Source: Komagataeibacter saccharivorans (GTDB taxonomy: Bacteria; Pseudomonadota; Alphaproteobacteria; Acetobacterales; Acetobacteraceae). From it: a stretch of DNA of 64,000 nucleotides. Below, piece after piece: positions 1 through 64,000 of this stretch (positions within the stretch are counted from its first letter, which is position 1; each line of letters begins with the position of its first letter). Under the pieces are notes generated by a model. It worked only from the letters and a program-made list of their open reading frames with translations. It was not told where the DNA came from and made no database searches. A program made the position numbers and the translations under genes. Location of the stretch: contig NZ_NKTY01000015.1 in the NCBI RefSeq assembly GCF_003207825.1, forward strand, positions 1 to 64,000, written 5' to 3'.

Positions 1-1
1 A

Positions 2-1360
2 GATGGCCAACAGCAACGCCGTCAGAAGGGCGGCATAACAACAACCAGGTATAGCTTATCAAGCCCGCAAAACTGTCCGAACGGACGGGTCCACCTCTTT
101 CTCAATCGTTCCGCCATTCACAAGGTCATCAAGTCGATGATCGACCTGCCGGGCGATAACAGTTTTTCGATCTTCATGATCGATATCGACCGCTTCCGCG
201 ATATCAATGACACGCTGGGTCATATGAATGGTGATGCCTTCCTCAGGGCCATTGCCGACCGGCTGAAATCCCTGTCGCAGAGCAACTATATCCTCAGCCG
301 TTCCGGCGGGGATGAGTTCGTGATTGTCATGCCCGACAGCAACGAAGCCAGCGCCGTATCATTTGCCCGCAGCCTGATAAAAGGCATGCAAGAACCGGTC
401 GAGATTGCGGGCAACCTGCTTGTCGTGTCGCTGGGCATAGGGATCAGCATTTTTCCCGAAAACGGTCCCGACGGACAGTCCCTGCTCAGTCATGCCGAAA
501 GCGCCATGCGCCGGTGCAAGAAGGAAGCGCGCGGCAGTTTCTGCGTATCCAGCACGGCGGATAACCGTGCGGCACAGGACCGGCTGCTGCTGGGGTCAGC
601 CCTGCGGGACTCACTGGCGCGGGGCTTGCTGAACCTGCATTACCAGCCGCAGGTGGATATCAGGACCGGCAGGCTGTACGGGGCGGAAGCCCTGTCGCGG
701 TGGAACCATCCCACGCTCGGCAACATCTATCCTTCCCGCTTCATCGCGGTGGCGGAGGATACCGGACAGATCGAGACGATCGGCACGTGGTCTCTGGAAG
801 AAGCCGTCGGCCAGCTTGTCAAATGGGACGGGGCGGGGCTTCATGTCCCGGCGGTGTCGGTCAACCTGTCGGCGGCGCATTTCCGTAACCGTGACCTGCC
901 CGCCCTGATCGAACGCATCCTCAGGGAGCATGACATCCAGCCGCAGCGTCTGACCGTTGAAATTACGGAAAGCGTCATGATGGGGGAAAACGAGGATACG
1001 ATGACGGGACTGGCCGCGATCCATAATCTGGGTGTCGGCCTGTCCATGGATGATTTTGGCACCGGTTACTCCTCCCTTTCGCGTCTGACGCGGCTGCCGC
1101 TGACCGAAATCAAGATTGACCGCAGTTTCATCATGAATCTGGAACATGACGCCAACGCGCAGGCTGTCACGACGGCGGTGATCGGTATCGGAAACCGGCT
1201 GAAGATGACGGTTGTGACCGAAGGCGTGGAGACGGAATCCCAGCTTGAACTGCTGGAGGGACTGAACTGCGATGTGGCGCAGGGTTACCTGTTCGCCCGG
1301 CCCATGACGCCAGATGACATGCTGGCCTGGGCCCGCCAGAAGATGAAGATAACGCAGTAG
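2..1360 (+). CDS. GGDEF-EAL domain protein (cyclic-di-GMP turnover), 5' end outside the window
   Basis: The frame is open from the left edge; the first in-frame ATG is at 137, and residue numbers here count from it. A GGDEF domain has an intact GGDEF motif at 57-61 and IDIDRF near 15-20, so diguanylate cyclase activity is possible. The RxxD product-inhibition site expected just upstream is not visible (SQSN instead). The EAL domain follows: EAL at 184-186, the catalytic Asp pair in DDFGTGYSS at 305-313, TEGVET near 361 and QGYLFARP near 382, so phosphodiesterase residues look complete. Such proteins make or degrade c-di-GMP, which in acetic acid bacteria controls cellulose synthesis (family knowledge). 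The usual DxLTGLPNR start of the GGDEF domain is not readable in this frame, so the 5' region is either very diverged or damaged. No sensor domain is visible. Confidence 0.88.
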   Translation, partial: DGQQQRRQKGGITTTRYSLSSPQNCPNGRVHLFLNRSAIHKVIKSMIDLPGDNSFSIFMIDIDRFRDINDTLGHMNGDAFLRAIADRLKSLSQSNYILSRSGGDEFVIVMPDSNEASAVSFARSLIKGMQEPVEIAGNLLVVSLGIGISIFPENGPDGQSLLSHAESAMRRCKKEARGSFCVSSTADNRAAQDRLLLGSALRDSLARGLLNLHYQPQVDIRTGRLYGAEALSRWNHPTLGNIYPSRFIAVAEDTGQIETIGTWSLEEAVGQLVKWDGAGLHVPAVSVNLSAAHFRNRDLPALIERILREHDIQPQRLTVEITESVMMGENEDTMTGLAAIHNLGVGLSMDDFGTGYSSLSRLTRLPLTEIKIDRSFIMNLEHDANAQAVTTAVIGIGNRLKMTVVTEGVETESQLELLEGLNCDVAQGYLFARPMTPDDMLAWARQKMKITQ

Positions 1361-1579
1361 CCGTCGCATATCTGCCGGGTATTGCGGCAGCAGGTCAGGA
1401 GTGGTTCCGAATACCGTGCGACGTGGCCCGGTCCGGTCATGACCGGTTTGCATGGCGCGGGGGGCATGTCATACATCGGGAAAGACGTGCGGGGTGCGCC
1501 CATACCGGGCCTGCACGACATTTCCTGCCCCTGCATCCATCATCCGGTGCGCTGGGGCATATGGCCACAGGATAATCCC

Positions 1580-2920
1580 ATGACCCAATCCGTTTTTGAT
1601 CTTTGTCTGAAAAATGGCAGCGTTGTCCTGCCGGATGCCACGGTTATTACCGATGTGTATGTGCGTGACGGGCGTATTGCCCGGATCGGCGGACAGGGCG
1701 ACGCAGGGCGGGTCATTGACTGCACCGGCCTGACCATCCTGCCCGGCGTGATCGACACACAGGTCCATTTTCGTGAACCCGGCCTGACCGGGGCGGAGGA
1801 TCTGGCAACCGGCAGTATGGCCGCCGTGATGGGTGGTGTGACGGCAGTGTTCGAGATGCCCAACACCAAACCCGCAACCGACTGCCCCGAAGCCGTGGTG
1901 GACAAGCTGGACCGCGCCCGGGGCCGTATGTGGTGCGATCACGCTTTTTATGTGGGCGCCACAACGGATAACGCCGATCGGTGCGGCGAGCTGGAAATGC
2001 TGCCGGGCACGGCGGGTATCAAGATCTTCATGGGGTCATCCACAGGCAACCTGCTGGTATCCGATGACGCGGTGCTGGAGCGGGTCTTGCGTTCGGGGCG
2101 CCGCCGCGTCGCCATCCATGCCGAGGATGAGGGACGCCTGCATGAACGTCTGTCGGAACGTAAGGCGGGTGATCCGTCATCCCATCCCGTGTGGCGGGAT
2201 GATGAAACGGCGCTGCGTGCGACGCAGCGCATCGTGCATCTGGCGCGACGCACCGGTCGCCGTATCCATGTCCTGCATGTCACCACGCCTGCTGAACTGG
2301 AGTTCCTGTCCGGCCACAAGGACATCGCCAGTTGCGAGGTCACGCCCCAGCATCTGACACTGGCGGGCGAGGAAGCCTATGCCGAACTGGGCACGCTGGC
2401 GCAGATGAATCCGCCCATCCGGGGGCGTGAATGGCGTGACGGGCTATGGTACTGGATGGGGCAGCGTGTGCCCGACATTATCGGCTCCGACCATGCGCCG
2501 CACACGCTGGAAGCCAAGCAGCGCGCTTACCCCGATTCACCGTCCGGCATGCCGGGGGTGCAGACCCTGCTGCCGCTCATGCTGGATCATGTCGCCCATG
2601 GGCGGCTGTCGCTGCGCCGGGTGGTGGACATGACCTCCGCCGGGCCGCAGCGCCTGTTCGGGCTGGTGAACAAGGGGCGTATCGCGGTGGGGTATGATGC
2701 CGATTTCTCGGTCGTTGACCTTGCCGCGCGCTGGACGGTCCAGCAGGAGTGGCTGGCCTCCAGATGTGGATGGTCGCCTTTTGTGGGGCGTGAACTGACG
2801 GGGCGTCCCGTTGGCACCGTTATCCGCGGGAACGTTGTCATGTGGGAAAACCAGCTTGCCCCCACCGCGCAGGGTGAGCCGCTGCGTTTTGAAGCAACGG
2901 ATCGTCCCCGCGAAGCCTGA
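1580..2920 (+). CDS. pyrC: Dihydroorotase, carboxylated-lysine amidohydrolase type
   Basis: A 446-residue amidohydrolase that should interconvert carbamoyl-aspartate and dihydroorotate in pyrimidine synthesis. The start is the ATG giving MTQSVFDLCL; an open frame runs further upstream but lacks similarity. Seen in sequence: the metal-site strand reads DTQVHFREPG at 60-68, then a lysine in GIKIFMGSS (K148, likely carboxylated), H180 in AIHAED, H233 in VLHVTT and D304 in GSDHAPH. The first histidine of the family HxH motif is glutamine (Q61). As I recall, related alphaproteobacterial proteins carry the same QxH, but I cannot check this here. Allantoinase or dihydropyrimidinase relatives share the fold; dihydroorotase is favoured by overall similarity. 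It is separate from the pyrB-linked homologue near 60 kb. Confidence 0.85.
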   Translation: MTQSVFDLCLKNGSVVLPDATVITDVYVRDGRIARIGGQGDAGRVIDCTGLTILPGVIDTQVHFREPGLTGAEDLATGSMAAVMGGVTAVFEMPNTKPATDCPEAVVDKLDRARGRMWCDHAFYVGATTDNADRCGELEMLPGTAGIKIFMGSSTGNLLVSDDAVLERVLRSGRRRVAIHAEDEGRLHERLSERKAGDPSSHPVWRDDETALRATQRIVHLARRTGRRIHVLHVTTPAELEFLSGHKDIASCEVTPQHLTLAGEEAYAELGTLAQMNPPIRGREWRDGLWYWMGQRVPDIIGSDHAPHTLEAKQRAYPDSPSGMPGVQTLLPLMLDHVAHGRLSLRRVVDMTSAGPQRLFGLVNKGRIAVGYDADFSVVDLAARWTVQQEWLASRCGWSPFVGRELTGRPVGTVIRGNVVMWENQLAPTAQGEPLRFEATDRPREA

Positions 2921-2927
2921 TGCTGTT

Positions 2928-2973
2928 CCGGTGCTGTGTATCGTTCCTGCAAGACGGCAGGATGCAGCACCGG
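2928..2973. repeat. Nested inverted repeat just downstream of the dihydroorotase gene
   Basis: The outer arms CCGGTGCTG (2928-2936) and CAGCACCGG (2965-2973) are perfect complements. Inside lies a second perfect pair, TCCTGC (2945-2950) and GCAGGA (2957-2962). Together they can fold into one long stem-loop eight bases after the stop codon. There is no T-run afterwards, so it is not a classical intrinsic terminator; it may protect the 3' end of the transcript or be a REP-like element. Confidence 0.6.
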
Positions 2974-3061
2974 TATCCGCTGCGTATGGTTCTGACGCTG
3001 GGGACGTGGGCGAGAGTGGCTGCATGTCCCCTTTGGAGCACCTCGTGGGCTGCATCTCATC

Positions 3062-3082
3062 GAACCCGGATGTTTCGGGTTC
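3062..3082. repeat. Inverted repeat GAACCCG / CGGGTTC
   Basis: Seven-base arms at 3062-3068 and 3076-3082 enclose a seven-base loop, and five adenines follow on the plus strand. Read on the minus strand this is a short hairpin preceded by a T-run. It is not attached to any gene I can see. Confidence 0.45.
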
Positions 3083-3150
3083 AAAAACGCAGCCACCTCA
3101 TCAGTGCATAACCGCCTGATCTGCTGGAATCTGACTGGCATGATGCGTTT

Positions 3151-3167
3151 ACCAGACTGAGTCTGGT
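3151..3167. repeat. Seventeen-base palindrome ACCAGACT-G-AGTCTGGT
   Basis: Perfect eight-base arms separated by a single base. The spacing is too tight for a stable RNA hairpin and fits a dimeric DNA-binding protein site better. It lies in the gene-free stretch between the dihydroorotase and tRNA-Phe, with no obvious promoter next to it. Confidence 0.45.
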
Positions 3168-3419
3168 TCAGCCGGTCCCGGTTGGATACGGGGAAGCATC
3201 GGCTGACGGTGCGATGTATGCCGATACGGCGGAAATAACAGGCATCGCTGTCAGGTGTGCTGCTGGTGTCCTGTCATCATGCGCCGTGATCTGTGTGCAT
3301 TCTGCTGCATGCAGGGCGAAGGACATGACGACAGGTCCGCACGGTCCCTGTTACAGGACAGCATGACGCATGCGTAAATGCGTTACCATTTTATTATTAC
3401 TGATTTTCTGGAAGTAGAA

Positions 3420-3495
3420 TGGTGCCCAAGGGCGGGATCGAACCACCGACACTGCGATTTTCAGTCGCATGCTCTACCAACTGAGCTACTTGGGC
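3420..3495 (-). tRNA. tRNA-Phe (anticodon GAA)
   Basis: The minus strand reads GCCCAAG at the 5' end and CTTGGGCACCA at the 3' end, forming a complete seven-pair acceptor stem, discriminator A and encoded CCA. The anticodon arm TGCGA-CTGAAAA-TCGCA carries GAA, which reads phenylalanine codons. The T-arm has GGTTCGATCC. Length is the standard 76 bases including CCA. The gene lies 60 bases downstream of yacG on the same strand, so it may be transcribed with that operon or from a promoter in that gap. Confidence 0.97.
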
Positions 3496-3555
3496 ACCGG
3501 GCCGTTTGTCCGGCTTGTCACGACACTCAGGAGCACCGTGACGGTGGACAAGCGT

Positions 3556-3762
3556 TTAACCTACCTCATCATCGGGATCAACCCGTCTTGTGTATTTTTC
3601 ATCCTCTTCAGATGGAATCTCTGTCGAGGGAACGCGGTACTGCCCTGAAAACCAGCGGCCAAGGTCCACATCCGCACACCGGCGCGAGCAGAACGGCCGG
3701 AAACGCGCCTGCGCGGGCTGGCCACAGATGGGGCAGGGGGGAAGGGTGGGCTGTTCGGTCAT
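3556..3762 (-). CDS. yacG: YacG-family zinc-ribbon DNA gyrase inhibitor
   Basis: A 68-residue protein with the family zinc site: C10 and C13 in CPICG, then C25 and C29 in FCSRRC, followed by ADVDLGRW, the family hallmark. In E. coli YacG binds GyrB and inhibits gyrase (known for the family). The acidic C-terminal tail is also typical. Its ATG overlaps the stop of the upstream RNase E/G gene by four bases, so the two are translationally coupled. Confidence 0.93.
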   Translation of the reverse strand: MTEQPTLPPCPICGQPAQARFRPFCSRRCADVDLGRWFSGQYRVPSTEIPSEEDEKYTRRVDPDDEVG

Positions 3763-4874
3763 GGTTCAAATCTCCAGCCATTGGCGGGCAGGGTCTGATC
3801 CGCAACAGGCTGGAGTGTGCGGCCGGTCAGGCGCGTGAAGTCCTCCATCCAGCCCGGATGGTCTTGCAGCAGCGTCATGATACCATACCCGCATGCCAGT
3901 CGGACAGGCTGTCCAGTGGGCGGCATGCCCCGATGGGCCTGCATCTGCCCGCGCAGGGCATGGATCAGCCGTCCCTCACGGGACTGAAGCAGCTCATGCA
4001 GGGGCGGATGGACGCGCGGGCGTACGATTTCGGCCAGACCAAGTGCTGTAAACCCGAGAAAGCGCGGACGCAGCGGATCGTCCTTCAGCAGGGTCTCGAT
4101 CACCTCACCCAGCGCACGCCGCTTGCGTACGGCCAGCCCCGCTACGTCAACAATGATCGCCCCAGACAGGTTGCGTAGCCGTAGCTGGCGCAGAAGGTCG
4201 GGCAAGGCGTCACGGTTGGCGGCGAACTGGGCCGTCTGCTTGGGGCGGCGGTCCATGCTGGTCGCCCCCCCATCCATGTCGATCGCCACCAGTGCGGGTG
4301 TGGGGGTAATGCTGGCCGACATGCCACCGGGCAGCGATATCACAGGGTCTTCCAGCCCGTCCGCCTGCGCGCGCAGGTCGCTGTCGAAAGCGGAATTGAC
4401 GCGTGTCAGGCGCGGATGCAGCGGTGCGGGCAGCAGGGTGGCAACGGCGGCATCGTCGATAACGATAGGGGCGTCTGGATACTGGCGCGCAAGCCGGTCC
4501 AGCGGGGTTGGTCCGCGCCGCAACAGTTGTGGCGCCGCCCCGCCGGGCAGGTCGGGTGGCAGGTTGCGCGCGCCCAGCCGTACCCCTTTGCCGCCCTGCG
4601 CGCTGCGCGTGACGGAAACAAGGATGGTCTGTCCCTGTGTCAGGGGGCCAAGCCCTTCCGAATCAGGCAGGAAGCCTGCCTGTTCCTGTCCGGGCAGGGT
4701 GACGAAGGTGCCCCCAAGGGCCGGTACATGGGCGCTGACGGCGGCGCGGTAGATGTCGCCCACACCATCGGGCATGTCAGGCCGCCACAGTGCGAAATCC
4801 TGCATGACGCCATTGCTGGTTACGGCAAGGCGGATCTCGCCGGGGCTACTGCTGGCGCAAATGCGCATATTCAA
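3759..4874 (-). CDS. Short ribonuclease E/G family protein
   Basis: A 371-residue member of the RNase E/G endoribonuclease family. An S1-like insert occupies roughly residues 40-105. The two magnesium-binding aspartates of the DNase I-like core can be placed in LVAIDMDGG (D199) and IIVDVAGL (D243). RNase E and G normally carry a CPxC zinc-link after this core; none is present here, and the protein is over 100 residues shorter than RNase G. It probably cleaves RNA or processes rRNA, but dimer or tetramer assembly must differ. ATGA overlaps join it to maf upstream and yacG downstream. Confidence 0.87.
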   Translation of the reverse strand: MNMRICASSSPGEIRLAVTSNGVMQDFALWRPDMPDGVGDIYRAAVSAHVPALGGTFVTLPGQEQAGFLPDSEGLGPLTQGQTILVSVTRSAQGGKGVRLGARNLPPDLPGGAAPQLLRRGPTPLDRLARQYPDAPIVIDDAAVATLLPAPLHPRLTRVNSAFDSDLRAQADGLEDPVISLPGGMSASITPTPALVAIDMDGGATSMDRRPKQTAQFAANRDALPDLLRQLRLRNLSGAIIVDVAGLAVRKRRALGEVIETLLKDDPLRPRFLGFTALGLAEIVRPRVHPPLHELLQSREGRLIHALRGQMQAHRGMPPTGQPVRLACGYGIMTLLQDHPGWMEDFTRLTGRTLQPVADQTLPANGWRFEP

Positions 4875-5500
4875 CGGAGCCAGTTTCCCTTCTGCCCGCG
4901 CAGCATCTGCGCGGTTTCAAACAGCGGAAGGCCAACAATACCCGTGTAACTGCCAGACAGGAACCGCACGAACGCCGCCGCGTGTCCCTGTATCGCATAG
5001 CCGCCCGCCTTGCCATTCCAGTCGCCCGCTTCAAGCAGGGCGTCGATCTGCATGGGTGTGAGGCGGGAAAACGTGATGGTGCTGGCAACCAGACGATTGC
5101 TTGCCCGTCCGTCCTTCCATGTGGCGCTGGGCCGTATGGACACGGCCGTATAAACGGTATGACGCCGCCCGGACAGCAGGGTCAGGCATTTGCGTGCCGT
5201 CTGCACATCCTCCGCCTTGGGAAGGATGCGTCGCCCCAGGGCTACAACCGTGTCAGCCGCGATAACCAGTGCCGGTTCATCGTGCATGGCCGCCACATGT
5301 TCGGCCTTCCGGGCTGCCAGACGCTGGGCGTAGGGCCGGGGCAGTTCCTCCCGGCGGGGCGTTTCATCAATATCCGCAGGGCAGACCTGATCCGGGACGA
5401 TCCCGATCTGGCGCAGAAGTTCAACCCGTCTGGGAGAAGCAGACGCAAGGACGAACCGCGCGCCCGCATCCGCCCCGGATGGGGCGGTGGTTCCGGTCAT
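4871..5500 (-). CDS. maf: Maf-family nucleoside triphosphate pyrophosphatase
   Basis: A 209-residue Maf/Ham1-superfamily protein expected to hydrolyse non-canonical or surplus dTTP/UTP-type nucleotides; it is historically linked to septum formation. The N-terminal signature VLASASPRRVELL is near residues 17-29, and the central VIAADTVVALG supplies the catalytic acid. ATG 5500 is preferred over an in-frame TTG nine bases upstream. It sits 16 bases after infA, and its stop overlaps the RNase E/G start by four bases, giving an infA-maf-RNase-yacG unit. Confidence 0.92.
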   Translation of the reverse strand: MTGTTAPSGADAGARFVLASASPRRVELLRQIGIVPDQVCPADIDETPRREELPRPYAQRLAARKAEHVAAMHDEPALVIAADTVVALGRRILPKAEDVQTARKCLTLLSGRRHTVYTAVSIRPSATWKDGRASNRLVASTITFSRLTPMQIDALLEAGDWNGKAGGYAIQGHAAAFVRFLSGSYTGIVGLPLFETAQMLRGQKGNWLR

Positions 5501-5516
5501 GACCGACAATGCGGGC

Positions 5517-5735
5517 TTACTTGAAGCGGAAGGTGATGCGACCCTTTGTCAGGTCATAGGGCGTCATTTCCACGTTCACGCGGTCACCGGCCAGAACGCG
5601 GATGCGGTTCTTGCGCATCTTGCCGCTGGTATGGGCCAGGATGGTGTGCTCATTATCCAGCGTGACGCGGAACATGGCGTTGGGCAGCAGTTCGGTTACC
5701 GTGCCGCTGAATTCAATCATGTCTTCTTTAGACAT
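5517..5735 (-). CDS. infA: Translation initiation factor IF-1
   Basis: A 72-residue OB-fold protein, beginning [11 protein letters not shown] and ending KGRITFRFK, nearly invariant in bacteria. It binds the ribosomal A site with IF-2 and IF-3 during initiation. An ATG four codons upstream is in frame, but a good Shine-Dalgarno (GAAGGA) lies six bases before the ATG at 5735, which decides the start. It appears to head the maf/RNase/yacG operon. Confidence 0.97.
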
Positions 5736-5822
5736 CGTGTCCTTCAATCATTAGAATTGCCGTCCGTCTGCGGGGCCGCAGCGCAATACGGTTGGTTTAT
5801 GTGGGGATACAAACGCCCCGGG

Positions 5823-7136
5823 TCAAGTTTCGTTGTGCGCGCCGTCCAGCGCGGCGAGCCTGACGGACACGCTCAGCGCATGTGCGTCAAGCCCTTCGGC
5901 CCGTGCAAGGCTGACGGCGGCAGGACCGATTTCGCGCAGCGACTCGGCCTGCGCCTCGATGAACGTCGTGCGCTTGATGAAATCGAACACCGACAGACCC
6001 GATGAAAAACGCGCCGTGCGGCTGGTCGGCAGCACATGGTTGGGACCACCCACGTAATCACCGATCGCCTCGGGGCAGTAACGCCCGACAAAGATGGCGC
6101 CCGCGTGCCGCACGCGTTCAAATACCGGTGCGGGATTGTCGATCATGAGTTCCAGATGTTCCGGCGCGATCGTGTTTACAAGATCGGCGGCTTCATCCAG
6201 ATCGCGTACGATGACAATCGCGCCGTGCGCGTCCCAACTGGTGCGGGCAATTTCGGCACGTGGTAGGGTTTCAAGTTCTGTCTCTACCGCGCGCGCCACT
6301 TTTTCCGCCATGGCGGTATCGGGCGTGATCAGGATGGACTGGGCCATGGGGTCATGTTCGGCCTGCGCCAGCAGATCAAGTGCTATGGCGCGCGGGTCGT
6401 TATTGCCATCGGCTATGACAACCACTTCCGACGGACCGGCGATGCTGTCGATTCCCACCGTGCCGAATACCTGCCGCTTCGCTTCGGCCACATAGGCATT
6501 GCCCGGTCCCACCACGCGGTCCACGGGGGCGATGGTCGCCGTGCCATAGGCCATGGCGGCCACGGCCTGCGCGCCGCCCACGCGATAGATCTCGCTCACG
6601 CCGGAACGGCGGGCAGCGGCCAGCACCAGCGGGTTAAGCGCCCCATCGGGCGTGGGAACGCACATGGCAATGCGCTTGACCCCCGCCACACGGGCCGGAA
6701 TTGCGTTCATCAGCACGGAGGAAGGATAGGCTGCCTTGCCACCGGGCACGTAAAGCCCCACCGAATCCAGCGCCGTCCACCGCATGCCCAGTGTCACACC
6801 GGCCTGATCGACGTAACGCAGCCCCTCGGGCATCTGGGCCTTGTGGAACGACTCGATACGGCTGGCCGCGACTTCCAGCGAGTCCAGCAGTTCGGGTGCC
6901 ACTTCAGCGCAGGCGGCCTCGATTTCATCGGGGGTGATCCGCAGGCGGTCAGGGGTGACGTCGGTGCGGTCGAAACGGTTTGTGAATTCACACAACGCTT
7001 CATCGCCACGGGCGCGGACGGCTGCCAGAATTTCGGTTACCGGCCCGTCGACGCGGGCGGTGTCGCTGTCACGCTCGGCCAGCAGTTTACGGAATTCGGT
7101 GTCGAAATCGGTCCGGGTCGTATCAAGGCGTTTCAT
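5823..7136 (-). CDS. hisD: Histidinol dehydrogenase
   Basis: A 437-residue NAD- and zinc-dependent enzyme catalysing the last two steps of histidine synthesis, histidinol to histidine. Seen: the Rossmann-like GGAQAVAAMAYGT region, the signature VDRVVGPGNAYVAEAKRQVFG, the catalytic Glu-His in IAPEHLELM and the NHVLPT segment near the C-terminus. Length matches the family. The start overlaps the hisG stop by four bases, so hisG and hisD are coupled. The other his genes are not in the window. Confidence 0.97.
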   Translation of the reverse strand: MKRLDTTRTDFDTEFRKLLAERDSDTARVDGPVTEILAAVRARGDEALCEFTNRFDRTDVTPDRLRITPDEIEAACAEVAPELLDSLEVAASRIESFHKAQMPEGLRYVDQAGVTLGMRWTALDSVGLYVPGGKAAYPSSVLMNAIPARVAGVKRIAMCVPTPDGALNPLVLAAARRSGVSEIYRVGGAQAVAAMAYGTATIAPVDRVVGPGNAYVAEAKRQVFGTVGIDSIAGPSEVVVIADGNNDPRAIALDLLAQAEHDPMAQSILITPDTAMAEKVARAVETELETLPRAEIARTSWDAHGAIVIVRDLDEAADLVNTIAPEHLELMIDNPAPVFERVRHAGAIFVGRYCPEAIGDYVGGPNHVLPTSRTARFSSGLSVFDFIKRTTFIEAQAESLREIGPAAVSLARAEGLDAHALSVSVRLAALDGAHNET

Positions 7137-7867
7137 GACTGCTGGTCCCTGGTCTGCGCCGGTGCCAGCGCCGTGCGGAAACGGTTGATAAGTGCGGTAA
7201 TGCGTTCGGGCTGGGTTTTCAGCGCCGTACGGTTCACGATCAGGCGGCTGGTGATGTGCGCGATGGTGTGGGTTTCCTCCAGCCCGTTGGCCCGCAGGGT
7301 GGAGCCTGTATCGACCAGATCGACAATCAGGTGCGACAGGTCCAGAACCGGGGCCAGTTCCATCGCGCCGTGCAGATGCACGATGCTGGCGTTTATGCCG
7401 CGTGCGGCGAAATGCCGCCGCGTGATGGAGGGGTATTTGGTCGCCACCCGTACCTGCGACAGGCGGTTGGGATTGTCTTCCTGCCCGCTGCGGTCACGCG
7501 GCTGGGCGATGGAAATACGGCAGCCACCGATCCCCAGATCAAGCGGGGCATAGATTTCAGGGTAGTCGAATTCCATCAGCACGTCGGCGCCGCATATGCC
7601 GATCTGTGCACCGCCGAAGGCGACGAAAGTTGCGACATCGAACGAGCGCACCCGCACCACGTCCACGCCGGGATCGTTGGTTTCAAAGCGCAGGAGACGG
7701 CTTTTTTCGTCATTGAAATCCGGGCCGGGCACAATGCCCGCCGTATGCAGAAGCGGCGCCGCGGCTTTGAGGATACGGCCCTTGGGCAGGGCCAGTACCA
7801 GCGGGCTATCCGTTTCCGGAACGGGGTTCTGGGCCGGTGACAGGACGGTCAATGCATTCTCCGACAT
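7133..7867 (-). CDS. hisG: ATP phosphoribosyltransferase, short form (HisG-S)
   Basis: A 244-residue enzyme for the first step of histidine synthesis, joining ATP and PRPP. LALPKGRILK at the start of the conserved region and VDTGSTLRANGLEE for PRPP binding are visible. At this length the C-terminal regulatory domain of long HisG is absent, so activity and feedback control should need a HisZ partner encoded elsewhere. The ATG at 7867 is chosen over an in-frame GTG at 7879; neither has a strong ribosome site. It is coupled to hisD by an ATGA overlap. Confidence 0.94.
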   Translation of the reverse strand: MSENALTVLSPAQNPVPETDSPLVLALPKGRILKAAAPLLHTAGIVPGPDFNDEKSRLLRFETNDPGVDVVRVRSFDVATFVAFGGAQIGICGADVLMEFDYPEIYAPLDLGIGGCRISIAQPRDRSGQEDNPNRLSQVRVATKYPSITRRHFAARGINASIVHLHGAMELAPVLDLSHLIVDLVDTGSTLRANGLEETHTIAHITSRLIVNRTALKTQPERITALINRFRTALAPAQTRDQQS

Positions 7868-7969
7868 GAAGGCGGGCACCCGCTGTCAGTGCAGGGTGCT
7901 TTTCGTGACATGCGCGCATACCACATTCAGCCGTCATGCAGGAAGGGCGCTTTTCTCCGGTCTGGTGTG

Positions 7970-9232
7970 CTAGCCCGACACGCGCTCGATATGCGCGCCG
8001 CACTGTGCGAGTTTGCGTTCCACGGCCTCGTAACCGCGGTCCAGATGATAGACACGGCTCAGGATCGTTTCGCCGTGGGCTGCAAGCCCCGCCAGAATCA
8101 GTGAAAACGACGCCCGCAGGTCGGTCGCCATGACCGGCGCGCCGGATAGTGCATGCACGCCGCGAATGATGGCGGAAGATCCATGGACATTGATGCGCGC
8201 GCCCATGCGGTTGAGTTCGGGTACATGCATGAAGCGGTTTTCGAAAATGGTCTCCGTCACCATTGACGCCCCTTCGGCGACCGACAGCAGCGCCATGAAC
8301 TGGGCCTGCATGTCGGTGGGGAAGCCGGGATAGGGTTCGGTCATGATATCGACGCCACGCAGCGCGCCGGTGCGCTGGACACGGATCGCACCGTCTTCCT
8401 GCGTCATTTCAACGCCCGCTTCCTCCAGCGCGCGCACGACCGCGCCCAGATGTTCGATCTGGCCGCCCACCAGCCGCAGTTCCCCGCCGGTAATCGCGGC
8501 AGCACAGGCATAGGTGCCGCATTCGATCCGGTCGGGCATGACCCGGTAGCGCGCGCCATGCAGCGCCTCCACCCCGTCAATGACCAGCTTGCCGCCACCG
8601 GCATCGGTGATGCGCGCCCCCATGGCGTTGAGGCAGCCCACCAGATCACCGATTTCGGGTTCACGCGCCGCGTTGACGATCTCGGTCCGGCCTTTGGCCA
8701 GACAGGCGGCCATAAGCAGGTTTTCTGTCGCTCCGACCGAGGCGAAAGGCAGGATGACCCGCTCCCCCTTCAGCCCGTGGGGCGCTTCGGCATGGATATA
8801 GCCGTTTTCAAGCGTGATCTTCGCCCCCAGCGTTTCCAGCGCCTTGAGGTGCAGGTCAACCGGGCGCGTGCCGATGGCGCAGCCGCCGGGCAGCGATACG
8901 CGCGCCACCCCGCAGCGTGCCAGAAGTGGCCCCAGCACCAGAATCGATGCCCGCATCTTGGATACGATGTCATAGGGCGCTTCGGTGTTGGTGATGGTCC
9001 CGCCAACGGACAGCGTGCCGCCGTCGCCGCTTACGTCTTCCACCGTCAGGCCGTGCTGTTCCAGCAGGCGACGCATGGTACGGATGTCGGCAATGCGGGG
9101 GACATTGTCCAGCACGAGCCGTTCGGACGTGAGCAGGCCGGCGACAAGCAGCTTCAGGGCCGAATTCTTGGCCCCGCCGATAATGATGTCGCCACGCAGC
9201 GGATGCCCGCCGTGAATGATGAAACGGTCCAT
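7970..9232 (-). CDS. murA: UDP-N-acetylglucosamine 1-carboxyvinyltransferase
   Basis: A 420-residue EPSP-synthase-fold enzyme that transfers enolpyruvate to UDP-GlcNAc, the first committed step of peptidoglycan synthesis. The substrate-binding GGAKNSALK is at residues 19-27, and the active-site cysteine C118 lies in [11 protein letters not shown], so fosfomycin sensitivity would be expected from this residue. Length and start are standard. It is on the same strand as dcd upstream (18-base gap) and hisG downstream (about 100 bases). Confidence 0.97.
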
Positions 9233-9250
9233 GCGGTGTGGTTCCTGCCC

Positions 9251-9805
9251 TTACATGCGTGGCGGGGCGACGCCAACCTGCCCCATGTACTTGCCCTTGC
9301 GGTCGGCGTAGCTGACCTCGCAGGGGGAAGCGCCCTGGAAGAACAGGAACTGGCAGATCCCCTCATTGGCATAGATGCGCGCGGGAAGTGGCGTTGTGTT
9401 GCTGATTTCAATCGTGACCTGGCCTTCCCATTCGGGTTCCAGCGGGGTCACGTTTACGATGATGCCGCACCGCGCATAGGTGGATTTGCCAAGGCAGACC
9501 ACCAGCGTGTCGCGCGGTATGCGGAAATATTCGACCGTGTGCGCCAGCACGAAGCTGTGGGGCGGAATGGTGCAGCAGTCCCCATGGCGGGTGACAAAGC
9601 TGGTGTCGCTGAAATTCTTGGGATCGACGACCGCGTTGTCCACGTCCGTAAATATCTTGAATTCATTGGCGACACGCGCGTCATACCCGTAGGAGGACAG
9701 ACCGAACGAGATGACCCCGCTACGGTTCTGCTTCTCCACGAAGGGTTCGATCATGCCATGGTCCGTGGCCATGCGGCGAATCCACGTATCAGGCATTATT
9801 GGCAT
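9251..9805 (-). CDS. dcd: dCTP deaminase
   Basis: A 184-residue trimeric dUTPase-fold enzyme converting dCTP to dUTP, which feeds thymidylate synthesis. The core [15 protein letters not shown] followed by [14 protein letters not shown] holds the catalytic glutamate and conserved loop. Start ATG 9805 has a good AAGGGA ribosome site. Length is slightly shorter than the roughly 190 residues of the E. coli enzyme. Located 18 bases upstream of murA on the same strand. Confidence 0.95.
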
Positions 9806-9901
9806 GGTGTCCCTTCCTTCGGCATCTGGTGCGTGCGGACGGAACTGCCGCCAGCCGCTGCGCGACCACTAGCGAAGTGACCGCCCAACCGCAACTGGCA
9901 A

Positions 9902-10093
9902 TCACCTTTCATTGCAGGATATGTCGCGCCCGTCGCTTTTGTCCGTATCCGGGGCCGGGGTGCTGCGCGCACGGCTCTGCTGCTTGCGGCGGCGCAGGTT
10001 GGCGCGCAGGGCTTCGGCCTCGCGTTCAAGGCGTTCGCGGCGCGCGGCGGCGGCCCTGTCGGTCAGGGTGGGGGAATCGGTCCGTTCGGTCAT
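9902..10093 (-). CDS. Small highly charged protein of unknown function
   Basis: A 63-residue protein dominated by Arg, Glu and Ala; residues 12-40 form a predicted charged helix with LRANLRRRKQQ. Small proteins of this style are, to my recollection, common in Acetobacteraceae and relatives, but I know no function. It could bind nucleic acid through the basic stretch; that is inference from composition only. It lies between the Rieske oxygenase and dcd on the same strand. The ATG at 10093 is chosen over an upstream in-frame non-ATG start. Confidence 0.6.
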   Translation of the reverse strand: MTERTDSPTLTDRAAAARRERLEREAEALRANLRRRKQQSRARSTPAPDTDKSDGRDISCNER

Positions 10094-10151
10094 GGTCGCG
10101 TTTCGTCGGCACAAGGTGTTGCCCGCCCCGGTAGCCGGGGCGGGATGGGGG

Positions 10152-11276
10152 TCAGGCCGTGGTTTCGGCTTCAGGCTGCGTGGCTGCGGTCTGCTGCTTC
10201 ACGTCCTGCGGGCAGCCACAGCGGATCAGCAGTTCACGCAGCGCGCGCACGACGGGAAAGATTTCGACATTGCGGTCGTGGCCGACTTCGTCCCATGCCG
10301 CCTGTTCCATTTCCACAATTTCCTTGTCCTCAAGGAAGATGCGGTTGGTGAACCAGCCAAGGGCGGGCCAGATCACATCGATCAGCAGCGGCGTCTGCGG
10401 GCGCAGGACCGAAAGCAGGCCGAAGGAAAGGGTCTCGCGCTGGTCCTTGTCCTGCGGGACGTAGGCAACCCACAGGTCCATGATCAGGTCACCGTCCTTA
10501 TCGACGATGCGCAGGGTCTGGTACGGATATTCCGTACGGATGGTCACGACTTCCTCAATGGGCTGTTCCTTGCCCTGAAGGTCCTTGTGCTTGCCAAAGA
10601 TCAGCCGTTCGGCCAGGGGCTGCTGCCCCGCGCTGCGCATGAAGCTGTAGCGGGCTTCGATAAAGTCCTCGCCACGGTCCTGACCGAGGAAGCGGGCCTT
10701 GATCTGCCCCATCTGGCGGCGGTGCAGGAACTGATGGTTCATGTCCATCAGGTTTTCGTGCATGAAGGTGTAGTGGCAGTTCACGCGCGGGCTGAAATGC
10801 TTGGTCTTGTAGGCGGGGTTGTCCGTCTGGGCCAGTTTGGGGAAGGGGACGGTATCAGCCTTTTCCGGGTCACCGGGGAAAATGAAGATCAGGCCGCCCG
10901 CCTCGCGCACGGGGAAAGTACGCACGCCGTTGGGCAGCTTGCCCTTGCCCAGATAAGGTACGTCGATGCAGCGGCCCGAACGGCCGAATGCCCAGCCATG
11001 GTAGCAGCAGCGCACGGTCTGCCCCTTCACCAGCCCCTTGCTCAGCGGCACCTGCCGGTGGGGGCAGCGGTCATACAGCGCGAAGACGCCACCTTCCTCG
11101 GGCCGGACCAGGGCGATCGGCGTACCGGCATAGGATACGCCTACCGTCTTGCCCTTGGGTACATCGGATGACCACGCGACCGGATACCAGAAATCCGGAT
11201 TGGCATTGACCCGGCGCAGGTCGGGCTGCGGGGTCGCGGATGCGGTGTCAGCCATGGCGGGGGAAATCTGGTTCAT
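10152..11276 (-). CDS. Rieske [2Fe-2S] non-haem iron oxygenase
   Basis: A 374-residue ring-hydroxylating-type oxygenase alpha subunit. The Rieske cluster ligands are clear: C71 and H73 in CPHRQVPL, then C90 and H93 in CCYHGW. The mononuclear iron site fits D178, H181 and H185 in DMNHQFLHR. The architecture resembles single-component enzymes of the pheophorbide oxygenase, vanillate demethylase and sterol desaturase type, which draw electrons from a separate reductase; none is encoded nearby. The substrate cannot be read from the sequence. A 226-base leader separates it from the glycosyltransferase gene upstream. Confidence 0.88.
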   Translation of the reverse strand: MNQISPAMADTASATPQPDLRRVNANPDFWYPVAWSSDVPKGKTVGVSYAGTPIALVRPEEGGVFALYDRCPHRQVPLSKGLVKGQTVRCCYHGWAFGRSGRCIDVPYLGKGKLPNGVRTFPVREAGGLIFIFPGDPEKADTVPFPKLAQTDNPAYKTKHFSPRVNCHYTFMHENLMDMNHQFLHRRQMGQIKARFLGQDRGEDFIEARYSFMRSAGQQPLAERLIFGKHKDLQGKEQPIEEVVTIRTEYPYQTLRIVDKDGDLIMDLWVAYVPQDKDQRETLSFGLLSVLRPQTPLLIDVIWPALGWFTNRIFLEDKEIVEMEQAAWDEVGHDRNVEIFPVVRALRELLIRCGCPQDVKQQTAATQPEAETTA

Positions 11277-11502
11277 GTGGTGCAGTCCCGAAAGTGTTCA
11301 CGTTGGAATGGTGGCGGCGGGTCACGCCCGTATGCCACGGATATAGCTGCGCAATGGGTGAAGAATTTCGGCGATGTTGTCGACTGTAAACCATGCCTTG
11401 CATAAGGCCCATGCTTAATGCTGGACGCTCCGCGCTGCTTTCCGGGCCACCATGAGCCAGATCAAGGAAACCCTTTTCCAGCCATGGCATAATTGTCATG
11501 CG

Positions 11503-12738
11503 TCACAGGCTGGCCTGTGCGGGGTGCGGGCCCTGCCCATCTTCCTCCCCGGTGGTCAGGCCATGGTAGAAACTGTCCGCCAGATGCGTGTGCAGCAATT
11601 CATCATAGACCGTCAGCGTCGCGTACTGCATCGCCTGTGTCGAATAATGCGTGACCACATTTTCGCGCGCATGCCATGCCAGATTTGCCCGCTCCTCCGT
11701 TGAGAGGGTCATGACGCGGTGGATGCATCCGGCCAGCGCCTCCACGTCACCGGGGGGGAAGATGAAGCCGGTTACCCCATCCTCCACCGTTTCCAGTGCC
11801 GCGCCGTGTCCCGCAACGATGACGGGGCAGCCCATGGCCTGTGCTTCCACCACCACGCGGCCGAACGGCTCGGGCCGCAGGGAAGGGACGATAACCATGT
11901 CCGCCAGCATCATGGCGGCGGGCATGTCGGAACAGTGACCGGCAAAGCGCAGATGCCCGTCAATGCCGCGCTGCCGGGCGAGGTTTACAAGCTCCGTTCC
12001 CTGCTTCTCGTTCGCTTCACCCACGAAAACGCATACCCATTCCCCGATGGATGGTTCCGTGCGTTGCAGCCGCGCCAGCGCTTCGAGCAGCAGGGTATGG
12101 CCTTTCCATGCCGTAACCCGCGCAGGCAGCATGATCACGGTGGCTCCATCGGGGATGTTCCATTGTTCGATCAGGGGCTGCACGCGGTTGCCCCGCACGC
12201 CGTGGGGGTCGAAGCGCACCATGTCCGCGCCGCGTGGGATCAGGCGCAGGCGGTCGCTGCCAACCCCGTATTCATCATGCAGGCGGTTCGCGATGTAACG
12301 GCTTATGGCAATGACACGCGTGCCGGAGGCCAGTACGCTGTTATACCGCTTCTTGCCCGGCAGATTGGCGGCATGCACGCCATGCCATGTGGTAACGAAA
12401 GGGACATCAAGCCGCCGACATGCCAGATAGGACGCCCATGCAGGCGCGCGCGAACGGGCATGGACCAGTCTTACGCCGTAATGCTGTATGACATGGCGCA
12501 GCCTGCGGGCGTTGCGCATGATGGCAAGCGGGTTTTTGGCGCCAAGTTCCATTTCAATGGGGATGGCGCCGATATATTTCAGGCGCGGTACAAGACGCCC
12601 ACCGGCACTGGCGACGAGGGCCGTGCCCCCGGCCTGCACGATGGCCTGCGCCATTTCCAGCGTGCCCTGTTCAATGCCGCCGGATTCGAGTGCTGGCAGG
12701 GCCTGCAGGATAACGGGGCGGTCGGTAACGGTTTGCAT
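11503..12738 (-). CDS. Family 4 (GT-B) glycosyltransferase
   Basis: A 411-residue GT-B fold glycosyltransferase, group 1. The N-terminal acceptor domain begins with a glycine-rich ALESGGIEQGT loop; the C-terminal nucleotide-sugar domain holds EPFGRVVVEAQAMGCPVIVA, the Ex7E motif of retaining GT4 enzymes. ATG 12738 is preferred over one six codons upstream because GGAG lies four bases before it. Divergent from the TPR and GT9 genes, it likely belongs to a lipopolysaccharide or exopolysaccharide assembly group. Donor and acceptor are unknown. Confidence 0.9.
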   Translation of the reverse strand: MQTVTDRPVILQALPALESGGIEQGTLEMAQAIVQAGGTALVASAGGRLVPRLKYIGAIPIEMELGAKNPLAIMRNARRLRHVIQHYGVRLVHARSRAPAWASYLACRRLDVPFVTTWHGVHAANLPGKKRYNSVLASGTRVIAISRYIANRLHDEYGVGSDRLRLIPRGADMVRFDPHGVRGNRVQPLIEQWNIPDGATVIMLPARVTAWKGHTLLLEALARLQRTEPSIGEWVCVFVGEANEKQGTELVNLARQRGIDGHLRFAGHCSDMPAAMMLADMVIVPSLRPEPFGRVVVEAQAMGCPVIVAGHGAALETVEDGVTGFIFPPGDVEALAGCIHRVMTLSTEERANLAWHARENVVTHYSTQAMQYATLTVYDELLHTHLADSFYHGLTTGEEDGQGPHPAQASL

Positions 12739-12840
12739 CACACTCCACCCTATCATGAACGTAACGGAACTGCACGGTCTGCTGGCGAATGGGGGTTTTG
12801 TCCTTGACCTTCATGCCCTGCGGTCCGACGAATGGGGGTA

Positions 12841-13815
12841 ATGAGACTTTCTGCCTGCCTGCCTGTTCCCCGTTTCGCCATGCAGGGATTGCGCCCTGTC
12901 GGGCGCGCTGTTTTCCATGCCCGGCTTCCCCTGCGGCCCGACCGTCGCCCTGGGGTAGTGTGGGTGGCGGCCATGGCCGTGGCGGGGATATGTATGCTGC
13001 TGGCTGTCGTGATCTGCGGGCGCGCATGGGCGCAGGCGGCTCCAGCCGCCCCCGCACCGTCCGAACCCGTGGCTGCATCAACGGGTGGGGAGTGGAGCTT
13101 CCGGCGCTGTACCGCCACCCTGTCCGATGACCCCGATGGCGCACGCGATTATGCGGAGGACTGGCAGAGCCATGGTGGCGGGCTGGAGGCTGAACAGTGT
13201 GATGCCATGGCGCAGATGGAACTGGGCGACGTGGCGACCGCCGCGACAATGCTGGACCATCTGGCCCATGTAACCGACTGGTCATCCCCCCGGCAGGCCG
13301 GAACGCAGGCTTCGGCGGATACAGCTCTCGCCCTGTCGCGCCGCGCGGGTCTGGCTGAACAGGCGGCGCGGGCATGGCAGGCGGATGACAGTCCCCGTCA
13401 GGCACTGGACAGCGCCGCCTATGGCCTGACGCTCAGGCCCGATGATGCGGCGCTGAAACTGGTTTATGCGCGCGTTGCGGTGGAACTGGGCCAGCCCGCG
13501 CGGGCGGTCGAGACGCTTACGCCGCTGCCGGGCAGTCAGATGGAACGTGATGAGGCATTGGTGGCGCGCGCCGCCGCATGGCGCCAGATGGGGCGCATCG
13601 ATAAGGGTATGGCCGATATCAATGCAGCGCTGAAGGATATGCCCGATAATGGCGCGGCCCTGCTTGAACGCGGTATCCTGTATCAGCGGCAGGGACTGAT
13701 GGAAGCCGCCCGCGCCGACTGGCAGGACGTGGTTGCGGTGGCCCCGGATTCGGATGAGGCCGATCTGGCGCGTCAGGACCTGTCCCTGCTGGAAACAGAC
13801 CCCGAGGCCCCCTGA
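12841..13815 (+). CDS. Membrane-anchored or exported TPR-repeat protein
   Basis: A 324-residue protein with a long basic N-terminus, a hydrophobic segment around residues 38-60 ending in RAWAQA (signal peptidase-like), an Ala/Pro linker and then helical repeats with TPR character (for example residues 150-310, with pairs such as ALLERGILYQRQGLMEAARADW). TPR arrays bind partner proteins. The GT9 gene starts five bases after its stop, so the two are co-transcribed, and the role is probably in envelope polysaccharide assembly. An ATG three codons upstream is possible. Confidence 0.75.
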   Translation: MRLSACLPVPRFAMQGLRPVGRAVFHARLPLRPDRRPGVVWVAAMAVAGICMLLAVVICGRAWAQAAPAAPAPSEPVAASTGGEWSFRRCTATLSDDPDGARDYAEDWQSHGGGLEAEQCDAMAQMELGDVATAATMLDHLAHVTDWSSPRQAGTQASADTALALSRRAGLAEQAARAWQADDSPRQALDSAAYGLTLRPDDAALKLVYARVAVELGQPARAVETLTPLPGSQMERDEALVARAAAWRQMGRIDKGMADINAALKDMPDNGAALLERGILYQRQGLMEAARADWQDVVAVAPDSDEADLARQDLSLLETDPEAP

Positions 13816-13819
13816 TCCC

Positions 13820-14722
13820 ATGGCCCGCATTCTGGTGATCCGGCTGGGTGCGCTGGGCGATTTTGTCCAGTCCTTCGCACCTTTCGCCGCCATTCGCGCC
13901 CATCATGCGCATGACCGGGTTGATCTGCTGACCCAGCCCGCCTTTGCCGGACTGGGGCAGCACGCGCCATGGTTCGACCATGTGCTGACGGACAGCCGTC
14001 CGCCTTGGCATGACCTGCGCGCGGTCATGGCCCTGCGGCGGATGCTGCGTTCCTATGATTTCATCTACGATCTGCAGACATCGGGACGCAGCACGCGCTA
14101 TTTCCGCCTGTCGGGCATGAAGGCGTGGTCGGGAATCGGGCGGGGCGCAGTGGCGGTGCATGACAGCCCGCAACGTCGCTTCATGCATACCCGTACCCGT
14201 CAGCGTGACCAGTTGCGTCATGCGGGACTCGACAGCCTGCCGGTGCCCGACCTGTCATGGCTGGCGCGGGGTGGTCCTGTTCTGCCGGGGCCGTACGCCG
14301 TGCTGGTGCCGGGGGCCGCCGCCCATCGTCCCGCCAAGCGCTGGCCGGTGGAGCGGTATGCGGCCCTTGCCACACATTTGCACGCGAAAGGGCTGCTGCC
14401 CGTTGTTGTCGGCAGTAAGGCGGAAACGCCGCTTGCCACCATTATCCGCCGCGCATGCCCCACGGTGCTGGACCTGACGGGCCGGACCAGCCTGCTGGAA
14501 CTGGGTGGAGTGCTTGCGCGCGCGGCCTGTGCCGTGGGCAATGATACCGGGCCGATGCACATGGCCGCAGCGCTGGGCGTGCCCGCCACCGTGCTGTTTT
14601 CGGCAGACAGCAACCCGGCGCTGACCGCCCCGGTGGGGCAGTATCCGGGGCAGGTAAAGGTGATTTATGTGCGCGATCTGGCCACTGTGCGCGTGGACAG
14701 GGTTGCGGCGACGCTCGCCTGA
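13820..14722 (+). CDS. Family 9 glycosyltransferase (heptosyltransferase-like)
   Basis: A 300-residue ADP-heptose:LPS heptosyltransferase family protein. The N-terminus reads ILVIRLGALGDFVQS, the family hallmark, and the C-terminal donor site GNDTGPMHMAAALG is intact. The start at 13820 removes an upstream extension overlapping the TPR gene. It probably adds a core sugar to lipopolysaccharide or lipid A at the inner membrane. It follows the TPR gene by five bases and precedes thrS by 42 bases. Confidence 0.9.
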   Translation: MARILVIRLGALGDFVQSFAPFAAIRAHHAHDRVDLLTQPAFAGLGQHAPWFDHVLTDSRPPWHDLRAVMALRRMLRSYDFIYDLQTSGRSTRYFRLSGMKAWSGIGRGAVAVHDSPQRRFMHTRTRQRDQLRHAGLDSLPVPDLSWLARGGPVLPGPYAVLVPGAAAHRPAKRWPVERYAALATHLHAKGLLPVVVGSKAETPLATIIRRACPTVLDLTGRTSLLELGGVLARAACAVGNDTGPMHMAAALGVPATVLFSADSNPALTAPVGQYPGQVKVIYVRDLATVRVDRVAATLA

Positions 14723-14764
14723 CGCCATTACAGCGGAATATCTTCATACCGGAGCAATGAAACC

Positions 14765-16699
14765 ATGCCTGCCATAACCCTGCCTGACGGATCCGTTCGC
14801 CGCTTTGACGGGGCAGTGACGGGCACTACCGTGGCGCAGTCCATTGGTGCGGGCCTTGCGCGCGCCGCCCTTGCCATGGAAGTGGACGGTAAGCTCATGG
14901 ATATCGGCCGCGCGGTCGATCATGACGCCCATGTCCGTTTCATCACCCGCAAGGACCCCGAAGCGCTGGAAATGATCCGCCACGACGCCGCCCATGTGCT
15001 GGCCGAGGCGGTGCAGTCGCTGTTTCCCGGCACGCAGGTCACGATCGGCCCGTCCATCGAAAACGGCTTCTATTACGATTTCTACCGCAACGAACCCTTC
15101 ACGCCGGAAGATTTCGCCGCGATTGAAAAGCGCATGGGCGAAATCGTGGCCGCGAACGAACCCTTCGTGCGCGAAGCATGGCCGCGTGATCAGGCCATCG
15201 AATTTTTTGAGGCCAAAGGCGAGCGCTTCAAGGCCGAGCTGATCCGCGACCTGCCCGAAGACGAGGAAATTTCCATCTACCGTCAGGGCGAATGGCTGGA
15301 CCTGTGCCGTGGGCCGCATCTGCGTGGCACGGCTGACGTGGGGAATGCTTTCAAGCTGATGAAGGTGGCGGGCGCCTACTGGCGCGGCGATCATCGCAAT
15401 CCCATGCTGACGCGCATTTACGGCACGGCATGGCGTGACCGTAAGGAACTCGAAGCTCACCTGCATCAGCTTGAGGAAGCCGAACGGCGCGATCATCGCC
15501 GCATTGGCCGGGAAATGGACCTGTTCCACATTCAGGAAGAAGCCGTGGGCCAGATCTTCTGGCATCCCAAGGGCTGGCGGCTGTATTCGGTGCTGCAGGA
15601 CTATATGCGCCGCGCCCAGAACGGCAACGGCTATCAGGAAGTGCGCACCCCGCAACTGGTTGACCGTGGGCTGTGGGAAGCATCCGGCCACTGGGACAAA
15701 TACCGCGAGCACATGTTCATCGCCACGGTCGAGGACGAGGACAAGACCCTCGCACTGAAGCCGATGAACTGCCCATGCCATGTGCAGATCTTCCGCCATG
15801 GGCTGCGTTCGTATCGCGAACTGCCGCTGCGTATGGCGGAGTTTGGCGCCTGCCACCGTTACGAACCGTCGGGCGCGCTGCATGGCATCATGCGTGTACG
15901 TGGCTTTACGCAGGATGACGCGCACATCTTCTGCACGGAAGACCAGATTGCGGATGAGACCGCCCGTTTCGTGCGGATGCTGTCCGATGTGTATCAGGAT
16001 CTGGGCTTCGAGCATTTCCGCGTGAAGTTTGCCGACCGTCCCGAACAGCGCGCCGGTGATGACGCGACATGGGACCGCGCCGAAAACGCGCTGAAGGTTG
16101 CCTGTGACATGGCGGGCGTTGCCTATGAACATAATCCGGGCGAGGGTGCCTTCTATGGCCCGAAACTGGAATTCGTGCTGCGCGACGCCATCGGCCGTGA
16201 CTGGCAGTGTGGCACATTGCAGGTGGATTACGTTCTGCCCGAACGGCTCGATGCCTCCTATGTCGGTGAGGACAGCGCCCGCCACCGGCCCGTCATGCTG
16301 CATCGGGCCATCCTTGGTTCCTTCGAACGGTTCCTTGGCATCCTGATCGAACAGCATGCCGGTCGCTTCCCGCTGTGGCTGGCTCCGGTGCAGGTGGTCG
16401 TGGCCTCGATCGTGACCGATGCGGCGGAATACGCGCAGCATGTAACCGATACCCTGCGCGCGGCGGGGCTGGTTGTTGAAGCCGACCTGCGGAACGAGAA
16501 GATCAACGCCAAGGTCCGCGAGCACAGCCTTGCCCGCGTGCCGGTCATCCTGGTGGTCGGGCGCAAGGAAGCGGAAGAAAACACCGTCGCCATGCGCCGC
16601 CTTGGCGGCAAGGCGCAGGACGTGCTGCCGCTGGATGAAGCGGTGTCCGCCCTTGCATATGAGGCCCTGCCACCCGATATCCGGCGTGCGCGCGGCTGA
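14765..16699 (+). CDS. thrS: Threonyl-tRNA synthetase
   Basis: A 644-residue class II synthetase. It has an N-terminal TGS domain (residues 1-60), the second editing domain with [11 protein letters not shown] near 77, the catalytic core with [10 protein letters not shown] (zinc Cys336) and the class II motif 3 region [13 protein letters not shown], then an anticodon domain. Length matches E. coli ThrRS (642). It is followed after 185 bases by infC, the classical thrS-infC order. A GGAG lies ten bases before the ATG. Confidence 0.98.
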
Positions 16700-16897
16700 A
16701 AGCGCATTCCCGTGCCGTGACTGCATGGCTGTTTTCACGGCTGCCGGGCAAGACAGTACTTGATCTGGGGCGCATCTTTGCGTCACATATCTTCCATAAT
16801 GCAAGGTCATTCCCTGCCCGCGCGTTTTCGGTGGCTCCGGCCCCCGGCGCGTAGGCATGCGGGATGGCCCTGCCTGCCGTTTGAATGAAACAGTTAC

Positions 16898-16902
16898 AGG
16901 AG
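16898..16902 (+). promoter_or_regulatory. Shine-Dalgarno sequence that sets the infC start at AUA
   Basis: AGGAG at 16898-16902 is the only strong ribosome site near the infC start. Six bases separate it from the AUA codon at 16909. The in-frame ATG at 16885 lies upstream of it and has no ribosome site, and the next ATG (16924) is 21 bases downstream of it with none of its own. Confidence 0.75.
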
Positions 16903-16908
16903 CTGACC

Positions 16909-17445
16909 ATAGCCAGACCCCCCATGCCCACTCCGCCGAACCGAGAGGGCCCCCGTGTCAATGAAGAGATCCGCGTACCGCAGGTGCGTCTGATCGACGA
17001 AGAGGGCGAGATGCTTGGCATCATGTCCACGCGTGATGCACTGGCACGCGCTTATTCTGTCGGGCTCGACCTGCTCGAAATCAGCCCGAACGCCGAACCG
17101 CCCGTGGCCAAGGTCCTTGACTACGGCAAGTTCAAGTACGAGCAGCAGAAGAAGCGTAACGAAGCGCGCAAGAAGCAAAAAGTCATTGAAATCAAGGAAG
17201 TCAAGGTTCGTCCGAACATTGATGAAAATGATTATCAGGTCAAAATGCGCGCGATGAAGACCTTTATCGGCGAAGGGGACAAGGTGAAGGTGACCCTTCG
17301 TTTCCGTGGCCGTGAAATGGCGCATCAGGATCTGGGTGTGAAGGTTCTCGAACGCATTCGGGCCGAGATGGACGAACTGGCCAAGGTTGAGCATATGCCC
17401 AAGCTTGAAAACCGCCAGATGATCATGGTGCTGGCCCCGCGCTGA
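16909..17445 (+). CDS. infC: Translation initiation factor IF-3, probable AUA start
   Basis: A 178-residue IF-3 with the N-terminal [17 protein letters not shown], a lysine-rich linker and the C-terminal domain [14 protein letters not shown] through [11 protein letters not shown]-3 prevents subunit joining and rejects wrong start codons. The best start is AUA at 16909, encoding (f)M-ARPPMP: the sole strong ribosome site, AGGAG, is six bases upstream. The in-frame ATG at 16885 precedes that site, and ATG 16924 is too far from it. E. coli infC uses AUU for autoregulation, so a rare start here fits the same logic. A strong terminator follows directly, so rpmI and rplT are not downstream as in many bacteria. 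Confidence 0.94.
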
Positions 17446-17475
17446 AGCGCCCGGTTTTCGGTCCATGAAATGAAT

Positions 17476-17509
17476 AAAGGCCCGTGAGAGATACTCTCCG
17501 GGCCTTTTT
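17476..17509 (+). terminator. Intrinsic terminator of infC
   Basis: GGCCCG (17479-17484) pairs with CGGGCC, extended inward by GAGAG/CTCTC and outward by AAA/TTT, and ends in TTTTT. It lies 30 bases after the infC stop, between convergent genes. The opposite strand has a weaker T-tail, so the main direction is plus. Confidence 0.88.
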
Positions 17510-17545
17510 CATATCCATCCCCGGCATGGGGATCTGGGTATTGCC

Positions 17546-18295
17546 CTATGGCGTCAGCAGCACGGTCGCGCGGGCGGTGGCTGTAACATCCTGCATCCCC
17601 GTGGGGGCGGATGGGGCCATCATGTCGGCGCTGGCGGCACGCGCCATCATCATGGGCATCGGGCGTGGCATGTCCTGATCGTCCAGCGAGACGGAGGCGA
17701 GGGATGAAATCTTCAGCTTCAGGGTATCGGCGGCGGCATGGGCGCGCTGCTGCATATCCTGTAGTGCGAGGGTTTCCGCCTGTCGGGTCAGTTCAGCCCG
17801 TTTTTTGCGCGATACCGACCAGTCAAGCCGCGTCAGCGCAAGGTTTTCCGCCTGCAACTGCCCGACCAGTGGCAGCAGCGTCTTGCCATCAGCCGCCGTC
17901 AGCCGGATGGTCTGGCGGGCGACCCATTGCGCCCTGCGGTTCTGACGGGTGTCGGCATCTTCATGCTGGACGAAATACGACTCGGCATTGACCGTCAGGT
18001 CCGGGGTCTGCGCGGCGGCGGATATGGCCTTGCCGATCAGTGAATTGACCTGTGCCTGCGCCGCCGCAGCAGTGTCCGCCCGGGATTCGGCAAAGAAGGT
18101 GGCGGTCAGTTGATCGGGCTGGGCCTGCACCGTACCCGATGCGGTCAGTTCAAGCCGGGTTTCGTCGGATGGGGCGGAGTCGGTGTTCGCACCGGTGCCC
18201 TGCGCCAGCGTTACGGCCGGATACAGGCTGGCGGCGGCCAGCAGGGCAGGAAGGGCATGGCGACGGGTAAGGGAACGAAAGCGTGTGAAAATCAT
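17546..18295 (-). CDS. SIMPL-domain (DUF541) exported protein
   Basis: A 249-residue protein with a signal peptide (basic RSLTRRH, hydrophobic ALPALLAAASLYPAV, cleavage near LAQG) and a DUF541/SIMPL domain starting RLELTASGTVQAQPDQLTATF. Family members are periplasmic or outer-membrane proteins of poorly known role, some linked to oxidative stress or outer-membrane integrity. The upstream open extension overlaps a neighbouring gene in another frame and is discarded. Its ATG overlaps the preceding small gene's stop by four bases, so the pair is co-expressed. Confidence 0.85.
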   Translation of the reverse strand: MIFTRFRSLTRRHALPALLAAASLYPAVTLAQGTGANTDSAPSDETRLELTASGTVQAQPDQLTATFFAESRADTAAAAQAQVNSLIGKAISAAAQTPDLTVNAESYFVQHEDADTRQNRRAQWVARQTIRLTAADGKTLLPLVGQLQAENLALTRLDWSVSRKKRAELTRQAETLALQDMQQRAHAAADTLKLKISSLASVSLDDQDMPRPMPMMMARAASADMMAPSAPTGMQDVTATARATVLLTP

Positions 18296-18621
18296 GAATG
18301 CGTGGTCTCCTTCAGTTCGACCAACGCACGACGGAGTCGTACGATCCCTGAGCGGATGCGCCCGATGCGGCACATGTCTTCTCCCTGCATGCGCAGGCTG
18401 TCCACATCCTGCGGCAGGGCAGGGCCGTAGGCATCGATGATGTTCAGCAGCCTGTTGCAGTAGGCCTTGGTGTCGCTGGTGATGATGACGGGTTTGTCCG
18501 CCCCGTCCCGTGCGGTAATCACGCGCGCCATGTTGCCCGGCTCTGCCGGGGCGGGTGATGCACCGCACAGGCAGAAGCTCATCACGACGATGGCGGGCGT
18601 CATGGCGGGGTGCATGTTCAT
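18292..18621 (-). CDS. Small exported protein of unknown function
   Basis: A 109-residue protein. The N-terminus is a probable signal peptide (MTPAIVVMSFCLCGASPAPAE). The mature part has two cysteines, in AYCNRLLNII and EDMCRIGRI, that could form a disulfide, and a basic C-terminal helix. I do not recognise a family. It is coupled by an ATGA overlap to the SIMPL-domain gene, which suggests a shared envelope role. A second ATG two codons in is an equally plausible start. Confidence 0.65.
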   Translation of the reverse strand: MNMHPAMTPAIVVMSFCLCGASPAPAEPGNMARVITARDGADKPVIITSDTKAYCNRLLNIIDAYGPALPQDVDSLRMQGEDMCRIGRIRSGIVRLRRALVELKETTHS

Positions 18622-18625
18622 GGCG

Positions 18626-20203
18626 TTACTTTACGCTACTGTTCATGTCATGCTGATGGGGGAAAGGTGACGTTTGCGTCATGCCTGATATGTGCGCATC
18701 GGATGGAAAATCTTCTTCGCGCGATGTCAGCGCACAGGCGGCGATGGGCAGGGCGAGCGAAACCGTAAGCCCGGGATTATGGGCCGAAAGATGCATCCGC
18801 CCCCCATGCAGTTGCACGATGGCGCGGACCATGGACAGACCCAGTCCCGCGCCGGGGGTATTGCGGGCCTTTTCCGCCCGGAAGAAGCGTTCCGTCGCCC
18901 GGGCCATGTCGGCTTCGGTCATGCCGATTCCCTCGTCACTGACCGACAGGTCCAGCATCCCTTCACCCGTTGGCCCGGTTATCCGCCCCGGCGAGATTTC
19001 GCGGATCTGGGCGCGCAGGAAGACGGTGCCGCCGGGCGGGGAAAACTTGATGGCATTGTCCAGCATGTTCGCCACGGCCTGCTGCACCAGCGACCGGTCA
19101 CCGTAGAAGGACAGGTGTGCCGGCAGGTCGAGCGCCAGGGCGATCTCATGCTCCTCCGCCACCGCTTCATACAGGTCCGCCACATCCAGCAGGACGGGAA
19201 CCAGATCGAATGTCATGAAAGCCGAGCGGCGGGCCCCGGCCTCAATCTGGGCAATACGTAACAGGGCCTCGAACACGGCGGTCACGTTATCCAGGTTGCC
19301 GACCGCGCGTTCGATCGCGCCACGCAGTTCATCGGGCGTGGTGGCGTGAAGGGCCGCGTCCTCAAGCTGCGTGCGCGCCCGCGCGATGGGGGTGCGCAGG
19401 TCATGGGCAATGGAATTGGAAACCTGCCGCACGCCATCCATCAGGCGCACGATGCGGTCCAGCATTTCGTTGATGGCTTCGGCGACCTGATCCATCTCGT
19501 CGCCATTGCCAACCAGCGGCATGCGCCGGCTCAGGTCGCCATGCGCGATGGCGGAGGTCGTGCGCGCCACGGTCTTGACCATGCGGCGGAAAATTCCGTG
19601 CACCAGCACCGCGCCACTGACCGCAAGCAGGGAGACCATGACCCAGGCCCATAGCAGGGAATCGGTCAGCAGGTGCCGCAGCACCCCGCGTGAGCGCACA
19701 TCGCGCCCGACCAGCAGGCGGTAGCCACTGTCCAGTTGTCCTGCCGTATGGGTCTGCGCCGTGCCGGGCAGGCGGTAGGCATGCAGTTCCGCCATGCCGC
19801 GCAGTCCCGCGCGCGTATCGGGCAGGGTGTACCAGCGGTCGGTATACTGCACGCGTCCCGGCCATGCGGAGACATTGCCCGTCAGGTAATTGCCCTGCGG
19901 GTCGATGACCATATAGATCGCGTCGTCATCAAGGTTCTGTTCAAGCCGGTCCTCGATGGTCAGCGCCAGCGTCGGCAGCCCGCCCATGACCCAGCGTTCG
20001 GCCAGTGCGCGGGCATCGGCGTTGATGGCGGTTTCGACCTGACGTTCCAGAAACCCGATCGTGCCCCACCACATGAAGGACATGAACAGGACGGAAGACA
20101 GGGCGAACAGCATGCCATAGGCCAGCGAGAACCGCAGGCTGGCCGACCGCCACGCCCGCCACGGCGACCGGCGTGGCCGGACCTGTGTGAAGCCTTCCGC
20201 CAT
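18626..20203 (-). CDS. Two-component sensor histidine kinase (HAMP, HisKA, HATPase)
   Basis: A 525-residue inner-membrane kinase. TM1 is at about 25-48, a periplasmic loop of about 130 residues follows, then TM2 at 183-204, HAMP at 205-260, the HisKA dimer with phosphorylated His267 in SIAHDLRTP, N-box NMLDNAIKF (379-387) and G-boxes DEGIGM and GAGLGLSMV (423-459). All catalytic motifs are intact. It follows the response regulator by 30 bases and the HtrA-type protease upstream, so it probably senses an envelope signal. The C-terminal 35 residues are beyond the ATPase domain and unconserved. Confidence 0.93.
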   Translation of the reverse strand: MAEGFTQVRPRRSPWRAWRSASLRFSLAYGMLFALSSVLFMSFMWWGTIGFLERQVETAINADARALAERWVMGGLPTLALTIEDRLEQNLDDDAIYMVIDPQGNYLTGNVSAWPGRVQYTDRWYTLPDTRAGLRGMAELHAYRLPGTAQTHTAGQLDSGYRLLVGRDVRSRGVLRHLLTDSLLWAWVMVSLLAVSGAVLVHGIFRRMVKTVARTTSAIAHGDLSRRMPLVGNGDEMDQVAEAINEMLDRIVRLMDGVRQVSNSIAHDLRTPIARARTQLEDAALHATTPDELRGAIERAVGNLDNVTAVFEALLRIAQIEAGARRSAFMTFDLVPVLLDVADLYEAVAEEHEIALALDLPAHLSFYGDRSLVQQAVANMLDNAIKFSPPGGTVFLRAQIREISPGRITGPTGEGMLDLSVSDEGIGMTEADMARATERFFRAEKARNTPGAGLGLSMVRAIVQLHGGRMHLSAHNPGLTVSLALPIAACALTSREEDFPSDAHISGMTQTSPFPHQHDMNSSVK

Positions 20204-20233
20204 TACGGCCGGGACCGCAGGCGGCTGTGCCGC

Positions 20234-20914
20234 CTATTCCGCACGCAGCATGTACCCGGCATTGCGGATGGTATGGATCAGCGGGGTATCGAACGGCTTG
20301 TCCACCTTCTGTCGCAGGCGCGAGACATGCACGTCGATCACATTGGTCTGCGGGTCGAAATGGTAGTCCCACACGCCTTCCAGCAGCATGGTCCGGGTCA
20401 CGACCTGCCCCGCGTGGCGGGTCAGGTATTCCAGCAGGCGGAATTCCCGTGGCTGGAGATCGATCTTGCGCCCCGCGCGGCGCACCGTGCGCGACAGCAG
20501 GTCGATTTCAAGGTCCGCCAGTTCCAGCTTGGTCTGCGGCGCGGTTTCGGTCCGGCCACGGCGGCCCAGCGCTTCCACCCGCGCCAGCAGTTCGCTGAAG
20601 GCGAAGGGCTTGGTCACATAGTCGTCCCCCCCCGCCTTGAGGCCCTGCACGCGGTCATCCACATCCGCCAGCGCCGAAAGCAGCAGGACGGGGGTGGCAT
20701 TGTTCTGCGCGCGGATGGTCTCGAGCAGGCGCACCCCGTCAATGCCACCGGGCAGCATGCGGTCGAGTATGATCAGGTCGAACTTCTCGCTCACGGCCAT
20801 GAACAGGCCATCCTTGCCGTTATCGGTCAGTTCGACCAGATGTCCGGCTTCCTTCAGGCCCTTGGCCACGAAATTGCGGACGGTGGGATCGTCCTCGACT
20901 ACAAGTATATGCAC
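20234..20914 (-). CDS. OmpR/PhoB-family response regulator
   Basis: A 226-residue regulator. The receiver domain has acidic D8/D9, the phosphoacceptor D51 in LIILDRMLP, S80 and K102; the C-terminal winged helix ends in the TIRNAGYMLRAE typical of OmpR-type proteins. It should be phosphorylated by the adjacent kinase and bind promoters. It sits 31 bases after the HtrA-type protease gene and 30 bases before the kinase, forming one minus-strand operon. No target site can be assigned. Confidence 0.94.
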   Translation of the reverse strand: MHILVVEDDPTVRNFVAKGLKEAGHLVELTDNGKDGLFMAVSEKFDLIILDRMLPGGIDGVRLLETIRAQNNATPVLLLSALADVDDRVQGLKAGGDDYVTKPFAFSELLARVEALGRRGRTETAPQTKLELADLEIDLLSRTVRRAGRKIDLQPREFRLLEYLTRHAGQVVTRTMLLEGVWDYHFDPQTNVIDVHVSRLRQKVDKPFDTPLIHTIRNAGYMLRAE

Positions 20915-20945
20915 GTTGCCTCACGTCGTTTGGGGCGGGGATCGT

Positions 20946-22094
20946 TCAGTCTTCCGGGTCCTCGTCGGGGCGGTGGCCGACACAGGCGTTCAGTCCCAGT
21001 ATCTCATGATGGCGACGGATATGCAGTACCACCGTGGATTCAGGCTGCTTTGCCGCGATGGAGCGGATCAGCATGCGTGATGTGTCAATCGGTTCGTCAT
21101 TCACCGCGATGATGACATCCCCAATATGCAGGTGCGCCTTCATCGCCGGGCCGTCACGGTCGATGCCGACAATCTGCACACCACCATGCCCCGGCCCGTC
21201 AGCCAGCGTAACCCCCAGCCACCCCCGGTCAATGCGGCCCTTGCGGCGCAGTTCCTCTACAATAGGGGCCACGATTTCCGATGGCAGCCCGAACCCGATC
21301 CCGACCGATCCCCCGGTGGGGGAGACGATGGCCGTATTCACCGCCACCACCTGCCCGCCCAGATTGAATGACGGTCCCCCTGAATTGCCGGGATTGATGG
21401 GCGCATCGATCTGGAAGAAATCGTCAAACGGGCCGGTGCCGATGTCGCGCCCGCGCGCGGATACGATACCCGCCGTAACCGATGAACCCAGCCCGAACGG
21501 GTTGCCTGCGGCCATGATCCAGTCGCCGATATTGACCAGCCTGCTGTCGCCCCATGGCACGAATGGCAGGGGACGGGGGGCACGGATCTGGATGACCGCG
21601 ATATCCGTCAGGTCGTCGCTGCCAACGAGTTGGGCGGGATATTCAGCGCCATCGGCCAGCGATACGGTAATCTGGTCCGCGCCGCCGACTACATGCGCAT
21701 TGGTCACGATCACGCCGGTGGGGTCGATCAGGAAGCCCGAACCCGCCCCCAGCATTTCTTCCCCATGGGCGCGCATCCGCTCGCGGAAGCGGTGTTCGAA
21801 TGGCGTGCCCTTCACGCTGGGGGGCAGGGGCTGGTGACCGGGGGCCTGTCGGCTGTCCTGTGCCGACTGGGAAACGGCGATGTTCACCACCGCCGGACCA
21901 ACCTGGCGTACCAGCGGCGCGAAGGTCAGCGGCCCGGACGAGACGACCGGCGCCACCGGCGCGGCAAACAGTGACGGGGTCGGCTGTGGGGCGGGTGATG
22001 CCACACCCTGCGCGCAGGCCGCCACAGTCTGCATGGTCAGGCCGGGAATGCCCAGCAGCAGTACCGGTAGCAGGCGGGAAGCCGGGCGGTGCAT
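20946..22094 (-). CDS. HtrA/Deg-family periplasmic serine protease, single PDZ
   Basis: A 382-residue trypsin-fold protease. The chosen start gives a clean signal peptide (MHRPASRLLPVLLLGIPGL, cleavage near CAQG); an ATG 42 bases upstream is the alternative. The catalytic triad is intact: H134 in TNAHVV, D164 in LTDIAVI and S238 in GNSGGP. One PDZ domain occupies about residues 290-365, so it resembles DegS-like or short Deg proteases rather than two-PDZ DegP. It probably degrades misfolded envelope proteins. It heads an operon with a response regulator and sensor kinase. Confidence 0.9.
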   Translation of the reverse strand: MHRPASRLLPVLLLGIPGLTMQTVAACAQGVASPAPQPTPSLFAAPVAPVVSSGPLTFAPLVRQVGPAVVNIAVSQSAQDSRQAPGHQPLPPSVKGTPFEHRFRERMRAHGEEMLGAGSGFLIDPTGVIVTNAHVVGGADQITVSLADGAEYPAQLVGSDDLTDIAVIQIRAPRPLPFVPWGDSRLVNIGDWIMAAGNPFGLGSSVTAGIVSARGRDIGTGPFDDFFQIDAPINPGNSGGPSFNLGGQVVAVNTAIVSPTGGSVGIGFGLPSEIVAPIVEELRRKGRIDRGWLGVTLADGPGHGGVQIVGIDRDGPAMKAHLHIGDVIIAVNDEPIDTSRMLIRSIAAKQPESTVVLHIRRHHEILGLNACVGHRPDEDPED

Positions 22095-22209
22095 GGCGGT
22101 CGGTATCCATGTGGGGCGGCAGGAACAAGCATTCATGATGGGCCATGTTATCTTAAAAAAGCGGCAATGCCATGTCTGCATACCCTCATGTCGGGAAATG
22201 CATGCCGAT

Positions 22210-24768
22210 TTATGGGTTCCGCCCGTGCCGTGGCGGGGGTGGAGACGCTGTTGCCGGGTTTTCCGGCCAGTCGTGCCGGGGATAGCGACCGCGCATGTCA
22301 CGGCGCATATCCGCCCATGACCCCGCCCAGAAACCGGCCAGATCGGCGGTAATGGCCTGTGGTCGGCCCGCCGGTGACAGCAGGGCGATGCGCAGGTCCA
22401 GCCGTCCGTCCGCTATGCGTGGTGTCTGGGTCACGCCGTAGAAGGTCTGTGCCCGTGCGCTGGCGACCGGCACGGGTTGCAGGTAGTCCACCGCCGCCCG
22501 TCCGCCGGGCAGTTCCAGATGGGCGGGCAGCATCCGGTCCAGCCATTTCAGTGTCGCATGGTCCATCGTGGCGCGCAGCATGGCCAACAGGTCCATTTCC
22601 CCCAGTACCGACAGGCGGCTGACCCCCGCAAGCCATGGGGCCAGCCATGTTCCGGTCGTTCCGGCCAGGGCTGCGTCCGACAGGTCAGGCAGATCGGGAC
22701 GGTCCAGCCGGGTCCGGGCCAGTTCCACACGCGCCTGAAGCTGGCGGCAGGCATCGGTCCAGTTCAGTGTGGCGGCAAGGTTCTGCGCCGCCTGTGCGCA
22801 TAGCAGGCTGGATACTTCCTCCGCGCTGGCTGTGACGGTACGGTCGCGCAGCACGAGATTGCCCAGCCGGAGCCTGCGGCGCGCCAGCACGCTGCCGGTG
22901 GTGGTGTCCAGCGTGGTCTCGACCTGTTCCTTCGCACGCGCCAGCACGCTATCGGGCAGCGCGTCGCGGTCCAGCGGGGCGGCCAGACAGATTTCCGCCG
23001 CCTTGCGCACATGCATGCCCGCGACCGCCAGCAGGCCGTGCCGGGCCAGTTCATCGGTTTTGGACAGGCGCGCGCTCCCCCCGCCTGCAAGGCGGAAGGA
23101 GCCGACATCCCCGCGCGACTGCGCCACGCGGTCGGGAAAGGCGGCTGCGATCAGGGCCGCGCAGTCACCCTGTGCCACAATATCGCGGCCCAGCCCCAGC
23201 CGCCTGCGATACTGTCGGGCGGCGTGGCGGATACGTGACAGGGCGGCGCGGTCGGCATCGGGGTGATCGCCTCCTGCCAGCAGGTCAAGGCGCAGGCGGA
23301 TATCGGCGGGAGCCGGGGGAGGCGCGCCGCGCGCGGGCCCCGCCGGGCGGCGCGGGCGCAACGGGTCGCGTTCTTCCAGCAGGGCGGCAATATCGGCGGC
23401 CAGCGCGCATTCGCCGGGACCGCGGGCAGCCAGCATCATGGCGGCAAGGCGCGGATGGGCGCCTAGGCTGGCCATGCGTGTGCCCTCCGGGGTGATGCGG
23501 GCGTCATCATCCAGCGCCCCCAGCGCCTGAAGCAGGCTGCGCCCGGCCTCGAACGCGCCATTGGGGGGCGTATCGGGGAAGGGCAGGTCAGCGGGGTCCG
23601 TTCCCATCGCCTCCTGCCACGCGGCGGTATCGAGCCGCAGGCCGGTCAGTTCGGCTTCCATCATTTCCGGCTGGTCATGCGGCGGCATGGCGCGGGTTGT
23701 CATTTCCGTCCACAGACGGATGGCGATGCCCGGCGCGACACGTCCCGCACGTCCGGCGCGCTGGGCCGCCGCCGCGCGGGAAATGCGTACCGTATCAAGC
23801 CGCGTCAGTCCCGTGCCGGGGTCCAGCCGCGGCACACGGCGAAAACCGCCATCCACCACGATGCGTACACCGGGCACGGTCAGCGATGTCTCGGCAATGG
23901 AGGTGGACAGGATCACCCGCCTGCGCCCCTGCGGGTGCGGGGTCAGGGCCAGATCCTGCTCGGCGGGGGGGAGTTCACCATACAGCGGAAGGACATCCGC
24001 ATCCACGCCCGCAAGCGCGCTACGCGCACGCAGGATTTCACCCACGCCCGGCAGGAAGGCAAGGATATCGCCCGCTTCCTCGGCCAGGGCGGTGCGGATG
24101 GCGGCAGCCATGGCATCGGGCAGATCCCGGCGATGGACCAGATCGCGCCGCGCGTGGCGGATATCGACCGGAAACATCCGGCCTTCGCTTTCCACCAGTT
24201 CGGCACCCATGCGCTGCGACAGGGCGGCACCGTCCATCGTGGCGGACATGGCCACCAGCCGCAGGTCGGGCCGCAGGCTGCGCTGAAGGTCCAGACAGAA
24301 GGCAAGGGCGGCATCCGCATCGACGGAGCGTTCATGGATTTCATCAAAGATGACGCAGGCCACCCCATCCAGCGTGGGGTCCGACAGCAGGCGGCGGACC
24401 AGCAGCCCTTCGGTAATGACTTCAATACGCGTGCGCTCCGACGTCGCGCCATCCAGTCGCGTGCGGTAGCCCACCAAGCCACCCGGCTGTTCGCCCACCA
24501 GTTCGGCCATGCGCTGGGCGGCGGCGCGCGTGGCCAGTCGGCGGGGTTCCAGCATGACGATCCGCCCGTCCTGCCGCCATGGGGCGTCCAGCAGGGCCAG
24601 CGGGACCAGCGTGGTCTTGCCCGCACCGGGCGGCGCCACCAGAACGGCGTTGGATGTGCGCGCAAGGGCCGCCTTCAGCGCGGGAATGGCGCTGGATACC
24701 GGCAGGTTTTCCCCTGCGGCGGACAGAAGGGGCGCAAGTCGGTTTTGCAAGGTGGGATCGAAAGCCAT
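22210..24768 (-). CDS. hrpB: ATP-dependent RNA helicase HrpB
   Basis: An 852-residue DEAH-box helicase of the HrpB family. Walker A is APPGAGKTT near residue 45, motif II is DEIH in IFDEIHERS, and motif III follows as SATMDG. Motif VI QRAGRAGRV is present, and the HrpB C-terminal domain is complete. The biological substrate of HrpB is uncertain in most bacteria. About 115 bases separate it from the HtrA-type gene downstream; the DsbD-like gene is divergent. Confidence 0.93.
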   Translation of the reverse strand: MAFDPTLQNRLAPLLSAAGENLPVSSAIPALKAALARTSNAVLVAPPGAGKTTLVPLALLDAPWRQDGRIVMLEPRRLATRAAAQRMAELVGEQPGGLVGYRTRLDGATSERTRIEVITEGLLVRRLLSDPTLDGVACVIFDEIHERSVDADAALAFCLDLQRSLRPDLRLVAMSATMDGAALSQRMGAELVESEGRMFPVDIRHARRDLVHRRDLPDAMAAAIRTALAEEAGDILAFLPGVGEILRARSALAGVDADVLPLYGELPPAEQDLALTPHPQGRRRVILSTSIAETSLTVPGVRIVVDGGFRRVPRLDPGTGLTRLDTVRISRAAAAQRAGRAGRVAPGIAIRLWTEMTTRAMPPHDQPEMMEAELTGLRLDTAAWQEAMGTDPADLPFPDTPPNGAFEAGRSLLQALGALDDDARITPEGTRMASLGAHPRLAAMMLAARGPGECALAADIAALLEERDPLRPRRPAGPARGAPPPAPADIRLRLDLLAGGDHPDADRAALSRIRHAARQYRRRLGLGRDIVAQGDCAALIAAAFPDRVAQSRGDVGSFRLAGGGSARLSKTDELARHGLLAVAGMHVRKAAEICLAAPLDRDALPDSVLARAKEQVETTLDTTTGSVLARRRLRLGNLVLRDRTVTASAEEVSSLLCAQAAQNLAATLNWTDACRQLQARVELARTRLDRPDLPDLSDAALAGTTGTWLAPWLAGVSRLSVLGEMDLLAMLRATMDHATLKWLDRMLPAHLELPGGRAAVDYLQPVPVASARAQTFYGVTQTPRIADGRLDLRIALLSPAGRPQAITADLAGFWAGSWADMRRDMRGRYPRHDWPENPATASPPPPRHGRNP

Positions 24769-24863
24769 ATCCTGATCTTATGGCGTCCGGCATGGTAACG
24801 GGGCAATCCTTGGCATGATGCCGGGACGCGTTTTTCTTTCCTTTCTTTCCGGTGGAGTCTGCT

Positions 24864-26951
24864 GTGCCCCTTCTGTGGCTTGTGTCGATCCTGTGCACGC
24901 TGCTTGCCGTAGCGCCCGTGGCCCATGCCGCGCAGAGCGCGCCGGTAACAACCACGCGCTCCACCGCAACCCTTGTCACCGATGATGACAGCTACATGCC
25001 CGGCCGTGCGCTGCATGTGGGGCTGATGCTGCACCTTGCACCCGGCTGGCATACCTACTGGATCAATCCCGGCGATGCAGGGGATGCGCCTACCGTGTCC
25101 GTCACTGCGCGGGGCGGCGCGAGCGGGCAGGCCAGCACCATCGAATGGCCTACCCCCCGCGTGCTGCATGACGGGCCGCTGACCTCCTACGCCTATACCG
25201 GGGATGTGCTGCTGCCGGTCACGCTGTCCCCTGCGCCGGTGGAAGGCAATGATGGTGCGCTTACCCTTGATGCCGAGGCCGACTGGCTGGTCTGTGCCGC
25301 CGTCTGTGTGCCCGAACATGGCACCTTCAGCCTGACCCTGCCGCGCGGTGAGCCTCATCCCTCGGCGCAGGCGGCCGATTTCGCGCGGGCTGCCGCCAGC
25401 AGACCGGTGCCCTCGCCTTTCGCGGTGACGCTCTCCTCCACAGGAACCCTGCAGGTCGCGGGCAGCGGGCTTTCCGCCGATGCGGTAAGGGCGGCGTGGT
25501 TCATGCCCGAAACGGCGGGGGCGATCGATCAGGATGCGCCGCAGGCCGTGGCGGTGCGCGATGGAATTGTGCAACTGGCCCTGCATCCGGGGCCGGAATT
25601 CCATAACGGCACGGGTCTGTCCGGCATTGTGGTGCTGCGCGATGGCATGGGCCGCGAGAGCAGCCTGCGGGTACAGCCCGCACCCGGAGATGTCCGCCCC
25701 ATTGCGCAGCAGGGTAACGACGTGACACGCATCGCGGTCCTGCTGGCCATGGCCTTCGCGGGGGGGCTGATCCTGAATCTAATGCCCTGCGTATTTCCGG
25801 TGCTGGCGATGAAGGTGCTGGCGCTGGAACGCATGGCGCGCGGGGAACGCAGGGCGGCCCTTGCCGGGGCCGGGGCGTATGCGGCGGGCGTTGTGGGGTC
25901 TTTTGTGGTGCTGGGCGGCTGTATCGCGGCCCTGCGGGTTGCGGGGCAGCAGGCAGGATGGGGGTTCCAGTTCCAGTCCACCGGCTTTGTCATCACGATC
26001 TGCCTGCTGCTGTTTGCGGTCGCCCTTAACCTGCTGGGTGTCTTTAACATCGGCATGCGGCTGGGCTCGCTGGGTAATGCCCTGCCTGCCCATATGGGTG
26101 ATTTCCTGACCGGGGTGCTGGCGGTTGTGCTGGCCTCGCCCTGTACCGCGCCGTTCATGGGGGCGGCGGTAGCGGGCGCGCTGGCTGCGTCACCGGCAAC
26201 GGGGCTGCTTATTTTTGCATCCCTCGGGCTGGGACTGGCGGCACCCTACCTGTTACTTGCCGCCATGCCGGGTCTGCTGGGCTGGCTGCCGCGTCCGGGC
26301 GCATGGATGGAAACCGTGCGGCACCTGCTGGCGCTGCCGGTGCTGGCGACCTGTGTATGGCTGGGATGGGTCGCATGGCTGGAAGGTGGCAGCGACGGAC
26401 TTGTCCTGCTTGGGGTGGGGCTGGTGCTGGTTGCGGCTGGCTGCTGGTGCCTGCGCATGGCTGGTCATGCGGATATGCGTGAAGACGGGGTGCATCGCGC
26501 CGGATTTTACCGGGCTGTGGCGGTTCTTGCCCTGCTGGTGGCGTTCGTGGGTGGGGGTGTGCTGCCTCTGGCCGCCATGCATGAGCACGGTGCGAACAGG
26601 GTAGCCGATGGCAGTTCGGCCTTTTCTCCTGCACGGCTGGCACAGTTGCGCGCGCAGGGCCGTCCCGTCTTTGTGGACATGACGGCCGCGTGGTGCATTT
26701 CATGTCTGGTCAATGAACGCGTCGCCCTGTCCAGCCATGCCGTGCAGGCGGCGTTTGCGCAGCGCGGAATTGTTTACATGAAAGGCGACTGGACCCGGCG
26801 GGACGCCGATATCACGGCTTTCCTGCACGATCATGGTCGTGATGGCGTGCCGTTCTATGTCTATTATCCTGCGCATGGGGCGGAGGTGATCCTGCCGGAA
26901 ATCCTGTCGCCTGGCATTGTCCTGCGCATGACCGGATCGGATGGCGGATAA
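24864..26951 (+). CDS. DsbD/ScsB-type thiol:disulfide interchange protein
   Basis: A 695-residue membrane reductase. After a signal peptide (ending PVAHAAQ) comes a periplasmic domain with the CAAVC motif in the style of ScsB/DsbD-alpha. A roughly eight-helix CcdA-like region follows, with membrane cysteines in LMPCVFP and ASPCTAPF, and finally a thioredoxin-like domain with CISC at residues 611-614. It should carry electrons from cytoplasmic thioredoxin to periplasmic substrates. GTG 24864 is chosen because GGTGGAG sits six bases ahead; an in-frame GTG at 24852 overlaps that site. The 3' neighbour is convergent. Confidence 0.9.
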   Translation: MPLLWLVSILCTLLAVAPVAHAAQSAPVTTTRSTATLVTDDDSYMPGRALHVGLMLHLAPGWHTYWINPGDAGDAPTVSVTARGGASGQASTIEWPTPRVLHDGPLTSYAYTGDVLLPVTLSPAPVEGNDGALTLDAEADWLVCAAVCVPEHGTFSLTLPRGEPHPSAQAADFARAAASRPVPSPFAVTLSSTGTLQVAGSGLSADAVRAAWFMPETAGAIDQDAPQAVAVRDGIVQLALHPGPEFHNGTGLSGIVVLRDGMGRESSLRVQPAPGDVRPIAQQGNDVTRIAVLLAMAFAGGLILNLMPCVFPVLAMKVLALERMARGERRAALAGAGAYAAGVVGSFVVLGGCIAALRVAGQQAGWGFQFQSTGFVITICLLLFAVALNLLGVFNIGMRLGSLGNALPAHMGDFLTGVLAVVLASPCTAPFMGAAVAGALAASPATGLLIFASLGLGLAAPYLLLAAMPGLLGWLPRPGAWMETVRHLLALPVLATCVWLGWVAWLEGGSDGLVLLGVGLVLVAAGCWCLRMAGHADMREDGVHRAGFYRAVAVLALLVAFVGGGVLPLAAMHEHGANRVADGSSAFSPARLAQLRAQGRPVFVDMTAAWCISCLVNERVALSSHAVQAAFAQRGIVYMKGDWTRRDADITAFLHDHGRDGVPFYVYYPAHGAEVILPEILSPGIVLRMTGSDGG

Positions 26952-26994
26952 GGAAACGGGGACGGATGATCCGCCCCCGCCCGTCTGTATGATG

Positions 26995-27924
26995 TCAGTT
27001 GGCTGTGCCGGATGTGGTACTGCCCGGCAGGGTCAGCGTGCCCGGCGGGGGCGAACGGAGCTGGCTGCCTTTGGTCGTCTGTGTGGTTGAACCCGTATCG
27101 TCGGACGGATAGCCCGCGGGGAAGATGGCATCCGGCCCGTCATCTCCCCTAGGGACGGGTTTTGCTGTCGTCTGGGTTGTTGTGGTGGTAGCGGAAGACG
27201 GAGTGCTGTCCGTCGGTCCGCCGCCCAGTGTTACGGAATTACTGTAGGGTGCGACCGCGCCAGAAACCGGTGCGGCGGGGGTGGCTGTTTCCGCACCATC
27301 CAGCGGCTGGGCCGCGACGCTGCCGGGCACCGGTGGCGTGACCAGCCAGTTGCCCAGATTGTTGCGGATCTGGTTTTCCAGTTCCACGCTCATGTCCTGC
27401 AACATCATGTCGGTCAGGGCATTCAGGTTTTCCGGCGTGTCGGTATTGCCGCTTTTCGTTTTCGGGTCATAGGTCCGCGTGACCTGCGCCACGGCATAGC
27501 CCGTGCTGCGCCCATCGGCGGAGGTTACATCCAGATGCACGTTCAGTTGCCCGTCCAGCAGGCCGCCGGGCTGGTGCAGGATGGAGGCCCGGTCGATCGT
27601 CAGCACGCCCTGTCCCCCGCTGCCCGAGGCAATCAGCCTGTCATGCGCCATCTGCCGCAGCGACTGGTCCGGCGGAAAGGGCGCGCGCGCCGACAGGTCG
27701 CCCGGCACTATGCCCGGCTGTCCCCGGTCCACGATGGAGATGGAGGCGACATTCAGATGCAGCGGCGGCTGACTGCTGAACTGTGGCGGGGCAAAGGTGG
27801 TGGTGGGGCGGCTGTCCGCATGGTCGCAGGCGGACAGGGCCATAAGGGGCAGGCTGGCCGCCAGCGCGATACGCAGGCTGCGGCGTAACGGAAGGAGCGA
27901 AAGCGGCGAACGGTTCGGTCGCAT
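26995..27924 (-). CDS. Predicted lipoprotein of unknown function
   Basis: A 309-residue protein with a basic N-terminus, hydrophobic core and lipobox LSAC at about residue 30-33, so it should be lipidated. The mature part has an ordered region (about 55-195) with alternating strands and helices, followed by a low-complexity tail of about 110 residues rich in Thr, Ser, Pro and Gly. Nothing matches a family I can name. It converges on the DsbD-like gene with a 43-base gap and lies about 100 bases upstream of the hslO stop. Confidence 0.72.
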   Translation of the reverse strand: MRPNRSPLSLLPLRRSLRIALAASLPLMALSACDHADSRPTTTFAPPQFSSQPPLHLNVASISIVDRGQPGIVPGDLSARAPFPPDQSLRQMAHDRLIASGSGGQGVLTIDRASILHQPGGLLDGQLNVHLDVTSADGRSTGYAVAQVTRTYDPKTKSGNTDTPENLNALTDMMLQDMSVELENQIRNNLGNWLVTPPVPGSVAAQPLDGAETATPAAPVSGAVAPYSNSVTLGGGPTDSTPSSATTTTTQTTAKPVPRGDDGPDAIFPAGYPSDDTGSTTQTTKGSQLRSPPPGTLTLPGSTTSGTAN

Positions 27925-28025
27925 GAAATATATCCCGATGACGGCTGGCGCGTGCGGCGCGGTCGGTAGATCAGGGGTATGACCGTGCCACGATCCGCGC
28001 CGGGCGCAAAGGGGCAGGTGGCTTT

Positions 28026-28988
28026 TCAGGCCACCTTGCCGCTGATCTCGTCGCGCTGGAAATGGAAACTGTGATTGCAGAAAGAACAGTTCATGCTGAT
28101 CGTTCCTTCCTTCGCCATATGGTCCAGATCATCCAGCGAGAATGTTTCCAGAAGACCCGACAGCCGCGCGCGGGAGCAGCGGCAGCCAAACGCAAGGGCT
28201 CGGGGCTGCCCCACGATCAGCCCTTCCGCATGGAACAGGCGATACAGCAGGTCGGCGGATGAAAGCCGGTCATCCAGCACTTCACGCGCGCTCAGCGTCG
28301 TGGCCAGCGTTGTGGCGGTTTCCCACGCATCATCGCCCTGTTCGGCGCTGAGGGTGGTTTCGATGCCACCGGCCGTGGCGATCTTTTCCATCACCAGCGC
28401 ACCCGCGCGCCAGCCCTGTTCGGTCTTTCCACAGAACAGCCGGACCCAGCAGGCATGCTGTTCGCTGGTAGCGAAGTAATGCGTCGCCATGTCGGACAGG
28501 CTTTCGCCCGTCATTTCGACGATACCCTGATGGATGTCGGTGTCCGGTCCCTGATCGACACTGAAGGCGATATAGCCCTTGCCCAGCAATTCACCCGCCG
28601 TGGGGTTCGGGTTGGTCCTGAGCAGTGCAGCCACCTGTTCATCATCGGAACGGGCGTGAAAACGCAGCGCGCCCGAATCCGTGCAGTCAGCCACCAGCAG
28701 GCTGACCGGGCCATCGCCCTTGGCCTGAAGGGAGAAGGAACCCTGGAATTTCAGCGAGGAGGCAAGCGCCGCCACCAGCGCAAGGGCTTCCCCCGCCAGT
28801 TGCAGCACGGCATCGGGATTGTCGTGGCGCGTCAGCAGGGTATCGGTCAGCACGCCGGGCCGGACAAGGCGGCCGCGAACGGGGCGCTGGTCCAGATAGA
28901 ATGGCACGACGCCCTGCGGCACGACCAGATCGGGCGTGTCAGGACGGCTGGAATCCAGAAAGGCGGGAGAGGAGATATTGGAAGTCAT
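28026..28988 (-). CDS. hslO: Redox-regulated chaperone Hsp33
   Basis: A 320-residue Hsp33 homologue. The C-terminal redox switch is complete: C269 and C271 in GCRCSR, C301 and C304 in NCSFC. Zinc is bound in the reduced inactive form, and oxidation with heat activates holdase function (known for the family). The N-terminal dimer domain is of normal length. It is last in the argD-argF-small ORF series on the minus strand, 45 bases after the small ORF. Confidence 0.95.
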   Translation of the reverse strand: MTSNISSPAFLDSSRPDTPDLVVPQGVVPFYLDQRPVRGRLVRPGVLTDTLLTRHDNPDAVLQLAGEALALVAALASSLKFQGSFSLQAKGDGPVSLLVADCTDSGALRFHARSDDEQVAALLRTNPNPTAGELLGKGYIAFSVDQGPDTDIHQGIVEMTGESLSDMATHYFATSEQHACWVRLFCGKTEQGWRAGALVMEKIATAGGIETTLSAEQGDDAWETATTLATTLSAREVLDDRLSSADLLYRLFHAEGLIVGQPRALAFGCRCSRARLSGLLETFSLDDLDHMAKEGTISMNCSFCNHSFHFQRDEISGKVA

Positions 28989-29033
28989 GGCAGAAACCCG
29001 CGGCAGCGCGCCCGCGTGACGGGCGCGGAATAA

Positions 29034-29354
29034 TCACAGATTGGCGGTAATGTCCGCCTCCAGCGCCGCAAGGCGCTGGTCGAGGTCCTTGACCTGCGCT
29101 GCGGGCAGCAGACCGTTCTCACCTATCGCGGCGATCGCGCGCAGGCGGCAGCGGTCATGTTCCATGTCCAGATCCTGCGTGCGTCCCGCGCCCGCAAGGC
29201 AGTCGAGATAGCCATCGCGTATCGCATCAAGGCGGGTATCGGTAACGGGCAGGGCGGCAAAGATGTCGCGCACGCTCTTTTCCGCCCAGCCGGGAACTTC
29301 CGGCGTATCTTCGGTCGCGGTCGGCAGGGCGGGCTGTTCAGCCGGTCCGGTCAT
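29034..29354 (-). CDS. Small conserved-looking hypothetical protein downstream of argF
   Basis: A 106-residue mostly helical, acidic protein with no signal peptide; two Cys residues occur in the middle (YLDCLAG, HDRCRL). I do not recognise a family. Its ATG overlaps the argF stop by four bases, so it is translated together with ornithine carbamoyltransferase, and hslO follows after 45 bases. The coupling argues that it is a real gene. Confidence 0.65.
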
Positions 29355-30337
29355 GCCGTGGGCTCCTTTCCATATTGCTGCCAGTCCTCGCCACACAGCG
29401 CCCAGACAAGAATGCCCTTTTGCGCGTGCAGACGGTTCTCGGCCTCGTCAAACACAACGGAATGCGGGCCTTCAAACACGCTTTCCGTCACCTCTTCCCC
29501 GATATGGGCAGGCAGGCAGTGCAGGAAAAGGGCGTCGGGGGAGGCATGCGCCATAAGCGCTGCATCAACACGGTAGGGTTCGAACGCATTCAGCCGCTGG
29601 TCGGACGCCTTGTCGGACATGCTGACCCATGTATCGGTAATGATCGCATCCGCACCCGCCACGGCGGCCACGGGGTCGGTCGTGACCGTGATATCCGCCC
29701 CCTTGCTGCGTGCCCATGCCACGGCCGCGGGGCTGGGTGCGTGGGTCGGGGGCGTGGCCAGACGCAGGCGGTAGCCGAACAGGGCCGCCGCCTCGATAAA
29801 GGATGTGGCGACATTGTTGCCATCGCCGACCCAGGCCAGCGTGCGGCCGGTGATCGGGCCGCGATGCTCCTCGAACGTCATGATGTCGGCCATGATCTGT
29901 ACCGGATGCGAATCCGGCGTCAGGCCGTTGATGACCGGCACGCTGCTCCACCGCGCAAGCTGGCGCAGGTTTTCCGTCTTGCCGGTGCGCAGCACGATGG
30001 CGTCGACAAAACGCGACAGCACGCGGGCGGTATCGGCAATGCTTTCCCCCCGGCCCAACTGCATGTCCGATGGCGCAAGCAGGATCACGTTGCCGCCAAG
30101 CTGCTGCATGCCGACTTCAAACGACACGCGCGTCCGGGTGGATGGCTTGGACAGCATGAGCCCGAGTGCCCGCCCACGCAGGGGCAGGGCGGGGTGCAGC
30201 GGGCGCGCGCGCTTATGCTGCATGCGCTTGATGCCCACGGCCACATCCAGAATGGTGCGCAGGGTGGAGGCGTCCAGATCCTTGAGGTCAAGGAAATGGC
30301 GGGGGATCAGGGTATCGGGTGACTGAAGCGCGTTCAT
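29351..30337 (-). CDS. argF: Ornithine carbamoyltransferase
   Basis: A 328-residue enzyme making citrulline from ornithine and carbamoyl phosphate. The carbamoyl phosphate loop STRTR is at 66-70 and HCLPAH near the C-terminus binds ornithine, both intact. The start at 30337 ([10 protein letters not shown]) removes a 68-residue upstream extension that lies inside argD. It overlaps the argD stop by four bases. Confidence 0.97.
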
Positions 30338-31542
30338 GCCACATTCTCCGGCTTGGCCGTCGCGGCCAGATGGGCACGCACGCGCTGCGCGGCCCGGTCC
30401 AGCATGGACAGCGCGTCCGTGCAGTCGGCTTCGGTTACGGTCAGGGGGGGCAGCATGCGCAGCACGTTGTCGCCAGCCGTGACGCTCAGCATGCCTTCCG
30501 CAAGGGCGGCATTCTGCACGGTGGCCACATCGGCCTTGCATTTCAGGCCGATCAGCAGGCCAAGCCCGCGCCGCCCGGTAAAGATGTCAGGATGGGTGGC
30601 CACCAGCCGGTCAAAGCCCGCGTCAAGCTGCGCCGCCCGGTCACGCACGTCCGCAAGGAAGCCGGGCGCAAGCAGGATGTCCAGCACCGCATTGGCGGCG
30701 GCGCATGCCAGCGGGCTGCCGCCAAACGTGGTGCCATGGCTGCCCGGCGTCATGTGCCTTGCAATGGTTTCGGTCGTAAGCACCGCCCCCATGGGGAAGC
30801 CCCCGGCGATGCCCTTGGCGGTGGACAGGATATCGGGCGTGATGTCCGACCATTCATAGGCGAACAGACGCCCGCTGCGGCCCATGCCGGACTGGACTTC
30901 ATCCACGCCCAGAAACAGGCCGTATTCATCACATGCCGCCCGCAGTTCCTGCATGAAGCGCGGGGTGGCGGCATTGATGCCGCTTTCGCCCTGCACCGGC
31001 TCGACCATGATGCCTGCGGTTTCCGCCGTAATGACGTCACGCACGGCGTTCATGTTGTTCAGCGGCACATGATCGAAGCCCTCGACCCGCGGGCCGAAGC
31101 CGTCAAGGTATTTGGGATTGCCCGTGGCCGACAGTGTCGCAAGCGTGCGCCCGTGGAATGCGCCATTGAAGCAGATGATGCGCGTGCGCTCGGGGTGGCC
31201 GGACTTGGCCTGCGCGCGGCGGATCATCTTGATCATGCCTTCATTGGCTTCCGCGCCGGAATTGCAGAAGAAGGCGGTGTCCGCAAAGCTGTTGGCGACA
31301 AGCCGCGCGGCCAGCCGTTCGGCCTGCGGCACGCGGTACAGGTTGGACACGTGCATGACGCGCTGCGCCTGCTGCGTGATCGCGTCCACCAGATGCGGGT
31401 TGTTATGACCGACCGAGGATGTGGCTATGCCCGATCCGAAGTCCAGGAATCGTCGTCCGTCCACCGTGTACAGCCAGGCACCTTCGCCGCGCTCGAAAGC
31501 GAGGTCGGCGCGATTGTAGTTTGGCATCAGGGCGGGAATCAT
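30334..31542 (-). CDS. argD: Acetylornithine aminotransferase
   Basis: A 402-residue class III PLP aminotransferase for arginine synthesis (and possibly succinyldiaminopimelate in lysine synthesis). The PLP lysine is K243 in STAKGIAGG, and the cofactor-binding GSGIATSS and NSGAEANEG are present. ATG 31542 has AAGG eight bases upstream and is favoured over an in-frame TTG at 31557. Its leader contains a hairpin inside a short upstream open frame. argD heads the argD-argF-small ORF-hslO series. Confidence 0.96.
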
Positions 31543-31564
31543 GGATTGGCCTTGCAACTTCGGT

Positions 31565-31687
31565 TCAAAGAAAAAGGATGGCGGGTTCAGAAACGAAAAC
31601 GGCCCACCGCCGAGGGGGTGGGCATATTTCTTTCCCGATTTTCCAGATCATGCGCGGATGCGATTCGCACGGCATCCGGCTGCGCAT
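31565..31687 (-). other. Possible upstream open reading frame in the argD leader
   Basis: An ATG at 31687 opens a 40-codon frame that stops 22 bases before argD. It contains five arginine codons, including a CGG CGG pair, and spans the leader hairpin. Its ribosome site is weak. It could act as a regulatory leader peptide, or be chance; there is no proof of translation. Confidence 0.25.
31602..31623 (-). promoter_or_regulatory. Terminator-like hairpin in the argD leader
   Basis: On the minus strand GCCCACC (31623-31617) pairs with GGTGGGC (31608-31602) around an eight-base loop, then CGTTTTCGTTTC follows. The structure lies about 60 bases before the argD ATG, so it may attenuate or stabilise the arg transcript. 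On the plus strand it is also followed by a T-rich stretch but no plus-strand gene ends here. Confidence 0.4.
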
Positions 31688-31832
31688 TTTGACCCGGAAG
31701 CGCAAGAGAATATGGGCCACGGGGGCGAAATGCAACCTTAACCCCGTTTTCCCCTGTGTTTGCGCCATGGCTGCCATCCGCCAGCCTGCCGGGTATGGGC
31801 GGGGACGGCCGGATTGTGGCACAGTGCCGGTT

Positions 31833-32474
31833 ATGGTGGCCCGTTCTTCCCGTTCCGCTCCCCGCCCGCTTCCGCCCGCCCCGGATGGCGCCGTGCTGCG
31901 CGCGGTCGCGCTGGCATATCTGGCGCGCTTTTCCGCCACGCGGGCCGCTGTGGAACAGACACTCGTGCGGCATGTGGACCGCTGGGTCCGTCGCGCCATC
32001 GCCAGTGGCATGGAAGTGGATGCGGCCAGCCAGGCCGTCATGCCCGCCCGTGAGCTGATCCCGGGCATCGTTGCCGACATGGAAGGGCTGGGCGCGGTGG
32101 ATGATGCCCGTTTTTCCGAATTCCGTGCCCGTTCCCTTGCCCGTGCCGGACGATCGCGCCGCATGGTCGCGGCCCATCTGGGCGCGCGCGGCGTGGATGA
32201 GGCCACGGCAGGGCAGGCGATGGAGGAAGCGCTGGGCGCGCGCGACGGGGAAGGACGCGAGACGGAACTGGCGGCGGCGCTGGTATTCGTGCGCAAGCGT
32301 CGCGCCGGGCCATTCCTGCGCCCCGATGCGGATGAAGATGAAGCCGCGCAGCGCTACCGGCGTGCGATGGACGCCATGGCGCGGGCGGGGTTTGCCCGCG
32401 ATACCGCGCGGCAGGCCCTTGATATGGATGTGAGTGAGGCGGAGGACAGGATCATGCGCATGAGGTCGGCATGA
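31833..32474 (+). CDS. recX: RecX-family regulatory protein
   Basis: A 213-residue protein built of three-helix RecX repeats; LGAVDDARFSEFRARSLARAGRSRRMVAAHL is the best conserved part (positions about 86-116). RecX proteins bind and inhibit RecA filaments. Length is greater than in E. coli (166) but within the family. recA is not in the window. The ATG gives MVARSSRS, and an upstream open extension is rejected. The next gene starts inside its stop codon (ATGA). Confidence 0.85.
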   Translation: MVARSSRSAPRPLPPAPDGAVLRAVALAYLARFSATRAAVEQTLVRHVDRWVRRAIASGMEVDAASQAVMPARELIPGIVADMEGLGAVDDARFSEFRARSLARAGRSRRMVAAHLGARGVDEATAGQAMEEALGARDGEGRETELAAALVFVRKRRAGPFLRPDADEDEAAQRYRRAMDAMARAGFARDTARQALDMDVSEAEDRIMRMRSA

Positions 32475-32923
32475 AGGCCGTGCTGGCGCGGGCGGTGGCG
32501 GGTGGCCTGCTGCTGTCGCTTGCGGCCTGCGCGGGCGGGGGATGGCACGGGGCGGTGCAGTGCGCGCCCTATGCGCGTGAGATCACGCATGTCCAGCTTA
32601 GCGGGGATGCGGCGTCATGGTGGGGACAGGCGCGGGGCCGTTATCCACGCGGCAGTGCGCCCGCGCCCGGCGCCGTGCTGGTGTTCCGTTCGACGGGCCG
32701 GCTGCCTGCGGGGCATGTGTCGGTCGTGCGCGCGGTTCGCGGCCCGCGGGAAGTGCTGGTGGATCAGGCCAACTGGGTGCCGGGCCGAATCGGCCACGGT
32801 GAACCGGTGGTCGATGTATCGGGGCGCAATGACTGGTCGCGGGTGAAGGTTTGGTGGTCCCCCATTCACGATATGGGTAAAACCGTCTATCCTGCATATG
32901 GATTTATCCTGCCGACGGGTTGA
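32471..32923 (+). CDS. CHAP-domain lipoprotein, putative peptidoglycan amidase/endopeptidase
   Basis: A 150-residue protein with a lipobox LAAC (lipid Cys20). A compact CHAP (NlpC/P60-like) domain has the predicted nucleophile C31 in VQCAPYARE, histidine H82 in PAGHVSVV and a polar third residue at VDQAN (N101). Such enzymes cut peptidoglycan. The domain begins only about ten residues after the lipid anchor, so it should sit right at the membrane. Its ATG overlaps the recX stop by four bases, an unusual pairing. Confidence 0.83.
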   Translation: MKAVLARAVAGGLLLSLAACAGGGWHGAVQCAPYAREITHVQLSGDAASWWGQARGRYPRGSAPAPGAVLVFRSTGRLPAGHVSVVRAVRGPREVLVDQANWVPGRIGHGEPVVDVSGRNDWSRVKVWWSPIHDMGKTVYPAYGFILPTG

Positions 32924-33055
32924 ACGGGCCGACATGGGTGCTTGCATATCATGGGGCGTCCCCTCACATAGGCGGAGTAAGGGCAGGTCGCCTGCCGTAT
33001 CGGATGGCGGGCGGAAAACGGCATTTTGCGTCATGGACGCGGATTGGGGAATGCA

Positions 33056-33301
33056 ATGGGTAGCTTGAGCTGGGGACATTGGCTGATCGTGCTGGCCGTG
33101 GTGCTGGTACTGTTCGGCGGCGGCGGCAAGATCAGTTCGCTCATGGGCGACATGGCGCGCGGGATCAAGTCGTTCAAGAAAAACATGGCTGATGACGCGC
33201 CGGATGCCCCGGTTCCGACGGGCCACATCCAGGGACCGGGCAAGGAAACGGACGCCTCCTTTACCGAAAGCCCGCAGCGTTCCGCCAATAACGCGAAATG
33301 A
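33056..33301 (+). CDS. tatA: Sec-independent translocase subunit TatA
   Basis: An 81-residue TatA/E-like protein: a single N-terminal transmembrane helix ([19 protein letters not shown]), an amphipathic helix ([15 protein letters not shown]) and a polar tail. The FG hinge and the GxxFKK-like segment match TatA rather than TatB. It forms the pore for folded proteins with TatBC, which are not adjacent. ATG 33056 with GGGGA upstream is preferred over an in-frame start at 33026. Confidence 0.9.
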
Positions 33302-33347
33302 CAGGGGCCGCGTCCGTGCATGACACGGCGCGTGGATGAAGGGTCTA

Positions 33348-33971
33348 ATGGATAAAGCAGTGTTTCCCGCAGGCGCTTACTGTCGGGCGGTAGAGGGGAT
33401 TATTGCCGCGGGCCAGCGCATGGACCGCCATGGCTGGGTTCCGGCCACCGCGGGCAATATCAGCATCCGCCTGCCCGATGGCAATCTGGCCATCACCCGT
33501 TCCGGCGGCCACAAGGGGCTGCTGGGGGCCGATGGGGTGATCGCGGTGGACATGGCGGGGGTACCTCTCAACGCAGGTGACCGTCCCAGTGCCGAAACCC
33601 TGCTGCATTGCCAGATTTATGCCCATGACCCGCAAGCCGGTGCCGTGCTGCATGGGCATTCCGTCGCCTCTACCGTGCTGTCGATGCTGGGCGGTGACGC
33701 GCTGGTGCTTGAAGGTTACGAAGTCCAGAAGGTCTTTGCCGGGCAGACGACGCATGATGCCCGCGTGCATGTCCCCATATTCGACAACGATCAGGATATT
33801 GCCCGCCTCTCCCGCGTCGTGGCCCCGCATCTTGATGGCATGCGCGCGGGCTATATCATTCGCGGGCATGGGGTCTATGTGTGGGGGGCGGACATGGACA
33901 CCGCCCTTGCGCGCCTTGAGGGGCTGGAGTTCCTGCTGGCCTGTGAACTGGAAAAGAGGAAATTCGGATGA
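33348..33971 (+). CDS. mtnB: Methylthioribulose-1-phosphate dehydratase
   Basis: A 207-residue class II aldolase-fold zinc enzyme of methionine salvage. Zinc ligands HGH in VLHGHSVAST and a further His in IRGHGVYVWG are intact; the GNISIRLPDG and SGGHKG loops bind the substrate. Start at 33348 (MDKAVFP) or four codons upstream. It overlaps mtnD by four bases and forms mtnB-mtnD-mtnC. Confidence 0.93.
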   Translation: MDKAVFPAGAYCRAVEGIIAAGQRMDRHGWVPATAGNISIRLPDGNLAITRSGGHKGLLGADGVIAVDMAGVPLNAGDRPSAETLLHCQIYAHDPQAGAVLHGHSVASTVLSMLGGDALVLEGYEVQKVFAGQTTHDARVHVPIFDNDQDIARLSRVVAPHLDGMRAGYIIRGHGVYVWGADMDTALARLEGLEFLLACELEKRKFG

Positions 33972-34510
33972 GCGTCCTCGATGTCTATGCCGATAACAAT
34001 CCCGGTACCGCCATCATCCACCTGACCGATCCCGCGCGGATTGCAGGCGAGCTTGCAGCCATCGGCGTGCGCTTCGAACGGTGGGACAGCCCCGTCGTTC
34101 CGCCGCGCGATGCGCCGGAAGCCGAGGTGCTTGCCGCCTATCGGCCCTATCTTGACCAGTTGATGGGGGAAACGGGGGCCGGTTCGGCCGATGTGCTGCG
34201 CGTTGGTCCCGATACCGAAGGCTGGGCGCAGGCGCGCAGGAAGTTCCTGTCGGAACATGTCCATAGCGAGGACGAAGTCCGTTTCTTCGTGCATGGTCAG
34301 GGGAATTTCATTCTGCACGTGAATGACCGTGTCTATAATGTGTGCTGCACGGCGCGTGACCTGATTTCGGTCCCGGCGGGCACGCCGCACTGGTTTGACG
34401 GCGGGACCACGCCCGATTTCGTGACCCTGCGGATTTTTACCAATACCGATGGCTGGATTGCCCAGTATACCGGAAGTGACATCGCGGCCAGCTTCAGCCC
34501 CGAAGCCTGA
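33968..34510 (+). CDS. mtnD: Acireductone dioxygenase
   Basis: A 180-residue cupin that oxidises acireductone to 2-keto-4-methylthiobutyrate and formate (iron form). The metal ligands are H97, H99 and E103 in EHVHSEDEVRFF and H141 in PHWFD, all present. The bound metal decides the product, and this cannot be read from sequence. The start overlaps the mtnB stop by four bases. Confidence 0.96.
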   Translation: MSVLDVYADNNPGTAIIHLTDPARIAGELAAIGVRFERWDSPVVPPRDAPEAEVLAAYRPYLDQLMGETGAGSADVLRVGPDTEGWAQARRKFLSEHVHSEDEVRFFVHGQGNFILHVNDRVYNVCCTARDLISVPAGTPHWFDGGTTPDFVTLRIFTNTDGWIAQYTGSDIAASFSPEA

Positions 34511-34533
34511 ACCGTATTGAGGGAGATGAGAAC

Positions 34534-35250
34534 GTGACCCAGGCCACGCAGCCGCCCGTCCGTGCGGTGCTGCTGGATATTGAGGGAACGACCATACCGG
34601 TTTCCTTCGTCCATGACATCCTGTTTCCCTATGCGCGCAAGGCGCTGCCTGAACTGCTGCGCAGTCATGGCGATGACCCCACCGTTCAGGCGCAGATAGC
34701 AGAAATCGCCCGTCTGGCCCCCGGCGTGGCCCCCCTGCGCCAGCTTGAGGCATGGATGGATGCGGATGCGAAGGTCGCGCCGCTCAAGGCATTGCAGGGC
34801 ATGGTCTGGGCGCAGGGTTATGCCGATGGCGCGCTCAAGGCCACGCTGTATCCCGATGTGGTGCCAGCCCTGCGCTGCTGGGCGGCGGCAGGGCTGGCGC
34901 TGGCGGTCTATTCCTCCGGTTCCGTCGCGGCGCAGAAGCTGATCTATGGTCATACCACCGAAGGCGACCTGAGCAGCGTGTTCGTGGGTTTTTACGACCT
35001 GCAGATGGGCGGCAAGCGCGATGCGGAAAGCTATCGCCGCATTGTGGATGATGCGCGGTGGAATGCGGGTGATGTCCTGTTCCTGTCCGATGTGGTGGCC
35101 GAACTGGATGCCGCCGCCAGCGCTGGCTTGCGCACCTGCCAGATCGCCCGGCCCGAGGACGGAACCCGGCCCGGAACCACCCATCCGGTCGCCGTGACGC
35201 TGGCGGAGGTGGCCGCCCGCTTCGGACTGCCGCATCCGGAGGCGGTATGA
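34534..35250 (+). CDS. mtnC: Enolase-phosphatase E1
   Basis: A 238-residue HAD-superfamily bifunctional enzyme that enolises and dephosphorylates diketomethylthiopentyl-1-phosphate to the acireductone used by MtnD. Motif I is LLDIEGTT (nucleophile D15), motif II VYSSGS and motif III LFLSDVVAELDAA. A GAGGGAGATGAG ribosome-site region precedes the ATG. Its stop overlaps the ribF start by four bases. mtnA and other salvage genes must lie elsewhere. Confidence 0.95.
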   Translation: MTQATQPPVRAVLLDIEGTTIPVSFVHDILFPYARKALPELLRSHGDDPTVQAQIAEIARLAPGVAPLRQLEAWMDADAKVAPLKALQGMVWAQGYADGALKATLYPDVVPALRCWAAAGLALAVYSSGSVAAQKLIYGHTTEGDLSSVFVGFYDLQMGGKRDAESYRRIVDDARWNAGDVLFLSDVVAELDAAASAGLRTCQIARPEDGTRPGTTHPVAVTLAEVAARFGLPHPEAV

Positions 35251-36206
35251 AGGCGCATCTGCATACGGACTGGCGCAATATTCCCGATGCCGCGCGGGGC
35301 GCCGTCGCGGCACTGGGCAATTTTGACGGGGTCCATCTGGGGCACGCCCACCTGCTTCATACGCTGCATGCGGCCCGTCCCGATCGGGAACTGGCGGTTG
35401 TGACGTTCGAGCCGCATCCGCGCGAACTGTTCCGCCCGCAGGACCCGCCCTTCCGGCTGACCCTGCCGCAGGAACGTTTCGCCGCCCTGTCCGCGCTTGG
35501 CGTAAAACACGTATTCCAGATCCCGTTCGACCAGACCTTCAGCGCGATGAGCGCGGAAAGCTTCGTGACCCGTGTGCTGCACGAAAGCCTTGGCCTGACC
35601 CATATCGCATGCGGCACCGACTTTGCGTTTGGTCACCGCAGGCGGGGCAATGTCGATTTCCTGACCGAACAGACCGAGGAACTGGGCATCGGCCTGACCG
35701 TGGCCCCGCCGCTGGCCGATGCGCTGGGGCCTTATTCCTCCAGCCGTATCCGCAGGCTGCTGCAGGATGGTTACCCCGAACGCGCGGCGGAGGAGCTGGG
35801 CCGCCCGTGGTCGATTCGCGGCGTGGTCCAGCATGGGGACAAGCGCGGTCGGCTGCTGGGCTTTCCCACGGCCAACATAGCCCTGGGCCGTCATCTGGAA
35901 CCCGCGCGCGGGGTCTATGCCGTCAGCGTGCGCATGGCCGATGGCACGGTATGCCCCGGTGTCGCCAATATCGGTCGCCGCCCCACCATCAATGACGGGC
36001 AGGAAAGCAGGCTGGAAGTCCATCTGCTGGGCTTCTCGGGCGATCTGTATGGGCAGACGCTGTCGGTTGCGCTGCATACGCTGCTGCGCGCCGAACGCCG
36101 CTTTGACGGGCTGGACGCCCTGAAAGAACAGATCGCGCGGGATTCGGAACAGGCGACAGCCTACCTGTCGGCCCACCAGTTCGGCACCATTGTGTCCAGA
36201 ACTTGA
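35247..36206 (+). CDS. ribF: Bifunctional riboflavin kinase / FAD synthetase
   Basis: A 319-residue enzyme making FMN and then FAD. The N-terminal nucleotidyltransferase domain has ALGNFDGVHLGH, the C-terminal kinase domain has GRLLGFPTANIAL and NIGRRPTI. Length is standard. It starts at the mtnC stop (ATGA) and precedes ileS by about 90 bases; the ribF-ileS-lspA order is common in Proteobacteria. Confidence 0.96.
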   Translation: MKAHLHTDWRNIPDAARGAVAALGNFDGVHLGHAHLLHTLHAARPDRELAVVTFEPHPRELFRPQDPPFRLTLPQERFAALSALGVKHVFQIPFDQTFSAMSAESFVTRVLHESLGLTHIACGTDFAFGHRRRGNVDFLTEQTEELGIGLTVAPPLADALGPYSSSRIRRLLQDGYPERAAEELGRPWSIRGVVQHGDKRGRLLGFPTANIALGRHLEPARGVYAVSVRMADGTVCPGVANIGRRPTINDGQESRLEVHLLGFSGDLYGQTLSVALHTLLRAERRFDGLDALKEQIARDSEQATAYLSAHQFGTIVSRT

Positions 36207-36298
36207 CCACCCGCCTTTGCGGTCCCCATAAGGTTGCCCTGCGCGCGGGCCGGTAGCGGTCCCGTATGCTTCCCCTTGCCAGAAGAACAGAACAGGCC

Positions 36299-39172
<2,874 letters not shown>

Positions 39173-39177
39173 GCGCG

Positions 39178-39651
39178 ATGAACAACCGCGTTGTGGGTGC
39201 CGCCTGCCTGCTGGGCGCACTGGCCGCCGATCAGGCCAGCAAGTTCTGGATACTGGATATCTATGACCTGCCCGCGCGGGAAAGCGTGCCCCTGCTGCCG
39301 GTGCTGAACCTGACCATGGTGTGGAATCACGCCATCACGTTCGGCATGCTGGGCGGCGCCGGGGCGGCGGGGCGCGTGATCTTTTCGGTCGCGGCCCTGC
39401 TGATCGTGGCGGGGCTTGGCGTCTGGCTGGCCCGCACGCCGCGGCGGTGGGTGGCCGTCGCGCTGGGCATGATCATGGGGGGCGCCATTGGCAACGTGAT
39501 CGACCGGCTGCGCTTCGGTGCGGTGGTCGATTTCATCCATGCCCATGCTTTTGGCTGGTCATGGCCGGTGTTCAATATCGCCGATGCCATGATTGATTGC
39601 GGGGTGGCCATCCTGATCATCGACAACCTGCGCGACCGCAGTGCAAACTAG
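39178..39651 (+). CDS. lspA: Lipoprotein signal peptidase II
   Basis: A 157-residue four-helix membrane aspartyl peptidase that cleaves prolipoproteins before the lipidated cysteine. DQASK near the N-terminus, GNVIDRLRFGAVVDFIH and VFNIADAMIDCG contain the conserved Asp and Asn residues. The loop usually written NxGxAFG reads NHAITFG here. The start is five bases after ileS. Confidence 0.94.
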   Translation: MNNRVVGAACLLGALAADQASKFWILDIYDLPARESVPLLPVLNLTMVWNHAITFGMLGGAGAAGRVIFSVAALLIVAGLGVWLARTPRRWVAVALGMIMGGAIGNVIDRLRFGAVVDFIHAHAFGWSWPVFNIADAMIDCGVAILIIDNLRDRSAN

Positions 39652-39710
39652 GGGCTGGAGCGGCCTGCATGTGCTTGCCGAACCGTTCCACTAACGGTAA
39701 TAGGCGAGAT

Positions 39711-40235
39711 ATGGCGATTCCTGCTCTCAGACCCCTTTCCTGTGCATTGCTCGTATCGAGTGGCTTCATGCTTTCGGGCTGCACGGGCGCTGATGTCTCG
39801 CGCGCCTTCGGGCTGGAGCGGACCCTGCCCGATGAATATACGGTCACGACGCGCGCGCCGCTGTCGATGCCGCCTTCCGATGAACTGGGCGCGCCCAACA
39901 GCAATGCCGTCCAGCGTGCGGAAGATACCAATCCACGCATGCAGGCGCTGGAAACCCTGTCCCCCAACGTGGCCCTTCAGGGTGCGGATGGCACGGACAG
40001 CGCAGGCCAGACCGCCCTTGTGGGTGCCGCGCAGCATGCCGCGAACGAGGCCGATCAGGGGGAAATGGGTCGTGCCGATACCAGCTTTGTCGACAAGCTC
40101 ATGTTCTGGCATGGCGGCGGGGCAGGCAACCTTGTGAATGGCAAGGCCGAAAATGCCCGCCTGCGTGAAGATTCGGCCCTTGGCCGCAACCTGACGCAGG
40201 GCGCGACCCCAACGGTAAGCGGTCCCACCAAATAA
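39711..40235 (+). CDS. DUF3035-family lipoprotein
   Basis: A 174-residue outer-membrane-type lipoprotein: signal peptide MAIPALRPLSCALLVSSG, then lipobox LSGC (Cys25). After it comes the DUF3035 hallmark FGLERTLPDEYTVTTRAPLS followed by proline-rich sequence. The family is mainly alphaproteobacterial. The short FGL-PDE motif resembles the BamC/BamF lipoproteins of the outer-membrane assembly machine, so a link to Bam is possible but unproven. It lies 59 bases after lspA, whose product would process it. Confidence 0.82.
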   Translation: MAIPALRPLSCALLVSSGFMLSGCTGADVSRAFGLERTLPDEYTVTTRAPLSMPPSDELGAPNSNAVQRAEDTNPRMQALETLSPNVALQGADGTDSAGQTALVGAAQHAANEADQGEMGRADTSFVDKLMFWHGGGAGNLVNGKAENARLREDSALGRNLTQGATPTVSGPTK

Positions 40236-40298
40236 GATGCTGTCCCGACCAGCAGGGGTCGGGCGTGACCTGATGGCTGCTGAAACCCGGTTCCCGAT

Positions 40299-42176
40299 AT
40301 GAATACGTCACATGCGAACACGCCGCCGGTGATCCGTCGCCTGTCGGAACAGGTGGTCAATCGCATCGCGGCGGGCGAAGTGATCGAACGCCCGGCGGCG
40401 GCGCTGAAGGAACTGGTTGAAAACGCCATCGACTCCGGTGCGCGGCGCATCCATATCCGGCTTGATAGTGGTGGAATCGACCGGATCGAAGTTACGGATG
40501 ACGGATGCGGCATGGCGCCGGACGACCTGCGTCTGGCGGTTGAGCGGCACTGCACGTCCAAGCTGCGTGATGAAACGCTGGTGCGTATCTCCACCCTCGG
40601 TTTCCGGGGGGAGGCACTGCCATCCATCGGGGCGGCGGCCCGGCTTACGGTCACGTCCAGACCGGCTGGCAGCGATTCGGCATGGTCGATCCGGGTGGAA
40701 GGCGGCGTTGTGGGGGAACCGCAACCCTGTGCGGGGCCACCCGGTACGCGTGTGCTGGTGGAAGACATGTTCTTTGCCACGCCTGCGCGGCGAAAATTCC
40801 TTAAAAGCCCCCGCGTCGAATCCGGGCATGCGGAAAACGTGGTGCGGCGTCTGGCCCTGTCGGCACCCCATATCGCGTTCCGGCTGGAATTCGATCAGCG
40901 CGTGATACTGGACCTGCCCGCGCAGGACATGCCCGCCCGCGTGGCCGCCATTCTTGAAGCCGGTCAGGCCGACGGACTGCTGCCGGTGGAAGGCGAGCGC
41001 GGCGAACTGAAGCTGCGCGGCTATATCTGCGCACCATCGGTCCATCGCGCCACGGCAAACGGGCAGATGCTGCTGGTCAACGGGCGACCCGTCGTTGATC
41101 CGGTGCTGCGCACGGCGGTGCGGGTGGCCTATCGCAACGTGATGGAACACGGGCGGCACGCGGTTGTGGCCCTGTCGCTTGAAATCCCGCCAGAGCAGGT
41201 GGATGTGAACGTACATCCCGCCAAGACGGAACTCCGCTACGCCGACTCGGCTGCTGTGCGGGCGCTGGTGATCGGCTCACTGGGGCGCGCGCTGGGCACT
41301 GGTGCGGGTGTTGCGGGGGTACGGCCCGACCTGATCCAGTCACGCGGGCCTTCTTCATCGCGGATCTGGTATCCGCCCGAACGCAGTGCGGATGCGGCGG
41401 CGGTTTCGACCCGGCTGGCCATGCCACCCGATCAGTCTGGGGATGTCGCTGTCCCGTCTCCGGTCCCATCCCCTGCGGGATTTGCCGAATCGTCGCTGCC
41501 GCTTGCCGCCCTGCCATCCGCGCGCAAGGTAATTGCGGAAGATGCGCAAACCCGTGCGGACAGCGTGGCGGCGATGGATTATCCGCTGGGCGCTGCCATG
41601 GCGCAGGTTCTGGGCACCTATATCCTGTCCCAGACAGCCGATGGCGCGCTTGTGCTGGTGGACCAGCATGCCGCCCATGAACGCCTGACCCATGAAATCC
41701 TGCGCCAGCAGTATATGGGGGGCGAAATCCGTGCCCAGCGCCTGCTTCTGCCCGAAGTGGTGGATCTGCCTGCCCGTCAGGTCGATGTGCTGCTGGGGTT
41801 CGTACCTGCCCTTGCGCGGCTGGGAATCGAAATCGAACCTTTTGGGGGCACCGCCGTTCTGGTCCGTACCATGCCCGCATTGCTGGAGAAGGAAAATCCG
41901 GCGGCCATGCTGCGCGATCTGGCGGAGGAGCTGGAGGCGGACGACCTGTCCACCCCCGCACAGGCCGATGCGCTGGATGCGCGGATGGATGCGATCATCG
42001 CCCGCATGGCCTGCCATGGCAGCGTCAGGGCCGGTCGCAAGCTGACACACGAGGAAATGAACGCCCTGCTGCGGGACATGGAACGCACGCCGCGTTCAGG
42101 CACCTGTTCCCATGGGCGGCCAACCTGGCTGAAGCTGGAAAAGGCCGATCTGGAGCGGATGTTCGGCCGTCGCTAG
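40299..42176 (+). CDS. mutL: DNA mismatch repair protein MutL
   Basis: A 625-residue GHKL ATPase. The N-terminal ATP site has NAIDSGARRI and DDGCGM, then GFRGEALPSI. The C-terminal domain carries DQHAAHERLTHE, matching DQHA(x)2E(x)4E, the metal-dependent nicking endonuclease motif of MutL from organisms without MutH (family knowledge). ACHGSV and CSHGRPTW are also present. A linker of about 100 residues from residue 330 is low in conservation. nuoM follows after about 130 bases. Confidence 0.96.
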   Translation: MNTSHANTPPVIRRLSEQVVNRIAAGEVIERPAAALKELVENAIDSGARRIHIRLDSGGIDRIEVTDDGCGMAPDDLRLAVERHCTSKLRDETLVRISTLGFRGEALPSIGAAARLTVTSRPAGSDSAWSIRVEGGVVGEPQPCAGPPGTRVLVEDMFFATPARRKFLKSPRVESGHAENVVRRLALSAPHIAFRLEFDQRVILDLPAQDMPARVAAILEAGQADGLLPVEGERGELKLRGYICAPSVHRATANGQMLLVNGRPVVDPVLRTAVRVAYRNVMEHGRHAVVALSLEIPPEQVDVNVHPAKTELRYADSAAVRALVIGSLGRALGTGAGVAGVRPDLIQSRGPSSSRIWYPPERSADAAAVSTRLAMPPDQSGDVAVPSPVPSPAGFAESSLPLAALPSARKVIAEDAQTRADSVAAMDYPLGAAMAQVLGTYILSQTADGALVLVDQHAAHERLTHEILRQQYMGGEIRAQRLLLPEVVDLPARQVDVLLGFVPALARLGIEIEPFGGTAVLVRTMPALLEKENPAAMLRDLAEELEADDLSTPAQADALDARMDAIIARMACHGSVRAGRKLTHEEMNALLRDMERTPRSGTCSHGRPTWLKLEKADLERMFGRR

Positions 42177-42309
42177 CCAGCAGCGGAACGTTGAGAACGG
42201 ACGGGCCGCGGGGCCGGTGACAGGGACGGTGCGGGGCCGCCTCGGCATAATGTGAGCGGGGGGCTACTGGATTCCTGATCGGGAACGCTTCTAGGGTCGG
42301 CCATTATCC

Positions 42310-43851
42310 ATGGATGATGTGAGACCGAATGTGCATCCGATCCTGCTGTCCCTAGTTACCTACCTGCCTCTTGCCGGGGTGGTGGCCATATTGCTCACAC
42401 GCGGCTCAACCCAGACGGTCGAGACCGCCGCCCGATGGGTGGCGCTATGGACCAGTGGCATCGTGTTCGCGCTGGCTGTCATCATGTGGGCGGAATTTGA
42501 TCCCACGCGGCCCGGCATGCAGTTCGAACAGCAGATCGGCTGGGCCAGTGGCGCGGGTATATCCTACCATGCCGGGCTTGATGGCATCAGCCTCATGTTC
42601 GTGCTGCTTTCCGCGTTCCTGACGCCGCTTTCCATCATCGGTGGGTGGCGGCAGGTGACGGGGCGCGTGCGTGATTACATGATCGCCATGCTGCTGCTGG
42701 AAACCACGCTGATCGGCCTGTTCTCGGCCCTCGATCTGGTGCTGTTCTACGTTTTCTATGAAGCGACGCTGTTGCCTGCCAGCCTCATGATCGGGATATG
42801 GGGCGGCCCGCGCCGGGTCTGGGCTTCGTTGCAGTTCTTCCTGTTCACGTTTGGCGGTTCGCTGTTCATGCTGCTGGCGTTGCTGGCCATGTGGAACGCG
42901 ACGGGGACGACCGATATCGTCGCCCTTCAGCATCATGGTTTCGGCCATGCCATGCAGTGCTGGCTGCTTGCGGGCTTCATCATCGCTTTCGGCGTCAAGC
43001 TGCCGCTGTTCCCGCTGCATGCGTGGCTGCCCGATGCGTATACCGAAGCGCCTACGCCTGCTTCCGTCATGCTGTCCGGCGTGCTGTCAAAGGCAGGGGC
43101 ATACGGACTGCTGCGTTTCGGTGTGCTGATGTTCCCCGATGCGGCACGTCTGTTCGCGCCGCTGGTGCTGACGCTGGGGGTGATTGCGGTGATCTATGCC
43201 GCCATGATCGCACTGGCCCAGACGGACATGAAGCGCGTGATCGCCTATTCGTCCTTTTCCCATATGGGGGTGATCGCCATCGGCCTGTTTACCCTTACGC
43301 CAGAGGGGATCGACGGGGCGATTTTCCAGATGCTGTCACATGGCATCGTGATCGCGGCCCTGTTCTTCTGTGTATCTGCCGTGTCGTGGCGTACGGAAAC
43401 GCGTGAAATCAGCGCCTTTTCCGGTGTCGCGCACAAGATGCCGGTGCTGGCGACGCTGGCCATGCTGTTCGTCATGGCCAATATCGGCCTGCCGGGGACC
43501 GGGGCCTTCGTTGGCGAATTCCTGGTCATGGTCGGTGCGTTGCATGTCTCCTTCTGGCTGGCCTTCCTTGGCGGCACCAGCATGATCCTCGGCGCGGTCT
43601 ATATGCTGGTCCTGTATCGGCGCGTGCTGTTCGGGGCGGACCGGGGCGGGGTGGTTGCCCTGCTGCGTGACCTGACGGGGCAGGAACTGGCCGTGCTTGT
43701 GCCGCTGGCGGTGGTGACGCTGTGGATGGGCGTGCATCCGGGTTCGTTCCTGCGGGTGTTCGATCCCGCCGTGACCGGCCTGCTGCATCCCATGGCGACC
43801 GTGGCCACGGTGGAGCCTCATGTTGTCGCCCCGCTGACCGGCGCGGGCTGA
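42310..43851 (+). CDS. nuoM: NADH-quinone oxidoreductase chain M, isolated copy
   Basis: A 513-residue protein with about 14 predicted membrane helices, antiporter-like subunit of complex I. The key proton-pathway residues are present: E151 in FYEATLLP (helix 5) and K230 in FGVKLPLFP (helix 7), with HAWLPDAYTEAPTPAS following. NuoM normally sits between nuoL and nuoN; here it is flanked by mutL and parE. The start is uncertain: ATG 42310 or a GTG at 42331 that gives an N-terminus closer to the family. A strong terminator follows. Confidence 0.9.
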   Translation: MDDVRPNVHPILLSLVTYLPLAGVVAILLTRGSTQTVETAARWVALWTSGIVFALAVIMWAEFDPTRPGMQFEQQIGWASGAGISYHAGLDGISLMFVLLSAFLTPLSIIGGWRQVTGRVRDYMIAMLLLETTLIGLFSALDLVLFYVFYEATLLPASLMIGIWGGPRRVWASLQFFLFTFGGSLFMLLALLAMWNATGTTDIVALQHHGFGHAMQCWLLAGFIIAFGVKLPLFPLHAWLPDAYTEAPTPASVMLSGVLSKAGAYGLLRFGVLMFPDAARLFAPLVLTLGVIAVIYAAMIALAQTDMKRVIAYSSFSHMGVIAIGLFTLTPEGIDGAIFQMLSHGIVIAALFFCVSAVSWRTETREISAFSGVAHKMPVLATLAMLFVMANIGLPGTGAFVGEFLVMVGALHVSFWLAFLGGTSMILGAVYMLVLYRRVLFGADRGGVVALLRDLTGQELAVLVPLAVVTLWMGVHPGSFLRVFDPAVTGLLHPMATVATVEPHVVAPLTGAG

Positions 43852-43867
43852 CAGGGCGACAGGAATG

Positions 43868-43907
43868 AAAAAAGGCCCGGTTCCTTCAGGGGAGCCGGGC
43901 CTTTTTT
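43868..43907. terminator. Bidirectional intrinsic terminator between nuoM and parE
   Basis: AAAAAAGGCCCGG (43868-43880) pairs perfectly with CCGGGCCTTTTTT (43895-43907) around a 14-base loop. Both strands end in a T-run, and it lies between the two convergent stops. Confidence 0.93.
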
Positions 43908-43909
43908 GT

Positions 43910-45949
43910 TTAGACGTCGAGGTTGTCGACCTGACGGGCATGGTCCTGAATGAAACGGAAGCGCAGTTCCGCCTTGCGGCCCATCAGGTGCTCGACCCGT
44001 TCAAGGGTAAAGGCCCTGTCCTCGGGCGGGGTAATGACCTTGAGCAGCGTGCGGTGCTTCGGGTCCATCGTCGTCTGTTTCAGGTCGCCGGGCGGCATTT
44101 CGCCCAGCCCCTTGAAGCGGGAGACCTCAACCTTCGCATTGGGTTTGAAATCCTTCTTCATTTTCCGCTCACGGTCGGCGTCGTCCATGGCGTAGACGCT
44201 CTTGCCGCCCTGTGTCAGCCGGTACAGCGGCGGCTGCGCCAGATACAGATGCCCGTTGCGGATCAGCCCCGGCAGTTCGCGGTAGAAGAAGGTCATGAGC
44301 AGGGAGGCGATATGCGCGCCGTCCACATCGGCATCGGTCATGATGATGATGCGGCCATAGCGCAGCCTGCTGGCATCGAAGCTTTCGCCCATGCCACAGC
44401 CCAGTGCTTCCACAAGGTCACGCAGTTCCTGATTGCCGCGCAGCTTCTCGGTCGATGCGCTGGCCACGTTCAGAATCTTGCCACGCAGCGGCAGGACCGC
44501 CTGTGTTTCGCGGTTGCGTGCCTGCTTGGCGGACCCGCCCGCGGAATCCCCCTCGACAAGGAAGATTTCCGTCTCCGCCGCGTTTTCGCGCGTGCAGTCG
44601 GTCAGCTTGCCGGGCAGGCGCAGGCGGCGGGTCGCACTTTTGCGCGGGGTTTCCTTCTGTTCCTTGCGGCGCAGGCGTTCTTCCGCCCGTTCCACCACGA
44701 AGGCCAGCAGGTTATCGGCCTGCGGCGGGTTGCCCGCCAGCCAGTGGTCGAACCGGTCGCGCAGGGCCGTCTCAACCAGCTTGCTGGCCTCGCTGCTGGT
44801 CAGCTTTTCCTTGGTCTGGCCCTGAAACTGCGGGTCACGGATGAAGACCGACAGCTTGGCCGCGATGCAGCCCATGATATCATCGGCGTTGATGCTGGCC
44901 GCACGCTTGTTGGCCCGCTGTTCGCCCCAGTTGCGCAGGCCCTTGAGCAGCGCGTTACGGAAGCCGGTTTCATGCGTGCCGCCATTGGGCGTGGGAATGG
45001 TATTGCAGTAGGAGGCAAGGGTTGCCGGTCCCTGTTCCACAAAGGCCACAGCCCATTCCAGCCGGCCGGTGGCGGTGCCGTCGGCGGCGGTGGGCAGATC
45101 GGCATCGCCCGACCACAGATCGGTCAGCAGGGCCGCCTTTTCCCCCAGTTCGTCGCGCAGGCTGTCGGCCAGTCCGCCGGGAAAATGCAGCACGGCTTCC
45201 GCCGGAACGTCATCCCCCTTGATCAGCGCCGGATCGCACGACCAGCGGATCGTGACCCCACGGAACAGGAAGGCCTTGGAACGGCAGAGTCGGTACAGCC
45301 GCCCCGGTGAGAAATGCAGCCGACCAAATATCTGCGGATCAGGGGTAAAGCGTATCTGCGTGCCACGGCGGTTGTTGACGGGGCCGATCTTTTCCACGCC
45401 GCTTAACGGGTGCCCGCGTTCATAGACCTGCCGCCACAGGGCGCGATCACGCGCGATTTCCACTTCCATGCGGGATGCCAGCGCATTGACGACCGATGAG
45501 CCGACTCCGTGCAGGCCGCCAGATGTGGCATAGGCCTTGCCCGAAAACTTGCCGCCCGCATGCAGCGTGGTCAGGATCACTTCCAGCGCCGAACGGTCGG
45601 GAAAACGCGGGTGCGGGTCAACCGGTATGCCGCGTCCGTTATCACGGATGGTCAGGCAGTCATTTTCTTCCAGCGAGACATCGATGGTGGTGGCATGGCC
45701 TGCCACGGCTTCATCCATCGCGTTATCGAGGATTTCGGAGGCGAGGTGATGGTACGCGGTTTCATCCGTGCCACCGATATACATGCCCGGACGGCGACGC
45801 ACTGGTTCCAGCCCCTCCAGCACTTCGATGGCGCTGGCGTCGTAGGTATCGGGGCCGTTTTTTGCGTTTTCGGGCATGGCGGCGGGCGCGCTCTTGCGTC
45901 GGGCGGGCTTGCGGGGGCTGTCAGGCGTGGAAAAAAGATCGTCGTTCAT
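43910..45949 (-). CDS. parE: DNA topoisomerase IV subunit B
   Basis: A 679-residue type IIA topoisomerase ATPase subunit. The GHKL part has ILDNAMDEAV and DNGRGIPVD, the TOPRIM part EGDSAGG, and NRETQAVLPLRGKILNV follows. It lacks the about 170-residue insertion of proteobacterial GyrB, which supports ParE. The start at 45949 (MNDDLFS) is preferred over one nine codons upstream. The gene converges on nuoM; the partner parC is not here. Confidence 0.94.
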   Translation of the reverse strand: MNDDLFSTPDSPRKPARRKSAPAAMPENAKNGPDTYDASAIEVLEGLEPVRRRPGMYIGGTDETAYHHLASEILDNAMDEAVAGHATTIDVSLEENDCLTIRDNGRGIPVDPHPRFPDRSALEVILTTLHAGGKFSGKAYATSGGLHGVGSSVVNALASRMEVEIARDRALWRQVYERGHPLSGVEKIGPVNNRRGTQIRFTPDPQIFGRLHFSPGRLYRLCRSKAFLFRGVTIRWSCDPALIKGDDVPAEAVLHFPGGLADSLRDELGEKAALLTDLWSGDADLPTAADGTATGRLEWAVAFVEQGPATLASYCNTIPTPNGGTHETGFRNALLKGLRNWGEQRANKRAASINADDIMGCIAAKLSVFIRDPQFQGQTKEKLTSSEASKLVETALRDRFDHWLAGNPPQADNLLAFVVERAEERLRRKEQKETPRKSATRRLRLPGKLTDCTRENAAETEIFLVEGDSAGGSAKQARNRETQAVLPLRGKILNVASASTEKLRGNQELRDLVEALGCGMGESFDASRLRYGRIIIMTDADVDGAHIASLLMTFFYRELPGLIRNGHLYLAQPPLYRLTQGGKSVYAMDDADRERKMKKDFKPNAKVEVSRFKGLGEMPPGDLKQTTMDPKHRTLLKVITPPEDRAFTLERVEHLMGRKAELRFRFIQDHARQVDNLDV

Positions 45950-46036
45950 GAAGCGTTCTTTGTTCTGTCGGGTCACGTCCTGTCAAGCGGGAACGCCTGA
46001 CGCCCGGGCACTATGCCCGCACTTGCGGGCATGAAA

Positions 46037-46060
46037 AAGGCCGGACGCTGGCCCGGCCTT
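46037..46060 (-). terminator. Terminator of the exported-protein gene upstream of parE
   Basis: AAGGCCGG (46037-46044) pairs with CCGGCCTT (46053-46060). On the minus strand it is followed by TTT and lies 32 bases after the stop of the gene at 46092. The plus strand also has a T-rich tail, but no plus-strand gene ends here. Confidence 0.75.
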
Positions 46061-46091
46061 ATTTTCTTTTATCCTGTCCGTAACCCGTGGA

Positions 46092-46643
46092 TCAGCTACG
46101 CACGGTGTGGCGCGCCGGGGCACGGCTGCGGCTGCTGCTGGCGGCGGCGGCCGGACGGGCCGGGCGGTCGGGCGCGGTGCAGGTCAGGTAGGACGCGGGC
46201 TGGAGAATGTCCTTCGCCTGCGCGTAGTTGGACAGGTCGGCGGCACTGTCGAGCACCAGCACCTCATCGAACATGGACAGGCGCTGCTGGCAGAACGCCG
46301 TGCCGGACTTCAGGCCGCGCTCGGACTGCACATTCGCAAGCTGCGTGATGTAGTCATCATGCTGGCGCTGGGCATTGCGGCCATAGGTGGTGTGGAAATA
46401 GCCGTTGAGGACATGTTCCTCATTCGTCAGCTTGCCACGGAACTTGACCACGAAGCTATTGTATTTGTCCTGCGCGCCGCATGACAGGGCCGTGACCATT
46501 AGTTCGCTTTTCAGCCCCTGCACGTCAAACGCCTCATGCGCGGGGGAGGGGGAGCAGGGGCCGGCAGCCAGTGCCTGCCCGCCATTAACCAGCCCTGTCA
46601 GGGCAAGGGCAGCAGCGCCAGCGCGCCAGATCGACATGGACAT
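46092..46643 (-). CDS. Exported four-cysteine protein of unknown function
   Basis: A 183-residue protein with a clear signal peptide (MSMSIWRAGAAALALTGLVN, cleavage near ALAA-G at 27). The mature part has exactly four cysteines (30, 55, 118, 155), which could form two disulfides in the periplasm, and an Arg/Ala/Ser-rich tail of about 25 residues. I do not recognise a family. It lies upstream of parE on the same strand but is separated by its own terminator. GGAG is 11 bases before the ATG. Confidence 0.7.
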   Translation of the reverse strand: MSMSIWRAGAAALALTGLVNGGQALAAGPCSPSPAHEAFDVQGLKSELMVTALSCGAQDKYNSFVVKFRGKLTNEEHVLNGYFHTTYGRNAQRQHDDYITQLANVQSERGLKSGTAFCQQRLSMFDEVLVLDSAADLSNYAQAKDILQPASYLTCTAPDRPARPAAAASSSRSRAPARHTVRS

Positions 46644-47013
46644 CAGGATGGGTTCTCCAGATATTGGGGCAGTTGCCAACGGGGATGCACGTGCCCCGCA
46701 AATTCCGGCAGGAATGAAATCCGATCAGGTCTATAGCGCAAACATTCAGTCGCCAAAAGGGAGAGTCAGGGCCGCCCCTTCAAAAAGCTGCGTCATGCCT
46801 GTTCCATGGGATGACAGCGGCTTCGGGGACGGGTATGCCACACGGGCAGGGCTTGTCCGCCTGCGCAAAGGACCAACGGGTCTTTCCCGCGGGGATGCGT
46901 TGTTCTACAGCGTATGCCAAAGCGGTTTGCCGTTGTGCCGATCCATGAAGCGGGGCGGCGCGGGCAAACTGTCCTGATAACGGGTGAAAAATCAAATACA
47001 GCGGAGCTGACGA
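46644..47013. other. Intergenic region of 370 bases between divergent exported proteins
   Basis: No recognisable gene, RNA or repeat. It should contain the promoters for the exported protein on the minus strand and the lipoprotein on the plus strand. I could not place a convincing -35/-10 pair in either direction, and short open frames here show no similarity. Confidence 0.5.
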
Positions 47014-47466
47014 GTGCGACTGCGACTGTCTGCAATCATGATGACGACGGGCATTCTGCTCGCCGGATGTGACAACAAACCGGCCGTTAACCTCGGCGGG
47101 CCTCCCAATCCCTACAATTACATGAAGCTGTCGGGGCAGTGTGATGTCGGCGCCCCCGTGGCGGCCGGTTCCAACACCCGTACGGCCACCATGCAGGTGC
47201 GCAGCGATGATGGCTACTGCGCCATCGAGACGCGGGCATCAGCCGGTCATGCCTATGCCTCCTTCGGGGTGTCACCCGCGCCGGAGCATGGCAAGGCCTT
47301 CATCTACAATTACAACGATCACACTTATGTGACGTATACGGCCAACACGTCCTACACCGGTCAGGACAAATTCCGCGTCGTCCTGATCCGTAGCGAAAAG
47401 GAACCGCGTGAATATATGGACGTGACCGCAACGGTCACGGCCCCGGTTGTCGCCGGCGCCAAATGA
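47014..47466 (+). CDS. Lipoprotein with a predicted beta-sandwich (Ig-like) domain
   Basis: A 150-residue protein starting at GTG (GGAG ahead), with a signal peptide and lipobox LAGC (Cys19). The mature domain has two further cysteines (43 and 69) and ends in a strand pattern, THTYVTY-type followed by SYTGQDKFRVVLI, resembling bacterial Ig-like or cadherin-like domains. The fold call is inference from pattern only. Its function is unknown; adhesion or surface interaction is possible. A strong terminator follows. Confidence 0.72.
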   Translation: MRLRLSAIMMTTGILLAGCDNKPAVNLGGPPNPYNYMKLSGQCDVGAPVAAGSNTRTATMQVRSDDGYCAIETRASAGHAYASFGVSPAPEHGKAFIYNYNDHTYVTYTANTSYTGQDKFRVVLIRSEKEPREYMDVTATVTAPVVAGAK

Positions 47467-47471
47467 TCCAC

Positions 47472-47498
47472 CCCGGCCCCGATAAGGGGCCGGGTTTT
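47472..47498 (+). terminator. Intrinsic terminator after the Ig-like lipoprotein
   Basis: CCCGGCCCC (47472-47480) pairs with GGGGCCGGG (47486-47494) around a GATAA loop and is followed by TTTT. It lies six bases past the stop. Confidence 0.9.
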
Positions 47499-47532
47499 CC
47501 CCTGACGGGAGAGCTGGCCAGTCAGGCCGGTT

Positions 47533-47979
47533 TCAGATCGAGAAGGTGATCGGTTCGGGCAGCGAGCGGCGCATGCCGGCGTGTTCCGCCCGGCGCACCA
47601 GATCATCCAGACTGATCTTGCGACATTTCTCATCAATCATGGCGTCGAATTCCTGCCAGCACGGCTCGACAACCTTCTGGAACAGGCCACCGATCGGGCC
47701 GTCATCCGTGTTGTCGTCCGCCGTGATGACCGACAGGATATCCGCCATCAGGATATCGCGGCGGGGGCGGCCCAGCCTGTAGCCCCCGCGCGGGCCACGC
47801 ACGCTTTCCAGCAGCCCGGAACGGGATAATGCCTGAAGCAGGGGTTCGATGCCACGCCGGGCCAGACCCGCGCGTTCGGCAATGTCGGCTGCACTGATGG
47901 TGCCATTGCGCCCGGCGTGAAAGGCAACATCCAGCATGATGAGAATTGCGATCATGGTCCTGTCGCGCCGGAGCAGCAT
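47533..47979 (-). CDS. Rrf2-family transcriptional regulator
   Basis: A 148-residue winged-helix protein; helix-turn-helix is at about 28-52 (ISAADIAERAGLARRGIEPLLQAL) and the wing is RGPRGGYRLG at 61-70. IscR-type iron-sulfur sensors have three clustered cysteines in the C-terminal part; here only C107 and C119 are found, so a cluster is unlikely. ATG 47979 gives the family length, although the frame stays open to an ATG at 48108. It is divergent from cysK and may regulate it, as CymR does in Bacillus. Confidence 0.8.
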   Translation of the reverse strand: MLLRRDRTMIAILIMLDVAFHAGRNGTISAADIAERAGLARRGIEPLLQALSRSGLLESVRGPRGGYRLGRPRRDILMADILSVITADDNTDDGPIGGLFQKVVEPCWQEFDAMIDEKCRKISLDDLVRRAEHAGMRRSLPEPITFSI

Positions 47980-48132
47980 ATCGTTCAGCCTTGCTTTGAA
48001 TAGGTTGGGAAACCAGTTCGCATCATTTACCAGTAATTGCCTGATTGATCCACGCTTCTGTTTGGGAGGATGGTAGATTATGTCAGAGTTTATGCGTGAA
48101 TAGGCCATTTCCGTAACAAGGAGTGATACCGG

Positions 48133-49122
48133 ATGAAAAAAACCACCCCAGCAGATCGCACGTATGGTTTTGCGGCGCCACGCGGCAAGGTTTACGATTC
48201 CATTGTGGATACGGTGGGGGGGACGCCACTGGTGGCGCTGCCGCATCTGACCCGTGAAGACGGGCTGGAAAGCCGCGTGCTGATGAAGCTGGAGTTCTTC
48301 AATCCGCTTGGTTCCGTCAAGGACCGCATCGGCGCCGCCATGATCGAGGATGCGGAAAGCCGGGGCGAAATCCAGCCGGGCAAGACCACGCTGGTGGAAC
48401 CGACTTCCGGCAATACCGGCATTTCCCTGGCGTTTGTCGCGGCGGCGCGGGGGTACAGGCTGATCGTGACCATGCCGGAAGGGGCCTCGATCGAGCGGCG
48501 CAAGATGCTGCGCCTGCTTGATGCACAGCTTGAACTGACCCCTTCGCGCCTTGGCATGGCGGGGGCCATCGCGCGTGCTGAGGAAATCCTTAAAAAAACG
48601 CCCAATGCGTGGATGCCCCGGCAGTTCGACAATCCGGCCAATCCGGACGTGCATGCCGCGACAACGGCCGAGGAAATCTGGGTCGATACGGCAGGCGAAG
48701 TCGATATCGTGGTGGCCGGGCTGGGCACGGGTGGCACCGCCAGCGGCATTGCCCACAGCCTGAAGGCCCGCAAGCCGGGTATTGAGGTCTATGGTGTCGA
48801 ACCGATGGAAAGCGCCATTCTCAATGGTGATGAACCCGGCCCCCATGGCATTCAGGGCATCGGGCCGGGGTTCTGCCCCCGCACACTGGATCTGGCGGCG
48901 CTGTCGGGTGTGCTGCCGGTCTCGGAACGCGAAGCCATCGCGGCGGCACGGCGCTGTGCGCGGCTTGACGGCGTGCCGGTGGGCATTTCATCGGGTGCGG
49001 CGCTGCATGCGGCTGTGCAGCTTGCAAACCGCCCGGAAAACAGGGGCAAGACGATCGTGACGATCGCGCCTTCCTTTGCCGAACGCTACCTGTCCACTTC
49101 CCTGTTCACGGGGCTGGTCTGA
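48133..49122 (+). CDS. cysK: Cysteine synthase A
   Basis: A 329-residue PLP enzyme making cysteine from O-acetylserine and sulfide. The PLP lysine is K63 in GSVKDRIG, and the phosphate/substrate loop PTSGNTGIS is at 90-98. It has a strong AAGGAG ribosome site. Divergent from the Rrf2 regulator with a 153-base gap, and followed by a bidirectional terminator. Confidence 0.96.
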   Translation: MKKTTPADRTYGFAAPRGKVYDSIVDTVGGTPLVALPHLTREDGLESRVLMKLEFFNPLGSVKDRIGAAMIEDAESRGEIQPGKTTLVEPTSGNTGISLAFVAAARGYRLIVTMPEGASIERRKMLRLLDAQLELTPSRLGMAGAIARAEEILKKTPNAWMPRQFDNPANPDVHAATTAEEIWVDTAGEVDIVVAGLGTGGTASGIAHSLKARKPGIEVYGVEPMESAILNGDEPGPHGIQGIGPGFCPRTLDLAALSGVLPVSEREAIAAARRCARLDGVPVGISSGAALHAAVQLANRPENRGKTIVTIAPSFAERYLSTSLFTGLV

Positions 49123-49158
49123 TCCAGCCTCCGACATCATTTTTATGGTGCGCACAAA

Positions 49159-49192
49159 GAAAAAGCGGCAGCCTTACGGCGCCGCTTTTTTC
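49159..49192. terminator. Bidirectional terminator between cysK and the OmpA-family gene
   Basis: AAAAGCGGC (about 49161-49169) pairs with GCCGCTTTT (49181-49189), with GCC/GGC extending inward. T-runs exist on both strands, and the element separates the two convergent genes. Confidence 0.88.
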
Positions 49193-49221
49193 TTGCCCGG
49201 TTGCCGGTCAGCCAGAAGGGA

Positions 49222-50367
49222 TCAGTGCAGGATGATCTCGACCCGGCGGTTCTGGGCTTCACGGGTATTGGCGGCGGTCTGGACCAGCGGGTTGGAATCG
49301 CCATAACCATGGATGTCGATTGAGGGGCCGGGCACGCCATCGCGCACCAGTTCGGCCTTGATTGTCTGCGCACGGCGCAGCGACAGCGCCTGATTATACT
49401 CTTCGCCCCGTCGGCCCGGATGGGCGGCGGAGTTGTCGGTATAGCCGTTAACCTCGATCCGTGTGGTCTGGGTATTGGTCGATGCCTGTGCCGCGACCGC
49501 CACGATGGAACGGGCGCGTTCGGTCAGGTCGCTGCGATCCCAGTCGAAAAACACCAGATAGGTCCGGTTTTCCGCCGGTGCGGGGGCCGCGATGGTGGGC
49601 GGCGGCGGCGGCGGCGGCGGAGCCGGATTGAATTCGTAACGCAGGCCGAGCATCAGCGAATGGTTGAAGTCGGTGCGCGTATCACGGTTGCCGTTACGGA
49701 AGCCGTAATCGCTGTTCATGGCGGACAGGGCGGTTGCACTGCCCGTCACGATGGAACTGTGCGACTGCGGGCCAAGCATGGTCCAGAACCGGTATTCAGC
49801 CGTGGCGGACAGGCCGACAACCCAGGGCATGGGAAAGGCGAGGCCGAAAATGCCCTGATAGGCGAAATTGCCGTATGTGCCGCCGACATGCTGGCTGTAA
49901 TTCTGGCCGTTCACATTACCCGTCATGGTGGCATTCATGTTCTGCCAGCCATAGCCGATACCCGCGCCGAAATACGGGAAAAGCCAGCTTTTGCCGATAT
50001 CGAGGTCAAATAGCGCGTTGGCCATGATCCCCGATTCCTGCTGCCGTCCATCGGCATGGGCATGATATGCGGCATTACCGCCGACGGTTTTCAGGTCATT
50101 ATTGCGATAGTGACCTTCCACCTCGACGCGGAAGCCGTTGCCCAGCCCCCAGCCAATGCTGCCGATTCCTGTTGCGCCCGGGTGGAATTCATCGCGTGCT
50201 GAAGAATGCCGTACGACCTGCCCCTGATTGAAGCTGGCACCGCCTTCACCGCTCATGTAGAGGCCCTGTACAGGCTGCGCGAATACCGGGGCGGAGACCA
50301 GGACGGAGCCGAGGGTAACCGAGGCAGTCAATAAAGACCCTGCAAGCAATCCGTACCGCAGATTCAT
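49222..50367 (-). CDS. OmpA-family outer-membrane protein
   Basis: A 381-residue outer-membrane protein. A signal peptide ends near PVFAQ; an N-terminal eight-strand beta-barrel follows, then a proline run (PAPPPPPPPP) coded by a GGC/GCC triplet repeat, and the OmpA C-terminal domain (FFDWDRSDL; NGYTDNS with RAQTIKAEL) that binds peptidoglycan. ATG 50367 is preferred because AGGGAG lies nine bases ahead, whereas an ATG three codons upstream touches that site. Probably an abundant structural porin; cargo is unknown. Confidence 0.92.
   Translation of the reverse strand: MNLRYGLLAGSLLTASVTLGSVLVSAPVFAQPVQGLYMSGEGGASFNQGQVVRHSSARDEFHPGATGIGSIGWGLGNGFRVEVEGHYRNNDLKTVGGNAAYHAHADGRQQESGIMANALFDLDIGKSWLFPYFGAGIGYGWQNMNATMTGNVNGQNYSQHVGGTYGNFAYQGIFGLAFPMPWVVGLSATAEYRFWTMLGPQSHSSIVTGSATALSAMNSDYGFRNGNRDTRTDFNHSLMLGLRYEFNPAPPPPPPPPTIAAPAPAENRTYLVFFDWDRSDLTERARSIVAVAAQASTNTQTTRIEVNGYTDNSAAHPGRRGEEYNQALSLRRAQTIKAELVRDGVPGPSIDIHGYGDSNPLVQTAANTREAQNRRVEIILH
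49598..49618. repeat. Triplet repeat (GGC)7 in the OmpA-family gene
   Basis: Seven tandem GGC units on the plus strand, which encode the hinge polyproline on the minus strand. Copy changes would stay in frame and only lengthen or shorten the linker between barrel and peptidoglycan-binding domain. Confidence 0.85.
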
Positions 50368-50615
50368 ACTCTTCATCTCCCTTCGACGGGCCTCTTCCGG
50401 CATATAGGCCCGGTCGGGTGCACGTGCCATCTTCCCTGGAAATATCAGCTTCAGCACTCTTTTGCTGAAAGAAACCACCCCTGACAATCCATTGTGACCC
50501 CGTTACGCGCCGCTTTGATCGGCTGGAGCCAACTGTCACGCCTGACTGTGTGCGAGATGCCACACCCATACGCCGGACTGGTTTCCCTGACTTTAACCCT
50601 GTGGAATCAGGTCTT

Positions 50616-50954
50616 TCATATCAGCCTTGCTTCAAACGGCGGCACCAGATCAGGGGCATCGAATTCCACAACCCAGATATCGGGGTCCCGGTCCACCTGC
50701 CTTGCGACGTAGGCATCGACGCTGGCCTGATCCACGGCCGCCTCCCCTGTAGCGCGGAACCATGCCCGGCGTCCATCGGGGGTGCGGGTGGGCGCCAGCA
50801 CGCACAGGCGGCCTTCGCGGCCCAGAAGCACGATCAGCACGCTGCCCGCATCGTCATCGCCACGGTGCAGGACCATGCCCGGATTTCCGGTTTGTCCAGC
50901 CTGACGCAGCATTGCCTTGATCCAGATGCCGGTTTTCAGTCGGGTTTCTTCCAT
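50616..50954 (-). CDS. DUF1491-family protein
   Basis: A 112-residue cytoplasmic protein starting METRLKT-like (MEETRLKTGIWIKAMLRQ) and ending VVEFDAPDLVPPF, matching the DUF1491 family, which is almost restricted to Alphaproteobacteria and has no known function. ATG 50954 is taken; a longer frame upstream is not supported. It is last in the gltX-to-DUF1491 minus-strand series, 75 bases after the S41 peptidase. Confidence 0.85.
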   Translation of the reverse strand: MEETRLKTGIWIKAMLRQAGQTGNPGMVLHRGDDDAGSVLIVLLGREGRLCVLAPTRTPDGRRAWFRATGEAAVDQASVDAYVARQVDRDPDIWVVEFDAPDLVPPFEARLI

Positions 50955-51029
50955 GGGGGCAGGCATCTCCGGTAATGCAGAAAGACAGAGGGAGACATGC
51001 AGGAATAGCACAGTTTCCCATGGGCCCGG

Positions 51030-52736
51030 TCAGCCGCCGCTGGCCGGAACGCCCCCTTCATCGGGTATGGTGGACAGGGCGGCACGGTATTCGACAGGAT
51101 TGTCCAGCAGGGAATGGGCGGCATCCAGATCGCTGTCCGTGCCGATGGCGGCGGGGCAGGCCTTGCGGATTCCCAGAATATGCGAAGGGTCGACAGGATA
51201 ACGGGTCTGGCGCGCGGCCATGACCCAGTCCCGGCTGTCTGCCGTGCCTTCCGCCAGATTCTGGAGCTGGCGTTCCATCTCGCTTTCGCCCAGACTCGTG
51301 CAGACCTGCGGCATCACGCCCAGCCCCTGCAGCGGCCAGCCCAGCGGGGCCAGCACGCGACTCCATGTCACGAACAGTTCGCCCCCATTGGGCAACTGGC
51401 CGATGGTCTGGACCAGTCCCTTGCCCAGCGTGGCGCTGCCGATCACCACGCCACGCTTCTGGTCGGACAGGGCGGCGGCCAGAATCTCGGCCGCACTGGC
51501 GGTCCGGCCATCCACCATCACGATAATGGGCAGACCGTTGGTCATGTCGCCGCCCTGCACGGCCCAGACATGATTGGCCTGCGGATCACGGCCCTGCGTT
51601 ATCGCCGCCACGCCGTGATCGAGCATCAGGGCCGATGTGGTCACAGCCTGCTGCAGCACGCCACCGCGATTGCCGCGCAGGTCTATGATCAGGCCGGAAA
51701 TGCCCGGCACGTTCATGGCCTCGTCCAGATACTGGCTCATTTCTTCCGCCGTGTTGGCGGAAAAGGCCGTGATGTGAAGGATGACGTGCTTGCCGCTGGT
51801 ATAGGCGAAGACGGTTTCGGGCGGGGTGGACGCACGGTGGAGGGTAACCGTGGTCTGCCGTCCTTTTGATTCCACCGTTATGCGAACAAGGCTGCCGTTG
51901 GCGCCATTAAGCCATGAACTGACGGTATCAAGACTGCGTGATGCGGTAGGTCGCCCGTTGATCGCGCGCACGATCTGCCCCGCCGCCAGACTTGTCGGCC
52001 ATGCGGGACCATTGGCGTTGACCGCCGTGATGATGATGGCGTCATGATCGAGTCCCAGCGTCAACCCCGCCGAGGCTTCGCCCCCGGTGCGGGTGCTGCG
52101 GTCCGATACGGCGGCGCCGGGCGCGATATAGCGGGAGTAGGGGTCCAGATGATTGAACAGTTCATCGAAGAATCCCTGCAGCACGCCATCCTGCCCCGTG
52201 TCGCGCATGGCGGGGGAATGATGCCACGCCATATCCAGCACATGGGTGATGGCGGCACTCCATCCCGGCAGGTCATCCGGCGCGGGCAGGGGCAGGGCCA
52301 TGACCGTCCGCTGCGTTGCGACCAGTTGCAGGAAGCCGTGCTGTTCATCAATGCTGAGGGAAGGGTCGAGCGCGCTCAGCCCGTTCAGTCCCCACAGGGC
52401 GAAGTCATGGATCGTATGACTGTCCAGCGTGCGGGGCTGCAGGAAGGCGAGACTCGCCTGAATGACAGACGACAGGACCGCAAGATCCATGCCGGGCCCA
52501 TCGGGCTGTTCCATGCTGTCTTCATGCAGCGGGGGGGCTGGCGTGGGCGTGCGGGGGGTAGCGGGCGCATCATCGGCATAGGCGGCGGTGGTCAGGCGCG
52601 CGATGACAAGCAGCAGGATGAAGGTGTCACGCGGGATATGGCCCAGCGTGGACATGCGCCGTCGCCATATGACGGCGGCCTCGCCGCCCATGCTTACGGG
52701 GCGTAGGATGATGGCCGGAAACCGGCGGCGTTTCAT
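51030..52736 (-). CDS. S41-family C-terminal processing peptidase with PDZ domain
   Basis: A 568-residue serine protease of the Ctp/tail-specific type. A basic N-terminus and a hydrophobic stretch (ILLLVIARLTTAAYA) target it to the periplasm or membrane. A PDZ domain occupies about residues 225-300. The Ser-Lys dyad is present: Ser in DGRTASAAEILA and Lys in SATLGKGLVQ. Family members trim C-termini of envelope proteins. The chosen ATG overlaps the rnr stop by four bases; an internal ATG nearer the signal peptide is possible. Confidence 0.86.
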   Translation of the reverse strand: MKRRRFPAIILRPVSMGGEAAVIWRRRMSTLGHIPRDTFILLLVIARLTTAAYADDAPATPRTPTPAPPLHEDSMEQPDGPGMDLAVLSSVIQASLAFLQPRTLDSHTIHDFALWGLNGLSALDPSLSIDEQHGFLQLVATQRTVMALPLPAPDDLPGWSAAITHVLDMAWHHSPAMRDTGQDGVLQGFFDELFNHLDPYSRYIAPGAAVSDRSTRTGGEASAGLTLGLDHDAIIITAVNANGPAWPTSLAAGQIVRAINGRPTASRSLDTVSSWLNGANGSLVRITVESKGRQTTVTLHRASTPPETVFAYTSGKHVILHITAFSANTAEEMSQYLDEAMNVPGISGLIIDLRGNRGGVLQQAVTTSALMLDHGVAAITQGRDPQANHVWAVQGGDMTNGLPIIVMVDGRTASAAEILAAALSDQKRGVVIGSATLGKGLVQTIGQLPNGGELFVTWSRVLAPLGWPLQGLGVMPQVCTSLGESEMERQLQNLAEGTADSRDWVMAARQTRYPVDPSHILGIRKACPAAIGTDSDLDAAHSLLDNPVEYRAALSTIPDEGGVPASGG

Positions 52737-54979
52737 GGCCGCCGCCTTCGCCGGGGCGGCAGGGTGTCGGGAAGTGCCAGCAGGACTGTTCCCCGGATGG
52801 CGCATGCTTCTTCAATCCGTACGCGCAGGGCCTGACCGGGGCGGAATACCATGGTCGCGTCGCGTGCCGATAATGTCTGCGTTTTTTCGTCGTGATGCCA
52901 CTGATCTTCCGGCAGGGCAGACATGGGCAGCAGGGCGGATGTACCCGTTGCATCCAGAACGGTAAAAATGCCGAATCGTGACAGGCCGGATATATGCGCG
53001 TCCATCACCGTGCCCACGCGCGCCTGCAGCCATGTGGCGGCGTAGCGTTCCAGTGTCTCGCGTTCGGCCTGTGCGGCGCGGCGTTCGGTCTGCGTGATGG
53101 CCTGACCTGTTGTCTCCAGTTCCGTATGGTCCGGTGCGCTGCCCGATTCCAGCTTCGCTGCGACCAGCAGGGCGCGATGGGTCAGCAGGTCGGCATAGCG
53201 GCGGATGGGGCTGGTGAAATGGGCATAGGCGGGCAGCGAAAGGCCAAAATGGCCGATCGGGTCCGGGCTGTATTCGGCCTGATTCTGCGCACGCAGCACG
53301 AGTTCGTTGACCAGGGGAGCCTGATCGCTGCTGCTGACTTCGCGCAGGACGCGGTCAAGGTCGGCTGCGCGCAGGCCACCCACGGGTGGTAGGGATATGC
53401 CCATCACGTCCAGCGTGCGGCGCAGGCTTTCCAGCCGTTCCGGCGTAGGGGGCGCATGGATTCGATACAGGCAGGGGACATGCCGCCCCTCAAGGAAGCG
53501 TGCGGCGGCGACATTGGCCGCGATCATGAATTCCTCGACCAGCCTGTGACTGTCCAGACGGATGCGCGGGTGAATGGACTCTATCAGACCCGCGTCATCA
53601 AGGTGAACCTGCCGTTCCGGCATGTCCAGATCCAGCGTGCCCCGCCGTGCCCGCGCGCGCGACAGGCACTCCCATGCACCGAACAGGCTGTCGAGCAGTC
53701 CGTCAGGCAGGGACAGCATCGTGGTATCGGGTGCGCCATCGCGCGCGGCCTGCACCTGTTCATAGGTCAGGCGTGCGGCGCTGCGCATGATGCCACGGCC
53801 AAAGCGCGCGCCCGACACTGCGCCATCGGCTGCGATGTGCATATCGACGAAGATGCAGCCCCTGTCCTCACCAGGGCGGAGCGAGCACCACCCGTTGGAC
53901 AGTTCTTCGGGCAGCATGGGAATGACCCGGTCGGGGAAATAGACCGAATTGCCGCGCAGACGCGCTTCCCGGTCCAGTGCGCTACCGGGGCGGACGTACC
54001 AGGCGACATCCGCGATGGCTACGGTAATGCGGAAGCCATCCCCATCGGGTTCGGCATAAATGGCATCATCAAAATCGCGCGCATCCGCGCCATCGATGGT
54101 GACAAGCGGCACGTCACGCAGGTCCGTGCGACCATCGGGTGAGACACCCCGCGCGGCTCTGGCCTGTGCCAGTGCTTCCTGCCCGAAGACGTGAGGGATG
54201 CCGTGCATCGCCACAGCCACCATGCTGATGGTCCGGGCATCGCCCTGCGGACCAAGGCGCTGGATGATTCGCGCGGGGTGCAGGCCCGGCCCGGACTGGG
54301 GCAGGGGAATGGCGATGACGATTTCGTTATCCGGCGCGTCGTCATCCTCGCCCATGGGAATGACCCATTCCGCCCTTGCGCGTCGATCCGCCGGGGTCAG
54401 CCTGCCTGCGGGGCGAAAGCGCGCGGGGGCCGCTGCTGCCGGGTCCGTGTCCGCAAGGGCGCGGAACAGGCCCACGATCTGCACCGGCGCATCCGTCAGG
54501 CGACGCAGGGTGCGGCCTTCATACCGGCCGGGACCAACGCGGCGCAGGCGCGCGACCACGCGTTCACCGGGGGCGAGGGCCGCGCGTCCGCGCAGTTCAG
54601 GGTGCATGAACACGGTGGGGGAAGGCCCGTCGCCATCCCATTGCACGGGCCGCGCGATGGGGTCGCCATCGGCATCGGTGCCGGTGACCTGCACCACGGC
54701 GGATTCGGGCAGGCGGTCCGATACACGGAACCGCCGCGCACCGGCCGGGGCAAGCGTGCCGTCCAGCGCCATTTCCCGCAGCATGGCGCGCAGGGCCTGC
54801 CGGTGTTCGGGACCAAGGCCGAATTCCCGGCTGATCTCGCGCTTGCCGATCCGGCCCGGCGCGTTTTCGATAAACGCGCGAAGCTGCTCACGTTCCGGCA
54901 GGCCGCCCGTACGGGCCGGGGATGTGCCCGTGGGCAGGCTGTCCGGCATCTGGAAAGTTGCTGGACGCTGCCGCTTCAT
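52733..54979 (-). CDS. rnr: Ribonuclease R
   Basis: A 748-residue 3'-5' exoribonuclease. It has an N-terminal winged helix region, cold-shock-like domains, the RNB catalytic domain with DARDFDDAIYAEPDG (metal-binding aspartates) and a C-terminal S1 domain (about 660-735). RNase R degrades structured RNA and takes part in RNA quality control. The start is two bases after the topA stop, and the S41 peptidase overlaps its stop by four bases. Confidence 0.95.
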   Translation of the reverse strand: MKRQRPATFQMPDSLPTGTSPARTGGLPEREQLRAFIENAPGRIGKREISREFGLGPEHRQALRAMLREMALDGTLAPAGARRFRVSDRLPESAVVQVTGTDADGDPIARPVQWDGDGPSPTVFMHPELRGRAALAPGERVVARLRRVGPGRYEGRTLRRLTDAPVQIVGLFRALADTDPAAAAPARFRPAGRLTPADRRARAEWVIPMGEDDDAPDNEIVIAIPLPQSGPGLHPARIIQRLGPQGDARTISMVAVAMHGIPHVFGQEALAQARAARGVSPDGRTDLRDVPLVTIDGADARDFDDAIYAEPDGDGFRITVAIADVAWYVRPGSALDREARLRGNSVYFPDRVIPMLPEELSNGWCSLRPGEDRGCIFVDMHIAADGAVSGARFGRGIMRSAARLTYEQVQAARDGAPDTTMLSLPDGLLDSLFGAWECLSRARARRGTLDLDMPERQVHLDDAGLIESIHPRIRLDSHRLVEEFMIAANVAAARFLEGRHVPCLYRIHAPPTPERLESLRRTLDVMGISLPPVGGLRAADLDRVLREVSSSDQAPLVNELVLRAQNQAEYSPDPIGHFGLSLPAYAHFTSPIRRYADLLTHRALLVAAKLESGSAPDHTELETTGQAITQTERRAAQAERETLERYAATWLQARVGTVMDAHISGLSRFGIFTVLDATGTSALLPMSALPEDQWHHDEKTQTLSARDATMVFRPGQALRVRIEEACAIRGTVLLALPDTLPPRRRRRP

Positions 54980-54981
54980 GG

Positions 54982-57681
54982 TCAGCCAGCCTCGCCTTCG
55001 GTACTGGCCTTCTTGCGGGTCGTCGTCTTGCGCGCAGCCGGTTTGGCCGCTGTCTTGCGGGGGGCAGCTTTCTTCTTGGGTGCGGCCTTGCCTTCAGCGG
55101 TGTCTTCGGCGCTGGCCTTTGTCTTGCGCGCGGCGGGCTTGCGGGTGGTGGTTTTCTTGCCCTTCGCCTTGAGCGGCTTGCCCTTTTCCTTCAGCAGGGT
55201 CAGGGCTTCCTCCATGGTGACATCATCCATTTCCTGCCCACGCGGCACGGTCGCCACGATCGATCCATGCTGGATGTAGGGGCCGAAGCGTCCCTTGCGC
55301 ACCAGCACCGGCTCGCCATCCTTGGGGTGGGGACCAATGGTGCGGATGGAAGCCAGTTTCTTGGCCAGCGCATCGACCGCGCGGTTCAGCCCCACCGTCA
55401 GGACATCATCATCCTTGTCCAGTGAACCATAGACCGCGCCCATTTTCACATACGGCCCGAAGCGGCCCAGACCGGCTTCGATGGATTCGCCGGTTTCGGG
55501 GTGGATGCCGACAATGCGCGGCAGTGACAGCAGGCCCGCCGCCTGTTCCAGCGTGATCGTATCCCCATCCAGTCCGCGCGGGATGGTGGCACGCTTGGGT
55601 TTGGCCTTCTTGTCCTCCGGGTCGGGTTCGCCCTGCTGCACATACAGCCCCCACGGCCCGCGACGGACGGTAATTTCCTCGTCCGTGCCGGGGGCCGTGC
55701 CCAGAACGCGCATGCCGTCCTTCAGCGTTGCCGCGTCTTCCCCTTCCTTGGGGTCGGCGACCAGTTTGCGCGTGTACTGGCAGGTCGGATAGTTGGAGCA
55801 GCCAATGAACGCGCCATAACGGCCCAGCTTCAGCCCCAGACGGCCGGTATTGCATGCCGTACACACGCGCGGGTCCTGCCCGTCTTCGCGCTGGGGGAAG
55901 AAATAGGGCGAGAGATCCGCGTCGAGCGCCGTAATGACATCGGATATCTTCAGGTCCTTGGTCTGATCCACCGCATGGGAGAAATCGGACCAGAACGCCG
56001 ACATGACATCGCGCCAGTTGGCGCGGCCGCCGGAAATGTCATCAAGCTGTTCTTCAAGCCCCGCAGTGAACTGCGTATCGACATAGCGTTCGAAAAAGGA
56101 CGTCAGGAAGGCCGTGACAAGCCGCCCCCGGTCTTCGGGGATGAAGCGCCGGTTTTCCAGTTGCACGTAGTTACGGTCGCGCAGCACGGTCAGGATCGAG
56201 GCGTAGGTGGAGGGACGGCCAATGCCGATTTCCTCCATCTTCTTGACCAGAGACGCTTCCGAATAACGCGGCGGCGGCTGGGTGAAGTGCTGTTCGGCCG
56301 TCACTTCGCCGCGCCCGATCGCATCGCGTTCGCTCATGGCGGGCAGCATGCGGTCCTGATCGTCGTCCGTCTTGGCGGGGGAATCGTCGCGCCCCTCGCT
56401 ATACAGGCGCAGGAAACCGTCGAACGCGATGATGGAGCCCGTGGCGCGCAGGGTTGCGTGCTGCTGGCGGTCCGTGATGTCCACCGCGACCTGATCGAGT
56501 TCGGCGGACTGCATCTGGCTGGCGACCGAACGCTTCCAGACCAGTTCATACAGCTTCCGCTGCTCGGGCGAGAGGTAGCGCGCCATGTCGGCAGGCGTGC
56601 GGCGCACGTCGGTCGGGCGGATGGCTTCGTGGGCTTCCTGCGCGTTCTTGGCCTTGGTGGAATAGATACGCGCCTTTTCCGGTACGTACTGATCGCCGAA
56701 GCTGTGGCCGATATGGCCACGTATGGCTGCAATGGCCTCGCCTGCCATCTGCACGCCATCGGTTCGCATATAGGTAATCAGGCCGACCGTCTCGCCGCCG
56801 ATGTCGATACCTTCATACAGTTGCTGCGCGGTGCGCATGGCCACCTGCGCGCCCATGCCCAGCTTGCGGGACGCTTCCTGCTGCATGGTGGACGTGGTGA
56901 AGGGCGGGGGCGGATTGCGGCGGACCTTGCGGCGTTCGACCCTGGCGACACTGAAATCGCCAGCCTCGACGGCGGCCTTGGCGCGCATGGCGCCGGCTTC
57001 GTCATTCAGGTCGAACTGGTCAAGCTTGTGGCCGTCCAGATGCGTCAGCCGCGCGGTAAAGGGCAGACCGGCGGGCGTGGTCATGCGCGCGATGACGGAC
57101 CAGTACTCGCGTGGTTTGAAAACCTCGATCTCGGCTTCGCGTTCGCAGATCAGGCGCAGGGCGACGGACTGCACGCGTCCGGCACTGCGCGACCCGGGCA
57201 GCTTGCGCCACAGCACGGGCGAAAGCGTGAAGCCGACCAGATAGTCCAGCGCCCGGCGGGCGAGGTAGGCTTCGATCAGCGGGAAATCAAGTTCGCGCGG
57301 ATGGGCCATCGCCGTCTTGATGGCGCTTTTGGTGATTTCATTGAAGGTGACGCGCTGCACCTCGATGCCCTTGAGGAGGTTTTTCTCCTCCAGCATGGCG
57401 CGGACATGCCACGAAATGGCCTCTCCCTCACGGTCGGGGTCAGTGGCCAGATACAGATGGCGCGCACCACGCAGGGCCTTGGCAATGGCCGCGATCTGGC
57501 GGCTGCCGCGCTCATCGGCTTCCCATACCATGGCGAAGCCCTCATCGGGGCGCACGCTTCCATCCTTGGGCGGCAGGTCACGCACATGCCCGAACGAGGC
57601 AAGAACCGTAAATTGATCGCCCAGATACTTATTGATCGTTTTCGCCTTGGCTGGCGATTCGACCACCACGACGTCAGTCAT
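54982..57681 (-). CDS. topA: DNA topoisomerase I
   Basis: An 899-residue type IA topoisomerase. The TOPRIM domain starts VVESPAKAKTINKYLG, the catalytic tyrosine is in ITYMRTDG and the C-terminal part has one four-cysteine zinc ribbon (CTACNTGR, then CSNYPTC). The last about 60 residues are a Lys/Ala-rich tail, common in alphaproteobacterial and mycobacterial TopA. It removes negative supercoils behind transcription. It follows dprA by 46 bases and is tightly followed by rnr. Confidence 0.97.
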   Translation of the reverse strand: MTDVVVVESPAKAKTINKYLGDQFTVLASFGHVRDLPPKDGSVRPDEGFAMVWEADERGSRQIAAIAKALRGARHLYLATDPDREGEAISWHVRAMLEEKNLLKGIEVQRVTFNEITKSAIKTAMAHPRELDFPLIEAYLARRALDYLVGFTLSPVLWRKLPGSRSAGRVQSVALRLICEREAEIEVFKPREYWSVIARMTTPAGLPFTARLTHLDGHKLDQFDLNDEAGAMRAKAAVEAGDFSVARVERRKVRRNPPPPFTTSTMQQEASRKLGMGAQVAMRTAQQLYEGIDIGGETVGLITYMRTDGVQMAGEAIAAIRGHIGHSFGDQYVPEKARIYSTKAKNAQEAHEAIRPTDVRRTPADMARYLSPEQRKLYELVWKRSVASQMQSAELDQVAVDITDRQQHATLRATGSIIAFDGFLRLYSEGRDDSPAKTDDDQDRMLPAMSERDAIGRGEVTAEQHFTQPPPRYSEASLVKKMEEIGIGRPSTYASILTVLRDRNYVQLENRRFIPEDRGRLVTAFLTSFFERYVDTQFTAGLEEQLDDISGGRANWRDVMSAFWSDFSHAVDQTKDLKISDVITALDADLSPYFFPQREDGQDPRVCTACNTGRLGLKLGRYGAFIGCSNYPTCQYTRKLVADPKEGEDAATLKDGMRVLGTAPGTDEEITVRRGPWGLYVQQGEPDPEDKKAKPKRATIPRGLDGDTITLEQAAGLLSLPRIVGIHPETGESIEAGLGRFGPYVKMGAVYGSLDKDDDVLTVGLNRAVDALAKKLASIRTIGPHPKDGEPVLVRKGRFGPYIQHGSIVATVPRGQEMDDVTMEEALTLLKEKGKPLKAKGKKTTTRKPAARKTKASAEDTAEGKAAPKKKAAPRKTAAKPAARKTTTRKKASTEGEAG

Positions 57682-57727
57682 TCTGTCTCCGGATCACGAT
57701 TCTAAAACCTTGCTTCAATCCCTGCTG

Positions 57728-58891
57728 TCAGGCCGGGGGTGGACGGCGCACGACCATATCCCCCGGAAGGAATTCGATCGTGCCTGCAATCTCCATTTCC
57801 GACAGGACTGTCAGGACCGCTGCTGTGGAGAACTGGCAGCGCCGTACAAGATCGTCAACAGGTGATGGCGTGAAAGATAGAAATCCCTCCACTCTTTCGT
57901 GAATATCTTCTCCCTTCGCCGGTGTGGGCGGGACGGGGGTTGCCTGTGCCGCCGCGCCCTGCCTTGCCGGTGGGGCGGACGGTGGCCGTGACGGCTGGGG
58001 GTGGAGCGGGAAAAGGCTTCTTTCTTCCATGAATTCAGGAAGTTCGCGCAGGATGTCGCGCTCGTTTTCCGTCAGGATCGCACCCTGGCGCAGCAGGTCA
58101 TTGCTGCCCCGGCAGCGCGGGTCGAGGGGGGAGCCGGGCACGGCAAAGATGATCCGGTCATAGTCCAGCGCCATGCGTGCGGTAATCAGGCTACCCGACC
58201 TGGGTGCGGCCTCAATGACCACGCATCCCAGCCCCAATCCGGCTATAAGCCGGTTCCGGCGCGGGAAATGGCGGGCCTGCGGCACCGTGCCCAGCGGCGC
58301 TTCGGTCACAACTGCGCCAGTGCGGGCAATTTCATCCTGCAGGGTGTGATGTTCCGGCGGGTAAGGACAGTCCAGTCCGCCCGCGATGGCTGCGACCGTG
58401 CGGCCCGCTGTCATCGCCCCGCGATGGGCGGCGGCATCAATTCCCCGCGCCAGTCCCGATACCGTGTCCACTCCCTGTGCTGCCAGCAGGGCCGCAAGGC
58501 TTTCCGCCATGCGCATTCCGCCTGATGATGCGTTGCGTCCCCCGACGATGGCGACCATCCGACTCGCCAGCAGGGTGCAGTCGCCCAGCACGCTCAGCAC
58601 CGGCGGCGCATCGTGCAGGCTGGCAAGGAGTGGGGGATAGCCCGGCTGGCGATGCACCAGCAGGTGGCCGCCCATGGCATGCAGGCGTTCAATTTCATGC
58701 AGCGCATCCGCGCGGGGACAGGGCATGCCCACCGTTCGGCTTATGCGGGTGGCACCCCGTTCAAGCATGTCCAGCGCGGATTGCGCGCTGCCATGGGTCT
58801 GGATAAGGCGGCGGTAGCTGACCGGGCCGATGCCATCCGTTCGGGCCAGCCGCAGGCAGGCCAGGACCGTTTCGGCATCGGCGGGGGTCAT
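57728..58891 (-). CDS. dprA: DNA processing protein DprA
   Basis: A 387-residue Rossmann-fold protein that loads RecA on incoming single-stranded DNA during transformation. The conserved GGRNASSGGMRMAESL and SGLARGIDAAAH lie at about 120-160, RNRLIAGLG near 212, and a C-terminal winged-helix (DprA-WH) domain follows after a Pro-rich linker. It overlaps plsY by four bases. comEC is also in the window. Confidence 0.93.
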   Translation of the reverse strand: MTPADAETVLACLRLARTDGIGPVSYRRLIQTHGSAQSALDMLERGATRISRTVGMPCPRADALHEIERLHAMGGHLLVHRQPGYPPLLASLHDAPPVLSVLGDCTLLASRMVAIVGGRNASSGGMRMAESLAALLAAQGVDTVSGLARGIDAAAHRGAMTAGRTVAAIAGGLDCPYPPEHHTLQDEIARTGAVVTEAPLGTVPQARHFPRRNRLIAGLGLGCVVIEAAPRSGSLITARMALDYDRIIFAVPGSPLDPRCRGSNDLLRQGAILTENERDILRELPEFMEERSLFPLHPQPSRPPSAPPARQGAAAQATPVPPTPAKGEDIHERVEGFLSFTPSPVDDLVRRCQFSTAAVLTVLSEMEIAGTIEFLPGDMVVRRPPPA

Positions 58892-59526
58892 GGCGTTTTC
58901 TGGCCGATCCTTGGTTCCGTGCCGCGCAACAGGCGGCTGATATTGGCATGGTGGCGGATCAGGATGACAAGGGCGATCAGCACGCCTGCCAGATAGGCGG
59001 GGGAGGAGAAATCAACCCGTCCCGGCCGGATCATGAGCAGCGGCATCGCCGCGAAGGCGATAATCGCCCCTGCCGAGGAAATGCGCGTGACCTTGGCGAA
59101 GATCAGCCACAGCGCGCAGCAGCACAGCCCCACGCCCGGCATCAGCGCCAGCACGCTGCCCAGCCCGGTGGCGACCCCCTTGCCGCCCTTGAATTTCAGC
59201 CATACCGGAAAGCAGTGCCCGAGCACGACACAGATTGCGGCCACGGATTCCGCGGCCAGCGTATGGAAGGGGCACAGCACGAAGGCGCAGAAAACGGCGA
59301 ATGCGCCTTTGGTGCCATCCAGCGCCAGCGTGGCCGCCGCCAGTCCCTTGCGCCCGGTGCGCAATACGTTGGTTGCCCCGATATTGCCCGATCCGATCTT
59401 GCGGATATCCCCGTTACCGGACAGCGCGGTCAGCACCAGCCCGAAGGGGATGCTGCCAATCAGGTAGGACAGGAACGCAACCCCGGCCATAAGCGGCAGG
59501 TCATAAGTGGGGATGCCGTAGATCAT
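58888..59526 (-). CDS. plsY: Glycerol-3-phosphate acyltransferase PlsY
   Basis: A 212-residue membrane enzyme that transfers an acyl group from acyl-phosphate to glycerol-3-phosphate, the first step of phospholipid synthesis. The motifs GSGNIGATNVLR and KGGKGVATGLG are intact, with about six or seven predicted helices. The start at 59526 follows the pyrC stop with a four-base overlap and removes an extension. Confidence 0.95.
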   Translation of the reverse strand: MIYGIPTYDLPLMAGVAFLSYLIGSIPFGLVLTALSGNGDIRKIGSGNIGATNVLRTGRKGLAAATLALDGTKGAFAVFCAFVLCPFHTLAAESVAAICVVLGHCFPVWLKFKGGKGVATGLGSVLALMPGVGLCCCALWLIFAKVTRISSAGAIIAFAAMPLLMIRPGRVDFSSPAYLAGVLIALVILIRHHANISRLLRGTEPRIGQKTP

Positions 59527-60818
59527 GCGGCCTGCGCCCAGAATACGCGCTGGCCGTTTTTCCACGTGCCAACCACGCGGCCTTCCAGCGCACGTCCGTC
59601 GAAGGGGGTGTTCTGGGCCTTGCCGGGCAGTTCGCCCGCCCGCACGATCCAGCCGCTATCGGGGTTGAACAGGCACAGATCCGCCGCCTGTCCCGTAGCC
59701 AGCGTGCCCGCATCGCTGCGCAGCAGGCGGGCAGGGCGGTGGGTCAGCAGGCCGATGGCGTCAGACATGCCCAGATTGCCCGCATGCACCTGCGCCAGCG
59801 TGACCGCCAGCAGGGTGGACAGTCCCGTGCCGCCAGCGGACGCCACGGCAAAGGGCTGGCGTTTGTCATCCGCGTCGCACGGCATGTGATCGGATGCGAT
59901 GGCGTCGATCGTGCCATCCGCCAGCGCCGCACATACCGCCCTGCGATCCGCTTCCGCACGGAGCGGCGGCGACAGCTTGGCATAGGTGCGGAAGTCACCG
60001 ATGACCGTTTCGTTCAGGTCAAAATAGGGCGGTGCCGTATCGCAGGTCACATTTACGCCATCGGCCCTGGCCGCCCGGATCAGGTCGAGGCCCTCAGCCG
60101 TGGAGACATGGCCGAAGTGCAGCCGCCCGCCCGTCATGCGCGCAAGGCGAATGTCGCGGGCGATCAGGATCGCTTCAGCCGCCGCCGGAATGCCGGGCAG
60201 GCCAAGCCGTGTGGCCAGTTCCCCATCGGTGGCGCACCCGCCACGGGCAAGGGACGGGTCTTCGGGATGCTGGACAATCAGCGCGCCGAAGCCTTTGGCA
60301 TAGGTCAGCATCTGCCGCATCGTACGGCTGTCCGCAATGGCGTGCGGCCCATCGGTAAAGGCGATGGCCCCGGCTTCGGCCAGAAGGCCGATTTCCGCCA
60401 TTTCCTTACCTGCGCATTCCCGTGTCAGCGCGCCATAGGGCAGGATGTCGATCATGCCGGTTTCTTCCCCGCGTGCGCGCAGCAGGCGGGCAAGGGCCGG
60501 ATTATCGATGGTGGGGCTGGTGTTGGGCAGTACGGCAATGGTGGTGATGCCGCCCGATACGGCCGCCCGCGCGGCGGAGGCCACGGTCTCCCGGTATTCA
60601 AAGCCGGGTTCCCCGATCGTCACGCGCATGTCCACAAGGCCGGGACACAGGACAAGCTGGTTCTGCCCGTCGATGATTTCGGCCCCATCGGGCGCGCCTT
60701 CGGCTCCCGGCAGATCGGTGCCCGCGATTACGCCGTCACGCACCAGCAGCCGTCCCGCCCGATCCAGACCGGAGGCCGGATCGATCAGGCGGACGTTTTC
60801 AAACAGGACAGGCTTCAT
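59523..60818 (-). CDS. pyrC: Dihydroorotase-like protein coupled to pyrB, metal motif lost
   Basis: A 431-residue amidohydrolase similar throughout to dihydroorotase. The metal-binding HxH has become R65-V-T67 in [12 protein letters not shown]156, H184, H237 and D310 (SDHMP) remain. In Pseudomonas and some others a metal-lacking dihydroorotase homologue forms a structural complex with aspartate carbamoyltransferase (known), and this gene could play that part. Catalysis would then rest with the homologue at 1580. It is coupled to pyrB and plsY by four-base overlaps. Confidence 0.9.
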
Positions 60819-61780
60819 GCGCCGTCTCCCCCGCGTGACAGGATGTCCAGCACCGCCATGCGCACGGCCACCCCCATTTCCACCTGTTCACGGATCACGC
60901 TCTGGTCGGAATCGGCAACGCGGCTGTCAATTTCCACGCCCCGGTTCATCGGGCCGGGATGCATGACCAGCGCATGTGGCTTCGCCAGCGCGAGGCGCTT
61001 GTTATCCAGCCCGTAGAAGCGGAAATATTCGCGCGCGCTGGGGACCTGCGTGCCTTTCATGCGCTCGCGCTGCACGCGCAGCATCATGACCACGTCCACG
61101 CCGCGCAGGCCGTCTTCCATCGTATGGTGAATGCTTACGCCCAGCGCGCCGATCGCACCGGGCACCAGTGTTGGCGGCCCTACCACGCGCACCTGACAGC
61201 CCATGGCGGTCAGCAGATGGATGTTGGACCGTGCGACGCGGCTGTGGCTGACATCGCCGCAGATGGCGATGGTCAGCCCCTCGAACACGCCGAAATGGCG
61301 GCGGATGGTCAGCGCGTCCAGCAGGGCCTGCGTGGGATGTTCATGCGTGCCGTCACCGGCATTGACCACACTGGCCTGAACCTTCTGCGCCAGCAGCGCG
61401 GGTGCGCCGGACTGGGAATGGCGCACGACCAGCAGGTCGGTATGCATGGCGTTCAGCGTCGCCGCCGTGTCCAGCAGGGTTTCCCCCTTGTTGACCGAGG
61501 AACTGGCGACCGTCATGTTCACCACATCCGCCCCAAGCCGCTTGCCCGCCAGCTCGAAGGACGTGCGCGTGCGTGTGCTGTCCTCGAAAAACAGGTTGAT
61601 GAGCGTGCGCCCGCGTAGCAGGTCGCGCGGGGTTTTGCGCGACCGGTTGAGCAGGGTGTAGTTTTCCGCAAGGTCAAGGATGGGGGTGATGCGGGTGGGA
61701 TGCATGCCCTGTACGCCCAGCAGGTGACGCGCCGGGCGTGTCAGGAACACGTTGCTGCCATGGGCGCTGCGATCACTCAT
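60815..61780 (-). CDS. pyrB: Aspartate carbamoyltransferase catalytic chain
   Basis: A 321-residue enzyme for the committed step of pyrimidine synthesis. The carbamoyl phosphate loop STRTRT starts at residue 68 and HPTQALLD is present. No regulatory pyrI follows; instead the dihydroorotase-like pyrC overlaps its stop by four bases. The start overlaps the gltX end by eight bases. Confidence 0.97.
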
Positions 61781-63179
61781 GGGCGGCGACCGCATTGATG
61801 CGCGCAAGCACCTCGTCCCGCCCCAGCGCGACCAGTGTGTCGTCAATGCCGGGCGACATGGTGCTGCCGGTTACGGCGGCGCGCAGCGGCTGCGCCACCT
61901 TGCCCAGCTTCATTTCATGGGTTTCGGCAAACTGGCGCAGGGTCGCGTCGACCGTTTCCCTGGTGAACGGTTCGGCGGCCTTCAGCGCTTCGGCCAGCCT
62001 GCCCAGCATGGCACGGTTTTCAGGGGTGAACTGCTTTTCTGCCTTGGCATCAAAGGAAAGCGGCAGCGAGCGGCCAAGGAAGGCGGCATTGTCCGCCAGT
62101 TCCACCAGCGTCTTCGCACGTTCCTTCAGGCCGGGCATAAGTGCGAGCACCTTGGCGCGCGTGGCGTCGGATGTATCCACACCTTCCATCGCCGCAAGGC
62201 GTTCCATCACGTCACCGGTCAGCCGTTCATCATCGGCCTGACGCAGCCACACGCCGTTGATGTGCAGCAGCTTGGCGTAATCCATGCGCGACGGTGAGCG
62301 GCCGACGCCATCAAGGTCGAACAGCCTGATCTGTTCTTCCCGCGACAGGATCTCCGCATCGCCATGGCCCCAGCCAAGACGCAGCAGGTAATTGTTCAGG
62401 GCTTCGGGCAGGTAGCCCATTTCCCGGAATTCCACCACCGACTGCGCGCCGTGACGCTTGGACAGCTTGGCGCCGTCGGGGCCGTGGATCAGCGGCAGAT
62501 GCGCGAAATGCGGCAGGTCCCAGCCCATGGCGCGATAGATCATGGCCTGACGGAAGGTGTTGGTCAGGTGGTCATCGCCACGGATGACATGGGTGATGTC
62601 CATGTCATGGTCATCGACCACCACGGCAAGCTGGTAGACCGGGGTGCCGTCGGCGCGCAGGATGATCATGTCATCCATTTCCGCATTGGCTACGCGCACG
62701 TCGCCCTGCACCAGATCATGAATGATGGTTTCCCCTTCACGCGGGGCCTTGATACGGACGGTATAGGGGGTGTTGGCCGGTGCTTCGGACGGGTTGCGGT
62801 CGCGCCACATGCCGTTGTAACGCGGGGGACGGCCCTCGGCCATCGCCTTCTCGCGCATTTCCTTGAGTTCATCCGCCGTGCAGTAGCAGCGATAGGCCAG
62901 CCCCTTTTCCAGCAGTTCATGCGCCACTTCGGCATGGCGCGCCTGCCGTGTGGACTGGAAAACCGGCTTTTCATCAGATTCGATGCCCATCCAGGCGAGG
63001 CCGTCGAACAGCACATCGACCGCTTTCTGGGTCGAGCGTTCGCGGTCGGTATCCTCGACGCGGAGCAGGAATTTGCCGCCGTGATGGCGGGCATAGAGGA
63101 AATTGAAAAGGGCGGCACGGGCGTTGCCGATATGCAGCAGGCCGGTGGGGCTGGGAGCAAAACGCGTACGGACAGTCAT
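61773..63179 (-). CDS. gltX: Glutamyl-tRNA synthetase
   Basis: A 468-residue class I synthetase. [15 protein letters not shown] carries the HIGH-type site and [10 protein letters not shown] the KMSKS-type site. The start ATG 63179 gives the [11 protein letters not shown]-terminus of the family; a long upstream extension is a frame artefact. It could be a discriminating or non-discriminating enzyme; no second copy is in the window. It heads the minus-strand series ending at the DUF1491 gene and is divergent from comEC. Confidence 0.97.
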
Positions 63180-63306
63180 GAGCCGGCTCCTTAGCATGTT
63201 TTCGGCCTGCTGACAGGGGGCAGTCTGGCGTGTGCCCCCTTTGCGCCGGTAAGGTGTGTATTCCGGCCACGCATTATTACGGGGGTTCTTCTGCCGCGCC
63301 AGTCCA

Positions 63307-64000
63307 ATGCCCGTCACGAATGGCTGCCGCATGGTTGAATTGCGCGCCCTGCGTGTGGCACTCGCCGCATGGCTTTGGCAGCGGCATGGCACTTTCATCG
63401 TGTGGCTGCCGGTATTTCTGGCGGCGGGCATCGCCCTGTATTTCGCCCTGCCGTGGGAACCGGCGGGCATGGCGGCGCTGGGGGCAGGGATGCTGGGTGC
63501 AGCCTGCCTGTCCGTGCGTCTGCTGTGGCCCGCGATTCTGCCGCTGCGCATGGGGTGTGGCGTGCTGGGGGCGTGCGCGGCAGGCTTTGCGCTGGCTTGG
63601 GGGCAGGCGCATATGCAGCCCGCTTTTCCTGATCTGCCGCGCCGGGCTGTACATGTCTCCGCCCGCGTTGTGGGGGTGGAAGGGCAGACCTTGCGCGATG
63701 GCACGCAGGCCACCCGCCTGCTGCTGGCGGATGCGCGGTTCGGGGACGGTATCAATATCGGCATGCCCCCCTTGCGGCGCAGGCTGCTGCTCCGCCTGCG
63801 GGCGGACGATCCTGCCGTGGTGGAAGCAGGTGATCGCGTGTCGGTTCAGGCATTGCTGACGCCACCGGCTTTCCCGGCAATACCCGGTGGTTATGATGCC
63901 CAGCGGCGGGCATGGTTTGACGGGCTGGCGGGGTACGGGCGGGCACTGGAACCCGTAAGCTGCGTGCATGGACACGACCGCGCAGGCGTGCAGGGTGCGA
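63307..64000 (+). CDS. comEC: ComEC/Rec2 competence DNA channel, 5' part only
   Basis: The frame is open from 63307 to the right edge, giving about 231 residues. Two hydrophobic segments (WLPVFLAAGIALYFAL and LGACAAGFALAWG) are followed by an OB-fold region and PPAFPAIPGGYDAQRRAWFDGLAGYG, the ComEC N-terminal DUF4131 hallmark (PGG...RRAWF.G). ComEC moves single-stranded DNA across the inner membrane in natural transformation. The start may be ATG 63307 or 63331. The permease and nuclease domains lie outside the window. Confidence 0.85.
   Translation, partial: MPVTNGCRMVELRALRVALAAWLWQRHGTFIVWLPVFLAAGIALYFALPWEPAGMAALGAGMLGAACLSVRLLWPAILPLRMGCGVLGACAAGFALAWGQAHMQPAFPDLPRRAVHVSARVVGVEGQTLRDGTQATRLLLADARFGDGINIGMPPLRRRLLLRLRADDPAVVEAGDRVSVQALLTPPAFPAIPGGYDAQRRAWFDGLAGYGRALEPVSCVHGHDRAGVQGA

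Follow-up and report, generated by a model that had tools for sequence, protein, structure and literature searches.

The infC gene of Komagataeibacter saccharivorans, which encodes translation initiation factor IF3, raises the question of which codon is used for the start of its translation. Within the window (the whole 64,000-nucleotide stretch of DNA that was analysed), the 5' region of infC reads TTTGA ATG AAA CAG TTA CAG GAG CTG ACC ATA GCC AGA CCC CCC ATG CCC. A sequence-only reading had assigned the start to the ATA, located six bases downstream of the Shine-Dalgarno (SD) motif AGGAG, and had warned that automated tools would probably misplace it. Direct reading of the sequence confirmed both the spacing and the frame of this ATA, which is the IF3 reading frame, and the mechanical list of open reading frames, limited to ATG, GTG and TTG, indeed begins infC at the upstream ATG (Table 1).

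The product of this reading frame was identified as IF3 by a match to TIGR00168 at 245 bits (cut-off 60), and both IF3 domains, IF3_N and IF3_C, were detected with Pfam. A solved structure of E. coli IF-3 (chain 8jsg_A) aligns with residues 15-178, and the product shares 98% identity with its counterpart in K. xylinus K2G30 (L002). Within the genome, the exact string ACAGGAG-N5-CATAGC is unique to the infC site.

Table 1. Features of the infC start region and its upstream neighbour (positions in the window)
Feature	Position	Strand	Remarks
infC coding sequence (AUA start, IF3, 178 aa)	16909..17445	+	Profile, Pfam and structure match; residue 1 expected to be fMet
AUA start codon	16909..16911	+	Sequence; conserved at the homologous place in relatives
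SD AGGAG, within ACAGGAG 16896-16902	16898..16902	+	Gap to AUA of 6 nt
Upstream in-frame ATG, probably unused	16885..16887	+	Start chosen by the mechanical ATG/GTG/TTG ORF caller
Downstream in-frame ATG, probably internal Met	16924..16926	+	Without SD
thrS (threonyl-tRNA synthetase), upstream neighbour of infC	14765..16699	+	

The start region was compared among infC loci anchored by HMM with known strands, using a start caller that requires four or more bases of an SD core and then, after a gap of 4-11, any of seven possible start codons. The samples consisted of the genus, 80 named relatives, a family set of 66 loci from 150 order genomes, all belonging to the same family, a class set of 114 loci from 103 families (the better-scoring ones among the matches listed, with 189 matching genomes), and a phylum set of the best-scoring 26 new loci from 120 genomes. 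The named and the other locus sets overlap in species, and the class was taken to be Alphaproteobacteria as inferred from the named relatives. The homologous place was also printed and read by eye in all named relatives but L051 and L067. Three results of the caller were replaced by eye with a lower-ranked ATA at the conserved place (L006, ATC to ATA; L123, TTG to ATA; L221, ATG to ATA). The raw counts were ATA 64, ATC 6, CTG 9 and none 1 for the named relatives; ATA 55, ATC 6, CTG 4 and TTG 1 for the family; and ATA 69, ATC 21, ATT 7, ATG 3, GTG 1 and none 13 for the 114 class loci.

With the right frame, the caller gave a start in 19/19 genus, 79/80 named-relative, 66/66 family, 101/114 class and 26/26 phylum loci; with the two wrong frames, the corresponding values were 0/38, 11/160, 8/132, 9/228 and 5/52. 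The SD-linked start calls at infC exceed chance. As a control, ATG was called for rplT in 29 of 30 order genomes, the remaining one being uncalled. For thrS, 3 of 30 loci were not anchored; among the 27 anchored, ATG was called in 17 and nothing in 4, and ATC or ATT was chosen near a plain ATG in 6, indicating that the caller can prefer a non-AUG codon over AUG at longer spacing. Base conservation was measured on loci selected for a gap of 6, and the SD columns are thus partly conserved by construction and were left out of the evidence.

ATA was found at the infC site in all 19 genomes of the genus. After correction by eye, the 80 named relatives gave ATA in 65, CTG in 9 and ATC in 5, with one uncalled (L051), and the 66 family loci gave ATA in 56, ATC in 6 and CTG in 4. 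These ATA codons are linked to an SD. The proposal that infC starts at AUA was supported by the comparison. A search for a clear AUG in relatives, suggested beforehand as a check, detected AUG, GUG or UUG at the site in 0/80 named relatives and 0/66 family loci, and together with the genus in none of 165 loci (sets overlapping in species). In 79/80 named relatives and 66/66 family loci, four or more letters of the SD core precede the site at a gap of 6-9. The comparison shows that the site, its SD and a putative start codon outside AUG, GUG and UUG are conserved in the family.

Several features of individual relatives were observed along with this comparison. CTG takes the place of ATA in L027, L029, L030, L041, L044, L045, L046, L049, L050 and L113, with the same SD at a gap of 6 or 7, and these loci are mostly titled Roseomonas or close genera. 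The infC gene of Asaia astilbis (L051) is one base short near the start when compared with that of Asaia siamensis (L015), either by assembly error or by a real frameshift; the gene is frameshifted, yet the ATA site is intact and reads ACAGGAGACGACCATAGC. Two loci titled Nitrosovibrio and Acidobacteria (L020 and L074) carry infC of 80% and 77% identity to that of the window and group with the family in the IF3 tree, so that their titles may be wrong. The third codon of infC (16915-16917) is AGA in 52/79 named relatives, and AGA accounts for 8 of the 1225 internal arginine codons in the same genes; the conservation of a rare codon directly behind the start may serve to keep the site unstructured.

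If translation started at the upstream ATG, IF3 would begin with MKQLQELT, or with MQQLQELT in some relatives, and the AUA would be read as an internal isoleucine codon. This ATG is in the open frame, and an ATG is located at the same distance in 18 of the 19 genus genomes, but the same distance holds ATG in 2/79 named relatives and in 0/66 family loci. As stated in the sequence-only reading, it precedes the SD; its frame reads through AGGAG, it has no SD of its own, and the strong SD would fall inside the gene. In 60/79 named relatives, the stretch from the in-frame stop on the 5' side to the site is free of ATG, GTG and TTG. The gap between SD and codon also differs by one and two bases among relatives, and the gaps of 6, 7, 8 and 9 seen in the family indicate that the upstream sequence is not in-frame coding. 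Internal isoleucine codons of these infC genes are ATC 688, ATT 151 and ATA 12 (n=851), and those at the start site are ATA 65 and ATC 5 (n=70; Fisher p ~7e-81 for ATA at the site versus internal, shared descent being ignored). As an internal isoleucine position, the site should be dominated by ATC, but ATA is what is seen. A start at the upstream ATG is exceedingly improbable.

The downstream ATG was considered in the same way. Since the IF3 profile match begins 3' of this codon, translation from it would leave the IF3 core intact, and ATG is found at the equivalent place in 19/19 genus, 38/79 named-relative and 32/66 family loci. The other 41/79 and 34/66 loci, however, carry a different codon there, and the SD and a putative non-AUG start codon in the place of the AUA persist where this ATG varies. 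In the window the downstream ATG is preceded by AGACCCCCC, in agreement with the earlier observation that it is without an SD. From the upstream in-frame stop to the conserved IF3 core, ATG, GTG and TTG are all missing in 18/79 named-relative, 12/66 family and 41/98 class loci. We regard a start at the downstream ATG as very improbable, and AUA at 16909 as the probable start of infC is strongly supported by the comparison.

Other codons near the site might be used in some relatives. An ATG is located two codons before the site, directly after AGGAG without spacer, in L008, L047, L052, L056, L248 and L252. This ATG lies too close behind AGGAG for a normal start, and is of interest in Novacetimonas and Bombella. 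TTG occupies the same position in L265 and L267, and stands one codon 5' of the site at a gap of 4 nt in L065. The ATG of the six loci and the TTG of L065 could act as starts there. In L020, L022, L057, L058 and L060, GAGG is present just 5' of an ATG five codons into the gene, and a second, shorter IF3 could be produced from it in these five relatives; the infC starting at 16909 is without this GAGG.

Outside the family, one locus from each of 103 other class families gave ATA in 62, ATC in 18, ATT in 7, ATG in 2 and GTG in 1, with 13 uncalled. Some of the uncalled loci carry ATA (L199) or ATC (L177, L200 and L227) behind a weak purine run, and the remaining ones show nothing clear at the site. 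The comparison shows the same type of putative start, mostly AUA, in most of the class families sampled. The phylum set, composed of the best-scoring 26 new loci, gave ATT in 14, ATC in 8, ATA in 3 and GTG in 1, but two of the three ATA loci (L298 and L299) belong to the same class as the window, leaving 24 loci outside the class with ATT in 14, ATC in 8, ATA in 1 and GTG in 1 (L297). ATT was called at loci such as L281, of which the start region presumably reads like that of E. coli infC. As judged from these calls, AUA is the prevailing putative start in the sampled class, and AUU and AUC prevail among the phylum loci sampled outside it.

The history of the start codon was followed on an IF3 tree constructed by a quick method, with 74 of its 161 inner branches open. 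On this tree of 167 full-length rows, 166 of which have a called codon, a minimum of 18 start-codon changes is required. At least 12 changes are located in the class part, where the sole states among the 142 full-length rows are ATA 116, ATC 16 and CTG 10; the tree holds full-length loci only, and the shorter class loci, among them those with ATG, GTG and ATT calls, are absent from it. CTG needs two changes. Within the family, the replacements appear never to settle on AUG, GUG or UUG. That the codon wanders almost solely inside the set rejected by IF3 suggests that such rejection, and with it the self-limitation of IF3, has been selected for. With slightly better than even odds, the infC start of Alphaproteobacteria has been selected for IF3 rejection and not for one codon, with AUA prevailing and perhaps ancestral, AUC arising repeatedly, and CUG about twice, in Roseomonas-like lineages.

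IF3 had been supposed to discriminate against non-standard starts, and according to a review AUG, GUG and UUG escape the discrimination by IF3 and other triplets do not (PMC4611024). An increase in free IF3 would then lead to rejection of its own AUA, because IF3 destabilises 30S complexes whose start codon lies outside AUG, GUG and UUG, and the synthesis of IF3 would decrease; when IF3 is scarce, AUA would be tolerated and the synthesis would increase. This loop would be the AUU loop of E. coli infC with a different codon. Selection on IF3 sensitivity instead of on one codon would allow AUA, AUC, AUU and CUG to interchange, and would keep AUG, GUG and UUG rare. The codon set at the infC start fits autorepression by IF3, which it supports only indirectly. 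The stringency of IF3 may vary by lineage; in clostridia, AUA and similar starts are reported to be far more effective than in E. coli (PMC9680021).

AUA could also be the true start and yet set only a low, fixed output of IF3 without any feedback. A weak start could be kept merely to hold IF3 low, and in poor medium the output of three reporters with non-canonical starts in S. aureus was about 10% of that with AUG (PMC13009471). The output would, however, be lowered by GUG, UUG or a weaker SD as well, and the family site holds solely codons outside AUG, GUG and UUG. In E. coli, moreover, infC does show feedback, which is said to be abolished when AUU is changed to AUG. A fixed low output is unlikely. 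We instead favor, with a probability of roughly 0.8, the reading that infC is translated from the AUA at 16909 under AGGAG, with fMet placed first by the initiator tRNA and with self-limitation by IF3.

Other control elements were sought in the vicinity of infC. A structured leader was rejected as a candidate, since shuffled sequence folds as well as the segment 16860-16960 does (z 0.18). Rfam gave three matches, all far below their gathering scores, and the scan of 16650-17600 detected no sigma-70-like promoter (0.5 expected). Leader folding, Rfam and the promoter scan thus detected no further control element for infC. The terminator scan yielded two overlapping terminator-like sites at 16710-16729 against 0.9 expected. 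Just 3' of infC, the sequence GGCCCG...CGGGCC at 17479-17510 is followed by a T run and looks terminator-like by eye, but it is absent from the result of the terminator scan.

The textbook case of autogenous control by IF3 is E. coli infC with its AUU start (Butler 1987; Brombach 1987). The gene described here resembles it in that an IF3 gene carries an SD and, behind it, a start codon expected to be rejected by IF3, and also in having thrS just upstream. It differs in the use of AUA instead of AUU, and the feedback is a proposal here. The E. coli gene order is thrS-infC-rpmI-rplT. This order is not kept here, thrS being upstream and rplT on another contig (G000:C27:15436-15774), but the codon mechanism does not depend on it.

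An AUA start has been detected for S. aureus infC by Ribo-Ret, with autoregulation called likely (PMC13009471). The two cases share the gene, the AUA start and the proposed autoregulation, but S. aureus belongs to a distant phylum, and extended SD motifs are stressed for it, in contrast to the plain 5-base AGGAG here. The ATT start of Listeria monocytogenes infC is reported to be fixed in the core genome (PMC13068326); it is likewise a fixed non-canonical start, but is ATT and concerns one species. For a red-algal plastid, an ATA start is reported for dnaB and GTG for infC. No report of AUA or CUG infC starts in Alphaproteobacteria was found in the literature searched, mostly sources other than subscription journals and preprints. 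The AUA start of infC as such is already known from S. aureus, and it is the case of Alphaproteobacteria for which this literature yielded no earlier report.

A gene finder that accepts only ATG, GTG and TTG as starts would assign a wrong N-terminus to IF3 in such genomes, and AUA has rarely been noted in this role. If the start has been selected for rejection by IF3, the infC start codon would be a natural record of the codons against which IF3 discriminates in each lineage, and CUG would be a natural IF3-controlled start. The natural exchanges between codons rejected by IF3 open the feedback idea to tests in different lineages, and the probable self-control of IF3 by its start codon would be extended to much of a bacterial class.
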